From a virus, in the IMG/VR virus record IMGVR_UViG_3300032675_000040, positions 1 to 46,158 of that record: a stretch of 46,158 nucleotides of DNA. One strand, 5' to 3'. Shown here piece after piece: positions 1 through 46,158 of this stretch; positions within the stretch are counted from its first letter, which is position 1; every line of letters starts with the position of its first letter. Both the position numbers and the translations under genes were made by a program. The notes beneath the pieces are model-generated. The model was given only the letters and a program-made list of their open reading frames with translations, did not search any database and was not told the origin of the DNA.

Positions 1-4
1 GTGC

Positions 5-1321
5 ATGGAGCAATTCGTCACCCTGGCGCGCAAGGTAAAACGACCGACGCTCATCTTGACCATGGTCGAGCGCGCCGCCGACACCACGCTGCCTGAAATT
101 GCGGCACTGGTTGAGGCCGCAAACGGGGTGCTGCCGATTCCAGCGCGCAAGGCGCTGTTTCACGTCGTGGCCAAGCTCGCGCCCGATAAACAGCAGCGCA
201 TCGAGCGTGCGGCTGAACAGGTAGTACTGCTGGACGATGAATACGGTGCGCAGGCCGTCCAGTCATTGCTCGACGAAAAAAATGAGGGCGACGCGGCGGT
301 AGTCGTTGCGCCGACAGACAGGTACAGCCGCGCGCTGCACCTGCATCTCCTTCAGGAATTTCCATCTGCCGGCGTCAAGGCCGATAACCGCTTCGAGCAT
401 GCCGAGCGCCTGCAAGTGATGCATCGGCAGTGGAAGAGTGAAAACTTCTCCAGCCATTACCTGGGTCCAAAAGGCATTGAGCCCAAAGTCGATATCGACA
501 TGCAGGATGTGCTGCGCGGCCGAATCGCAGCCCTGTACCCAAAAATCGCCGCCGACCAAATTTTGATCGAGCAGTTCACACGGCGCGACCTTGCTCATGC
601 CGATCGCTGCGACGGAGAGGATGCAGACGACCCGGCGCCAGTGCTGTTGCACACGCTCACGGCAACTTTCAATGGCTCGACGGCACATTTCAAACAAGTC
701 GCAGGCGGTGAAGTGGTCGACCACGAAGAACCGGCTGCCATGTCGGCCATTTTTTCGTGGGAGCCTGGCACGGGTGCGCTTGGCGTGTTCTGCGAGGATA
801 AAGAATCGCGCCGTGACCTGGCCACCATCTTTCGTGATGTGGTGCTGGCCTGCGAAGGGGCGATCAACGACATGCCCATGCGTGAGTTTGATCTTCTGGG
901 CTTTTCGACGCACGCTATGCTCAAGCGCCTTGAACAGCATCTCGTCGACGGCGTCGACAAGATCTCGATCCTGCAAGTGAAGATCGCGCGCCCCTTCGAA
1001 CAGAACACCATCGACGAAGCTAACGGACGCGACATTGTCCAGCACCTGTCGAGCACGCTGGTGATTGGTCGGGATCGGCGCGACGCCCGTCACATCTACC
1101 AAGTCGCCTATGACGACTACGGTTTGGATGACCTAACCGGTTATGCCTTGTCACAGGTGAAGCTGGTTTTTCGGATGGCAAAGCAACCGCACCGCAAAGC
1201 CCACAACGTGGCCGTCCAGATTACATCGCCCAACGGTCTGAATGACAAGAGCAAGACCGAGGATGACCGCAAGCGCGTGATTGAGCGGTTGGCGCGACTC
1301 GGCGTTCTGTGTGAATTCTGA
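5..1321 (+). CDS. Unrecognised conserved-looking protein, possibly 5'-truncated by window edge
   Basis: I do not recognise this 438-residue protein. It is soluble, acidic, with mixed alpha/beta character and no signal peptide or membrane segment; no catalytic motif stands out. The first ATG in the window is used, but the frame is open to the left edge and no ribosome binding site is visible, so the true start may lie outside. The stop at 1319-1321 abuts the AGGAG of the next gene, whose ATG is 10 nt on, so the two are very likely co-transcribed and work together. Codon use looks like the phage genes that follow. Function unknown; the coding call itself is firm because the frame is long and its neighbour is spaced as in an operon. 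Confidence 0.75.
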   Translation: MEQFVTLARKVKRPTLILTMVERAADTTLPEIAALVEAANGVLPIPARKALFHVVAKLAPDKQQRIERAAEQVVLLDDEYGAQAVQSLLDEKNEGDAAVVVAPTDRYSRALHLHLLQEFPSAGVKADNRFEHAERLQVMHRQWKSENFSSHYLGPKGIEPKVDIDMQDVLRGRIAALYPKIAADQILIEQFTRRDLAHADRCDGEDADDPAPVLLHTLTATFNGSTAHFKQVAGGEVVDHEEPAAMSAIFSWEPGTGALGVFCEDKESRRDLATIFRDVVLACEGAINDMPMREFDLLGFSTHAMLKRLEQHLVDGVDKISILQVKIARPFEQNTIDEANGRDIVQHLSSTLVIGRDRRDARHIYQVAYDDYGLDDLTGYALSQVKLVFRMAKQPHRKAHNVAVQITSPNGLNDKSKTEDDRKRVIERLARLGVLCEF

Positions 1322-1331
1322 GGAGCACGCC

Positions 1332-2264
1332 ATGTCTGCTTACGTGGATTATTTCCGCACCATTGAGCGCGTGCGCAGCGTCGAACCGCGCGTGACTGCG
1401 ACCACCATCGGTCACCACCGCGCCGAATTTATTCGCCGCCGGTGGGTGGTTGAGGATGGCTACCTGACCCGTGTGATGGTGCCTTTCCTCGATTCGGAGG
1501 AAGAAGTCGAGGCCGATATTGACGAGGGTGCCGGCGTGTTTCGATACCGCAGCCCGCAACAACGATCTCGAATCGTTACCCGCCCGCTCTCTGACATCGT
1601 GCTTTACGCGCTGCGCGTCGAAACATGGCTCACCGATCTGTGCAGCCTGATCGGCATCGAGCCACGACAGCTATCTCAGCGGCGTACACGCGTGCCAGAT
1701 CATCTCTGGCACCTGGGCAATGCGCGAATCGCTGGCACTCACGATTTTGCGCCGGTGTTTGTGGGGCGTTTATGGGAACGCGCACCAGCATCAGAAACGT
1801 CGCCCGTACTGTGCGACACGGCATGGCCTCGCGGTGGCGTACTCCTTCGGCATCGACCGAGCAACGAGAGCCTGCCGCGCGACCATGTGATGCGCAGCCT
1901 GAACGATTTCGTTCGCGTGGAAGACGGGCAGGACGTTTTCGACGCGAGCGCCTTCGATCGGGTGTTGCGTGGGTTCCTGACGATCAACGGCATTCCCGAG
2001 CCTGAGCAATTTCTTCAGGGCGATCGCTTGAAACTGCCGCATTTCGCCAAATCACGCGAACTCGCTCCCGAGCGCGCAAAGATCATCAAAGTCATGTGGG
2101 GCGAGACAGGAAAGGCACCACCGGAAATGTCCTGGGCAGACGTCAATGGGCTGACCAACACCGGCTATCAATCGTTCGACGACGCTTTCGGCGGCAAACA
2201 GGCTCGAGAAGATGTGATTGAAAAAGCGCAGCGTGCGCGGTACCGAGTGCGTCGCAACCCATAA
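1332..2264 (+). CDS. Unrecognised protein, operon partner of the preceding gene
   Basis: A 310-residue protein of unknown function. The ATG at 1332 is preferred because AGGAG sits at 1321-1325, 6 nt upstream; an in-frame ATG at 1281 lies inside the previous gene and has no such signal. The protein is rich in Arg and charged residues, with no membrane segment. The C-terminal part (from about residue 220) has a helical, basic look that could bind nucleic acid, but this is a guess. Its start overlaps nothing and sits 10 nt after its partner's stop, so the pair forms a two-gene unit. After it comes an 85-nt gap with repeated CATAAA motifs and a hairpin. Confidence 0.75.
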   Translation: MSAYVDYFRTIERVRSVEPRVTATTIGHHRAEFIRRRWVVEDGYLTRVMVPFLDSEEEVEADIDEGAGVFRYRSPQQRSRIVTRPLSDIVLYALRVETWLTDLCSLIGIEPRQLSQRRTRVPDHLWHLGNARIAGTHDFAPVFVGRLWERAPASETSPVLCDTAWPRGGVLLRHRPSNESLPRDHVMRSLNDFVRVEDGQDVFDASAFDRVLRGFLTINGIPEPEQFLQGDRLKLPHFAKSRELAPERAKIIKVMWGETGKAPPEMSWADVNGLTNTGYQSFDDAFGGKQAREDVIEKAQRARYRVRRNP

Positions 2265-2313
2265 ATCTGACCATAAACGGAACCAGACACCGCCCATAAA
2301 TCCATGCGGAAAC

Positions 2314-2349
2314 TTCGATGTGCCCATTTCATAAAGGAGGCACATCGAA
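2314..2349 (+). promoter_or_regulatory. Inverted repeat touching the RBS and start codon of the HTH gene
   Basis: TTCGATGTGCC (2314-2324) is perfectly complementary to GGCACATCGAA (2339-2349), an 11-bp stem with a 14-nt loop. The right arm contains the last GG of the ribosome binding site AGGAGG and ends directly before the ATG at 2350. As RNA this hairpin would hide part of the ribosome binding site; as DNA it could be an operator for the HTH protein encoded just downstream. The sequence supports the structure; the role is inferred. Confidence 0.55.
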
Positions 2350-2613
2350 ATGCAAAACCAAGTCCAATTAGTTGAATCCGGCCGGCCACACAGCCGGCAC
2401 AGTCGAGACGGTGTCACGCGCATCGCCCTCGACGAAAACGAGCTCGCTACCCGCTGGGGGCTCTCCGTCAAAACTCTTCGCCGTTGGCGGCAAGAGTCCT
2501 TGGGTCCAGTCTTCTGCAAGCTGGGCGCCCGAGTCACCTACCTGATCTCAGAAGTCGAATCGTTTGAGCGGCGCGTCGCACGCCACTCGACTTCAGCTCG
2601 TGCGTATCTGTGA
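2350..2613 (+). CDS. Small helix-turn-helix DNA-binding protein (AlpA/MerR-like)
   Basis: An 87-residue protein with a winged HTH of the excisionase/AlpA kind around residues 30-75: a helix pair containing LSVKTLRRWRQ followed by a strand-turn (VTYLISEVESFERR) typical of the wing in HTH_17 proteins. Such proteins act as directionality factors or as small transcription regulators in prophages. A strong AGGAGG (2335-2340) lies 9 nt before the ATG and half inside an 11-bp inverted repeat, which suggests controlled translation or self-binding. It opens the early gene block that continues through 10,651. Whether it is an excisionase or an activator cannot be told. Confidence 0.75.
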   Translation: MQNQVQLVESGRPHSRHSRDGVTRIALDENELATRWGLSVKTLRRWRQESLGPVFCKLGARVTYLISEVESFERRVARHSTSARAYL

Positions 2614-2624
2614 AGGAAATGGCC

Positions 2625-3110
2625 ATGACTGATCTGACCATCTTCCCCGCCGACATCGCTGAGATGTCTGTAAGCCAACTGGCGGCGCTGTCCCCAGCCC
2701 AAAAGCAGGAAATCAACCGCAACCTCGATACCGCCATTGATTGGCTGAAGAAGGCGCGCACCAAATTCGATGCCGCTCTGGAGCAGTCCTATGGCGAGCA
2801 GGCGCGCGCCGCCCGCATCGAGGCCGGCAAGGATTTCGGTGCCGTCCATTTCACCGACGGTCCGCTGCGGATCACTGTCGATGCCCCCAAACGCGTGACG
2901 TGGGATCAAGCCGCACTGGCCGATTTCGCACAACGCATCGCTGCCACCGGCGACAAGGTTGGCGACTTCATCGACATCGATTACTCGATTTCCGAGTCCC
3001 GCTTCAACGCCTGGCCTACGACCTTGAAGGAAACCTTCGTCAAGGCCCGCACCGTGAAGCCCGGCAAAACCAGTTACCGCCTTGCACTTGTACAGGAGAA
3101 CTTCGCATGA
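2625..3110 (+). CDS. Hypothetical phage early protein
   Basis: 161 residues, not recognised with certainty. The ATG at 2625 has AAGGAA at 2613-2618; in-frame starts at 2610 and 2619 overlap or crowd the previous stop. The N-terminal half contains a helical segment with many Lys, Arg and Glu (about residues 25-70) and the C-terminal half is mixed alpha/beta and ends in strands with Tyr-Arg-Leu. No cysteine cluster or NTP-binding motif is present. Its stop overlaps the next start (ATGA at 3107), so it is translationally coupled to the next gene in the early operon that leads to the antirepressor and recombination genes. Confidence 0.65.
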   Translation: MTDLTIFPADIAEMSVSQLAALSPAQKQEINRNLDTAIDWLKKARTKFDAALEQSYGEQARAARIEAGKDFGAVHFTDGPLRITVDAPKRVTWDQAALADFAQRIAATGDKVGDFIDIDYSISESRFNAWPTTLKETFVKARTVKPGKTSYRLALVQENFA

Positions 3111-3397
3111 AAACCCCAACCCTGCATCAAACCCTTCAGGCCAAGCTCGGCGGTTTCGTCGGCGAGCACCTCGGCACAAGCATCAGCTACGAGGATCGCT
3201 ACGGCAACACGGTCGAGAAGCCGCTGCTGAACGCCACCCTCGACGAGGTCGCGTTTGCGATCCAGTCCCTGAGCCGCGAAAGCTCGGCGATTCATCGCCG
3301 CCGCAATGCCCTCGAAGCGCTTTATACGCTGGCGCGTGAGCACACCTACCCAGGTGCCGAAACCATTGGCGATATCGCCGTGGGGGTGACGAAATGA
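3107..3397 (+). CDS. Small hypothetical phage protein
   Basis: A 96-residue protein that starts in an ATGA overlap with the gene before and ends in another ATGA overlap with the antirepressor gene. The middle contains a helical stretch rich in Ser, Arg and Glu. No known motif is visible. The position between an early protein and a Bro-N protein, with both ends coupled, shows it is a real member of the operon rather than a chance frame. Function unknown. Confidence 0.65.
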   Translation: MKTPTLHQTLQAKLGGFVGEHLGTSISYEDRYGNTVEKPLLNATLDEVAFAIQSLSRESSAIHRRRNALEALYTLAREHTYPGAETIGDIAVGVTK

Positions 3398-4143
3398 ACC
3401 AACTCGTCGCATTCAATTTTGAGTCAAGCAATGTGCGCGTGTGCATGGGTGAGAACGGCGAACCGATGTTTGTCGCAGCCGACGTACTGTCTACGCTGAG
3501 CCTTGATCGCAAAGCACTGGAGCGCCTCGACGATGACGAAAAGGGGGTGAATTCAATTCACACCCCTGGCGGCCCGCAAGACATGACCGTAGTCAACGAG
3601 TCCGGCTTGTTCAATCTGGTGCTGGGAAGCCGCAAGCCCGAGGCCAAACGCTTCAAGCGCTGGGTCACCCACGAAGTGCTGCCCTCAATCCGTAAAACCG
3701 GGTCATATGCGTCAGCCGGGTCGGTCGCCGCCTTGCCATCACCAACACAGGATCGCGTCAACGCCATCCTGTCCATCGGCGAGGCCATTGCTCGCGTGCC
3801 CGGCGTGAAACCCGGCATCGCCATGGCCGCGACGCTGACCGTTATCCATGAAAACACCGGTCTGGCAGTCGACTCCCTGCGCAAGGTACTACCGGCGGCC
3901 AATGAGCCAATCTGCAGTTTGAACCCGACGCAGGTCGGTGAACGCGTCGGCATGTCGGCACGCGCTGTCAACACCCGGCTGCAGTCCTTGGGCTTTCAAT
4001 TCAAGAACGACCGTGACGAATGGGAACTGACCGACGCTGGCCAGCAATGGGCTGAGGCCTTGCCGTTCTCGCGCAACGGCCACTCCGGTTACCAGATCCT
4101 CTGGAATCCAACCGTGGTCGTACAGATTCGTGAGGTGGCGTGA
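3394..4143 (+). CDS. Bro-N family phage antirepressor
   Basis: 249 residues. Residues 1-110 form a Bro-N domain: the hallmark run FVAADV near residue 30, NESGLFNLVLGSRKPEAKRF around residues 69-88, and WVTHEVLPSIRKTGSY near 90-105. Proteins of this family bind DNA and in phages counter the lysogenic repressor or tune early transcription. The C-terminal region (about 160-245) looks like a winged helix and reads like the DNA-binding C-terminal domain of phage regulatory proteins (NPTQVGERVGMSARAVNTRL). The gene overlaps its upstream neighbour by ATGA and its downstream neighbour by TGATG. No repressor gene is visible in the window, so its target must be outside it. Confidence 0.88.
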   Translation: MNQLVAFNFESSNVRVCMGENGEPMFVAADVLSTLSLDRKALERLDDDEKGVNSIHTPGGPQDMTVVNESGLFNLVLGSRKPEAKRFKRWVTHEVLPSIRKTGSYASAGSVAALPSPTQDRVNAILSIGEAIARVPGVKPGIAMAATLTVIHENTGLAVDSLRKVLPAANEPICSLNPTQVGERVGMSARAVNTRLQSLGFQFKNDRDEWELTDAGQQWAEALPFSRNGHSGYQILWNPTVVVQIREVA

Positions 4144-4964
4144 TGGCACTCCCAATCATCTCTGCCGAAGATCGGCTGAAAGAACGTCACAGCGCCAAAG
4201 TCGGACTGGTTGGTGTCCCGGGCGTGGGCAAAACCACGCAGCTCAAAACGCTGCCGCCGGAGACCACCCTGTTTGTGGATCTGGAAGCCGGTGACCTGTC
4301 GGTGCGTGACTGGCCTGGTGACACGGTGCGTCCGCGCACCTGGCCAGAATTTCGCGATCTGGTGGTGTTCCTTGCCGGCCCGATGCCCACGGCCAGCGCC
4401 GATCAAGCCTTCTCACAGGCGCACTTCGAGCATGTCTGCACCAAGTTTGGTGACCCGGCGCAACTGGCCAAGTACGACACCTACTTCGTCGACAGCCTGA
4501 CCGTGCTCTCGCGCTTGTGTTTTGCCTGGTGCAAGACCCAGCCGCAGGCCATGAGCGAGAAGACCGGCAAGCCCGACAACAGGGGCGCGTATGGCCTCTT
4601 AGGCCAAGAAATGATCACCGCGCTCACGCACCTGCAGCACGTCCGTGACAAGCACGTCATCTACGTCGCCATCCTGGAAGAAAAAACCGACGACTTCAAC
4701 CGCCGCTACTACCAGCTGCAACTGGAAGGCAGCAAGACCGCACTGGAATTGCCCGGCGTGCTGGACGAGGTCGTCGTGCTCTCGGTCCTGAAGGCCGACG
4801 ACGGCAGCAGCTATCGGGGCTTCGTCACCCGCGCGGACAACCCGTTTGGCTTCCCCGCCAAGGATCGCAGCGGCCGCCTGGAAGCCATCGAAGAGCCCCA
4901 CCTCGGAAAACTTATCGCCAAGTGCCTCGGCCAGACCGCCCCGGCATCGACCTCATCAAATTAA
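4143..4964 (+). CDS. P-loop ATPase, Sak4-like recombinase (AAA_24 type)
   Basis: 273 residues. A Walker A motif GVPGVGKT at residues 24-31 and a Walker B-like TYFVDSLTVLSR near residue 118 place it with the phage nucleotide-binding proteins of the AAA_24/Sak4 type, short RecA-like proteins that help anneal or pair single strands in phage recombination. The ATG at 4143 forms TGATG with the previous stop; the GTG at 4140 is less likely. The next gene encodes a likely single-strand DNA-binding protein, which is the usual genetic partner of Sak4. A nuclease, a primase-helicase and a RuvC-like resolvase follow, completing a replication/recombination set. Assignment to Sak4 rather than another small RecA-like ATPase rests on context and length. 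Confidence 0.8.
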   Translation: MALPIISAEDRLKERHSAKVGLVGVPGVGKTTQLKTLPPETTLFVDLEAGDLSVRDWPGDTVRPRTWPEFRDLVVFLAGPMPTASADQAFSQAHFEHVCTKFGDPAQLAKYDTYFVDSLTVLSRLCFAWCKTQPQAMSEKTGKPDNRGAYGLLGQEMITALTHLQHVRDKHVIYVAILEEKTDDFNRRYYQLQLEGSKTALELPGVLDEVVVLSVLKADDGSSYRGFVTRADNPFGFPAKDRSGRLEAIEEPHLGKLIAKCLGQTAPASTSSN

Positions 4965-4974
4965 AGGAAACGCC

Positions 4975-5604
4975 ATGAACGCCAATACCTCCAGCAACTG
5001 GAACGATTTCAACGACGCCGAAGCACAGCACGGCGCATTCGACCTGATCCCCAAGGGCACCATCGTGCCGTTGCGCATGACCATCAAACCCGGCGGCCAT
5101 GACGACCTTAGTCAAGGCTGGACTGGTGGTTACGCCACCGAGTCCTTTGAGACCGGCGCGGTGTTTCTGTCCTGCGAATTCGTCGTCACCGGCGGTCCTT
5201 TCGCCAAACGCAAGATGTGGTCCAACGTCGGCCTGCATTCCAAGAAGGGACCAACCTGGGGTCAGATGGGTCGCAGCTTCATTCGCGCCGCGCTTAATAG
5301 CTCGCGCAATGTTCACCCCCAGGACAACACGCCGCAAGCGGCTGCCGCGCGCCGGATCAACAGCTTCGCGGATCTGGACGGCATCGAATTCATCGCGCGC
5401 GTCGATGTGGAGAAGGACGCCAAGGGTGAAGACCGCAACGTTGTGAAGCTGGCCATCGAGCCGGATCACAAAGATTACACGGCACTCATGGGTGGCGTGA
5501 CCAAGGCGGTCGCTGGTACGGGTCACGCGGCGCCGACGGCACCTATTGCACCAGCACGCCCGACTCCAGCATCTGCGACTGGCAAACCGTCGTGGGCACA
5601 GTAA
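4975..5604 (+). CDS. Probable single-strand DNA-binding protein, partner of the Sak4-like ATPase
   Basis: 209 residues, start chosen at the ATG preceded by AAAGGAAA. The core (about 15-165) is rich in beta strands and aromatic residues with the pattern of phage SSB-like/DUF669-type proteins: a strand FDLIPKGTIVPLRM, then VFLSCEFVVTGGPFAKRKMW, and a later strand EFIARVDVEKDAKGEDRNVV. The C-terminal 45 residues are a flexible Ala/Pro/Thr tail ending PSWAQ. SSBs with a flexible tail recruit partners. It directly follows the Sak4-like gene, as is common for the pair in other phages. It could instead be a structural DNA-binding protein of unknown type, but location favours SSB. Confidence 0.65.
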   Translation: MNANTSSNWNDFNDAEAQHGAFDLIPKGTIVPLRMTIKPGGHDDLSQGWTGGYATESFETGAVFLSCEFVVTGGPFAKRKMWSNVGLHSKKGPTWGQMGRSFIRAALNSSRNVHPQDNTPQAAAARRINSFADLDGIEFIARVDVEKDAKGEDRNVVKLAIEPDHKDYTALMGGVTKAVAGTGHAAPTAPIAPARPTPASATGKPSWAQ

Positions 5605-5616
5605 TGAGAGCCCGCC

Positions 5617-6120
5617 ATGAAATGTTGGGTCTGTTCACGCGAAGCGCGCGGCTATGGTCACACCGAGAATCGGCACCGAGTGGGCGACGTGCGCCGTTAC
5701 CCAATCGACTGGGTGTTTTGTTCACGCCGCTGCCAGGACGCGTTTCACAAGATGTACGGGTCATGGCGCAGTGCGCTAGACAACGGTTTGCCGCCGGAGG
5801 CTGCCATGGTTGATGCCACTCCGCTGGAAAAAGCCGCCATGCGCATGTGCCTCAAGTTCTTCGGTGAAGCGGCTGCCGCCATCGGTTTCGACAAGCCCCT
5901 CGGGGCTTACTCCGAAGCGGAGGCGCTGTCCGTGATCGAGGCCATCGTCACTGCCTACGTCGATGAGATGGCCGCGCAGCATGAACGCACCAAGTATCCA
6001 CCAGTGCGCATGCCCGGTACGAGGCCTGTCAACGATCCCATCCGCGAGTCGCTACCGCCCGTGCAGGAGAACCCGTTCGCGGACATGGAGGATGACCTGC
6101 CATGGAAGACCACGCCATGA
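5617..6120 (+). CDS. Zinc-ribbon phage protein (DUF6511-like)
   Basis: 167 residues. The N-terminus carries a probable zinc site made of C3, C6, C35 and C39 (CWVC ... CSRRC). The middle is a helical domain (about 60-120) with the run EKAAMRMCLKFFGEAAAAIG, and the C-terminus is Pro/Glu-rich and likely disordered. I believe it belongs to a family of uncharacterised phage proteins with this Cys arrangement found beside recombination nucleases; the family name is from memory. It overlaps the next gene (nuclease) by ATGA, so the two may act together. Function not known. Confidence 0.7.
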   Translation: MKCWVCSREARGYGHTENRHRVGDVRRYPIDWVFCSRRCQDAFHKMYGSWRSALDNGLPPEAAMVDATPLEKAAMRMCLKFFGEAAAAIGFDKPLGAYSEAEALSVIEAIVTAYVDEMAAQHERTKYPPVRMPGTRPVNDPIRESLPPVQENPFADMEDDLPWKTTP

Positions 6121-6854
6121 TCGATTTCAATTCATCGGCCAGTCTCTCGGGCCGGCTGCAGGAACTGTTCGACATTGCACTGGAAGCAGAACGGGATGCA
6201 ACGCCACCGCGTGAGTACCTGGGTGCATCGCGCCTGGGTGCTGCCTGCGAACGCCAACTGCAGTACGAGTACGTTCACGCACCGGTCGATCACGGCAAGG
6301 GATTCTCAGGGCGACTGCTGCGCATTTTCGAGCGTGGGCACCGCACCGAGGACATGGTGATCCGCTGGCTGCGCATGGCGGGTTTCCAGCTCAAAACCGA
6401 AGACGCCAACGGTCAGCAGTTTGGTTTTTCGGTGGCAGGTGGTCGCCTGCGTGGGCACGTCGACGGCGTTTTGATCGGTGGCCCCGATGGCTTTGCCTAC
6501 CCATCGCTGTGGGAGAACAAATGCCTTGGTGCCAAGTCCTGGCGCGATGTTGAAAAACACAAGCTGGCCGTATCCAAACCCGTGTATGCCGCGCAGATCG
6601 CCCTGTACCAGAGCTACCTCGAGTTGCACGAGCACCCGGCACTGTTCACCGCCGTCAATGCCGACACGATGGAAATCTATGCCGAACTGATTCCGTTCGA
6701 CGCAGCCCTGGCGCAGCGCATGTCCGACCGCGCCGCCCGCGTGATCCAGGCCAGTGAGGCTGGCGATCTGCTGCCGCGATCGTTCACCGATTCCACCCAT
6801 TTCGAATGCAAGTTCTGCGCGTGGGCAGATCGTTGCTGGAGGACAAAACCATGA
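6117..6854 (+). CDS. PD-(D/E)XK nuclease with a four-cysteine Fe-S motif (Cas4/RecB-like)
   Basis: 245 residues. The catalytic core shows D116 in GHVDG, E133 and K135 in WENKC, and a downstream Gln/Tyr motif YAAQIALYQ, all in the order of the RecB/Cas4 nuclease family. Four cysteines, C44 and C231, C234, C240 (ECKFCAWADRC), frame the core exactly as the Fe-S cluster ligands do in Cas4 and AddB. Such enzymes trim DNA ends to give single strands. In this phage it would feed the Sak4-like and SSB-like proteins encoded upstream. The ATG at 6117 overlaps the previous stop; an in-frame ATG at 6102 has no advantage. All expected active-site residues are present. Confidence 0.87.
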   Translation: MIDFNSSASLSGRLQELFDIALEAERDATPPREYLGASRLGAACERQLQYEYVHAPVDHGKGFSGRLLRIFERGHRTEDMVIRWLRMAGFQLKTEDANGQQFGFSVAGGRLRGHVDGVLIGGPDGFAYPSLWENKCLGAKSWRDVEKHKLAVSKPVYAAQIALYQSYLELHEHPALFTAVNADTMEIYAELIPFDAALAQRMSDRAARVIQASEAGDLLPRSFTDSTHFECKFCAWADRCWRTKP

Positions 6855-7087
6855 ATGACGAGAACGTGCATCTCCCAATGCCGATGACCAGCGAAGGCAT
6901 GGTCGACGCCCGCCAAGCCTCCTATGCACTTCGCCTGCCGTACTACTGGTTCAGCGATCGCAGCATGCGCTCAGCCAAACGGATTCCCCACTACCTGCTG
7001 GGTGGACTGGTTCGATTTCGCATGTCCGAACTCACAACGTGGGCACAAAGCGAGAGTGCCCAGCCTGGCATCAAGGAGGCCGAATGA
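6851..7087 (+). CDS. Small AlpA-like helix-turn-helix protein
   Basis: 78 residues. A HTH of the AlpA/excisionase style spans about residues 18-62: MVDARQASYALRLPYYWF, then a turn and the strand LLGGLVRFRMSELTTWA. It starts in an ATGA overlap with the nuclease gene and ends in an ATGA overlap with the primase-helicase gene, so it is produced together with them. In comparable phages such proteins lie next to P4-type primases and may bind the replication origin or regulate early genes. The precise role is unknown. Confidence 0.7.
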   Translation: MNDENVHLPMPMTSEGMVDARQASYALRLPYYWFSDRSMRSAKRIPHYLLGGLVRFRMSELTTWAQSESAQPGIKEAE

Positions 7088-9390
7088 TCGACTTCAACGA
7101 TGACGGAGATTTGGCCGCGACTCCACGCACAGGTAATGGCGATCATCAGCGAGAAGAAATCCGGGCGGCCTTGCTGGCGCGGCTTGAATCGGTATTGCTC
7201 AGCATTTTTCCGGCTGGCAAAGTTCGGCGCGGCAAGTTTCATATCGGTGACGTATTAGGCAGTCCGGGTGACAGCCTGGAGATCGTCCTCGATAGCGAAA
7301 AAGCTGGGTTATGGACCGATCGCGCAACAGGCGATGGTGGCGACATCTTCGATTTGATCGCGCGGTATCTGGCGGTGGATGTGCACACCGATTTCGCGCG
7401 GGTGTTGCAGTACGCCAGTGATCTCACCGGGCGTGCCAGTCCCGCCCCGCTGCGCAAGGCCAAACGCGAAGTGCCCGTCGATGATCTTGGTCAGGCCACT
7501 GCCAAGTGGGACTATCTGGACGCCGCCGGCACGCTGATCGCGGTGGTTTATCGCTATGACCCACCCGGTCGGCGCAAGGAATTCAGACCGTGGGATGCCA
7601 ATCGCCGCAAGATGGCTCCACCCAATCCGCGCCCGCTGTACAACCAGCCGGGCATGGTGCGCACCGACGCAGCCGAAGCAATTGTTCTGGTCGAGGGCGA
7701 GAAGTGTGCGCAGGCGCTGATCGGTTTAGGCGTCTGTGCCACCACGGCCATGCACGGCGCCAATGCGCCGGTCGATAAAACCGACTGGTCACCCCTGATC
7801 GGCAAGGCCGTTCTGATCTGGCCGGATCGTGACAAACCAGGCTGGGAATACGCCGACCGCGCATCTCAGGCCATTTTGATGGTCGGTGCGGCGTCGTGCG
7901 CCATCCTCTATCCGCCAGCCGACAAACCCGAGGGCTGGGATGCGTTTGACGCCATTGCAGAAGGTTTTGACGTCCGGGGCTTCCTCGCCACGGGGGACCG
8001 CGTGCCGGTGTCCGTGCAAACGGATGCGCCGATCGATGACGCACTGGTCGAGGGCATCGACTGGACCACCGAGGATGGGCTGGCCACTGCATTCACTCGC
8101 CGTTATGGCGAGGACTGGCGCTACTGTGCGCAATGGGGCAAATGGCTGGTGTGGACCGGCATACGCTGGAATCCCGACCAGATGCTCTACATCCAGCACC
8201 TGTCGCGCAACATCTGCCGCGCTGCTTCTTTCAAGGCCGATACACCACGACTGCGGGCGCGCCTGGCCAGTTCCTCCACCATCAGCGCGGTAGAGCGCAT
8301 CGCGCGCAGCGATCCCAAGCACGCATCTTTAGCTGAGCATTGGGATGCCGACGTCTGGGTTTTGAATACGTCGGGCGGCGTGGTGGATCTGCGTACAGGA
8401 CATATCCGTGCGCATGAACGTGCCGACCGCATGACCAAGGTTGCCACTGCGGTTCCGAAAGGTTGTTGCCCGATCTGGCGCAGCTTCTTGTCAGACGTGA
8501 CTGGCGGAGACGCCGAGCTCATGATTTATCTGCAGCGTATGGTGGGTTACTGCCTGACTGGCGTGACCAGCGAACACGCGCTGTTTTTCCTGTACGGCAC
8601 AGGGGCCAACGGCAAATCGGTATTCGTGAACGTGATCGCCACCATTCTCGGCGACTACGCGGCCAATGCGCCCATGGACACGTTCATGGAAACGCGCTCC
8701 GATCGCCATCCCACCGACCTGGCAGGTCTGCGTGGTGCGCGCTTTGTTGCGTCGATCGAGACCGAGCAGGGGCGGCGCTGGAACGAATCCAAGATCAAAA
8801 CCATCACGGGTGGTGACAAGGTGTCTGCGCGCTTCATGCGTCAGGACTTTTTCGACTACACGCCGCACTTCAAGCTGGTCATTGCCGGTAACCACAAGCC
8901 ATCGATTCGCAACGTCGACGAGGCCATGAAGCGGCGACTGCACCTGATTCCGTTCACGGTGACGATTCCGCCCGATCGCCGCGACGGCAAGCTCACCGAG
9001 AAACTGCTGCAAGAGCGCGACGGCATCTTGGCGTGGGCGCTGGAAGGTTGTCTGCTGTGGCAACAGTCCGGTCTCAAGCAGCCGCAAAGCGTGATGGATG
9101 CGACCGAAGAGTATTTCGAGGCCGAGGACGCCATGGGACGCTGGATCGAGGATCGCTGCGTATTACATGGCAACGCCAAGGCGCTGACCTTTGAGTTGTT
9201 CAACGACTGGAAGCAGTGGGCAGACTCCAACGGTGAATTCGTGGGCGCTATGCGTCGATTCTCGGATGCACTACTGACCCGGCGCTTCGAGAAATGGCGC
9301 AACAGCGGTGGCATGCGCGGCTTCGTTGGCATTGGCCTGAAAGAGCCTACCAGCATGGCGCGGCCGTCCTATCCCTACATCGACAACTGA
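7084..9390 (+). CDS. Phage primase-helicase (TOPRIM plus D5/P4-type helicase)
   Basis: 768 residues. An N-terminal region (about 40-115) resembles the catalytic-core entry of phage primases but lacks the zinc-binding Cys/His of DnaG. A TOPRIM-like domain follows, with VEGEK at 203-207 and WPDRD at 246-250. The C-terminal half is a D5-N/P4-type SF3 helicase: Walker A YGTGANGKS at 504-512, then the conserved segment around ETEQGRRWNESKIKTITGGD and the arginine-bearing AMKRRLHLIPF. This single protein can unwind and prime, so the phage probably replicates its own origin. The start at 7084 overlaps the small HTH gene; nothing suggests truncation. Confidence 0.9.
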   Translation: MIDFNDDGDLAATPRTGNGDHQREEIRAALLARLESVLLSIFPAGKVRRGKFHIGDVLGSPGDSLEIVLDSEKAGLWTDRATGDGGDIFDLIARYLAVDVHTDFARVLQYASDLTGRASPAPLRKAKREVPVDDLGQATAKWDYLDAAGTLIAVVYRYDPPGRRKEFRPWDANRRKMAPPNPRPLYNQPGMVRTDAAEAIVLVEGEKCAQALIGLGVCATTAMHGANAPVDKTDWSPLIGKAVLIWPDRDKPGWEYADRASQAILMVGAASCAILYPPADKPEGWDAFDAIAEGFDVRGFLATGDRVPVSVQTDAPIDDALVEGIDWTTEDGLATAFTRRYGEDWRYCAQWGKWLVWTGIRWNPDQMLYIQHLSRNICRAASFKADTPRLRARLASSSTISAVERIARSDPKHASLAEHWDADVWVLNTSGGVVDLRTGHIRAHERADRMTKVATAVPKGCCPIWRSFLSDVTGGDAELMIYLQRMVGYCLTGVTSEHALFFLYGTGANGKSVFVNVIATILGDYAANAPMDTFMETRSDRHPTDLAGLRGARFVASIETEQGRRWNESKIKTITGGDKVSARFMRQDFFDYTPHFKLVIAGNHKPSIRNVDEAMKRRLHLIPFTVTIPPDRRDGKLTEKLLQERDGILAWALEGCLLWQQSGLKQPQSVMDATEEYFEAEDAMGRWIEDRCVLHGNAKALTFELFNDWKQWADSNGEFVGAMRRFSDALLTRRFEKWRNSGGMRGFVGIGLKEPTSMARPSYPYIDN

Positions 9391-9401
9391 GGCTGATCAT
9401 C

Positions 9402-10028
9402 ATGAAAAATGCAAATTCCAGCCACGGTCTGACGCAGCTGACAACTCACAACATTAACTTGCTACACGTGCGCGCGGGCGCACCTAAAGAGGAGTTACGT
9501 TGTGCTGAGTCCGCTGCGTCAGACCGAGTCGGCAACGTGATCGAACTCGGCGCTCCTGCCGGTCACACGCTGACCATCTTGGGCATTGATCTGGGTACCA
9601 CCACAGGTTGGGCACTGCGTCCTGGCGACGGCCCGATTGCACATGGTTTCGCGAGTTTTCGGACGCAACGCTTCGAGGGCGGCGGTATGCGTTACCTCAA
9701 ATTCAAACGCTGGCTCACCGAACTCAAGGCCATCGCGACCGACATCCACGTCGTGTATTTCGAGGAGGTACGCCGTCACGCCGGCGTGGATGCTGCCCAT
9801 GTCTATGGCGGCCTGATGGCTACCCTCACCGCATGGTGCGAGCACCACAACATCCCGTACCTGGGTGTCCCCGTTGGCACGATCAAGAAGCACGCGACCG
9901 GAAAAGGCAACGCCAGCAAGGACGAGGTCATCGCTGCCATGCGCGCAAAGGGATATGCGGTCACTGACGACAACGAAGCCGACGCCCTGGCATTGCTGCA
10001 CTGGGCCATTGATACACAGGAGGCCTGA
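9402..10028 (+). CDS. RuvC-like Holliday junction resolvase
   Basis: 208 residues. After a 55-residue N-terminal extension of low order comes an RNase H fold: D63 in GIDLGTTTGWAL, E121/E122 in VVYFEE, and the C-terminal acidic pair E192 and D194 in DDNEADALALL. These match the catalytic acidic residues of phage RuvC-type resolvases. The enzyme would cut branched DNA before packaging and complete the recombination set upstream. The ATG at 9402 has no good ribosome binding site; AGAGGAG at 9488-9494 suggests that a shorter form may start at a TTG/GTG codon just beyond, removing the odd N-terminal extension. Coding status is firm, the start is not. Confidence 0.85.
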   Translation: MKNANSSHGLTQLTTHNINLLHVRAGAPKEELRCAESAASDRVGNVIELGAPAGHTLTILGIDLGTTTGWALRPGDGPIAHGFASFRTQRFEGGGMRYLKFKRWLTELKAIATDIHVVYFEEVRRHAGVDAAHVYGGLMATLTAWCEHHNIPYLGVPVGTIKKHATGKGNASKDEVIAAMRAKGYAVTDDNEADALALLHWAIDTQEA

Positions 10029-10029
10029 C

Positions 10030-10233
10030 ATGAAAATTCCATCGCCCCGTTATCCATCGCCGTTGGGCAGCATGCAGTCCGAGCCTGTCGACATCGATGC
10101 CGTCAAGCAGCGCGGCTGGCAGGAGCAGCACATTCTGGTGGTATCTGAGACCGATGCGCGTCTGGACTATGTCGAGCGCCAGTTGATCCGTCGGATCGGG
10201 GAACGCCTGTACGGAGGACGACGCCATGGTTAA
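10030..10233 (+). CDS. Small hypothetical phage protein
   Basis: A 67-residue basic protein preceded by AGGAGG at 10019-10024 and overlapping the next gene by 8 nt. The C-terminal half is a predicted helix, rich in Arg (YVERQLIRRIGERLYGGRR). No family is recognised. Location between the resolvase and an HTH protein, the good ribosome binding site and the overlap support that it is real. Confidence 0.6.
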   Translation: MKIPSPRYPSPLGSMQSEPVDIDAVKQRGWQEQHILVVSETDARLDYVERQLIRRIGERLYGGRRHG

Positions 10234-10651
10234 ACACGGCACTCTCTGGTGCAGCGAAGACGTGGCCGCACGGTTTTATGATGCTGTCGTGACTGGTCGG
10301 CGCCTGCCACCTGTGCGCGTACAGGGCTATTTCAACCTGTGGCCACCAATGGTTCGCCAATCCTGGGAACGGTACCCGGATGAAGGGAGAAAGTTCCACT
10401 TTCCACCCGACCCGGCAGATGTGGACCGAATGCTGGAGACCATGGCATGGATGCAATGGCTTGAGGTAGAGAGTCGGCATCTGGTCTGGATGCGCGCGGA
10501 CAACTACGACTGGAACGAGATTGGCAGGCGTTTCGGCTGTTGTCGATCGACAGCGTGGCGACGTTGGAAGGTGGCGATTGGCGTCGTCGTCGATCAACTC
10601 AACGGACCGCATGTCGTTGCATCTGAACAGTTGGGTCACGCAGGGCAATGA
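10226..10651 (+). CDS. Phage HTH protein (DUF6362-like), end of the early operon
   Basis: 141 residues. Residues 94-114 form a clear helix-turn-helix of sigma-factor-like type (WNEIGRRFGCCRSTAWRRW), and the upstream part (40-90) is rich in Trp and Met. This family, which I recall as DUF6362, sits at the end of early regions, close to late genes. A role as activator of late transcription is plausible since a terminator and the late block follow, but nothing in the sequence proves it. It overlaps the preceding gene by 8 nt. Confidence 0.7.
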   Translation: MVKHGTLWCSEDVAARFYDAVVTGRRLPPVRVQGYFNLWPPMVRQSWERYPDEGRKFHFPPDPADVDRMLETMAWMQWLEVESRHLVWMRADNYDWNEIGRRFGCCRSTAWRRWKVAIGVVVDQLNGPHVVASEQLGHAGQ

Positions 10652-10807
10652 TTGCGTTCAATGTCCAAGATTTTGGGTTGTTGTCCATTTTTGAGTGGCT
10701 ATGGCGTGCAACACATTGGGGAGTTTTGCCGTACTATTCAGCTATCTTCTGGACAGACGTGTGAGCAGTGCCAAGTGGCACAAATACATGAACGTCCAAC
10801 CCCTCGA

Positions 10808-10843
10808 ACCCGCCCCTGAGCAAGACTCACGGCGGGTTTTTTT
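10808..10843 (+). terminator. Rho-independent terminator before the ParB-methyltransferase gene
   Basis: ACCCGCC (10808-10814) pairs with GGCGGGT (10831-10837), with a 16-nt loop, and is followed by a run of Ts to 10843. It ends the early operon or a short leader transcript made in the 200-nt gene-free gap after 10,651. The next ATG (10852) lies only 9 nt after the T run, leaving no room for a separate promoter, so the downstream genes depend on readthrough, antitermination or transcript processing. Confidence 0.75.
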
Positions 10844-10857
10844 ATGTCCGGATGCCA

Positions 10858-12111
10858 ATGAGCACACTGCAGATTCATTACCGACCGATTGATTCGCTGA
10901 TTCCCTACGCCCGCAATGCCAAGCAGCATTCGGATGCGCAAGTGGCGCAGATCGCTGCCAGCATCCGTGAGTTCGGCTGGGGCGCACCGATTCTGGTGGA
11001 TGGTCAGAACAATGTGATTGCGGGCCATGGCCGGTTGCTGGCCGCCCGCAAGCTCGGCATGACAGATATTCCCGTCGTGCCGCTGGAACATCTGACCGAC
11101 ACCCAGCGCCGGGCACTGATCCTGGCCGACAACAAGATCGGTGAAAACGCATCATGGGAAGATGAACTGCTCGGCATTGAATTGGCTGAATTGAAAGAAG
11201 CTGGCTTCGACCTTGGGTTGACGGGATTTTCGCCGGAAGAGTGGGAAGCATTGATTGCAGGAGACAATGCCACTGACGGTCTTACCGATGATGATGCCGT
11301 TCCCGAGGTAACCGAAACGCCTATTTCCAGAACCGGCGATGTATGGCTGCTGGGCGAGCATAAGCTGCTGTGTGGCGATGCCACCAAGTCCGAGGACTAC
11401 CAGACGCTGCTCGGTGACGAACTGGTCGACATGACGTTCACCGATCCACCGTACAACGTGAATTACGCCAACACCGCCAAAGACAAGATGCGCGGCAAAA
11501 ACCGTCCCATCCTGAACGACAACCTGGGTGACGGATTCGGGGCGTTTCTCGTTGCCGCCTGCCAGAACATTCTGACCGTCACAAAGGGTGCGGTCTACAT
11601 TGCCATGAGTTCCTCGGAACTCGACACCCTGCAGTCGGCCTTCCGCACTGCTGGCGGCAAATGGTCAACGTTCATCATCTGGGCCAAGAACACTTTTACG
11701 CTTGGACGTGCCGATTACCAGCGCCAATATGAGCCGATTCTGTATGGCTGGCGCGATGGCACCGATCACTTCTGGTGCGGTGCCCGTGACCAAGGCGACG
11801 TCTGGAACATCAAGAAACCACAGAAAAATGACCTGCACCCAACGATGAAGCCGGTCGAGCTGGTGGAACGTGCCGTGCGCAACAGCAGCAAGACACAGGA
11901 CATCGTGCTCGACCCCTTCGGCGGCTCAGGAACAACGCTGATCGCCTGCGAAAAAACAGGACGTCGGGCACGACTGATCGAGCTCGATCCGCAGTATGTC
12001 GATGTGATCGTTCGTCGCTGGCAGGACTACACCGGACAAGCAGCAAAACGCGCCAGTGATGGCGCGACATTCGGACTTCCGTCCGAGATGGATCAACCGG
12101 CGATCGTGTAA
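10858..12111 (+). CDS. ParB-like domain fused to a beta-class DNA methyltransferase
   Basis: 417 residues. Residues 8-75 are a ParB/Srx-like N-terminal domain (IREFGWGAPILVDG and IAGHGRLLAARKLG). The C-terminal half is an amino-methyltransferase: DPPY at 196-199 and, much later, DPFGGSGTT at 352-360. Motif IV before motif I marks the beta group, which makes N6-methyladenine or N4-methylcytosine. No restriction gene is beside it, so it is an orphan enzyme that may protect phage DNA or mark it before packaging. Starts at 10852 or 10858 are both possible; neither has a strong ribosome binding site. Its 3' end overlaps the convergent DUF3489 gene by 19 nt. Confidence 0.87.
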   Translation: MSTLQIHYRPIDSLIPYARNAKQHSDAQVAQIAASIREFGWGAPILVDGQNNVIAGHGRLLAARKLGMTDIPVVPLEHLTDTQRRALILADNKIGENASWEDELLGIELAELKEAGFDLGLTGFSPEEWEALIAGDNATDGLTDDDAVPEVTETPISRTGDVWLLGEHKLLCGDATKSEDYQTLLGDELVDMTFTDPPYNVNYANTAKDKMRGKNRPILNDNLGDGFGAFLVAACQNILTVTKGAVYIAMSSSELDTLQSAFRTAGGKWSTFIIWAKNTFTLGRADYQRQYEPILYGWRDGTDHFWCGARDQGDVWNIKKPQKNDLHPTMKPVELVERAVRNSSKTQDIVLDPFGGSGTTLIACEKTGRRARLIELDPQYVDVIVRRWQDYTGQAAKRASDGATFGLPSEMDQPAIV

Positions 12112-12566
12112 ATCCGCTCGCTGCCTGGTTCCTTGCTTGAGGTGATTTCCAGTCCGAGTTTCTTCTTGAACGCGCCGGCAAAGGTGCCGCGCACCGTATG
12201 TGCCTGCCACCCAGTCGCTTCGCAAATTTGTGCGATGGTCGCGCCCTCGGGACGCTTGAGCATGGCGATCACCTGGGCTTGCTTGCTGTTCTCGCGCGTG
12301 CGTGGCGTGGCCGATTCGATGACCGCATCAAGTGCCTCGACGCTGACCGGCGCCTTGCGTGGAATACCGAGCGCGTCGTAACCCTCGGCAGCGATAAACC
12401 AGTCCGTCTGGTCTGTGGTGATGAGGGCGCGATTGACGAGTCCTGCAAGGACCTTGTTGCGCGCGCCACCTTTGATGTTTTCCGGGAACCAGACGATCTT
12501 GCCTTCGGTGTGCTGATGGGCGTAAGCGAGGATGGCGTGTTGGGCGGGTGTGAGTTGAGTTGTCAT
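12093..12566 (-). CDS. DUF3489 family protein
   Basis: 157 residues on the - strand. The C-terminal domain with TRENSKQAQVIAMLKRPEGA and ICEATGWQAHTVRGTFAGAF is the hallmark of DUF3489, a winged-helix-like fold of unknown role that is frequent in proteobacterial mobile elements. The N-terminal half (TTQLTPAQHAILAYAHQHTE) is also typical. Start: the ATG at 12566 with AGGAGAT upstream, rather than the longer open frame. It is transcribed against the phage late genes, together with the 65-residue gene upstream, and is thus a candidate for a separately regulated (lysogenic) gene. Confidence 0.85.
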   Translation of the reverse strand: MTTQLTPAQHAILAYAHQHTEGKIVWFPENIKGGARNKVLAGLVNRALITTDQTDWFIAAEGYDALGIPRKAPVSVEALDAVIESATPRTRENSKQAQVIAMLKRPEGATIAQICEATGWQAHTVRGTFAGAFKKKLGLEITSSKEPGSERIYTIAG

Positions 12567-12582
12567 GTGTATCTCCTGAAAT

Positions 12583-12780
12583 TCAGACGTTGTGGATTTG
12601 CTTGGCGCGATCGAAGCCGACCCAGACGCCTTGGTCATCGAGACCGCGCGAGGCGAGTTCTTCGCGGGCCAGTCGGTTGAGGTCGAGTTCGCCGCGTGCT
12701 GCGGCGGCAAGCACTTTTGTCAGCGCGATTTGGATGAAACCGATTTCATCGACGGTGAATTCGTTGCTGGTGTAGGACAT
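12583..12780 (-). CDS. Small protein co-oriented with DUF3489 gene
   Basis: 65 residues, start at the ATG whose complement ends at 12780 with AGGAACC upstream. It is acidic with one helical domain (VDEIGFIQIALTKVLAAAAR) and a C-terminus rich in Asp, Gly, Trp. It looks like a small domain family that accompanies DUF3489 in other elements; I am not certain of a name. The 16-nt gap to the next gene on the same strand implies a two-gene operon whose promoter would lie in 12,781-12,899, between it and the divergent HNH gene. Confidence 0.65.
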   Translation of the reverse strand: MSYTSNEFTVDEIGFIQIALTKVLAAAARGELDLNRLAREELASRGLDDQGVWVGFDRAKQIHNV

Positions 12781-12899
12781 GGTTTTGGTTCCTCTGGGTG
12801 GTTGATGGTGTTCGTATGAACGCTTCATTCCCGCGAGAAGCCAAGCGGAATCTCCCAGTAAATCGCTTCTTTTTTGAATCAGTTGGAAATCCACCGCAA

Positions 12900-13277
12900 A
12901 TGCCCCGAAGCGCGCCAACTCCTTGTCGCTACCCGGGTTGTTCAGCCGTGCTGGCTGTGCCCGGCTACTGCGAGACACACCGGTCCGTCATCCACCGTGA
13001 CTACGGCCGAAAGCGGCGCGGCTTCGATGCTGAAGTCGGCTTCTATCAGTCGCGCGATTGGCGAGCTGTACGTGCCACGCACCTGACCACCCACCCGTTG
13101 TGTGTGGCCTGTGAGGTCGCCGGTCGCATTGTTCCAGCCAGGGTTGTGGATCACGTCCAACCGATCAAGGACGGTGGCGCACGCTTTGATGCTGCCAACC
13201 TGCAGTCACTGTGCGTGTCCTGCCACAACGCCAAGTCCGCGCGTGAAAGCGCACGACGCAGGCCCACACCCCGGTAG
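12900..13277 (+). CDS. HNH endonuclease
   Basis: 125 residues. A first Cys/His group (C9, C14, C24, H27) may bind zinc, and the C-terminal HNH domain shows C68 and C71, the catalytic DH at 84-85, N100, and C105, C108 with H109. HNH proteins just before the terminase genes are essential for DNA cleavage at packaging in HK97-like phages. The ATG at 12900 gives the typical length for the family; an upstream in-frame ATG at 12798 would add 34 residues of no known domain. No strong ribosome binding site is visible. Confidence 0.88.
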   Translation: MPRSAPTPCRYPGCSAVLAVPGYCETHRSVIHRDYGRKRRGFDAEVGFYQSRDWRAVRATHLTTHPLCVACEVAGRIVPARVVDHVQPIKDGGARFDAANLQSLCVSCHNAKSARESARRRPTPR

Positions 13278-13381
13278 GGGGGTGAATTCTTTGGCATCGT
13301 GTTCGAGCGATGCGTGCGCCCAGTCAAATTTTTGTGCGTGCAAATTGAAACAGGGGGGACTCCCCCCAGGATGGAATCGTT

Positions 13382-13843
13382 ATGGCCGGTCGCAAACCGC
13401 TGCCCACCACAGTCAAGCAAATCAAAGGCACGCTGCAGAAATGCCGGACCAACCTGCGCGAGCCAAAGCCGCAAGGAGAGTTGGTCGAGCCGCCTGATTA
13501 CATGAGCGAGGGCGCGAGGTCGGCCTGGCGCTATGCACTGGAATGCGCGCCGCCGCACCTGTTGAAGAAACTCGACATGTCGGTGCTGGAAGTGTGGGCG
13601 TGTGCCGCCGACCTGTATCGTAAAGCGCAAGCCGGCATCAACAAGACCGGATTGCTCATCAAGGCGCCTAACACCGGCGTACCGATGCAGTCCCCGTATC
13701 TGGCGATTGCCAACAAGCAGGCGCAGATCATGACCAAGGCCGCCACCGAAATGGGCTTCACGCCAGCCTCGCGCTCGCGCGTCACTTTGCCGATGGAAGC
13801 CGCTGATGACGACCTCGATCCTTGGGCGGACATCGCGGGATAG
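13382..13843 (+). CDS. terS: Terminase small subunit, P27 family
   Basis: 153 residues. The basic start GRKPLPTTVKQIKGTL and the following pattern through LVEPPDYMSEGARSAW match P27-type small terminases, the DNA-recognition part of the packaging motor. The C-terminal residues 125-153 include SRSRVTLP and an acidic tail common in this family. The gene follows the HNH nuclease by about 100 nt and precedes an inserted glycosyltransferase-like gene and the large terminase. The start has the sequence GGAATCGTT upstream, so its ribosome binding site is only moderate. Confidence 0.9.
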   Translation: MAGRKPLPTTVKQIKGTLQKCRTNLREPKPQGELVEPPDYMSEGARSAWRYALECAPPHLLKKLDMSVLEVWACAADLYRKAQAGINKTGLLIKAPNTGVPMQSPYLAIANKQAQIMTKAATEMGFTPASRSRVTLPMEAADDDLDPWADIAG

Positions 13844-13851
13844 ACGGACTG

Positions 13852-14466
13852 ATGGCAACCGAAGCGCGCATCGATGTTCATTTGCTCACCCTATACGAGC
13901 CTGATGAATGGCGCGAGGCCTGCATCGCCAGCCTCGCGGGCGCACCGATCCAGTTGCACATCTTGCCTGGGATTCCGGGCCGCATTGGCAAGGCTCGTGC
14001 CGCTGGCTATACACAAGGCATCTTGCCCCTGGTGTCCTACGTCGATCCCGACGACCGGTATGAAGCGAGTGCCTTCACGCGGCTAGCCGATGCGCTGGAT
14101 GCCTGCCCGCAAGCGGTGATGGCCTACACCGACGAAACGCTGACCAATGAGGACGGGCGAGACATCGCCATGCGGCGTTTGACCTACAGCCGCCGGCAGC
14201 ACGCCCGCAGCGGCAGCCATGTGCACGGTCTGATCGTGATGCGTCGACTCGCCGTCGAGGCCGTGCTCAAGGAAACCACCGACATCAACAATTTTTCCGA
14301 CTGGCTGCTGACGCTGCTCGTTGCCAAGGTGGGCGATGTGCTGCACCTGCCCATTATCGGACGGCATTGGCGACAGCACCCGCGCCAAGGCCATCGTATA
14401 GGCGACCCAGAAGCGGTCAGGCGCATTCACCAAGCCTCAAATGACTGGAACGATGGCAACCTCTAA
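13852..14466 (+). CDS. Glycosyltransferase-like protein (GT-A, DxD motif)
   Basis: 204 residues. The N-terminal strand IDVHLLTLYEPDEWREACI, then VSYVDPDDRYE with D65, D67 and D68, is the usual arrangement of a GT-A glycosyltransferase of the family 2 kind, where the Asp residues hold the metal and nucleotide sugar. The later segment has NFSDWLLTLLVAKVGDV and a His/Arg-rich end (RHWRQHPRQGHR). It is shorter than a full GT2 enzyme. It sits between small and large terminase genes and overlaps the latter by 14 nt. A role in packaging is not expected, so it may modify a virion protein or DNA; that is an inference. It could be an inactive relative. Confidence 0.62.
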   Translation: MATEARIDVHLLTLYEPDEWREACIASLAGAPIQLHILPGIPGRIGKARAAGYTQGILPLVSYVDPDDRYEASAFTRLADALDACPQAVMAYTDETLTNEDGRDIAMRRLTYSRRQHARSGSHVHGLIVMRRLAVEAVLKETTDINNFSDWLLTLLVAKVGDVLHLPIIGRHWRQHPRQGHRIGDPEAVRRIHQASNDWNDGNL

Positions 14467-16165
14467 CTACGTCACCGCAGCCCGTCGTTACGCCGAAGCC
14501 GTGGTGGAAGGTGATATTTCCGCCTGCCGATGGGTAAAGCAGGCCTGCCAGCGGCAATTAAACGACCTGGTCAAGTTCAAGGGCAAAGCCAGCCCCTATC
14601 GTTTCAATCCAAAGCTGGCGGACCGATCGGGTAAATCGTTTTCTCCGGCAGACAACCTGTGCGCGTTCATTGAACGCCTGCCCCACGTCAAAGGCCCGCT
14701 GGCCGGACAGCCGATCCACTTGGAGCCATGGCAGGTATTCATCCTGACCACCGTGTTCGGCTGGGTCAAGCCCGATGGCAAGCGCCGGTATCGGCGTGCC
14801 TACATCGAGGTGCCGCGCGGCAACGCCAAGTCCACGCTGTCCTCGGCGCTGGCGCTGTACATGCTGGCGGCTGATGGTGAAGGTGGCGCCGAGGTGTATT
14901 CGCTGGCGACCACACGTGACCAGGCGCGCATTGTGTTTGGCGATGCGCAGACCATGGCGCGCCAGTCCGCTGGATTTCGCTCACGCTTTGGCGTCGGGGT
15001 CGGCGCGCACAACATGCATGTGATGGCCAGTGGCTCGAAATTCGAGGCGCTGTCCGCAGAAGGTTCAACCCTGGACGGGCTCAACATCCACTTCGGCTGC
15101 GTCGATGAGTTGCACGCCCACAAAACCCGCACCGTGTATGACGTGGTGGAAACCGGTACCGGCAAGCGCGACAACTCGCTCCTGTGGGTGATCACCACGG
15201 CAGGCAGCAACCGCTCCGGCATTTGCTACGAGATTCGCACCTTTGTGACCCGCCTGCTCGATGGCGTCTTCGAGGACGACAGCCAGTTTGGCATTGTCTA
15301 TGGCTTGGACGATGGGGACGACTGGACGCTGGAGTCCGCGCTGATCAAGGCAAATCCGAATTGGGGCATCTCGGTGCGCCCGGAAGTGCTGGCGCCGCTG
15401 CAGGCCAAGGCGATGCAACTGCCCAGCGCGGTCAACAATTTCAAGACCAAGCATCTGAACGAATGGGTCAATGCCGATACCGCGTGGATGGACATGCGCG
15501 CCTGGGATCGCTGCGCTGATCCAGCCCTGAATCTTGAAACCTTCGCAGGGCAACCGTGCTGGATTGGATTGGATCTGGCCAGTAAAACGGACGTGGCCGC
15601 TTTGGTGCTGGTGTTCCAGCACCCAGGCGTTGCAGGTTCCTACGCGGTGTTCAGCCGGTACTGGCTGCCGGAGGACACAGTGTCCGCATCCGAAAACAGC
15701 CAATACGCTGGTTGGGCTAGAAGCGATCGACTTACCGTGACACCGGGCAATGTCATCGACTTCGGTTGGATCGAGGGCGAGCTGGTGGAACTGGCCTCGC
15801 GCTTTGAGGTGCAGGCCGTGGCCTACGACCCGTTCCAGGCCACGCAACTCTCAACACGCATGCTGGCAGTGGGTTTGCCCATGATCGAAGTGCGCCCGAC
15901 GGTGCTCAATTTTTCAGAACCGATGAAGACGCTTGAGGCGCTGGTATTGCAACGCAAATTAATTCACGACGGCGATCCGGTATTGACCTGGATGGCCTCG
16001 AACGTGGTCGCCCACATGGATGCCAAGGACAACATCTACCCGAGGAAAGAGCGCCCGGAGAACAAGATCGACGGTATCGTGGCGCTGATCATGGCGATCG
16101 CGCGGGCCATCAAACCGGGTGACGGCATGGTGATCGGCAGCGACTACGAACTGATGGTGTTGTGA
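14453..16165 (+). CDS. terL: Terminase large subunit (HK97 type)
   Basis: 570 residues. The ATPase domain has Walker A PRGNAKST at 121-128 and a Walker B ending VDE at 217-219, with the coupling motif near TTAGSN (248-253). The nuclease domain begins with D374 in IGLDLASKTD, and further acidic residues follow in AYDPF and ENKIDGIVAL. This is the motor and headful or cos nuclease for packaging. Start at 14453 is preferred for its family-like N-terminus; 14441 is also possible and both overlap the previous gene. All catalytic residues are intact. Confidence 0.93.
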   Translation: MATSNYVTAARRYAEAVVEGDISACRWVKQACQRQLNDLVKFKGKASPYRFNPKLADRSGKSFSPADNLCAFIERLPHVKGPLAGQPIHLEPWQVFILTTVFGWVKPDGKRRYRRAYIEVPRGNAKSTLSSALALYMLAADGEGGAEVYSLATTRDQARIVFGDAQTMARQSAGFRSRFGVGVGAHNMHVMASGSKFEALSAEGSTLDGLNIHFGCVDELHAHKTRTVYDVVETGTGKRDNSLLWVITTAGSNRSGICYEIRTFVTRLLDGVFEDDSQFGIVYGLDDGDDWTLESALIKANPNWGISVRPEVLAPLQAKAMQLPSAVNNFKTKHLNEWVNADTAWMDMRAWDRCADPALNLETFAGQPCWIGLDLASKTDVAALVLVFQHPGVAGSYAVFSRYWLPEDTVSASENSQYAGWARSDRLTVTPGNVIDFGWIEGELVELASRFEVQAVAYDPFQATQLSTRMLAVGLPMIEVRPTVLNFSEPMKTLEALVLQRKLIHDGDPVLTWMASNVVAHMDAKDNIYPRKERPENKIDGIVALIMAIARAIKPGDGMVIGSDYELMVL

Positions 16166-17460
16166 TGGGAAAATTCGCTGATTTCTTCCGCAATTTTGGC
16201 GGTCCGCGCGCCGACTCGGATGATCGCAGTCCCTGGGGATCGTTCTGGTTCGAACCGGTCACGATGCGCACGGTCAGCGGCGCGCGGATTTCGTCAGAAA
16301 CCGCGCTGCGCTTGTCGGCGGTGTACGCCTGTGTGCGCATCCTGTCCGAGAGCATGGCCTCGCTGCCATTCATTTTGTACCGCCCCGGCAAAAACCGGGG
16401 CAAGGTCGAGGTGACGAATCACTGGCTGTACCGCCTGTTTCACCTGCGCCCGAACCGGTTTCAGAACCCATTCGAGTGGCGTGAAATGCTCATGGGGCAT
16501 CTGGCGTTACGGGGCAACGCGTTCTGCAGAATTATCAGCAACGCCAATGGTGAAATCACCGACTTGATTCCGATCCACCCGGATCGCATCAGCCTGGTGC
16601 TCTCGCAGAGCCAGGCTGACGAATACAGTTATCGCATCATCGACCGATTTGGCGATCAAACTTTTCTGCCACGCAGCGCCGTCTGGCATCTGCGCGGATT
16701 GTCCAGCGACGGCATGATCGGTCTGTCGCCGATCGAGATGGCGCGCGAGAGCTTTGGTCTGGCACTGGCCGCACAGGACTATGGCTCACGCTTCTTTGCC
16801 AATGATGCCAAGCCCACGGGTGGCTGGATCGAGTATCCGGGCACTTTCAAGGACAAGCCCGCCCGCGACAACTTTCGCGAGTCCTACCAGAACGCGCAAG
16901 GCGCGATGAATCGCGGCAAGGTGCTGGTGCTGGAAGCCGGCATGAAGTACCACGAGGTTGGCGTCACTAACAAGGAAGCGCAGTTCCTTGAGCTGCGCAA
17001 ATTTCAGGTGACGGATATCGCACGCCTGTTTCGGGTGCCCCCGCACATGATCGCGGACCTGGACCGCGCGACCAATAACAACATCGAGCAGCAGTCGATC
17101 GAGTTCGTGCGCTACACCATGCGGCCCTGGGCCGAGCGGTGGGAAGCCAGTATTCGCGCCGATCTGATGCTCGATGACGAAGGGCTGGACTGCGAATTTG
17201 ACTTTGCAGCGCTCATGCGCGGTGACGCCAACAGCCGCGCCACGTACTACTCGGCCATGGTCAGCATGGGCGCACTAACCAGAAACGAAGTGCGCGTTGC
17301 AGAAAACTACACACCGCTGCCGGGCTTGGATGAGCCGCTGGTGGCGCTCAACATGGGGATGACCGGCACCAATCAGCAACCGGCCACGGCACCGCCGCCC
17401 GACGATGACAACGCCGAGCCCAACAAGATCAACACGGAAGATGACGACGATGAGGCATGA
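16165..17460 (+). CDS. Portal protein (HK97 family)
   Basis: 431 residues, starting in a TGATG overlap with terL. Features of the HK97/phage-portal family are SAVYACVRILSESMASLP near the N-terminus, the middle FHLRPNRFQNPFEWREMLMG, and the later DLDRATNNNIEQQSIEFVRY, and finally a disordered acidic tail (PPPDDDNAEP..DDDDE). The protein forms the ring through which DNA enters. The gene is followed at once by the protease, in the order usual for this head type. Confidence 0.93.
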   Translation: MGKFADFFRNFGGPRADSDDRSPWGSFWFEPVTMRTVSGARISSETALRLSAVYACVRILSESMASLPFILYRPGKNRGKVEVTNHWLYRLFHLRPNRFQNPFEWREMLMGHLALRGNAFCRIISNANGEITDLIPIHPDRISLVLSQSQADEYSYRIIDRFGDQTFLPRSAVWHLRGLSSDGMIGLSPIEMARESFGLALAAQDYGSRFFANDAKPTGGWIEYPGTFKDKPARDNFRESYQNAQGAMNRGKVLVLEAGMKYHEVGVTNKEAQFLELRKFQVTDIARLFRVPPHMIADLDRATNNNIEQQSIEFVRYTMRPWAERWEASIRADLMLDDEGLDCEFDFAALMRGDANSRATYYSAMVSMGALTRNEVRVAENYTPLPGLDEPLVALNMGMTGTNQQPATAPPPDDDNAEPNKINTEDDDDEA

Positions 17461-17461
17461 C

Positions 17462-18385
17462 ATGAAGGGTGAACTGCTGATGGCCGAATTTCTGGCGACG
17501 CCCTGGGCATTGATGCCGGAACGCCTGAATGCACTGACGGCCGTATTGGGACGATGGAATAGAGGCCAGCCTGCCGGTGACGACGTTCTGACTCAGGTCA
17601 TGGCGGACCGCGAGGCGCGCCAGGTCAAACGCCAGATGGCCCAATCCGCTGGCGGCGCCGGCATTGCAGTGCTGCCGCTGTACGGCATCGTCACCCAGCG
17701 CGCCAATATGGTCGACGACGTATCCGGCCCCGGCATGACCAGCACACAGATGTTTGGCGCCGCGCTGCGCCAGGCGTTGGCTGACGACTCGGTGGGTCAA
17801 ATCCTGATCGACATCGACAGTCCCGGTGGCAGCGTCTACGGCGTAGCCGAACTCGCTGATCAGATTCAGTCTGCACGCGCCAGCAAACCGGTGGTGGCGA
17901 TTGCCAACAGCCTAGCCGCAAGTGCTGCGTACTGGATCGGCTGCGCTGCCGGCGAGTTCTATGTCACCCCGGGTGGAGAGGTGGGCTCCATCGGCGTCTG
18001 GCAGGCGCATTTCGATTACTCGCAGGCGATTGCCGCTGAGGGTGTGACCCCCACGCTGATTTCGGCCGGCAAATACAAGGTCGAGGGCAATCCCTACGAG
18101 CCCTTGAACGACGAGGCGCGCGGCTTCATGCAGTCGCGTGTCGATGACTATTACGGTGCCTTCACCAAGGCCGTCGCCAAAGGGCGAGGTCTGCCGGTGG
18201 CCAACGTGCGCGAGGGGCTCGGTCAGGGCCGCGTGCTCGGTGCCGACACCGCAGTGGGACAAAAGATGGTCGACGGCATCAGCACCTTCGACGACCTGAT
18301 TTCGATGATGCAAAAGCGTGGCCGTGCGCAAAGCCGTGCCACATCGCGACTTTCTCAGGCGAGAAATGCGCTTGCACTGATTTGA
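17462..18385 (+). CDS. S49 family capsid maturation protease (SppA/ClpP-like)
   Basis: 307 residues from the ATG at 17462; ATG 17480 (with AAGGG upstream) and ATG 17450 are alternatives. The core shows ILIDIDSPGGSVYG at about 114-127, the nucleophile region NSLAASAAYWIG with probable Ser154, and SAGKYKVEGNPYEP with Lys204/Lys206 as base. These match S49 peptidases that process the capsid or scaffold in HK97-type heads. The gene begins next to the portal stop. A terminator hairpin lies between its stop and the capsid gene. Confidence 0.9.
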   Translation: MKGELLMAEFLATPWALMPERLNALTAVLGRWNRGQPAGDDVLTQVMADREARQVKRQMAQSAGGAGIAVLPLYGIVTQRANMVDDVSGPGMTSTQMFGAALRQALADDSVGQILIDIDSPGGSVYGVAELADQIQSARASKPVVAIANSLAASAAYWIGCAAGEFYVTPGGEVGSIGVWQAHFDYSQAIAAEGVTPTLISAGKYKVEGNPYEPLNDEARGFMQSRVDDYYGAFTKAVAKGRGLPVANVREGLGQGRVLGADTAVGQKMVDGISTFDDLISMMQKRGRAQSRATSRLSQARNALALI

Positions 18386-18450
18386 ATTTATGCCTGCACC
18401 TGCAGGCCTCGCAGACAGCCGCCCAGGATTTCCTCGGTGGCTTTTTTTAT

Positions 18451-18472
18451 ACCCGCCTTGAGCGGGTTTTTT
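18451..18472 (+). terminator. Terminator-like hairpin between protease and capsid genes
   Basis: ACCCGC (18451-18456) pairs with GCGGGT (18462-18467), loop CTTGA, followed by a T run to 18472. The capsid ribosome binding site (GGAG at 18478-18481) follows directly. The element may be a partial terminator that gives separate transcript levels, or a hairpin that protects a processed 5' end of the capsid message. Confidence 0.7.
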
Positions 18473-18489
18473 ACTTTGGAGAACCCGCA

Positions 18490-19887
18490 ATGAGCAAACA
18501 CCTCCGTGAGCTACAGGCCAAGAAGGCGAATCTGGTCAAGGATGCTCGCACCCTGACCGATGTCGCCGCTGGCGAAAACCGTGATCTCACGGCCGATGAA
18601 GCCACACGTTTCGACACCCTTCGCGCCCAGATCGAAGCTGCCTCGGCAGCCATCGATCGGGAGATGACGCTGATTGCCGAAGAAGCGCGCTCGGCCAGTG
18701 TGGCCGCCGCCATGTCGGCCAACCCTGTCATGCCTGCATCAGGCAACCAAGTAGCCTTACCGACGGGCAATGGTTTCGGTGCCGGCATCATCACCCTGAG
18801 CGACAACCGCGAACTCGATACCCGCCGTGGCTTTGCCAGCATGGGCGAATTCCTCAAATCCGTGCGCCAGGCTGAAGTGGCCCGCCGTGCGGGTGGCATG
18901 GTCGATGAACGGCTGATCATCGGCTCGGGCAGGAATGCCGTGGCACCTGGCCTGGTGGCCAATGAATCCGATGGTGTTGACGGTGGTTTTGCCGTGCCAC
19001 CGCAGTTTGCACAAGAGATTTTCACGCTCTCACTGGGCGAGGACGGGCTGCTGCCGATGACCGACAACGTCGAAATCTCCGGCAACAGCATGTCCTTCCC
19101 CAAGGACGAGACCACGCCGTGGGGCAGCAATGGTGTGCGTGCCTACTGGCAGGGTGAAGCATCGGTCGCGCAAGCCACCAAGCCGCAATTGGGTCTCACC
19201 ACCTTGCGCCTCAAAAAACTGATGGCGTTGGTGCCGATTACCTCGGAATTGCTGGAAGACACGAATGCGCTGACCTCGTACTTGCCCAAGCAGATCGCCG
19301 AGCGCATCCGCTGGAAAACCAACGAGGCCATCCTCAACGGCCAGGGTGACGGTGTGCCGCTGGGCGCCTTCCAGTCCAACGCCGTGATCACGGTGGCGAA
19401 GGACGCGGGTCAGGCGACGCAGACGCTGTCGCTCACGAACCTGCTCAATATGCAGTCCCGCCTCATGCCCGGCTCGGAGAACAAGGGCGTGTGGATCATG
19501 AACAAGTCGGTGCAAGCCGCGCTTTACGGCATCACCTGGAATGGTATGCCGGCGTTCATGCCGATTGGCTACCAGGTCAACCTGGGCGGATCACTCGCGC
19601 AAGTGCAGCGCAACACGCTCTTGGGTCTGCCGGTGATCTTCTCGCAGCATCCGGCAGCGTTCTCCAGCCAGGGTGACGTGCTGCTGGTGGATCTGCAGTA
19701 CTACCAGACCATCACCAAGGCCGCTGGCTTGCAGACTGCCACCAGCATGCATCTGTATTTCGATGCCGATGCGGTGGCGTTTCGCACCACCTTCCGCATG
19801 GACGGGCAAAGCAAGATCGCGCAGGCCGTGGCTCCCGCCAAGGGCGCCACGACGCTGTCGCCCTTTGTGCAGCTCGGCGCGCGCTGA
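18490..19887 (+). CDS. Major capsid protein (HK97 family)
   Basis: 465 residues. The N-terminal 85 residues are coiled-coil (ELQAKKANLVKD ... AASAAIDREMTLIAEEARSA) and act as the scaffold (delta) domain that the S49 protease removes. The rest is an HK97 fold, with DGGFAVPPQFAQEI, KLMALVPITSELLEDTN and the C-terminal DADAVAFRTTFRMDG. The start at 18490 has GGAG 9 nt upstream and follows a hairpin terminator. As the most abundant virion protein it is likely to be translated strongly; the separate hairpin supports a distinct message. Confidence 0.94.
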   Translation: MSKHLRELQAKKANLVKDARTLTDVAAGENRDLTADEATRFDTLRAQIEAASAAIDREMTLIAEEARSASVAAAMSANPVMPASGNQVALPTGNGFGAGIITLSDNRELDTRRGFASMGEFLKSVRQAEVARRAGGMVDERLIIGSGRNAVAPGLVANESDGVDGGFAVPPQFAQEIFTLSLGEDGLLPMTDNVEISGNSMSFPKDETTPWGSNGVRAYWQGEASVAQATKPQLGLTTLRLKKLMALVPITSELLEDTNALTSYLPKQIAERIRWKTNEAILNGQGDGVPLGAFQSNAVITVAKDAGQATQTLSLTNLLNMQSRLMPGSENKGVWIMNKSVQAALYGITWNGMPAFMPIGYQVNLGGSLAQVQRNTLLGLPVIFSQHPAAFSSQGDVLLVDLQYYQTITKAAGLQTATSMHLYFDADAVAFRTTFRMDGQSKIAQAVAPAKGATTLSPFVQLGAR

Positions 19888-19924
19888 TCGCTGATTTCCC
19901 TTTCACTTCACTTAAGGACATCCC

Positions 19925-20380
19925 ATGGGCTTTCCCAACACCAAGGGTTCGGAGCAGTTCGCCATTCTGGGGCGCACCGGACCGCAGAATGCTACCGCCG
20001 GGCAAACCGCCTGGATTCCAGTCGGCAATTTCCATCGGCTGCTGGCGCTGATCGACACCGGCGCCAACGCAGCCGGCATCGTCAACGCGCAACTGATGCA
20101 GGCGCTGGACATCAATGGCACCAGTGCCAAGCCTATCGTCGGCGTCAACGGTTTGGCCAAGGCGATCACCCCGATCGCACCGCCCAATGCCGCCAATGTC
20201 CAGGCGCTGATCGACTGTTCCGTCGATGAGCTCGACACCAACAACGGCTTCGCATTCGTTCAGTTGCAGGCCACGCTGTCTGTCGCCGGCCTGTTTGCTG
20301 GGCTACTCCTGGGCATCAACGCACGCTTCGAGCCGGCCAGCTCGCTCAACGCGTCCTCTGTCGCCCAAATCACTGGCTGA
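19925..20380 (+). CDS. Putative head protein next to the capsid gene
   Basis: 151 residues of mixed alpha/beta type with no clear family. The protein is Ala/Asn-rich and has hydrophobic segments (VAGLFAGLLLGINARFEP near 124-141) but no signal peptide. Position directly after the major capsid protein and before a low-complexity head protein suggests a decoration or minor head protein. The ribosome binding site AAGGA lies at 19914-19918. Confidence 0.7.
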   Translation: MGFPNTKGSEQFAILGRTGPQNATAGQTAWIPVGNFHRLLALIDTGANAAGIVNAQLMQALDINGTSAKPIVGVNGLAKAITPIAPPNAANVQALIDCSVDELDTNNGFAFVQLQATLSVAGLFAGLLLGINARFEPASSLNASSVAQITG

Positions 20381-20441
20381 CTAGCCGGACCAACGATCCC
20401 TCTTTTCTATTTTTTCTGTTTTTTCAACCAGGAGCTTTGCC

Positions 20442-21227
20442 ATGAACGTGATTCGCTATCTCATCGATTTTTTCCACATCAACGGCGCGGGCCTGCAATC
20501 CGTCAAGTACGCCAAAGGCCAGAGCTATCCGGCTAATGACGAGACCCGCTCTCATGTCGAGGCCGGGCACGCCGAATTTCTCGTCATCGATGTCGCCAGT
20601 GCCGATGTGTCGTCTGACACCGACGCCGCATCGGCTGCGAATGCCACGGCCACGACTGACACCGATGCACCTGCCACGGCTGCACCAGTGGCTGCCACCA
20701 CGACCGAATCGACGGCCAACCCTGCGCCAGCAGTTGCGGCCACGGCGGTGGACAGTGCCGCGCAGGCATCAACCGATGTGGCGCCGCTTACCAGCCCGAC
20801 TGATTCAGCTGCTGCACCTGCTGATGTGACCGCTGCACCTGTCGCTCCCGTTACCGAGACGGCATCGCCTGCTGCCTCGACGGCACCGGTCGCAACGCCA
20901 CAACCGGCAGACACTTCGTCGGTCGTACCTCCTGTAGCCGCAGTGCAGACTGCCGATTCGACACAGCCTGCTGCCACGGCTGCACCCGCTGATCCGGTGC
21001 CTGCCGCTGACAATGCTGCGCCTGTCTCTGCACCTGTTGCGGCACCCACTGTGTCGCCGGCCGTAACTGCGCAAGACGCTACGTCCGATACGCCAGTCGC
21101 ATCTACTGCTGCAGCCGCGACCCCGGCAACTGAACCGGTAGCGCCTGTTGTCACTACTGACGCCACCAGTGCAGCGAGCGCAGCGACCAGCACGACCACT
21201 GCTGCACAGGCTCCGGCGCAGGGCTGA
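20442..21227 (+). CDS. Ala/Thr/Pro-rich low-complexity head-region protein
   Basis: 261 residues. Only the first 50 residues (IRYLIDFFHINGAGLQSVKY and KGQSYPANDETRSHVEAGHA) look folded. From about residue 55 to the end the protein is a tail of Ala, Thr, Val, Pro, Ser and Asp, with repeating units such as AAPVA, TAAPAD and TTTES. Such a segment would be extended and is likely surface-exposed, as in head fibres; it resembles mucin-like or hydroxyproline-rich glycoproteins in composition. It ends in a TGATG overlap with the connector gene. The coding call is helped by a good ribosome binding site (CAGGAGC). It is one of three such tails in this phage. Confidence 0.75.
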   Translation: MNVIRYLIDFFHINGAGLQSVKYAKGQSYPANDETRSHVEAGHAEFLVIDVASADVSSDTDAASAANATATTDTDAPATAAPVAATTTESTANPAPAVAATAVDSAAQASTDVAPLTSPTDSAAAPADVTAAPVAPVTETASPAASTAPVATPQPADTSSVVPPVAAVQTADSTQPAATAAPADPVPAADNAAPVSAPVAAPTVSPAVTAQDATSDTPVASTAAAATPATEPVAPVVTTDATSAASAATSTTTAAQAPAQG

Positions 21228-21868
21228 TGCCTTTTCAGCTGATAACACCACCGGCCGTCGATGCCTACACAGGTATTGCCGAGCCGGTGTCTTTGACCGA
21301 GGTGAAGCTGCACCTGCGTGTCGACATTCCGGATGACGACACGCTGATTCTTGCGCTCATCAGCAGTGCACGGCAAATGGCGGAGACCCTGACCAACCGT
21401 CAGCTGCTCACCGCCACATGGAATCTGGTGCTCGATGCCTTTCCCGGGCCGAGCCTCACCGGCGTGCCGGCGGGTTTGCCGTATTCCATCCCGGCGCACG
21501 CCATCCTCATCCCCAAGGGACCGGTGCAGTCGGTGGCGTCGATCATCTACCAGGACATGAATTTTGATGTCATCACCATGCCGCCCGAGAACTACGTGGT
21601 GACCTCAACAGATGACCTGACGCGGATCACGCCGATCTTTGGTCAGATCTGGCAGCCGACCCTGCCGCAAATCGGCGCCGTCACGGTGCAGTTCCAGGCG
21701 GGTTATGGTGACTCGAGCATGGTGCCGGCGGGCATCAAGCACTGGATCAAGTTGCGGGTGGACAGTCTGTACAACCAGCGCAGCGAAGTCGCCTTCGCGC
21801 GCGGGCGCATGGACAAGCTGCCCTTTGTTGATGGGCTGCTCGATCCTTACCGGATTGCCATCCTATGA
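21227..21868 (+). CDS. Head-tail connector (gp6-like)
   Basis: 213 residues, starting in a TGATG overlap. The opening VSLTEVKLHLRVDIPDDDTL, followed by LILALISSARQMAETLTNRQ, is the signature of gp6-like connector proteins that form the ring under the portal. The rest has the typical strand-rich domain with FGQIWQPTLPQIGAVTVQFQ and the C-terminal helical WIKLRVDSLYNQRSEV. Stop codon overlaps the next gene by ATGA. Confidence 0.88.
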   Translation: MPFQLITPPAVDAYTGIAEPVSLTEVKLHLRVDIPDDDTLILALISSARQMAETLTNRQLLTATWNLVLDAFPGPSLTGVPAGLPYSIPAHAILIPKGPVQSVASIIYQDMNFDVITMPPENYVVTSTDDLTRITPIFGQIWQPTLPQIGAVTVQFQAGYGDSSMVPAGIKHWIKLRVDSLYNQRSEVAFARGRMDKLPFVDGLLDPYRIAIL

Positions 21869-22311
21869 GCGAGGCCATGACGCTGCCCGACACCGGGGAA
21901 CTCAACCGCCGCATCCTCGTTCGTCTTTGGCTGGATGTGCCCAATACCGGCTTCGGCGTCGATCAGACGTTTGATGCCGGGATCACGCTTTGGGCCAAAG
22001 TGGAACCCATTCGTGGCATCGCCTCACGCATGGCCATGGCCACCGTCGAGGAGCCGACCCACTTCTTCTGGGTGCGTTTCAGTTTTTCGATGCCGGCCGA
22101 GTATTACGCGCAAAACCGCGTCGTTGAATATCGCCGCCGACGCTTTCGCATCATTGATGCGCAGAATTTTCAGGATGCCAACCGGTATGTCCGCATCACG
22201 GCCAAGGATCTCGGTGCCATTGATCCGACCGCGACCGACTTTGCCTCACCAACGACCGGCGCAACGACAGACGCAGCGACCGATGTGTACGTACCCGGAC
22301 TGGGTGTCTGA
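21865..22311 (+). CDS. Head-tail adaptor (SPP1 gp16-like)
   Basis: 148 residues. GELNRRILVRLWLDVPNTGFGVDQ, then ITLWAKVEPIRG, then NRVVEYRRRRFRIIDAQNF are typical of the phage head-tail joining family, a small beta-rich adaptor in the neck. A short Thr/Ala-rich C-terminal tail (GATTDAATDVYVP) follows. The ATGA overlap with the connector gene and the downstream neck gene agree with a neck module. Confidence 0.87.
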   Translation: MSEAMTLPDTGELNRRILVRLWLDVPNTGFGVDQTFDAGITLWAKVEPIRGIASRMAMATVEEPTHFFWVRFSFSMPAEYYAQNRVVEYRRRRFRIIDAQNFQDANRYVRITAKDLGAIDPTATDFASPTTGATTDAATDVYVPGLGV

Positions 22312-22320
22312 GAGGAACCA

Positions 22321-22758
22321 ATGGACCACAAAACAAGCAGCAGCAAGACCGCCGGCATTGCCTTGCATGTCGGGCTGGAATACCACAGCATCATCGACTA
22401 CGACCGCAGGCAAATGCGCCGTGCACTGGTCAAGGGTGCAGCGTCGGTTCGCAAGGAGGCGCGCACGCTGGTGTCTCGCCGCGTGGTGTCGCAGCCAGGT
22501 GAATTTCCGGGGGTACAGAGTGGCGCTATGCGCCGCGCCATCGGTGTGACCGGCAAAGGCTCCAAAGGCGGCTGGATCAGAGTCGGCGTGCGCGCCATTC
22601 CCGGCAGTTTTTACTATCCGGCCGTGCTGTTTTACGGCTCAACCAAACGCAATATCGCAGCACGCGGCAATTTCATGACGGTGGCGCTGGCCAACCGAGC
22701 CAGTGAAGTGCGCGACCAAGTACGCGATGCCCTGCGCCACGCGCTGGTGCCCCGCTAA
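22321..22758 (+). CDS. Neck/tail-completion protein (HK97 gp10-like)
   Basis: 145 residues. The pattern RRQMRRALVKGAASVRKEAR, followed by the GxLRRAI-like SGAMRRAIGV and the YYPAVLFYGSTKR region, is that of HK97 gp10-type proteins, which join head and tail. The basic C-terminus (VRDQVRDALRHALVPR) is a helix. The ribosome binding site GAGAGGAA precedes the start by 7 nt. Position is the last head/neck gene before the tail terminator. Confidence 0.82.
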   Translation: MDHKTSSSKTAGIALHVGLEYHSIIDYDRRQMRRALVKGAASVRKEARTLVSRRVVSQPGEFPGVQSGAMRRAIGVTGKGSKGGWIRVGVRAIPGSFYYPAVLFYGSTKRNIAARGNFMTVALANRASEVRDQVRDALRHALVPR

Positions 22759-22772
22759 GGTGAAAGATTCGG

Positions 22773-23468
22773 ATGCAACTGGAACTTATCATCGCGCAGT
22801 TGCGTGCGTTGTGCCCGTCACTGGCTGGTCGGGTGGCCGGCGCGGCGGAATTCAAGCCGGTGCAGGAAGCAGCAGCTTTGCCGGTACCGTGCGCCTTTGT
22901 CATTCCGATCGACGATCGACCCGATCCACCCAAGGCCGTGAATGCGGTGGGCCAGGAAATGACGGACAGCTTTGGCGTGATCGTCGCGTTGGACAACCGT
23001 GCCGACGAAAAAGGCCAAAGCGCCTCTGCGGGCGTGCATGCGATTCGCGCCGAAATCTGGTCCGCGCTGCTGGGCTGGATACCGGGGCCTGTGAACACCG
23101 TCAATCCGGCCACCTTTTACAACGGCATCTTTTATGAGGGCGGCAGCCTGCTTTCGCTTGATCGCGCGCGCCTGTGGTACCAGTTTGAATTCGGGGCACA
23201 GATGTGGATTGGCGCATCGGACGGGTGGGAAGCCGGTGGCTTGACTGCGTTGCCGGAGTTCGGCGCTCAGGATGCCAACGGCAACTGGTTGCCTGGGTCG
23301 GCGCTCAATGTTGAGGTCGATGTGGGCACGCCGGTGTTCGATCCCAGCGGCACCTATCCACCCAATCCGGTGGCTGATTTCAATGCATCGACCGTGATGG
23401 CGACGGCAGATTCGCCACGCACCCATGGACCCGACGGACGCGTGGAGTTCCAACTCGCCGTCCCGTAA
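22773..23468 (+). CDS. Tail terminator-like protein (Mu gp37 position)
   Basis: 231 residues. The first 150 residues show the fold pattern of tail terminator proteins: LELIIAQLRALCPSLAGRV, VPCAFVIPIDDRP, then TDSFGVIVALDNR and AEIWSALLGWIPG. The C-terminal 80 residues are looser, with Pro/Asn-rich text and an ending strand VEFQLAVP. Such proteins cap the tail tube and fix its length. Its place immediately before DUF2635 and sheath is the same as that of Mu gp37. Confidence 0.75.
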   Translation: MQLELIIAQLRALCPSLAGRVAGAAEFKPVQEAAALPVPCAFVIPIDDRPDPPKAVNAVGQEMTDSFGVIVALDNRADEKGQSASAGVHAIRAEIWSALLGWIPGPVNTVNPATFYNGIFYEGGSLLSLDRARLWYQFEFGAQMWIGASDGWEAGGLTALPEFGAQDANGNWLPGSALNVEVDVGTPVFDPSGTYPPNPVADFNASTVMATADSPRTHGPDGRVEFQLAVP

Positions 23469-23501
23469 GCCGCAACTGATCAGGTTCTCAGTTTTATCAG
23501 C

Positions 23502-23544
23502 GCCCGCCCGACCCAGTTTCAACTGAGGCCGTCGCGGGCTTTTT
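23502..23544 (+). terminator. Terminator-like hairpin before the DUF2635 gene
   Basis: GCCCGC (23502-23507) pairs with GCGGGC (23534-23539), possibly extended inward by GAC/GTC after a 2-nt bulge, and is followed by TTTTT. It lies in the 102-nt gap between the neck genes and the tail genes, so it may separate head and tail transcription levels. Confidence 0.65.
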
Positions 23545-23570
23545 GCATTTCTTTCATCGGAGAAGCGTTC

Positions 23571-23876
23571 ATGTTCGCCATTCCCAAACCGGGCCGCACA
23601 GTGCCCATTCCCGGCTCGCGCAAGCTGCTTGGTCCCGCCGGTCAGAACATCGGCCAGGTCACCCAGTACTGGCACCGACGCGTGCGCGATGGCGACGTCA
23701 CGCTGAGTCAGACCGCACCGGTCGCCAGTACCACCCCGGCGCCAACGCCTGCAGCAACCGCGCCGGCAACGGCCAGCCCGTCACCAACCGTAGCAATACC
23801 AGCAGCACTAGTCAGTGCACCGACTTCCAGCGGAACTGGCGCTAATCCATCAACACCGACCGGGAGTGCAGCATGA
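23571..23876 (+). CDS. DUF2635 protein (Mu gp38-like) with an Ala/Pro/Thr tail
   Basis: 101 residues. Residues 1-48 are a DUF2635 unit as found just before the sheath gene in Mu-like phages: FAIPKPGRTVPIPGSRKLL and YWHRRVRDGDVTL. The remaining half is an unusual extension of Thr, Ala, Pro and Ser (PAPTPAATAPATASPSPT). Standard members are about as long as the folded part only, so the tail is extra. Its stop overlaps the sheath start (ATGA). The extension resembles the low-complexity tails of two other virion genes here. Confidence 0.85.
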   Translation: MFAIPKPGRTVPIPGSRKLLGPAGQNIGQVTQYWHRRVRDGDVTLSQTAPVASTTPAPTPAATAPATASPSPTVAIPAALVSAPTSSGTGANPSTPTGSAA

Positions 23877-25438
23877 GTGGCGTCTCGTTCCAGCACATAC
23901 CAAGCAACTTGCGCGTGCCGCTGTTTTATGCGGAGATGGACAACAGTCAAGCCAATATGGGTGGCCAGGCGCTCAATGCGCTGTTGATTGGTCAGATGTT
24001 TCCATGGGGAACAGCTATACCCAACAAGGCGGTGCTGGTCACCGATCCGAAGTCGGCGCTGATCCTGTTCGGTCAGGGCTCGATGCTGGCGCGCATGGTG
24101 GCCAGCTATCGGCTGCAGGATGCCGGCTCTTGCAACCTGTGGTGCATCCCAGTACTTGACGACCCCGCAGCCTCGCAGGCCACGGGCACGATCGTGATCA
24201 ACGGCTACGCCAATGCCGCTGGCGCCATCGCGCTGTACATCGCCGGTCAGCGCGTGAACGTCGGCGTCCAGTTGGGGGACAGTCCCTACAACATTGCGGC
24301 CAACATGGTCAGCAGCATCAATGCTGCCCTAGATCTGCCGGTGACGGCTTCCACCGGCGAGTACGGCTACTTCGCGTATGCCACGGCCGCCGTTTCGGAA
24401 GGTTCGGCCGTGGTCACGCTCACCAGCAAGTGGAGCGGACAAACCGCCAACGACATCACCATCCTCGATTCCTTCCTGGGCTGGAGTGCCGGCGAAAGTG
24501 TGCCTGCTGGGGTGAGCCTGTCCTATTCCGGCCCAACGTTGTCCGGTGGCTCGACCGATCCCTCCGTTGCCAACAATGCCGTACCGGCCATGGGCGATGA
24601 GCCTTACGATTTTGTGATTCACCCCTACGGGCAGGCGCAGGCGCTGGGTGACCTGCAATTCGAGTTCAATGACGTAACGGGTCGCTGGTCCTACTCCAAG
24701 CAGATCTATGGTCACTGCTACACGGCGCTGCGCGGCATCCTCTCCAATCTGGTGGCGTTTGGCATGACGCTCAATGACCAACATCACACGGTCGCTGCCA
24801 TCGACACCGATTGCCCCAACCCATGCTGGGAATATGCCGCAGCCTACGGGGGTGCCAACGCCGTGGACATCGCTGCCGATCCGGCGCGCCCGACGCAGAC
24901 CACGCCGCTTGTGGGACTGCTCCCGCCGCGCGCGGGAAACCGGTTCCTGTTTGAAGACCGCCAAGCGCTGCTCAGCTTTGGCATTGCCACGAGCTTTGTG
25001 GGCGGCGGCCAGTTGTGTGTCGAGCGTGCCATCACGACCTATCAACAAAACGCCTTCGGTGCGCCTGACACCAGTTACCTGGATTCGGAAACCCTGCACA
25101 CCTCGGCCTATGTGCTGCGTGCGCTCAAGAGCGTCATCACCTCCAAATATCCGCGCCACAAACTGGCCGATGATGGAACGCGCTTCGCGGCCGGTCAGGC
25201 CATCGTCACACCCAGCGTGATCAAGGGCGAACTGTGCGCCGTGTACGGCGAAATGGAATACCTGGGCATCGTCGAGAACCTCGACACCTTCAAGCAATAC
25301 CTCATTGTCGAGCGCGACACCACCGACCCGAACCGGGTCAACGTGCTGTTCCCGCCCGATTACGTTAATCAACTCCGTGTGTTTGCCGTGCTGAATCAGT
25401 TCCGCCTGCAATACCCGGCCTCTCAAGTCGTCGCGTAA
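23873..25438 (+). CDS. Contractile tail sheath protein (Mu gpL-like)
   Basis: 521 residues. The start FQHIPSNLRVPLFYAEMDNS and NALLIGQM are typical of Mu gpL-like sheath proteins; the inserted domain (about 100-220) is variable, and the conserved C-terminal fold shows FLFEDRQALLSFGIATSF, VERAITTYQQNAFG, SAYVLRALKSVITSKYPR and LDTFKQYLIVERDTTDPNRV. The sheath contracts to drive the tube into the cell, which shows this is a myovirus. The C-terminal part carries the interlocking strand typical of the family. Confidence 0.93.
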   Translation: MSGVSFQHIPSNLRVPLFYAEMDNSQANMGGQALNALLIGQMFPWGTAIPNKAVLVTDPKSALILFGQGSMLARMVASYRLQDAGSCNLWCIPVLDDPAASQATGTIVINGYANAAGAIALYIAGQRVNVGVQLGDSPYNIAANMVSSINAALDLPVTASTGEYGYFAYATAAVSEGSAVVTLTSKWSGQTANDITILDSFLGWSAGESVPAGVSLSYSGPTLSGGSTDPSVANNAVPAMGDEPYDFVIHPYGQAQALGDLQFEFNDVTGRWSYSKQIYGHCYTALRGILSNLVAFGMTLNDQHHTVAAIDTDCPNPCWEYAAAYGGANAVDIAADPARPTQTTPLVGLLPPRAGNRFLFEDRQALLSFGIATSFVGGGQLCVERAITTYQQNAFGAPDTSYLDSETLHTSAYVLRALKSVITSKYPRHKLADDGTRFAAGQAIVTPSVIKGELCAVYGEMEYLGIVENLDTFKQYLIVERDTTDPNRVNVLFPPDYVNQLRVFAVLNQFRLQYPASQVVA

Positions 25439-25462
25439 ATCGACGCATAAGGAGACAACACC

Positions 25463-25831
25463 ATGGCACAACGCATTGCCGGCATCTGTTTTGTGAAGGT
25501 CGACGGCACCCAATTCGAGATCTCGGGGGACATTGAAATCCCCCTGACTGAGTACAAGCGCGAGGCCGTCATGGGACTGTCTGGCCCCGCTGGTTACAAG
25601 GAAACGGCGCTTGAGCCTTACGTCAAGGTCGTGGCGTTGTTCACCCCGGATTTTCCGGTCACTACCTTGCGTACTAACACAACCTTGACCGTTACCGCTG
25701 AACTGGCCAACGGCGTGGTCTACACGCTGTCCAACGCTTTCGTTCGGGGCGAGCCCAAGGTCAAGCCGGTCGAGGGCACGATCGAAGTCGAGTTCTCCGG
25801 CAGCCAGGGGCAATGGAGTAATAACCAATGA
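25463..25831 (+). CDS. Tail tube protein (Mu gpM-like)
   Basis: 122 residues, ribosome binding site AAGGAGA 8 nt upstream. The pattern QRIAGICFVKVDGTQFEI, then EYKREAVMGLSGPAGYKETA, matches the Mu gpM tube family that forms the inner channel under the sheath. Length is as expected. Its stop overlaps the tail chaperone start by ATGA, the usual order of sheath, tube, chaperone, tape measure. Confidence 0.92.
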   Translation: MAQRIAGICFVKVDGTQFEISGDIEIPLTEYKREAVMGLSGPAGYKETALEPYVKVVALFTPDFPVTTLRTNTTLTVTAELANGVVYTLSNAFVRGEPKVKPVEGTIEVEFSGSQGQWSNNQ

Positions 25832-26226
25832 GCACAACAATGAAGCACGATGAACTGACCATAACGCTCACCAAGCCGGTGAGCGCCCACGGCGAGGAAA
25901 TCGACCGCCTCAGCCTGCGCCAGCCCACCACCGCCGATCTGATCGAATTGGGACAGCCCATGCGGCTCTTGCCCGGCAATGGCACGGAGGAGCCCGCAAT
26001 CGATATCCGCATGAACGTGGTGGCGAACTACGTGGCGCGCCTGGCCGCTATCCCGCTGTCCAGCGTGAAGGCCTTGTCGCTGGCTGATTTTGGCAAGGCG
26101 ACCCAGGCGGTGTTGGGTTTTTTCGGGGAAGGGCCATCGGTGGAGGCCGGGGTAATGACGAACAGTTCACCGAGCGCGTCTTCGAACTTGCCTGGTTCTT
26201 CAAAACATCCCCGCGCGACGTCCTGA
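25828..26226 (+). CDS. Tail assembly chaperone, zero-frame product (Mu gp41-like)
   Basis: 132 residues if no frameshift occurs. The first 95 residues (DELTITLTKPVSAHGEEIDR, DLIELGQPMRLLPG, VVANYVARLAAIPLSSVKAL) match the Mu gp41/E-type chaperones. After the slippery site at 26118-26124 the zero-frame continuation is Ser/Pro-rich and not conserved-looking. The product coats the tape measure protein during tail assembly. A -1 shift gives the longer fusion protein listed separately. Confidence 0.88.
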   Translation: MSTTMKHDELTITLTKPVSAHGEEIDRLSLRQPTTADLIELGQPMRLLPGNGTEEPAIDIRMNVVANYVARLAAIPLSSVKALSLADFGKATQAVLGFFGEGPSVEAGVMTNSSPSASSNLPGSSKHPRATS

Positions 26227-26312
26227 GTCTCACGCTCGATGAATTCGATCTGTGGAACACCCAGGCCGAACGCATTGCCCAACGTATCAATCCTGGCCTT
26301 AACCCTGAATAG
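25828..26312 (+). CDS. Tail assembly chaperone fusion made by programmed -1 frameshift (gpG-T/E-E' type)
   Basis: Joining the zero frame up to the TTC at 26122-26124 with the -1 frame from 26124 gives 99 plus 62 residues. The second part is open to a TAG at 26310-26312 and reads NDEQFTERVFELAWFFKTSP, then DVLSLTLDEFDLWNTQAERI, clearly coding and of the E'/T chaperone type. It has no start codon of its own, so it must be made by frameshifting, as in lambda G-T, P2 E-E' and Mu. The tape measure ATG is 13 nt further on. This second frame is easy to miss because it lacks an ATG. Confidence 0.87.
26118..26124 (+). promoter_or_regulatory. Slippery heptamer TTTTTTC for -1 ribosomal frameshift
   Basis: In the zero frame the codons are GGT TTT TTC, so the heptamer T TTT TTC fits the X XXY YYZ rule for simultaneous -1 slippage. 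It lies about 100 codons into the chaperone gene, right where the shift is expected, and the -1 frame is open for 62 codons after it. No obvious stimulatory structure was identified by eye, although the following bases are GC-rich. Confidence 0.85.
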
Positions 26313-26324
26313 CGACTTTTCTCA

Positions 26325-28142
26325 ATGTCCGACCGCTTTGAACTGAAGGCCATCCTGTCGGCCAACGCCGAGAGCCTGGTCAGCGCCCTGAAGTCCGTCG
26401 AGGCCCCAGCTCGTGCCGCGCGCAAGTACCTCACCGACATTGGCAAGAGCGCGGGCGGCATCGCCGGCAAGTTCGGTCTGCCCGTCGGGATTGCCGGAGG
26501 TCTGGCGGCCGGCTTTGGCCTGGCCAAAGTGAAAGACGCCATCCACGCCTACGCTGAATTGGGCGAAACCGTGCACCACGGCGCCACCCGCGCCGGCATG
26601 AGTGTCGAGCAGTTTCAGCGCATGAAGTACGTGGCCGAACAAAACGGCGTGGCTGTCGAGCAGATGGAAGGCGCCATGGGCAAACTCAACCTGACGCTCG
26701 GGCGCGCCGCTGCCGGTCGGGGCAAAGAGGCCGCTGCGCTGTTTCAGCGCCTGGGCGTTTCCATGCGGGATGCGTCCGGTCAGTTGCGCAGCGGCATGAC
26801 CGTGCTGCCGGAACTGGCCGACGCCTTTGTGCGCAACGAAAATCCGGCGGTTCGCGCCCGCATGGGCATGGCCTTGTTCGGCAAAAAGTGGCAGGAAATT
26901 GTCCCGATGCTGGAGCAAGGCGGCAAGGGTATCGAGGAAGCCCAGGCCCGCCTGTCCAAGTTCAAGGGCGTGATGGGCGAAGAAGATATCGACCGTTCGC
27001 GCGAGTTCGCCAAGTCCCTGCGTGATTTGGAACTGGTGAGCAAGGGTTTCCAGATGACGATTGCCAAGAATCTGGTGCCCGCTATCAAACCACTGCTCGA
27101 CAGTTTCAACGACTGGATGGCGGCCAACAAGAAGCTGGTGTCGACCGAGGTCAGCCGCATGGCCAAGGATTTAGGTCAGTGGCTCTCCGGCATCGATTGG
27201 CGAGGCATGGCCAAGGGCGTGCTTGCTTTTGGTCAGGGCATTGGCAAACTGGTGGATTTCGTGGGTGGCCCGCGCAATGCACTGATTGGCTTGGCGGTCG
27301 TGATGAACGCGCAGACCATCATGGCGCTTGCCGGTCTGGTGGGGGCCATTGGACGAGCGGGTCTGGCTTTCGTCGGAATGGCAGCAAAGGCCTACGTCGC
27401 AAGCAACGCCTCACTGCTCTCCATGGCGCGCACCGGGTTTGGCGCGACGTTTCTCGCCAGTGGCCCCATCAGTTTGCTGCGCGCCGCGTGGTCGTTATTG
27501 GCCACGACCACCGTGTCCATGAGTGGCGTGATGTCAGGGGCATTTGCGCTTGTATCCGGCGGCATTCGCGCAGTCGGCGCGGCGCTGATGGCCAACCCGC
27601 TGGGCATCATCCTCGCCATTGCCTCGGCGGCATGGCTGATTTACGAGAACTGGGACACCGTCAAAGGCTGGTTTGCCAGTTTCTGGAGTTGGCTCAAGGC
27701 GCACGCGGATCTGATCCTCACCTGCCTGGGCCCCATCGGCTGGATTGCCAAGGCCATCATTGCGCATTGGGAACCCTTGAAGGCCTGGTTCGGCGAATTC
27801 GTTCAGTGGCTCTCCGGCAAACTGCAGTGGGCCATTGATGCGGCCAAGACAGTCGGCCATGCCCTGAGCCTCACCGGCGGCGAGGCCAACCCGTCACAAA
27901 CGACCGCTGGTTCGGCGCAAGGCACTGCAAGCGCATCAGCATCAGGATTGGCGCCCCTATCTGTGGGCAGCAATCGAAGCTCCCTGATTCCGGCAAGCCA
28001 GGCTGCAAGCAAGGTCGAGGGCCAGGTCAACATCAAGATTGATGGCCTGCCCGCTGGTTCGCGCGTCGAACAGGTCAGTGGCGGCACCATGCCGCTCAAT
28101 GTCGACGCCGGTTACAGCGCCTTTGCGCTGGCGATGCCCTGA
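26325..28142 (+). CDS. Tape measure protein
   Basis: 605 residues. N-terminal helical segments, Ala/Gly-rich hydrophobic stretches (AGKFGLPVGIAGGLAAGFGL near 45-65; NPLGIILAIASAAWLIYENW near 425-445) and the position between the chaperone and the N-like gene define it. The C-terminal 100 residues are Ser/Ala-rich. The protein sets tail length and helps DNA injection; at 605 residues it is rather short for a myovirus, and I would expect a tail of only about 90 nm from the usual relation. The ATG at 26325 has no strong ribosome binding site, consistent with coupling to the frameshift product. Confidence 0.9.
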   Translation: MSDRFELKAILSANAESLVSALKSVEAPARAARKYLTDIGKSAGGIAGKFGLPVGIAGGLAAGFGLAKVKDAIHAYAELGETVHHGATRAGMSVEQFQRMKYVAEQNGVAVEQMEGAMGKLNLTLGRAAAGRGKEAAALFQRLGVSMRDASGQLRSGMTVLPELADAFVRNENPAVRARMGMALFGKKWQEIVPMLEQGGKGIEEAQARLSKFKGVMGEEDIDRSREFAKSLRDLELVSKGFQMTIAKNLVPAIKPLLDSFNDWMAANKKLVSTEVSRMAKDLGQWLSGIDWRGMAKGVLAFGQGIGKLVDFVGGPRNALIGLAVVMNAQTIMALAGLVGAIGRAGLAFVGMAAKAYVASNASLLSMARTGFGATFLASGPISLLRAAWSLLATTTVSMSGVMSGAFALVSGGIRAVGAALMANPLGIILAIASAAWLIYENWDTVKGWFASFWSWLKAHADLILTCLGPIGWIAKAIIAHWEPLKAWFGEFVQWLSGKLQWAIDAAKTVGHALSLTGGEANPSQTTAGSAQGTASASASGLAPLSVGSNRSSLIPASQAASKVEGQVNIKIDGLPAGSRVEQVSGGTMPLNVDAGYSAFALAMP

Positions 28143-28153
28143 GGTTGTTACCC

Positions 28154-29485
28154 ATGAGCACAAGTTCTTACGCCAGCGCTTTGCGTGCGGCCTCATTTCG
28201 CGGTGTCGCGTTTCAGGTCAATGGCACCGATCTGGGCGCCGGCCGCCGTGTGCAGGTCCACGAGTATCCGCAGCGTGACATGCCCTGGGTGGAAGATTTG
28301 GGCAGAGCTACGCGCGAGATCACGTTTGATGGTTTTCTGATCGGCTCGGACTACATCAGTCAGGCCAACCAGTTGCTGTCCGCACTGGAAACTGCCGGAC
28401 CCGGTGCGCTGGTACATCCCTGGCTGGGCGCCATGCAGGTTTGCCTGTCGGCGCCAGCACGCGTGCGCTTTGACGCCGGTCTGGGCATGGCCACCGTGTC
28501 GATGAGTTTTGTGGAAGCGGGTGAGCTGACTTTCCCGGACCCGAGCAGTTCAACGCAGGCCGTGAGCCGGCTGACCGCAGACGGGCTAGCCAACGCCGCC
28601 ATTCAGGATTTCTCCAGCACCTTTACCGTCAACGGATTCCAGAGCTTTGTGTCCGCTGCGGCGCAAGGCAACCTCTCGAAGATGCTGGGCTTTATCGGTG
28701 CAGGACAAATCGCGCAAATTCTGGGCACGGCCACAACGACAGCTAATCTCATCACGCAGGCCGCGTCGTTTGTGAGCAACCCGTCCATGCTGGGGCAGAC
28801 CCTGCTGAATGCTTTTGGTTTGTCAGGTGCCGCTGGTGCGGTGGCTGCCTGGTCGAATGTGGTCAAACTGATTGCCGGTGGGGCGACGGCATCCGCCATG
28901 CAGCCTCCTGTCACGAGCATCAACCCCACGCCATCACGCCAGCAGATCGACACCAACGCCGCAGCGCTCTACGGACTCGGACGGCAACTGTTGCTGGCGC
29001 AGGCGGTCGGTATCGCTTCCCTGGTGGGTACCGATCAGGATAGTGCCCAGGCCGGCATCGCGGCGGTCACCCAGCAGGACCAGGGCACATCGGGCCAGTC
29101 GGTGGTGTTGACCACCGGTGTCATTGTGCAGACGATCGCCGGCATCACCCAGCCGCAAACGGTTACCCAACAGGTCACCCAGGACACGATGCTGTCGGTG
29201 CGCGATGCACTGCTGGCTGCGCTGGATGCCGAATTGCTGGTCTGTGGGGACGCGACCTATGACGCGCTGCAGGAGGCGTATGCTGCCGTCTATTTTGATC
29301 TGACCAACCGCGCTCAAAGTGCGGCGAGTCTCACCACCTGGACGCCGCCACAAACCATGCCGATGCTGGCGATTGCGTATGAACTTTATGCCGATGCCAC
29401 GCGCGATGCGGAGATCATCTATCGCAACGGCATCCGGCATCCCGGCGTGACGCCACCAGTGCCACTTTCTGTACTGGCGGCCTGA
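28154..29485 (+). CDS. DNA circularisation/baseplate protein (Mu gpN-like)
   Basis: 443 residues. The N-terminal domain (about 1-100) contains SFRGVAFQVNGTDLGAGRRV, VHEYPQRDMPWVEDLG and REITFDGFLIG, which is the DNA circularisation N-terminal domain of Mu gpN (gp43). The rest is helical and less conserved, with Gln/Thr-rich segments (TQDTMLSVRDALLAALDAEL). In Mu it is a baseplate and tail-tip protein despite the family name. Start at 28154 is chosen over an in-frame codon 9 nt earlier. Confidence 0.88.
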   Translation: MSTSSYASALRAASFRGVAFQVNGTDLGAGRRVQVHEYPQRDMPWVEDLGRATREITFDGFLIGSDYISQANQLLSALETAGPGALVHPWLGAMQVCLSAPARVRFDAGLGMATVSMSFVEAGELTFPDPSSSTQAVSRLTADGLANAAIQDFSSTFTVNGFQSFVSAAAQGNLSKMLGFIGAGQIAQILGTATTTANLITQAASFVSNPSMLGQTLLNAFGLSGAAGAVAAWSNVVKLIAGGATASAMQPPVTSINPTPSRQQIDTNAAALYGLGRQLLLAQAVGIASLVGTDQDSAQAGIAAVTQQDQGTSGQSVVLTTGVIVQTIAGITQPQTVTQQVTQDTMLSVRDALLAALDAELLVCGDATYDALQEAYAAVYFDLTNRAQSAASLTTWTPPQTMPMLAIAYELYADATRDAEIIYRNGIRHPGVTPPVPLSVLAA

Positions 29486-29486
29486 C

Positions 29487-30782
29487 ATGAACATTGATCC
29501 AGGGTATCCGGCAGGCCTGCCGGAGAATCAGGTGCGCCTCATCGTCGGCGGTCAGGAGTATGGCGGCTGGAAACAGATCCACATTGAGGCCGGCATTGAG
29601 CGTCAGGCACGAAGTTTCGAGTTGGTGGTCACCGACCGCTGGCCCGCACAGGCATCAGTTGGCACGACCGCTGCAGCCTATCTGTCCCGACGCATTCGCC
29701 CCTTCGATGCCTGTCAGGTATTCATCGGCAGTGACCTGGTGCTGACGGGGTATGTGGATGCAACCCCGATGCAGTACGACGGCAAGCGCGTGTCCCTTGC
29801 CGTCAAGGGGCGCAGCAAGACCAGCGATCTGGTTGACTGCTGTCCGCCCGATTCAGGTGGGACTGCGCCCGCATCGAGTAATGGTCTGTGGGCGGACGTC
29901 AAAGGCAAGGACGGTAAAGCCGGCACGGTGGTTCGGCCGGCAGCCTCGAATACCAATGTCTGGCGCAACGCGAAACTGGAAGCGATAGCTGCCGCCCTGG
30001 CCGCGCCCTATGGCGTGCGGGTGCTGACAGAGATCGACACCGGTGCGCCGATCACCGAGCACCATGTGCAGGTGGGCGAGACCGTGTTCGAGTGCATCGA
30101 CCGGCTGATGCGCCTGCGCCATGTGCTCTCGACCGATAACGAAAAGGGCGATCTTGTTTTCATTGACGTGGGCAGTACCGGCAACGCATCGACCTCGCTG
30201 GCTTTGGGACAAAACATAAGGGAGGCGTCCTGTGAGCTCGACTTCAAGGCCGTGATGTCGAGCTACATCGTCAAGGGTCAGCGCGCGGGTAATGACAGCG
30301 ATTTTGGTGAAGACGCCAACGAAGCCGAGGGGGATGACGACAGTGAGGCCGATTTCGAAGGCGGCACAACGGACACCGGAGCGCCGGTGACCGCAAGCCT
30401 TGCAGATGCCCGCTCCAAACGTTTTCGGGTGCTGGTGCTCAAGCAGGTCGGCCACGCCGATGCCGGCACCTGTCAGGACCGGGCACTCTACGAGCGTGCG
30501 CACCGCGCTGCCAAAGCGCTGGAAACCACCTACACGGTGGCTGGCTGGCGGCAATCCGATGGCAGTTTGTGGGTGCCGAACTTGTTGGTCCCGGTGCACG
30601 ACGGCCTGATCGGGTTCGATCAGGTCATGGTGATTGCCGAGGTGCACTACCTGCTCGACGAGAACGGCTTGCGCACGCAATTGCGTGTCGGGCCACCAGA
30701 CGGTTATCGCTCCAAGGCAGCCAAGCCGATCAAGGGCAAAGTCAAAAAGGGTGGTGGTGACAACTGGGGGGATATAGCGTGA
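29487..30782 (+). CDS. Baseplate hub protein (Mu gpP-like)
   Basis: 431 residues. Signature segments are VRLIVGGQEYGGWKQIHIEA, then ARSFELVVTDRWP and VFIGSDLVLTGYVD, as in Mu gpP (gp44) and the T4 gp27-type hub. An acidic, low-complexity insert (about 270-300, DFGEDANEAEGDDDSEADFE) splits the protein, and its C-terminal basic tail (KAAKPIKGKVKKGGGD) is flexible. The hub carries the spike protein encoded next. The stop at 30782 lies 10 nt before the next start. Confidence 0.9.
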   Translation: MNIDPGYPAGLPENQVRLIVGGQEYGGWKQIHIEAGIERQARSFELVVTDRWPAQASVGTTAAAYLSRRIRPFDACQVFIGSDLVLTGYVDATPMQYDGKRVSLAVKGRSKTSDLVDCCPPDSGGTAPASSNGLWADVKGKDGKAGTVVRPAASNTNVWRNAKLEAIAAALAAPYGVRVLTEIDTGAPITEHHVQVGETVFECIDRLMRLRHVLSTDNEKGDLVFIDVGSTGNASTSLALGQNIREASCELDFKAVMSSYIVKGQRAGNDSDFGEDANEAEGDDDSEADFEGGTTDTGAPVTASLADARSKRFRVLVLKQVGHADAGTCQDRALYERAHRAAKALETTYTVAGWRQSDGSLWVPNLLVPVHDGLIGFDQVMVIAEVHYLLDENGLRTQLRVGPPDGYRSKAAKPIKGKVKKGGGDNWGDIA

Positions 30783-30792
30783 AAGGACGGCA

Positions 30793-31431
30793 ATGACCGA
30801 CTTCGCCCGATTGGTTGCACCTTATGCGCGGCGCCTCTCGAACATGATCGCGCGCGGCAGCGTCACCTTGATCAATGCCGCCACCAAAATGCAAAGCCTG
30901 CAGCTACGCCTGCTGGCGGGTGAAACCAAGGCCGATGTGGAACATTTCGAGCCCTACGGCTTCACCAGCCATCCCAATGCCGGCGCCGAATGTCTGGCGC
31001 TGTTCCTTGATGGCGATCGCTCGCACGGCGTGGTCGTGTGTGTGGCTGATAGGCGCTACCGGGTGCAGGGTCTGGCTGCCGGTGAAGTCATCCTGCATGA
31101 CGATCAGGGCCAGTCGGTCTATTTGATGCGCGCTGGCGTGAAGCTCACCGACAAGGCCGGATCAACCGTTGTGATGAACGGCGACGGCAGCGGCACGATG
31201 ACGTTTGCAGGCGGCCTCACCATCAATGCCAACAGCAAGGTTGTGGGCACGCTCGAAGTCACGCAGGACTTGACCTGTGACCAGAACATCACGGCCGCGC
31301 AAAACGTAGCAGACCAGGGTGGCGCTAAAACCATGGCGGGCATGCGTGCAACATACAACGGTCACACGCACAGTGGCAGCGACAGTCACGGCGACAGCTT
31401 CACTACCGCTGCGCCCAACCAACAGGAATAG
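30793..31431 (+). CDS. Baseplate spike protein (Mu gp45-like)
   Basis: 212 residues. The family motif ATKMQSLQLRLLAGETKADV, FEPYGFTSHPNAGAE and GDRSHGVVVCVADRRYR identifies Mu gp45/gpV-type spikes. A beta-helical repeat section follows (about 100-180), and the tip contains GHTHSG with H191 and H193, the HxH pair known to hold an iron ion at the spike apex. The spike pierces the outer membrane. Ribosome binding site AAAGGACGG lies 6 nt upstream. Confidence 0.92.
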   Translation: MTDFARLVAPYARRLSNMIARGSVTLINAATKMQSLQLRLLAGETKADVEHFEPYGFTSHPNAGAECLALFLDGDRSHGVVVCVADRRYRVQGLAAGEVILHDDQGQSVYLMRAGVKLTDKAGSTVVMNGDGSGTMTFAGGLTINANSKVVGTLEVTQDLTCDQNITAAQNVADQGGAKTMAGMRATYNGHTHSGSDSHGDSFTTAAPNQQE

Positions 31432-31434
31432 CCC

Positions 31435-31902
31435 ATGCGCGACACCATGCCTTTGAGCGTCAACATTGACGGCCAGTCGACGATGCTCGGCCTTTTGCAG
31501 GACATCGACAACGACCTCTCCGACCCGCTGGTGCGCGCTGTGATCATCTCTCTGTTCACATGGCGGCGCGCCAATGACGATGACGTGCTGCCGAATCGGG
31601 GGAGTTTTAGGATGGGTTGGTGGGGCGATTCATTCCCGCCAGCACCGAACGACCGGATCGGTTCGCGCCTGTGGTTGCTCGCACGCGCCAAGCTGACGGA
31701 TACCACGGTCCAACAAGCGAAGGACTATGCCGTGGAAGCCCTGCAGTGGCTGGTCGATGACCAGGTCGCCGCGCGCATTGACGTCAGCAGCGAGCGCCAG
31801 GGTCTGTTCACGCTGGCACTGGGTTGCACGATCTATCAGGCCAATGGGCGCATTCTGGCACTCATTCAGTTCCAGAACCTCTGGAGTTTGCTCAATGTTT
31901 AA
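31435..31902 (+). CDS. Baseplate wedge protein (Mu gp46/GpW-like)
   Basis: 155 residues. The middle region contains SLFTWRRANDDDVLP and GWWGDSFP, both typical of Mu gp46 proteins, followed by GSRLWLLARAKLTDTTVQQA. This is the wedge part equivalent to T4 gp25. It overlaps the next gene by 8 nt, so both are coupled. Confidence 0.9.
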   Translation: MRDTMPLSVNIDGQSTMLGLLQDIDNDLSDPLVRAVIISLFTWRRANDDDVLPNRGSFRMGWWGDSFPPAPNDRIGSRLWLLARAKLTDTTVQQAKDYAVEALQWLVDDQVAARIDVSSERQGLFTLALGCTIYQANGRILALIQFQNLWSLLNV

Positions 31903-32968
31903 TCGACCGTCCCTTGCGGATCTGATCAATCGCACCACCAATGATGTGTTCCAGCGGCTGCAACTGGACAATGTGCTTCGCCGCATGGACGCCCAGGTGT
32001 ATGCGCGGGTGCTGGCCGGTGTCGCCCACGGCCTGTACGGCTTCATTGAGTGGGTGAGCCGCCAGATCATCATCGATACCGCTGAGACCGAGTTTCTGGA
32101 ACGCTGGGCGTCGATTTGGGGCGTGCAGCGGCTGGCGGCCGCACCCGCAACCGGCGCCATCACTTTCACGGTGACGCCAGGCGCAGCCGACATTCCGTCT
32201 GGAACGCTGGTACAGACACTGGATGGCACACAGTTCCAGACCACGGCCGATATCACCGTGAGCGGAACTCAGGCTACTGCGCCGGTTGCTGCGTTGGTGT
32301 CTGCGGCGGCTGGCAATAACTATTCGGGGCAGACCGCCAATCTGGTCACGCCCATCCTCGGCGTGCAGACCTCTGCCTTGCTCGGTGTGCTGTCCGGCGG
32401 GAGTGATCTCGAGTCGGACGACAGTTTGCGCGCCCGGCTGCTCAATCGCATTCAGCAGCCGCCACAAGGCGGTGACGCCAACGACTATGTGCAATGGACC
32501 CTGGGCGCACCGGGTGGCGCGGCGACGCGCGCCTGGTGTGTACCGGAGCAATTCGGCCAGGGCACCGTGGGCGTGGCTTTTGTTTGTGATGGCAATGGTG
32601 AAGGTAATGGCGCGAGCAGCGCCATCCTGCCCACCGCTGCGCAGATTGCGACGGTGGCTGCCTACATTGACGGCGTGCGCCCGGTGACTGCACACGTGAC
32701 CGTGTACGCGCCGACTGCCGTGCCGATCAATTTCACGATCCAGGGTCTGAATCCTGACACCGTGTCCGAGCAAAACGCGGTCACGGCCGAACTGGCTGAC
32801 TTGCTGGTCCGTGAAGGGGAGCCAGGCGGCGTGATTTTGCTCTCGCACATGCGCTCGGCCATCTCGGCTGCCGCCAGCGAGTGGGACTACGTGCTGATCA
32901 CACCAAACGCCAATGTCTTGATGGCCGCTGGGCAGATCCCGGTGATGGGCAGCGTGACATGGCAATAA
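31895..32968 (+). CDS. Baseplate J-like protein (Mu gp47-like)
   Basis: 357 residues. FLERWASIWGVQRLAAAPAT, GAADIPSGTLVQTLDGTQFQ and LRARLLNRIQQPPQGGDAND are hallmarks of the baseplate J family (T4 gp6, P2 gpJ, Mu gp47). It forms the outer wedge ring. The ATG at 31895 overlaps the previous stop and gives the usual N-terminus (RPSLADLINRTTNDV). It overlaps the following gene by 10 nt. Confidence 0.92.
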   Translation: MFNRPSLADLINRTTNDVFQRLQLDNVLRRMDAQVYARVLAGVAHGLYGFIEWVSRQIIIDTAETEFLERWASIWGVQRLAAAPATGAITFTVTPGAADIPSGTLVQTLDGTQFQTTADITVSGTQATAPVAALVSAAAGNNYSGQTANLVTPILGVQTSALLGVLSGGSDLESDDSLRARLLNRIQQPPQGGDANDYVQWTLGAPGGAATRAWCVPEQFGQGTVGVAFVCDGNGEGNGASSAILPTAAQIATVAAYIDGVRPVTAHVTVYAPTAVPINFTIQGLNPDTVSEQNAVTAELADLLVREGEPGGVILLSHMRSAISAAASEWDYVLITPNANVLMAAGQIPVMGSVTWQ

Positions 32969-33603
32969 CGAATCAGGCCAAACAGCCCATCCAGCAGGTC
33001 AGCCAGGCACTGGCGCCAGACGACTATCTGGCCATGTTGCAGGAACTCCTGCCCTATGGCCCGGCGTGGACCGATGATCCGGACGCTGCCGTCACGCAGA
33101 TGCTCACTGGCCTGTCGCAGGAACTGGCCCGGCTGGATGCACGCAACTGGCAGCTCATCGAAGAGGCTGATCCGCGCACGAGCAATGAGCTATTTGCAGA
33201 CTGGGAACGCGTTGCCGGTTTGCCCGACCCCTGCGTTGCGGCGCTGGCGGGCCAGCAAACGCACGCGCAGTTGCAAGCGGCGCTGGTTTCCAAACTCGTG
33301 CAAGTGGGTGGCCAGTCACGCGCTTATTTCATCGCCGTAGCCAAGGCAATGGGCCTGGCCATCACGATCACGGAAGGTTGGCAGCAGGTCGATACCGTCA
33401 TGTCTGCGGTGAACAACCCACTGGCCAACGCTGGCTGGATCTACGCCTGGACCATATCCGTTGCGCTGGGTAACACAAAAAGCACGCTCACCGTCAAAGG
33501 TCGCGTGTCGGACCCGCTTGCGGCATGGGGCAACACGATGCTCGAGTGCGTCATGCGCCGCCTGAAGCCGGCTCATACCACCTTGCTGTTCAGTTACACC
33601 TAA
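32959..33603 (+). CDS. DUF2313 tail protein (Mu gp48/YmfQ-like)
   Basis: 214 residues. LAPDDYLAMLQELLPYGPAW near residue 20 and WERVAGLPDP near 80-90 are diagnostic for DUF2313 proteins, which link baseplate and tail fibres (P2 gpI-like). The C-terminal LECVMRRLKPAHTTLLFSY is typical too. The next gene is where a tail fibre gene should be, and here a very short fibre-like protein is found. Confidence 0.9.
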   Translation: MAITNQAKQPIQQVSQALAPDDYLAMLQELLPYGPAWTDDPDAAVTQMLTGLSQELARLDARNWQLIEEADPRTSNELFADWERVAGLPDPCVAALAGQQTHAQLQAALVSKLVQVGGQSRAYFIAVAKAMGLAITITEGWQQVDTVMSAVNNPLANAGWIYAWTISVALGNTKSTLTVKGRVSDPLAAWGNTMLECVMRRLKPAHTTLLFSYT

Positions 33604-33621
33604 AGTCTTGTAGGAGATTTC

Positions 33622-34140
33622 ATGGACAACCGCGTCTGGGAAGCCAATGCTGCCCAAACCCCGCCTGCCGTGCCCGGCAATCCGTCGATCGGATTTCCCA
33701 CGGATGGCAACCCAACCACGAATACGCCGGCCACGACGCCGGGGGATTATTGGTTCTATCAAGTCAGCGAGGAAATCCGCAACGCGATCATCGCGGGTGG
33801 GTTGACGCCTGATCGCACCGCACTCAACCAGCTCACGCTGGCGATCAATGCCTTGGTTCAAGCTGCCATCACCTCAGCATTGGCGTCCTACAAACCGCCG
33901 GCACCCGCACCGACCCCGACCCCGACCCCGGCTCCGACACCTGCTCCTGCTCCTGTGCCAACGCCAACGCCAACGCCAACGCCAACGCCAACGCCAACGC
34001 CAACGCCAACGCCAACGCCAACGCCAACGCCAACGCCGGCTCCGACGCCGACACCCACACCGACGCCTGCACCAACTCCAACGCCCGCGCCTGTACCGCC
34101 GCCACCACCTCCGCCGCCTCCACCCCCACCTCAAGGCTGA
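33622..34140 (+). CDS. Short tail-fibre-like protein with Pro-Thr/Pro-Ala repeat stalk and 12-proline end
   Basis: 172 residues. Residues 41-83 ([40 protein letters not shown]) have the helix pattern found in the N-terminal part of many phage tail fibres. From about residue 92 the rest is almost only Pro, Thr and Ala in PT and PA pairs, ending with 12 consecutive prolines and QG. No adhesin domain follows. The repeat DNA includes 12 exact ACGCCA units (33961-34032), so copy number can change without breaking the frame. The stalk would be an extended polyproline helix. Translation of the proline run probably requires EF-P. It follows the gp48 gene where the fibre normally lies. Confidence 0.78.
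33961..34032 (+). repeat. Tandem hexamer repeat ACGCCA x12 inside the fibre-like gene
   Basis: Twelve exact copies of ACGCCA, followed by a partial ACGCC. The frame reads Pro-Thr repeats. Each unit is two codons, so slippage changes stalk length in steps of one PT pair without frameshift. Flanking DNA carries related, less regular CCGACC and CCGGCTCC repeats. Confidence 0.92.
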
Positions 34141-34152
34141 TAGGAGAAGCAC

Positions 34153-34779
34153 ATGTATTTGCAAATGGCCGGTCTGGTATTCATGCCCACCGGCGTTATC
34201 GTCTATGTCATCAACTACGTCGATCTGGATCGGCAGCATCTTGCCCGGGAACTCGACGAGCGCTACGAACCCTTCCACCACTGGGGCGAAGTGCCAGATG
34301 GGTTCAGCTACCGCAAGCCCTACCTGTATCGGCTACGTGACGGGGTGGTGGCAGCAGTGGGACAAGACACTGCGCCCGATACGGAAGACTACCGTTTTCA
34401 CTATCGCCGCCTGTTGCTGATGGATCGTGTGCACGCAGCACTGCGTACCCAGCGCGCCGGATTCACGCAGGGGTCGTTGCCGCTGCAGGATCGCTTATTG
34501 GATCTGGCCTATGGTGAGTGCCAGCAATTGGGCAATGGCGAGCGTGCGGGCAGTGACATTTCTCCCGGTGGCGAATTGCCCTTGCTGCAAGCCATCGCCG
34601 ACGCTTGGGAAACGACGCTGACCACGGCCGCCGATCGGGTGCGCATGGAATACGCCGATCGCCAGGATGCACTGGTGCAGTCCGAGGTGCGCCGCCTGAA
34701 GACGCTGGCGCAGGTACGTGCGGCACGTTGCGCCGCCGATCTTGATCCGCTTTTTGTGAGGTTCGGCTGCCATGACTGA
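34153..34779 (+). CDS. Unrecognised protein between fibre and asparagine-synthetase-like gene
   Basis: 208 residues of unknown function. The N-terminal 30 residues are hydrophobic (LVFMPTGVIVYVINYVDL) but too polar at the ends for a clear membrane anchor. The centre and C-terminus are helical and rich in Arg, Glu and Leu (EVRRLKTLAQVRAARCAADL). A ribosome binding site TAGGAGAA precedes the ATG. Its stop overlaps the start of the PP-loop enzyme by 8 nt, indicating coupled translation and perhaps a joint role. Placement after a fibre-like gene suggests a chaperone or a fibre-modifying partner, which is only an inference. Confidence 0.7.
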   Translation: MYLQMAGLVFMPTGVIVYVINYVDLDRQHLARELDERYEPFHHWGEVPDGFSYRKPYLYRLRDGVVAAVGQDTAPDTEDYRFHYRRLLLMDRVHAALRTQRAGFTQGSLPLQDRLLDLAYGECQQLGNGERAGSDISPGGELPLLQAIADAWETTLTTAADRVRMEYADRQDALVQSEVRRLKTLAQVRAARCAADLDPLFVRFGCHD

Positions 34780-35806
34780 GTTATTGGTTGCGCGTAATCT
34801 GATCCAGGGGAACCCACTGGCCAGCGGGTTGCGCAAGGTCGTGGGCGGCGTGGTCACGACCTCGCGTTTGCAAGCCAAGCCGGACTTGTTGCGCTTTGAT
34901 GCTTGCTGCCCGATGCCCAGCCCGGAGGGAGCCAACCTGTCGTTTGCCGATTGCTGCGATATCCGTGCCCAGGCCTTGCTGGCAGCGAACACGCGTCTGC
35001 ACATCATGTGGTCTGGCGGCATTGATTCGACCGTGACCTTGGTGTCCATGCTCAAAGCACTGCCGTCCAATGAACATGACCGGCTGACCGTATTTCTATC
35101 GAGTCACAGCATCGCGGAAAACCCGGCCTTCTACCATGACCACATTGCCGGCAAGCTGGCTGTGCAGCGCACCGTGGGTAAGGCCGGACTGTATGACGAG
35201 GTGGTGGTAACGGGCGAACTGGGTGACCAACTCTTCGGCTCCGATCTGATGCTTGAATGCACGCGGCGCCTGGGCTTCGAGAGCCTCTTTTTGCCACACG
35301 AACAAGTTCTGCCGCGCCTCTTTGCCAGTCTGGCTGGGGATGCTGTCATGGGGGACGCGCTCTACCAGCGCTATGCGCCGATTGCTGTTGAAGCGCCGTA
35401 CCCATTGGTGAGCACACAGGACTTTTTGTGGTGGTGGAATTTTTCGCAGAAGTGGCAGCACGTGAAATTCCGCCACCTTCTGTATGAAGAGCGCGCTGAC
35501 TACCGGCCGCTGTTCGGTCGGGTGCAGCACTTCTTCGATACCGATGATTTTCAGCGCTGGAGCCTCACGCATCCTGCAGAAAAACTGGGCCACCGCATCG
35601 ATACCTACAAGATGCCAGCCAAGCGATACATCGCTTCGTTCACCGGCGATGACGCGTACCTGGCCAAGTTGAAGATCGGCTCCCTGTGCCGGGTTTTTAA
35701 ATACCCGCCGGTCGCAGCAATTACCAGTGATGGCCTGCCAGTCGACCAGGCTGGTTTGCAGGCATTCGTTTGCCTAGCCCGCGATAGCAGTCCCGGCAGT
35801 ACCTGA
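34772..35806 (+). CDS. Asparagine-synthetase-like PP-loop (AANH) enzyme without glutaminase domain
   Basis: 344 residues. The adenylating PP-loop SGGIDS sits at 81-86 after the strand RLHIMW, and TGELGDQLFGSD at 147-158 corresponds to the second conserved block of asparagine synthetase C-domains (normally GEGADELFGG). There is no N-terminal glutamine amidotransferase domain: the protein begins with about 75 residues that carry paired cysteines (C45-C46, C61-C62). Related enzymes make asparagine or form amide bonds in peptide cyclisation (lasso and beta-lactam pathways), activating a carboxylate with ATP. The substrate here is unknown; context of phage tail genes, cupin and hydroxylase points to protein modification. 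Starts in an 8-nt overlap with the previous gene. Confidence 0.8.
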   Translation: MTELLVARNLIQGNPLASGLRKVVGGVVTTSRLQAKPDLLRFDACCPMPSPEGANLSFADCCDIRAQALLAANTRLHIMWSGGIDSTVTLVSMLKALPSNEHDRLTVFLSSHSIAENPAFYHDHIAGKLAVQRTVGKAGLYDEVVVTGELGDQLFGSDLMLECTRRLGFESLFLPHEQVLPRLFASLAGDAVMGDALYQRYAPIAVEAPYPLVSTQDFLWWWNFSQKWQHVKFRHLLYEERADYRPLFGRVQHFFDTDDFQRWSLTHPAEKLGHRIDTYKMPAKRYIASFTGDDAYLAKLKIGSLCRVFKYPPVAAITSDGLPVDQAGLQAFVCLARDSSPGST

Positions 35807-35948
35807 CAACTGCCAAGCACTGAGCCCGCCAGCGCTCGCTGCTGATCTTTATTGATCCCTGACGTTTGAAGTCCGGCTTGTGGCCAACAGCCGCAGACCG
35901 TGCTCCGTGCGTCCTGATTTTTCAACCATCCCGAAAGAGGACATAACC

Positions 35949-36275
35949 ATGACGTTTACCGTGACCAAAACCACGACCCGTCCCGCCAGTGGCGTGACAA
36001 GTTTCAAAGACAGTACCAGCCTGACCCCGGACGTCGCTGCATCAATGGCCAACGTCAGCCACGCCGTGCGTACCAACCCGGCAGTCCAGTCGCGCTCCGT
36101 GGTGATTTCACCCGACGGACTCACCAAGTCCACCACCACGGTCTGGAACAGCCAGGCCGACTACGCCAGTTTTCAGGCGGCAAATAGCGCAGACCTGGCC
36201 AAAATTGCTGGGGCGGCTTCGGTCTACAACAAAGCCAACGGCATCGCCGTCAGCACCACCACAGCTGGAGCCTGA
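35949..36275 (+). CDS. Small Thr/Ser-rich protein of the modification cassette
   Basis: 108 residues with ribosome binding site AAAGAGG 9 nt upstream. The N-terminal part (FTVTKTTTRPASGVTSFKD) is rich in Thr and Ser; the C-terminal part (VWNSQADYASFQAANSADLA) looks like the end of a small alpha/beta barrel of the antibiotic-biosynthesis-monooxygenase shape. No catalytic residue set is visible. It lies after a 142-nt gap with no clear promoter or terminator and 2 nt before the cupin gene. It may be a virion protein or a substrate or partner of the flanking enzymes. Similar small proteins are, to my memory, seen in the tail regions of environmental phages. Confidence 0.65.
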   Translation: MTFTVTKTTTRPASGVTSFKDSTSLTPDVAASMANVSHAVRTNPAVQSRSVVISPDGLTKSTTTVWNSQADYASFQAANSADLAKIAGAASVYNKANGIAVSTTTAGA

Positions 36276-36277
36276 TC

Positions 36278-36988
36278 ATGCAAACTGGTGACTACATTGA
36301 TGGCCGACATGGCATGTATCCATCGCAGGCCTGGCGCTTGTCCAAGGACACCCAAACCCATCTGACCGTGCCGCCTTTCTCGACGCTGTATGGCTATGTG
36401 ATTACTGGCGCTGCCGATGGGGCGGCACACCTCGTTGCTGGCCAGCATGCATCGGCACCCGGCGCTCTGCTTCGCAATGCGGGCCAAGGCCAGTATTTTT
36501 GCCATGCGACCGGTGCTGAAGCAGCCACGCTGTCCCTTGCCGGGGAGGGTGATGCCCAGGTTTTTGCGGTCGTGCGGCATGGCTTTCGGGGACAAGGCTT
36601 GGTCGGCGGTCCAATCGAGGCATCGGGACGCTTGTGCTACATCGACAACTGCTCCGATTCGCTCCTGGTCTACCCGCCGCGCCGTGGCGACCCCAGCCTG
36701 AACCACCTGTCGTTTCCTGCCGGTGTGCGCCAGTCGTTTCACATTCATCCGTCGATCCGATTAGGGGTGGTGGCGCGCGGCACGGGGTTCGCCTGCTTTG
36801 CCGACCGGGAAATTCCGCTGGTCGCCGGCACGCTCTTTTGCATTGAGGAGCGGGAACTGCATCGCTTCCGCACCGACGATGATCGGCTCGATGTGATTGC
36901 CTTCCATCCGGATGGTGACTGGGGGCCGACTGACCAGGATCACCCGATGCTCAACCGCACGTATCTCGCGGCGGTGCGCCATGAGTGA
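36278..36988 (+). CDS. Cupin-fold protein of the modification cassette
   Basis: 236 residues. The C-terminal half is a cupin barrel: FHIHPSIRLGVVARGTGFA with H155 and H157 as the first metal ligands, then PLVAGTLFCIEERELHRF with H195 in the second motif. The N-terminal half is beta-rich and could be a second, degenerate cupin. The metal site appears complete, so an enzyme (dioxygenase, isomerase) or a metal-dependent sensor are both possible. It overlaps the prolyl hydroxylase start by 8 nt and is tightly behind the small Thr-rich gene, so the three are translated as a group. Confidence 0.78.
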   Translation: MQTGDYIDGRHGMYPSQAWRLSKDTQTHLTVPPFSTLYGYVITGAADGAAHLVAGQHASAPGALLRNAGQGQYFCHATGAEAATLSLAGEGDAQVFAVVRHGFRGQGLVGGPIEASGRLCYIDNCSDSLLVYPPRRGDPSLNHLSFPAGVRQSFHIHPSIRLGVVARGTGFACFADREIPLVAGTLFCIEERELHRFRTDDDRLDVIAFHPDGDWGPTDQDHPMLNRTYLAAVRHE

Positions 36989-37652
36989 TTCGGCCACGAT
37001 CCTGCTGAACTATCCGCCAGCGCAGGTCTTGGCCAGCGGCCGGCGCTGTCAGGTACTGGCCGCTATCAAGCAGCCGAATGTGGTTGTGCTGGACCAGCTT
37101 CTGGATGCCGCCGCGTGCCAGGCAGTGATTGACCTTGCCCGGCCGCGCATGAAGCGGTCCTCCGTAGTCCACCACATTGATGGCATACGGGTCGATGACT
37201 CGCGCACCAGTTCTGGCTGCCATTTTCAGCGAGGTGAGCTTCCAGTGGTTGCGGATATCGAGCAGTGCATTGCTGACCTCACCGGCATACCCGTTGAGAA
37301 CGGCGAAGGCCTGCAGGTGCTGAACTACCAGCCAGGCCAGCACTACGTTCCGCACTGGGACTACTTCCCACTGGAGAGTGCGTCATCTGCCGACATCGTT
37401 CGACCAGAGAAGGGTGGTCAGCGCATCGCCACCTTTCTGATTTACCTGAACACGGTGCCCATGGGTGGCGAAACGGAGTTTCCAAGCGTCGGCATCAAGG
37501 TGGCCGCTGTCCAGGGGAACGCCTGTTTCTTCTCCTACTGCGATGCAGAAGGCCAACTCGATCCACGCACCCTGCACAGCGGCAACGCTGTGATTGAGGG
37601 TGACAAGTGGATCGCAGTCAAGTGGTTGCGCGAAGCTCGCGTGCCCGCGTAA
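36981..37652 (+). CDS. Prolyl 4-hydroxylase-like 2-oxoglutarate/Fe(II) oxygenase
   Basis: 223 residues. All active-site features of the P4H family are present: RTSSG at 75-79, the iron ligands H125 and D127 in HYVPHWDYF, H199 in TLHSGNAV, and K209 in GDKWIAVKW to bind 2-oxoglutarate. The double-stranded beta-helix core is complete, with FLIYLNTVPMGGETEFP between. Start at 36981 overlaps the cupin gene by 8 nt; the long upstream frame is not used. The family hydroxylates proline in peptides and proteins. A target rich in PT/PA dipeptides is encoded 3 kb upstream in the same phage. It should be active; its true substrate is not known. Confidence 0.9.
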   Translation: MSDSATILLNYPPAQVLASGRRCQVLAAIKQPNVVVLDQLLDAAACQAVIDLARPRMKRSSVVHHIDGIRVDDSRTSSGCHFQRGELPVVADIEQCIADLTGIPVENGEGLQVLNYQPGQHYVPHWDYFPLESASSADIVRPEKGGQRIATFLIYLNTVPMGGETEFPSVGIKVAAVQGNACFFSYCDAEGQLDPRTLHSGNAVIEGDKWIAVKWLREARVPA

Positions 37653-37704
37653 TTCCTGCCGCCAGCTCTGGCGGCATCCCCAATTTGAATGAAAGGAGTC
37701 AGGC

Positions 37705-37983
37705 ATGTCTGATGTCTGTGAATGCGGCCGTCCCATTGAATCTCATGTTGAACGGCAGGGCGACCTGCTGTCCGAAAACGATCGCCAGGCGCTTGCCGCT
37801 GCCTTGTGCGATGCCTTTGAAAAATCGGCGCCGGTGCTCAGTCAAGCCTTGTCCGACGCACTGCAAGCGCAATTCGAACGCCTGATTGGCCGGGGCGTAG
37901 TGTCCTGGCTCAAACGCATCTTGCTCGCCGGCATTCTGATGCTGGCTGGTTACACCTACACAAAAACCGGAGGTCTGAAATGA
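37705..37983 (+). CDS. Small protein with one C-terminal membrane segment, probably lysis-related
   Basis: 92 residues with AAAGGAGT upstream. It has a Cys/His-containing N-terminus (CECGRPIESH at 5-14), a helical middle (residues 22-62), and one transmembrane segment at about 71-84 (ILLAGILMLAGYTY). It is translationally linked to the DUF5675 gene by ATGA. Position at the right end of the late genes with a holin close by suggests a lysis function, such as a second holin or an inhibitor, but no family signature is seen. Confidence 0.65.
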   Translation: MSDVCECGRPIESHVERQGDLLSENDRQALAAALCDAFEKSAPVLSQALSDALQAQFERLIGRGVVSWLKRILLAGILMLAGYTYTKTGGLK

Positions 37984-38456
37984 ACATCACCATCACCCGA
38001 AAGCAATCGATGGCCAGTGGCACGCCTGGCGATCTGGTCGTTACCAATCCCGCTGGCGACACCTTTGCCTGCGCAACGTTGGAGTTGCCGTGGCAGGACA
38101 ACACGCCTGGCATCTCCTGCATCTTTGATGACAGCTACAGCGCGTCGATCTGGCATTCCGATCACCTCGACTGCGATGTGCTGCGTCTTCAAGACAAGCA
38201 TGGCCGCCAGAACTGTCTGATCCACTGCGGCAATTTCGCGGGGGATGTGTCGCGGGGGATGGAAACCCAGGTGCATGGATGCACGCTGGTCGGCAGCAGC
38301 TACGGAGCGTTGGCGAATGACGACGGGAGCGCGCAAATGGCCATTCTCAACAGCCGCGCGACTTTGGCGCAACTGATCGAGTTCGTCGGCACTGGCGAGC
38401 ATAACGTTGACTATCACTGGGCGCAGGGCTGTGAGCCAACCACCTGCAAAGCCTGA
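37980..38456 (+). CDS. DUF5675 family protein of the lysis region
   Basis: 158 residues. The segments TLELPWQDNTPGISCIFDD and GRQNCLIHCGNFAGDVSRGM, followed by GCTLVGSSYGALAN, are those of DUF5675, a family found in phages and near lysis genes whose biochemical role I do not know. The conserved His and Cys around IHCGN may form an active site. No muramidase or amidase gene is visible in the window, so this protein could be the cell-wall enzyme by elimination, which is inference. Confidence 0.78.
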   Translation: MNITITRKQSMASGTPGDLVVTNPAGDTFACATLELPWQDNTPGISCIFDDSYSASIWHSDHLDCDVLRLQDKHGRQNCLIHCGNFAGDVSRGMETQVHGCTLVGSSYGALANDDGSAQMAILNSRATLAQLIEFVGTGEHNVDYHWAQGCEPTTCKA

Positions 38457-38467
38457 AGGAAATCGCC

Positions 38468-38845
38468 ATGGACATCTCTGGAATCGGCACGGCGGCAGAA
38501 GCCGCCAAAGGCATCATCGGCATGTTCTTCCCCGATAAAACGGAGGAGGACAAGGCCAAACTGGCCGCATCGCTTGCGCTACTGCAAACGCAGACTGACA
38601 TCGACAAAGCTGAAGCGCAAAGCACGGATCCGCTGCAGCATTGGCGCGGTGGCCTTGGCTGGGTCTGCGTTGCCGGCTACGCATGGAATTTTGTGGGTGG
38701 GCCGCTGACGAATGCGGTGGCCGCAGCACTCGGGCATCCGCTCAACCTGCCGTCGCTGGACATTGGCCCCCTGGCTACGCTCACGCTTGGCATGCTTGGT
38801 TTGGGTGGGTTGCATGTTGCGGAGCGGGTGAACGGAGCGGCATAG
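38468..38845 (+). CDS. Holin, 3TM family
   Basis: 125 residues. A helical N-terminus (about 1-55, DKTEEDKAKLAASLALLQTQ) is followed by hydrophobic segments at about 61-88 (WVCVAGYAWNFVGGPL) and 98-117 (LATLTLGMLGLGGLHVAERV). DPLQHWRGGLGW before the first segment is typical of the 3TM phage/GTA holin family. It would open the inner membrane at lysis. It is the last + strand gene; 75 nt later comes the end of the convergent CD-NTase gene. Confidence 0.83.
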   Translation: MDISGIGTAAEAAKGIIGMFFPDKTEEDKAKLAASLALLQTQTDIDKAEAQSTDPLQHWRGGLGWVCVAGYAWNFVGGPLTNAVAAALGHPLNLPSLDIGPLATLTLGMLGLGGLHVAERVNGAA

Positions 38846-38920
38846 ACGGCGAGAAGCAGAAATGTAGCTAATCCACGCGAACCGACGCACGTGATACCAA
38901 CCTAAGTAGATGCCCGTCGC

Positions 38921-39814
38921 TTACCAGTTGTTCCAGAGGTTAATTACTGCATTGATGAAAGCCTCTCCGTTCGCTTCTGGCCAACAGGTAAGTGAATCGT
39001 CGCGCAGCAGATAGTACAACTCGTTTGCACAGACAAATTTTGTCTTGTCCGCCTCTGTCTGAATCCAATTAAATGCGTTGATGAAGCAATCGCCGTAGCT
39101 CGATCCAAATTTTTCTTCCGGTACGTTGTAAAGCAATCCCTCGATGTAGTAAGAGGGAGCGCCACCTTCTTCAAGAAGACCGTTGACGACGAGATGGCTA
39201 CGCATATTCTTCAGGACGCGCATCATCGGCTTCAACCATTTGTTGGCATTCTGGTGCTTCGTCGTAAGATTTTTGCGGTGCTGTTTTGGATAGTTGTCGA
39301 CTCGAATACCAGCAGACGTAAAAAAGCAGATGCCGTCGGTGTAGTTTTCTAAGCTTGAGTTCTTGAACGAATGGTAGCGACGGAATGCCGTGGCAACTAT
39401 CACATCAGCCTTGCGGCGATTGCCGTGTGCTGCAATGGAAATTGCCTTTTTACCGTCCTTGACGTCATCACCATACTGGTCGGTCAATACCTTTAGTACG
39501 TCGCGCTTGAAATCCGAATGGCAGTATGTTGCATCTGAATACATCCGTTTGTAGTTTGATTTCTCATCCTCGTTGAGTGATTCCAGATCACTGTAAAAAC
39601 AATCGTCGATTTTAATTACGATATCGACATCGCTCTCTGCGAATATATTCGTGTCATTGCCGTATGAGCCTTGCAAAAAGCACTCGAAATTTCTGTCTCC
39701 ATACTGCGTAGTCGAGGCTTCCAGCACATTCTTTATGCTGTTGTAGGTGCTGCTTGATTGCGTTATCGAGCCTTGGTGTGACCACGTTTCCAACTGAGAT
39801 TCAGGTATACCCAC
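38921..39814 (-). CDS. CBASS CD-NTase (cyclic oligonucleotide synthase)
   Basis: 297 residues from a GTG start with GGGAGG a few bases upstream; the longer frame to 39919 overlaps capV and lacks this signal. A nucleotidyltransferase core of SMODS type is clear: [10 protein letters not shown] with GSY at 49-51, D62 and D64 in ESDVDIVI, and a third Asp D137 in RRKADVIVA. The enzyme makes a cyclic nucleotide signal on phage infection. It lies 10 nt downstream of capV in the same direction, as in capV-first CBASS operons. No cap2/cap3 or other accessory genes are present, so this is a type I (two-gene) CBASS. The C-terminal half is helical. Signal identity cannot be read from sequence. Confidence 0.88.
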
Positions 39815-39824
39815 ATTGCCTCCC

Positions 39825-40781
39825 TCACATAAGGAATTTCTTAAGATCAACCTCACGCGATGCAAACGACTCTCGCCCTCGTTGCCGCAGGATGTTGAGC
39901 TTCTCAAGGTCGTGCTCAAGAAGATCGGTTGCCATCTCAGGGCGCTCGAAAATATCGCTGATCCGAATAGTCGGTACGTCCTTGAACAGAATGGTCCGCA
40001 ACTGATCCATCGACTGCGTATTGATTTCGAGTGTTTTCTGAAGCAACTCGATGCTGTTGAACGGGAATTTCTTCACCAACCACATAAGCAGTTTCTTTGG
40101 CTCTGGATAAACACCGACGCCGACGTTGATCACCCGCAAGTTCCTATGGTCTTTCTTAAGCGCCGCGACTGCATCGGCGATTGCGTAGAGCGTCGGATTG
40201 TTTGCACAGTAGCCACCGTCTATCAGCTCGATCTTGTCGCCAGCAGACGTGGTCACGACCTTGCGCTCAAAGAATGGGAATGCCGAACACGATGCCTGCA
40301 CTGCATCCGCGACGGATACGCCAAAACCAGGTACGAAGGTGCCCAGCATTCCATGTGCTTGTTGTATATTCCCCTTGAAAATCATCGGCCTTTCTGTCAT
40401 CCACTTCGCCGTGACCACACCGATCCCAGTTTTCACGTCGGCGAAGGTTTTATCAGTGAAAACTGACTTGGCAAGACCCGCTAAAGCAGTAGTGCGACCC
40501 GCCTGAGTGCGGCGCGACATGACAGTCGGTACATGCTCTTTGTAGAGGTCGTGGATTTGGTCAACATCGTAGCCAAGGGAGATGAGCGCCGCGATGATTG
40601 CCCCAGTGCTCGTGCCAAAAACAAGGTCGAATCGCTTGTAGAGTGGGCAGCCCAGCATTGCCTCAATTTCTTTGAGGACTCCGAGCGTGTAAAAGCCCTT
40701 TGCACCGCCCCCGTCGAGTGCAAGGATGCGGCAAAGGCCATCACTTTCGTATTCTCTATTGAGCGATGATCGCGGGCCCAT
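39825..40781 (-). CDS. capV: CBASS effector: CapV-type patatin-like phospholipase
   Basis: 318 residues. The Ser-Asp dyad is intact: GTSTG with S58 and DGG with D188, plus the oxyanion motif DGGGAKG at 23-29. CapV enzymes are switched on by the cyclic dinucleotide from the CD-NTase and degrade the membrane, killing the infected cell. The gene precedes the CD-NTase by 10 nt on the same strand. It starts at ATG 40781 with a weak AGAG box. DNA is visibly more AT-rich than the phage genes. Downstream of hsdR in the same orientation, so it may share the restriction promoter. Confidence 0.9.
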
Positions 40782-40888
40782 CTTTTTCTCTTATTGGAGC
40801 AAAGGTCCAGGTTGGTGTAGAAACGATCACAACAATATCCGTATCCGCCAGCAGCCATATGGCCTTAAGCGAAGAGGGGTGTTTGGTC

Positions 40889-41020
40889 TTAGCCATTGCC
40901 AACTCCACTGCCATGTCTCGGCATGTTCCACATCGACGACAACGTCGCGGTCTGCTGCAGCACCGTTTGTACTGCTGCGTCTTGCAGATCAGGCGTGTAG
41001 CCGACGGATGAAGAACACAT
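40889..41020 (-). pseudogene. Remnant of a different type I restriction subunit C-terminus
   Basis: In the 238-nt gap between hsdR and capV, starting at an ATG that overlaps the hsdR stop (TGATG), the - strand reads VGYTPDLQDAAVQTVLQQTA, ending 43 residues on at a TAA. This string matches what I remember of the C-terminal end of EcoEI/HindI-like HsdR (DUF3387) proteins (YPPDLQDAAVQTVLQQAE). The hsdR upstream is a different, EcoR124-like type whose own C-terminus is complete. So the piece is probably the scar of an older restriction gene replaced at this locus. Too short to function. Confidence 0.45.
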
Positions 41021-44000
41021 CAGACCTTCCCCCCCACACCTTTGAACTTCTCAACGAAAGCAGCAATTTTCTGGAAAACGCTTTGCTTTTTGGTCAGGTA
41101 TTGCGGATTAAGCGGGCTCATTTTGGGCAGAACGGCATTGAGCTCAGTGCCATTATCACTGGCGAACTCACGTTTTAGCGAGGTAGTGATATAGCGTCTG
41201 GCCGCCTCTGCATTCAGGTTCTCGGCGTTAATCAGCTCGTGTGCCTCACGCTGTTGTTCCGCTTGGGCAAAGGTGAAGAAGGCGTCAATCACACTGGCCT
41301 TATCGCCAATCTGGTCCAGGTCAGTTTGGTTAATAAAATCAACCAGCAGGCTTTCTTTGGCGCGGTTGCCCAGGCTCGCGCGGATCACCCGACGTACGTC
41401 TTCAACCAGTGAGGCTTTGTCCTTGACCTTTTTACTATTCTCAAAAATCAATTCCAGAATGTAGTCCAGGTTGATCTCTTGTGACTTCAGCAGATCTACC
41501 TCAAAGACCACGTCATCCCAATCGATAGTGGCTTTTTCTTTTTCAGTGGAAGATTTTTCCCGACGAAGCCAATCGCGAACATCGTTGTAAGTTGAACGGT
41601 AGTCCTGAATTTTCCGTTCAGCCGGTAACTTGATCGCTTGCAGCGCTGCCAGATCCTCATCGCTTAAATAATGCTTGGCCTTGAACTCCTCAACCACCAC
41701 AGGATCATTTATGTCGACGTTTTGCAAGGCCTTCAGACTGGCAAATTCATCGTAGTTTTGCAGCACGTTTTCAACGCGCAAATACTCACCAAACAGCTTC
41801 GCGAAAGCCTTTTTGTCGGACTCTTTTTCAATGGCTGCAGGATCAGGAAAGCGCTGCTCCAACTCCTTCACCACCTCCACAAACCCACGTCGCGCTTCAC
41901 CGGTCACCAAGTCGGTAAAGCCTTCCATGTATTCCTTGTAGCTCTTTTCCAGCACCACGTTCTTGGTGTTTTTATCGCCAAACAAGGTGATGGCGTCAAT
42001 CGTCGCCTGCTCCAAATCGCGGAAGGTAACGATATTGCCGAAGGTTTTAGTGGCGTCAAAAATACGGTTGGTGCGCGAATAGGCCTGCATCAAACCGTGG
42101 TAGCGCAAGTTTTTATCAACAAACAAGGTGTTCAGCGTGGGGGCATCAAAGCCGGTCAGGAACATGCCCACCACAATCAGCAGGTCGATTTCCTTAGTCT
42201 TAACTTGCTTGGCAAGATCGCGGTAATAGTTCTGAAAACCATTGCTATCCACGCTGAAGTTGGTTTTGAACAGCGCGTTATAGTCAGCTATGGCCGCGCT
42301 TAAAAACTCTTTGGCGCTGCTATTCATGGCTGAAACATCAAAGCTTTCATCCAGAATATCGCCTACGGCATCCTGTTCTTCATTGGCCGCAAACGAGAAG
42401 ATGGTGGCGACTTTCAGTGGCTTATCACTGCCTTTTTGCAAATCCATGAAAGACTCGTAATACAGCTTGGCGGCATCCACGCTGCTCACGGCAAACATGG
42501 CATTAAAACCCTTGGCACCCGCTTGCAAGCGATGGGTTTTTTGCCGGAAGTTATTCAGGATGTACTGCGAAATCTCGCGAATACGGTCGGGGTGCAACAA
42601 GGCTTGCTTGTTTTCCGCCGCGCTGAGTTTTTTCTCGTCCTGCTCACTTTCAATTGCTTTGAAGTGCGGGCGCACATCGTTGTAGTCTACCTTGAACTTG
42701 AGCACCTTTTCATCACGAATGGCGTCGGTGATCACATACGAATGCAACTCCCGACCGAACACGCTGGCAGTGGTGTCCGCACCCAGGGCGTTCTGCGGGA
42801 AAATCGGCGTGCCGGTAAAGCCAAACTGATAGAACTTTTTGAACTTCTTCTTCAGGTTTTTCTGAGCTTCACCAAACTGGCTGCGATGGCATTCATCAAA
42901 AATAAACACCACCTGCTTGTTATAGATGGGCAGGTCGCCTTCGCCTTTCATCAGGTTATTGAGCTTCTGGATCGTGGTGACGACGATCTTGTTGTCGTCC
43001 TTATCTAGGTTACGCTTTAGGCCAGCGGTGCTGTCAGAGCCATTCACGCTATCCGGCGAAAAGCGCTGGTATTCCTTCATGGTCTGGTAATCCAGGTCTT
43101 TACGATCCACCACGAAGAACACCTTGTCGATGAACTCCAGTTCAGTGGCCAAACGTGCCGCTTTAAAGCTGGTCAGGGTCTTGCCCGAACCGGTGGTGTG
43201 CCAGATAAAGCCACCGCCCTCTAGATGGCTCCAGCTCTTGGCCTGATAGGCGCTGTTGATTTTCCACAAGATGCGCTCGGTGGCGGCAATCTGGTACGGG
43301 CGCATCACCAGCAGCGCATTGCTGACATCAAACACCGAATAATGCAGCAACACATTGAGCAGGGTGTTTTTCTGAAAGAACGTAGCGGTAAAGTCTTTCA
43401 GGTCTTTGATCAGGCTGTTATCCGCCTTCGCCCAGTTCATGGTGAAGTCGAAGCTGTTTTTGTTGCGCTGCGTGGTGTTGGCAAAATAACGGCTATCGGT
43501 GCCGTTGGAGATCACAAACAGCTGCAAATACTTGAACAAGGAATGCTCGCTGTTGAAGCTCTCTTTGCTGTAGCGGTGCACCTGATTAAAGGCTTCACGA
43601 ATGGCTACGCCGCGTTTTTTCAGCTCCACCTGCACCAGCGGCAGGCCATTGACCAAGATCGTCACATCGTAGCGGTTGGCGTGGCTGCCCGTTTGCTCAA
43701 ACTGCTTGATCACCTGCACCTTATTGCGAGCAATATTCTTTTTATCCAGCAGGTAGATGTTCTGAATATGACCATCGTCAAACACAAAATCATGGATATA
43801 GTCATCATGAATTTTGCGGGTTTTATCGACGATGCTGTCGCTGGGCCTGTCCAACCACGCCTCCACGAAACGTAGCCACTCACCGTCGGCAAATTGCATG
43901 TTGTTCAATGCCTGCAACTGCTCGCGCACGTTGGACAGCAGCTTCTCGGGCGTGTTTAAACCGAGGGCATACTCGTAGCCCTGATTCTGCAAGTCCTGAA

Positions 44001-44121
44001 TAAACTCCCGCTCCAGATCGCCTTCGCTCTGGTAGGTTTCAGCAACCTTCCATTCTTGGACGTACTTATCCAGAACAATGAAGCTGTTCGATTCGGCAAT
44101 GGGTTTGGTGTAATCAACCAT
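41020..44121 (-). CDS. hsdR: Type I restriction enzyme R subunit (EcoR124-like, type IC)
   Basis: 1033 residues from ATG 44121 (AGGAAG upstream, 8-nt overlap with the previous gene). The N-terminal nuclease has D152, E166 and K168 in YDVTILV ... VQVELKK, the PD-(D/E)XK set. The motor has Walker [10 protein letters not shown] at 309-317, DECH at 409-412, and later [10 protein letters not shown]. The C-terminal helical domain that contacts HsdM is present in full. It translocates and cuts DNA lacking the methylation pattern set by HsdM/HsdS. No breakage is seen, so the enzyme should be active. Confidence 0.94.
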
Positions 44122-45328
44122 TTTGTTCTTCCTGCTGCCAAAAGCCATAGTTGCTTTTCAAGTGATCGAGCAATAATTTGACCGTCGCCTTCTCCGCTTG
44201 CGTTGGTTCCGCAACGGTTTCATTGGATAGCGTGCTATGGCTTGTAAAATTGATAATTCTGCTTAGATAGAGCTGTTTGTCATCAGGCAGAAGCTCCGAC
44301 CACTTTGGATAGCCCAGAAAGCTGGCCGTTTTCTCGTAGAGATTCCGCAGCAGCGTGAAGTGATACTTTTCAATCTTGTTGTCCGCAATCGCCTGTTCAA
44401 TGGTTCGCTTTAAATGCAGATGATAGGAAAAGCTCTTGTTGGAATCACCAGGTTTTTCGGTGAGGGCAAAGCTACCATCTTCAAATCGATCCAGCATGTA
44501 GCAGGTTTTGCCGTTCAGCTCATTGAAAAGCACGTTATAAAACAGGGGGCTGTGCGTCGTAACGATAAATTTCAGAGAAGATTGACTGAGTTTGATCAAG
44601 CTCGCCAAGTTGACTGCTAGCTCAATCAAATGGGTTTCATCCAGCGAACTGACTGGATCGTCGATAAAAACATATTCAAGCTGATCAAACTGGTTTGTTT
44701 CTCGCTCGCCGTGGTCGGCAACATTGAGGATCGTCACCACCTGATCCAGTAGCGAGTAAAAAATACTCCAGATGAAATTGTTTTCTTCCGCCTTGGAGAT
44801 TTTAATATTTCCGGAGTGCTCATTATCGCCACGCTCCAGCGAGAAAGTTACCTCCGAAAATGCTTTGACAGTGATCTCTTTGTCGTCCTCGCCTTTTACT
44901 TTATATTCTTCGTTGAATCGCGGCGTAAGTTTGTCGCTGGCGTAGCGTTGAAAGCTGGTAATGATGTTTCGATCTTGCCCCTGATCTTTCAGCACCCAGT
45001 CGGTAAACGAGTTGGGCTGGATTTTCAGCTTGTGCTCGGCGTCCAGCTCCAGGTCGTTATCCCAGTAAAATAAATCTTCCGTGAGAGCGTTGTAATACAG
45101 GATTTTATTACGCGACAGCTCAGGCTGATCGCCCTCATTGTCATAGGCTTTCGGCGCGATCAGCTGTTTGAATTCCCTTGAAAGGCGTGTTTTTCCCGTG
45201 CCGTTGAAGGCATAGATCAGCTGCACTTTAGGAACCTGCGTTACCACCTCGACTTCAGTCGTTTTCTTATTCTTAACTGTTCTTGGTGCACTCAATTGCT
45301 GTGCAATTTCCGTTAAAGTCTTGCCCAT
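44114..45328 (-). CDS. prrC: PrrC-type anticodon nuclease (ABC-ATPase, tRNA cleaving)
   Basis: 404 residues, close to PrrC (about 396). N-terminal ABC-type ATPase: Walker A region [11 protein letters not shown] at 40-50 and Walker [12 protein letters not shown]. The C-terminal domain contains R328, E332 and H364 in [12 protein letters not shown] ... INFTSHS. PrrC's catalytic triad is, as I recall, R320-E324-H356, and the spacings (4 and 32) are identical here. In E. coli prrC sits between hsdS and hsdR of a type IC system, exactly the order found here. The nuclease is held inactive by the restriction complex and cleaves tRNA-Lys when a phage inhibits restriction. Overlaps hsdR by 8 nt. Confidence 0.85.
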
Positions 45329-45329
45329 G

Positions 45330-46158
45330 TTATGCCTCTACCTCTTCCTGCTTGGGAAAGCTCAACAGCAAATCGCGGTAATGCTCATATTGCTTTTGGC
45401 GCAATGCAATTTCGCGTGGCAAGCCTTCTTTGATGGAGTTGGTGAGGGCGTCGAATTTGTCCAGGATGTCGACGATTCGTTCTTTTTCTTCAGGTGAGGG
45501 ATTTGGAATGCTGATGCCATTTAAATTCTTTTGATTCAGTTTCGGTTGTGCTGCCCCTGAGATATAAGGCGTTAAATCAATACTGTTTAGATAAAATTCA
45601 ACATATCTTCTTTCAGCGTATGTCTCGAATTTGAGCACATGAGCGTGGTTGTTTACCCAGCTTTTCCCGCCAATGCTAAATGCTATTGGCGTGCTTCGTG
45701 CCAGCAAGTTCGCACCATCTTCGGAAACGAGCAAGAAATCACCATCGAAGATATAGTCTTTGACGTAATCGACAATGCCTGATGCACCATAGTATGGAAT
45801 ATCACCCGGATCTCTTAAACCACTCGTAATAGGTTTTCTCATCGAATCAAGATTCTCTGCCAGCTCCCCCAACGTCTTCCACTCCACGTCCCCATCTTCA
45901 AAACTCAACAACTGGTCGCGATAGTAGTCGTATTGTTTTTTGCGGGCGGTAAGCTCGGCGGTAAGCTCGGCGGTAAGCTCGGTGAAGGCGTCCAAAATGC
46001 GGACGATTTCGGCTTGGATTTCAAGCGATTTTTTGGGGTTTTCTGGGCAGGGGATGGGGATTTTTAGCTCATTCAAGACTGCCTGAGTTTGGCTTGGTAC
46101 GCCGCCCGCTTGGTTCATCTCGCCAAGACCTACCGTTGTTAGGAAGTAGTAAAAGAAT
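45330..46158 (-). CDS. hsdS: Type I specificity subunit, 5' part cut by the window edge
   Basis: The frame stays open to the right edge, so the ATG at 46118 is internal: the residues before it ([11 protein letters not shown]) read as the end of the first target-recognition domain. Then comes the central conserved helix with the repeat [20 protein letters not shown], the second recognition domain (about [17 protein letters not shown] through [20 protein letters not shown]) and the C-terminal helix with [19 protein letters not shown]. The TAEL units mark it as EcoR124/type IC-like. The gene ends 1 nt before prrC. hsdM should lie upstream, outside the window. Confidence 0.9.
45948..45982 (-). 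repeat. 12-bp tandem repeats encoding TAEL units in hsdS
   Basis: The unit GGTAAGCTCGGC (+ strand) occurs at 45948-45959, 45960-45971 and, with its last base changed, 45972-45983. It encodes the Thr-Ala-Glu-Leu repeat in the spacer helix between the two recognition domains. In EcoR124I/II a change from two to three TAEL units alters the gap length in the recognised sequence. The exact repeats allow slippage here too. Confidence 0.85.

Follow-up and report, generated by a model that had tools for sequence, protein, structure and literature searches.

Gene order around the synthetase gene

The window, by which we mean the whole stretch of DNA analysed, is a 46,158-base virus record with the prophage-like genome of a Mu-like phage. 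The synthetase gene sits 3' of Mu-like gp45-gp48 genes and a short fibre gene, and shares 8 bp with the upstream ORF (Table 1). A first-pass annotation had placed it in a tail operon, which is right for its position but incomplete for the content, since beyond the tail genes the operon also carries a cupin gene, a prolyl-4-hydroxylase homologue and then lysis genes. Copies of the enzyme, identical or 74-81% identical, were found in IMG/VR contigs, in Xanthomonas sp. GPE 39 and in X. albilineans genomes, and around the 74-81% identical copies, which lie in Xanthomonas prophages and other contigs, the genes stand in the same order. The gene is a single intact, complete ORF under purifying selection (dN/dS 0.05-0.11). 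All genes of the window cassette are under purifying selection as well, with dN/dS of about 0.05-0.18, and the baseplate gene gp48 likewise. The ORF is thus more than a chance reading frame, given the copies in the same order, its low dN/dS and the conservation of its motifs in 58 relatives.

Table 1. Features of the synthetase locus, in window coordinates.
Feature	Position	Strand	Basis or remark
Mu gp48-like baseplate protein	32959..33603	+	immediately 5' of the fibre gene; context
Short tail-fibre-like protein, 172 aa, candidate substrate, ends -QG	33622..34140	+	translation, PHROG, repeats
Tandem repeats encoding the Pro/Thr-rich tail of the fibre	33898..34124	+	repeat analysis
Partner protein, 208 aa, beta-rich N-terminus and helical C-terminus	34153..34779	+	overlaps the synthetase gene by 8 bp
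AsnB-type PP-loop synthetase domain protein, 344 aa, without glutaminase domain	34772..35806	+	translation, alignment, model, Foldseek, hhalign
PP-loop SGGIDST, residues 81-87	35012..35032	+	G82, G83, D85, S86, T87 invariant in 58 relatives
GELGDQLFGSD, residues 148-158	35213..35245	+	aligns with AsnB GEGSDEVFGGY; E149 in 51/58, D152 in 56/58
C-terminal lysine block K280..K284..K299-x-K301..S304	35609..35683	+	profile alignment and conservation in 58 relatives
Small protein, 108 aa	35949..36275	+	homologous to ~98-aa proteins beside the enzyme gene on several marine phage contigs
Cupin, 236 aa, conserved neighbour of the enzyme family	36278..36988	+	homologues in related loci
Prolyl-4-hydroxylase-type Fe(II)/2OG oxygenase	36981..37652	+	nearest solved relative Chlamydomonas P4H

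The fibre protein combines a tail-fibre-like N-terminus with a C-terminus of (Pro-Thr)n/Ala-Pro and poly-Pro repeats. Its relatives carry different repeats, and all those read end in Gly (-QG, -GG or -DG), with varying residues in front of it. Prolyl-4-hydroxylases hydroxylate Pro-rich repeats, which makes hydroxylation of the fibre tail by the downstream oxygenase a natural proposal. The oxygenase gene is intact, its product matches the Chlamydomonas enzyme (2jig) with an E-value of 2.6e-40, and its translation shows the HxD...H...K site as HWD, a distal H and a K. Viral prolyl-4-hydroxylases with collagen-like tail fibres have already been discussed (PMC9301287); there too, a prolyl-4-hydroxylase homologue stands beside a Pro-rich fibre, whereas the window homologue is one of several fibre-side enzymes, together with the synthetase and the cupin.

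The conserved residues of the cupin (H155, H157, H195, R161, H210 and H222) include histidines that suggest a metal site. Direct homologues of the window cupin were found in 30 related loci (E<=6e-10), and the reverse search, starting from the cupin, recovered the enzyme on 27 of 41 long cupin loci, on the same strand in 25 of the 27 and at a median gap of 7 bp. The 108-aa protein between the two genes reaches 95.6% in hhalign with its homologues from one group of marine contigs, where they adjoin the enzyme; as a common precursor it was set aside, its link to other small neighbours being weak. In three related loci (L009, L012 and L013), one or two additional minus-strand genes are inserted between the enzyme and the small protein, followed in L009 and L012 by a remnant resembling the C-terminus of the enzyme.

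The prophage end (38921-46118, minus strand) carries nucleotidyltransferase-like and patatin-like phospholipase genes, read by eye as a CBASS-like pair, and then type I restriction-like genes for an R subunit, an ATPase-like protein and an S subunit. These are probably anti-phage defence cargo.

Fold and conserved residues of the enzyme

The AF2 model of the enzyme, based like the conservation counts on an alignment of 58 relatives, has a pLDDT of 92.1 and a pTM of 0.91. Compared with the PDB by Foldseek, it best matches human ASNS (E 3e-4, probability 1.00), beta-lactam synthetase and carbapenam synthetase. All five solved structures with E<=0.001 belong to asparagine synthetase or beta-lactam synthetase, with carbapenam synthetase and the hydroxyamidotransferase TsnB9 slightly below this group. 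TsnB9 has the highest TM-score to the query, 0.46, within an overall range of only 0.3-0.46 for the AsnB-type matches. Among the best 50 PDB matches there is no tRNA thiolase, PAPS reductase, MnmA or TilS, and LarE scores below the AsnB-type structures. The best structural matches in BFVD include uncultured phage proteins named 'asparagine synthase'.

Profile comparison leads to the same class. Against a profile of ten AsnB proteins, hhalign gives 94-95% probability over the PP-loop and the GE-x-x-D block, pairing SGGIDS with SGGLDS and GELGDQLFG with GEGSDEVFG. The SGGIDST and GELGDQLFGSD motifs are conserved across the 58 diverse relatives, in which E116 and W220 are also invariant (58/58). 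The first-pass annotation had taken these two blocks as the mark of a carboxylate-activating PP-loop enzyme and had proposed a fold comparison, naming another PP-loop family as the outcome that would speak against it; the comparison returned the AsnB and beta-lactam synthetase group first and agrees with that reading. Assignment of the enzyme to the asparagine-synthetase-B-type, carboxylate-activating PP-loop class is well supported.

The C-terminal part has a signature of the family's own, WW..FQxWS..YKxxxK..KxKxxS, in which the lysines are retained by nearly all relatives (K280 in 55/57, K284 in 56/57, K299 in 56/57 and K301 in 55/57). In a weak part of the alignment, and hence with low confidence, K299-x-K301 aligns with the R-x-K-x-x-F of AsnB that holds the catalytic Lys. 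The paired cysteines C45-C46 and C61-C62, singled out earlier as unusual, did not prove to be a functional feature. Cys occurs in 10/58 relatives at position 46, in 15/58 at 61 and in 32/58 at 62, and at position 45 it is too rare to rank among the four commonest residues. The pairs are lineage-specific and no family feature, and a role as a thiol site was rejected on the same counts.

The earlier statement that the enzyme has no ammonia-supplying domain holds for the whole window, where GATase_7 (PF13537) is absent; the same profile was found in 14 of 14 control genomes. The ORF begins about 60 residues ahead of the PP-loop domain, and a class II glutaminase domain with Cys after Met is absent from the N-terminus of the enzyme. 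The partner protein was considered as a split glutaminase and rejected, since it has no Cys2 and a predicted layout unlike the Ntn fold. The window protein does not reach the Pfam cut-off for PF00733, and only two of the 58 relatives reach E 0.01 (best E 0.0026). It should therefore be named an AsnB-type synthetase-domain protein of a new phage family, and not an asparagine synthetase, because it has the fold, the SGGxDS PP-loop and the GE-x-x-D motif of the AsnB synthetase domain, whereas the Pfam cut-off is missed and the glutaminase is absent.

The window enzyme thus shares its SGGxDS PP-loop, its GE-x-x-D block and its fold with asparagine synthetase B (AsnB, ASNS; PF00733), and differs from it by the missing N-terminal glutaminase, the Pfam score and its own C-terminal signature. 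Beta-lactam synthetase, carbapenam synthetase and lasso-peptide cyclase reuse the AsnB fold for amide formation without external ammonia, and the first two are among the fold matches. All three retain a vestigial glutaminase-like domain, and their substrates are small compounds or RiPP precursors. Beta-lactam synthetase has Tyr where the window enzyme's motif has Glu. No leader peptidase was seen among the cassette genes scanned.

Distribution of the family and its partner protein

A family profile was built from the Xanthomonas-type copies and the two paralogues of Pseudomonas phage Cygsa01, and it recovered at least 443 relatives in IMG/VR. The window enzyme has no match in Pfam, its PHROG matches are weak and limited to the PP-loop, a single-sequence PDB search returned nothing, and the family has neither a Pfam nor a PHROG entry. 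Searching cultured phages by tblastn found the enzyme in Cygsa01 only and the cupin in none. Whatever the substrate, annotation has a real gap here: the family runs to hundreds of members and keeps its catalytic residues invariant, is missing from Pfam and PHROG, and has hardly any cultured representative.

In Cygsa01 (10721-12870), a 90-aa protein lies between the two paralogues, which are annotated as MnmA and stand beside a Gly-rich fibre; the MnmA names are probably wrong, and the fold comparison does not support that identity. Three other loci (L063, L064 and L033) hold three to four paralogues in one 12-kb phage stretch, and in L033 one of them directly follows a radical-SAM gene. In L065, L066, L073 and L140, the enzyme gene is followed by two more PP-loop genes in a row, of ~315 aa with SSGLDS and of 436 aa with SGGSDS.

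In most relatives, a partner of ~200-250 aa ends a few bases from the enzyme start, usually with a 4-8 bp overlap. In an alternative arrangement, partner-sized extra sequence is fused to the N-terminus of the enzyme, giving members of 568 aa. The partners fall into at least three alignable groups, and the helical C-terminal part of the window partner is common to one of them. Neither the window partner nor any of the 15 partner proteins searched matches a Pfam family. At one related locus (L055), the domain fused to the enzyme is Phage_tail_APC (PF16778, E 1.1e-12), with a PHROG match to tail fiber assembly (E 4.5e-9). The model of the window partner is of moderate quality (pLDDT 79.8, pTM 0.66) and structurally matches uncharacterised phage proteins and DUF4376 proteins, so that we can only infer that it is a tail chaperone.

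The connection to tail proteins rests on the partner gene upstream, on the L055 fusion and on the fibres beside the fused members of ~568 aa, which adjoin a Gly-rich fibre (PHROG 'tail fiber protein; host specificity'). A role on a tail protein is the best-supported context for the enzyme. In many large freshwater phage contigs, the partner-enzyme-cupin trio adjoins MazG/HAD/PhoH-type genes and not tail genes, according to our own reading of the sequences.

Candidate role in tail-protein maturation

We propose that the enzyme probably finishes a tail-fibre protein chemically. It would be an ATP-dependent, carboxylate-adenylating, amide-forming enzyme of AsnB fold and, because it has no glutaminase, would take its amine directly, as ammonia, a small amine or a protein amine. 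The partner would probably act as a tail-assembly-chaperone-like carrier delivering the substrate, and the enzyme, the partner and the metal-binding cupin would together finish a tail-fibre or tail-tip protein after translation. In the window, the likely substrate would be the Pro/Thr-repeat fibre, a choice in which we have moderate confidence; its prolines may be hydroxylated by the neighbouring prolyl-4-hydroxylase, and the synthetase would most likely act on the carboxylate of its C-terminal Gly. Taken as a whole, including the Pro/Thr-repeat fibre as substrate and its terminal Gly as site, this proposal has in our estimate an even chance of being correct. The earlier suggestion of a role on a virion protein gains support of context from the fibre gene, the chaperone-like partner or fusion and the prolyl-4-hydroxylase.

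The chemistry has parallels in RiPP pathways, where the AsnB-like enzymes TsrC, ScdTA and PesC carry out C-terminal amidation or nitrile formation on peptides (PMC13060819). The nitrogen that PesC uses comes from glutamine (or ammonia), and its cluster also hydroxylates Pro and Asp (PMC13060819). These enzymes activate a peptide C-terminal carboxylate (PMC13060819), a logic similar to that of the window cassette, and differ in acting on small peptides, the candidate substrate in the window being a phage tail protein. Our search of the available literature found no tail-fibre-modifying AsnB-like enzyme. If the proposal is true, phages use enzymes to reshape the tips by which they recognise hosts, with a chemistry familiar chiefly from peptide natural products; host range and virion stability would have to be read differently from sequence, as the letters of a fibre would not reveal its surface, and an AsnB-type ligase acting on a protein C-terminus without glutamine could be of use in bioconjugation.

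The modification site was approached through freshwater phages in which the partner, the enzyme and the cupin come after two further genes, one for a radical-SAM-SPASM enzyme and one for a tail-tip-like protein whose C-terminus is rich in Cys. Searching with the radical SAM gave over 550 relatives, and in many of them the Cys-rich protein is encoded immediately upstream. Extended by two more searches, the set provided 31 distinct loci that could be classified. The Cys-rich protein ends in Gly at 11 of 11 loci with the enzyme and at 0 of 20 without it (Fisher p 1.2e-8, for loci that are related). On the radical-SAM tree, only two concordant changes of enzyme and C-terminal Gly are seen (two to three on a smaller set). 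The association is therefore suggestive and not proof, as relatedness could explain it, and our confidence that the synthetase activates the C-terminal Gly carboxylate is weak to moderate. Simple C-terminal amidation or ligation of a small amine would fit the association just as well as the isopeptide crosslink considered earlier.

Other observations on the site point the opposite way. The marine Gly-rich fibres beside the 568-aa members end in -GATS or similar and the Cygsa01 fibre in -GALA, a search for an overall surplus of proteins ending in Gly close to the enzyme found none, and the trio often lies away from tail genes; either the site depends on the lineage or the C-terminal idea is wrong. 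A search of 20 cupin contigs without radical SAM, most of them with the enzyme, found no homologue of the Cys-rich tail-tip protein elsewhere on the contig, in a search that had no positive control. A broader scheme, which we consider possible but rather doubtful, is a modular, RiPP-like maturation of fibre tips, in which a chaperone-like carrier would bring a low-complexity tail built of Pro/Thr, Gly or Cys repeats to a combination of AsnB-type synthetase, cupin, prolyl hydroxylase and radical SAM-SPASM enzymes, the synthetase capping or coupling the C-terminal Gly carboxylate, possibly with covalent crosslinks or receptor-binding groups on the virion as the outcome.

An auxiliary or lysogenic-conversion enzyme that amidates a sugar acid or amino acid of the host, acting on a small molecule or surface glycan, would suit the prophage-like window genome and the metabolic genes among the neighbours in related loci, and there are known AsnB-like amidotransferases that act on uronic acids and on amino acids. 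We consider it unlikely in view of the conserved partner, the fusion to a tail-assembly chaperone domain and the place of the gene inside the late tail block, under selection like that on the baseplate gene; the clustered paralogues within one phage also suit several substrates better than one metabolite.

The precedent for hypermodification of DNA is SpCmoY of Synechococcus phage S-B43, which joins glycine to 5-carboxymethylcytosine in DNA and, like the window enzyme, is phage-encoded, glutaminase-less and AsnB-like (PMC12783734). A comparable ligase, attaching an amine to carboxylated bases of phage DNA, would agree with the occurrence of many members at a distance from tail genes in large T4-like phage contigs and with the ParB-plus-methyltransferase gene of the window (10852-12111). 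However, SpCmoY has 271 aa, acts on DNA with CmoA/CmoX, and aligns with AsnB (97%) but with the enzyme family at the PP-loop only (40%). The family profile matches nothing in the S-B43 genome, although it encodes CmoY, and the window holds no cytosine C5 methyltransferase (PF00145). Orthology to CmoY was rejected on these grounds, and since the window gene lies among tail genes and not DNA genes, we regard a DNA substrate as quite improbable.

That the protein is a degenerate relic, a non-catalytic PP-loop protein kept as a tail chaperone, could account for the loss of E149 in a minority of relatives, for a second motif of GECGAQMMG in one paralogue and for the chaperone-like partner, but it is very unlikely with G82, G83, D85, S86, T87 and E116 present in 58/58 relatives, K284 in 56/57, and all of them in the window copy. 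Least probable of all is a tRNA or cofactor sulfur-transfer enzyme of MnmA, TilS or LarE type, for which the annotation in Cygsa01, the rank of LarE as second-best fold group and best weak profile match, and weak PP-loop-only PHROG matches to QueC and PAPS reductase could be cited, against the higher scores of AsnB-type structures, the conserved E149-x-x-D152 and C-terminal lysine block, and the failure of all four cysteines checked to be conserved family-wide.

Returning to tail-protein maturation, the pair formed by a tail-tip-like protein whose Cys-rich C-terminus is conserved (CNCACTYNC...CxCxC) and the radical-SAM-SPASM gene directly downstream of it is itself widespread (L120, L126, L131, L160, L188-L401), and the Cys-rich protein ends by lineage in -GG, -CACW or -NCNC. 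It looks like a RiPP-type maturation of a virion protein. A cultured phage, Achromobacter phage JWF (NC_029075), carries a radical-SAM gene inside its tail-fibre block, adjoining a fibre protein that resembles T4 gp36 and has a Hint domain, and is a possible laboratory model for the radical-SAM branch.
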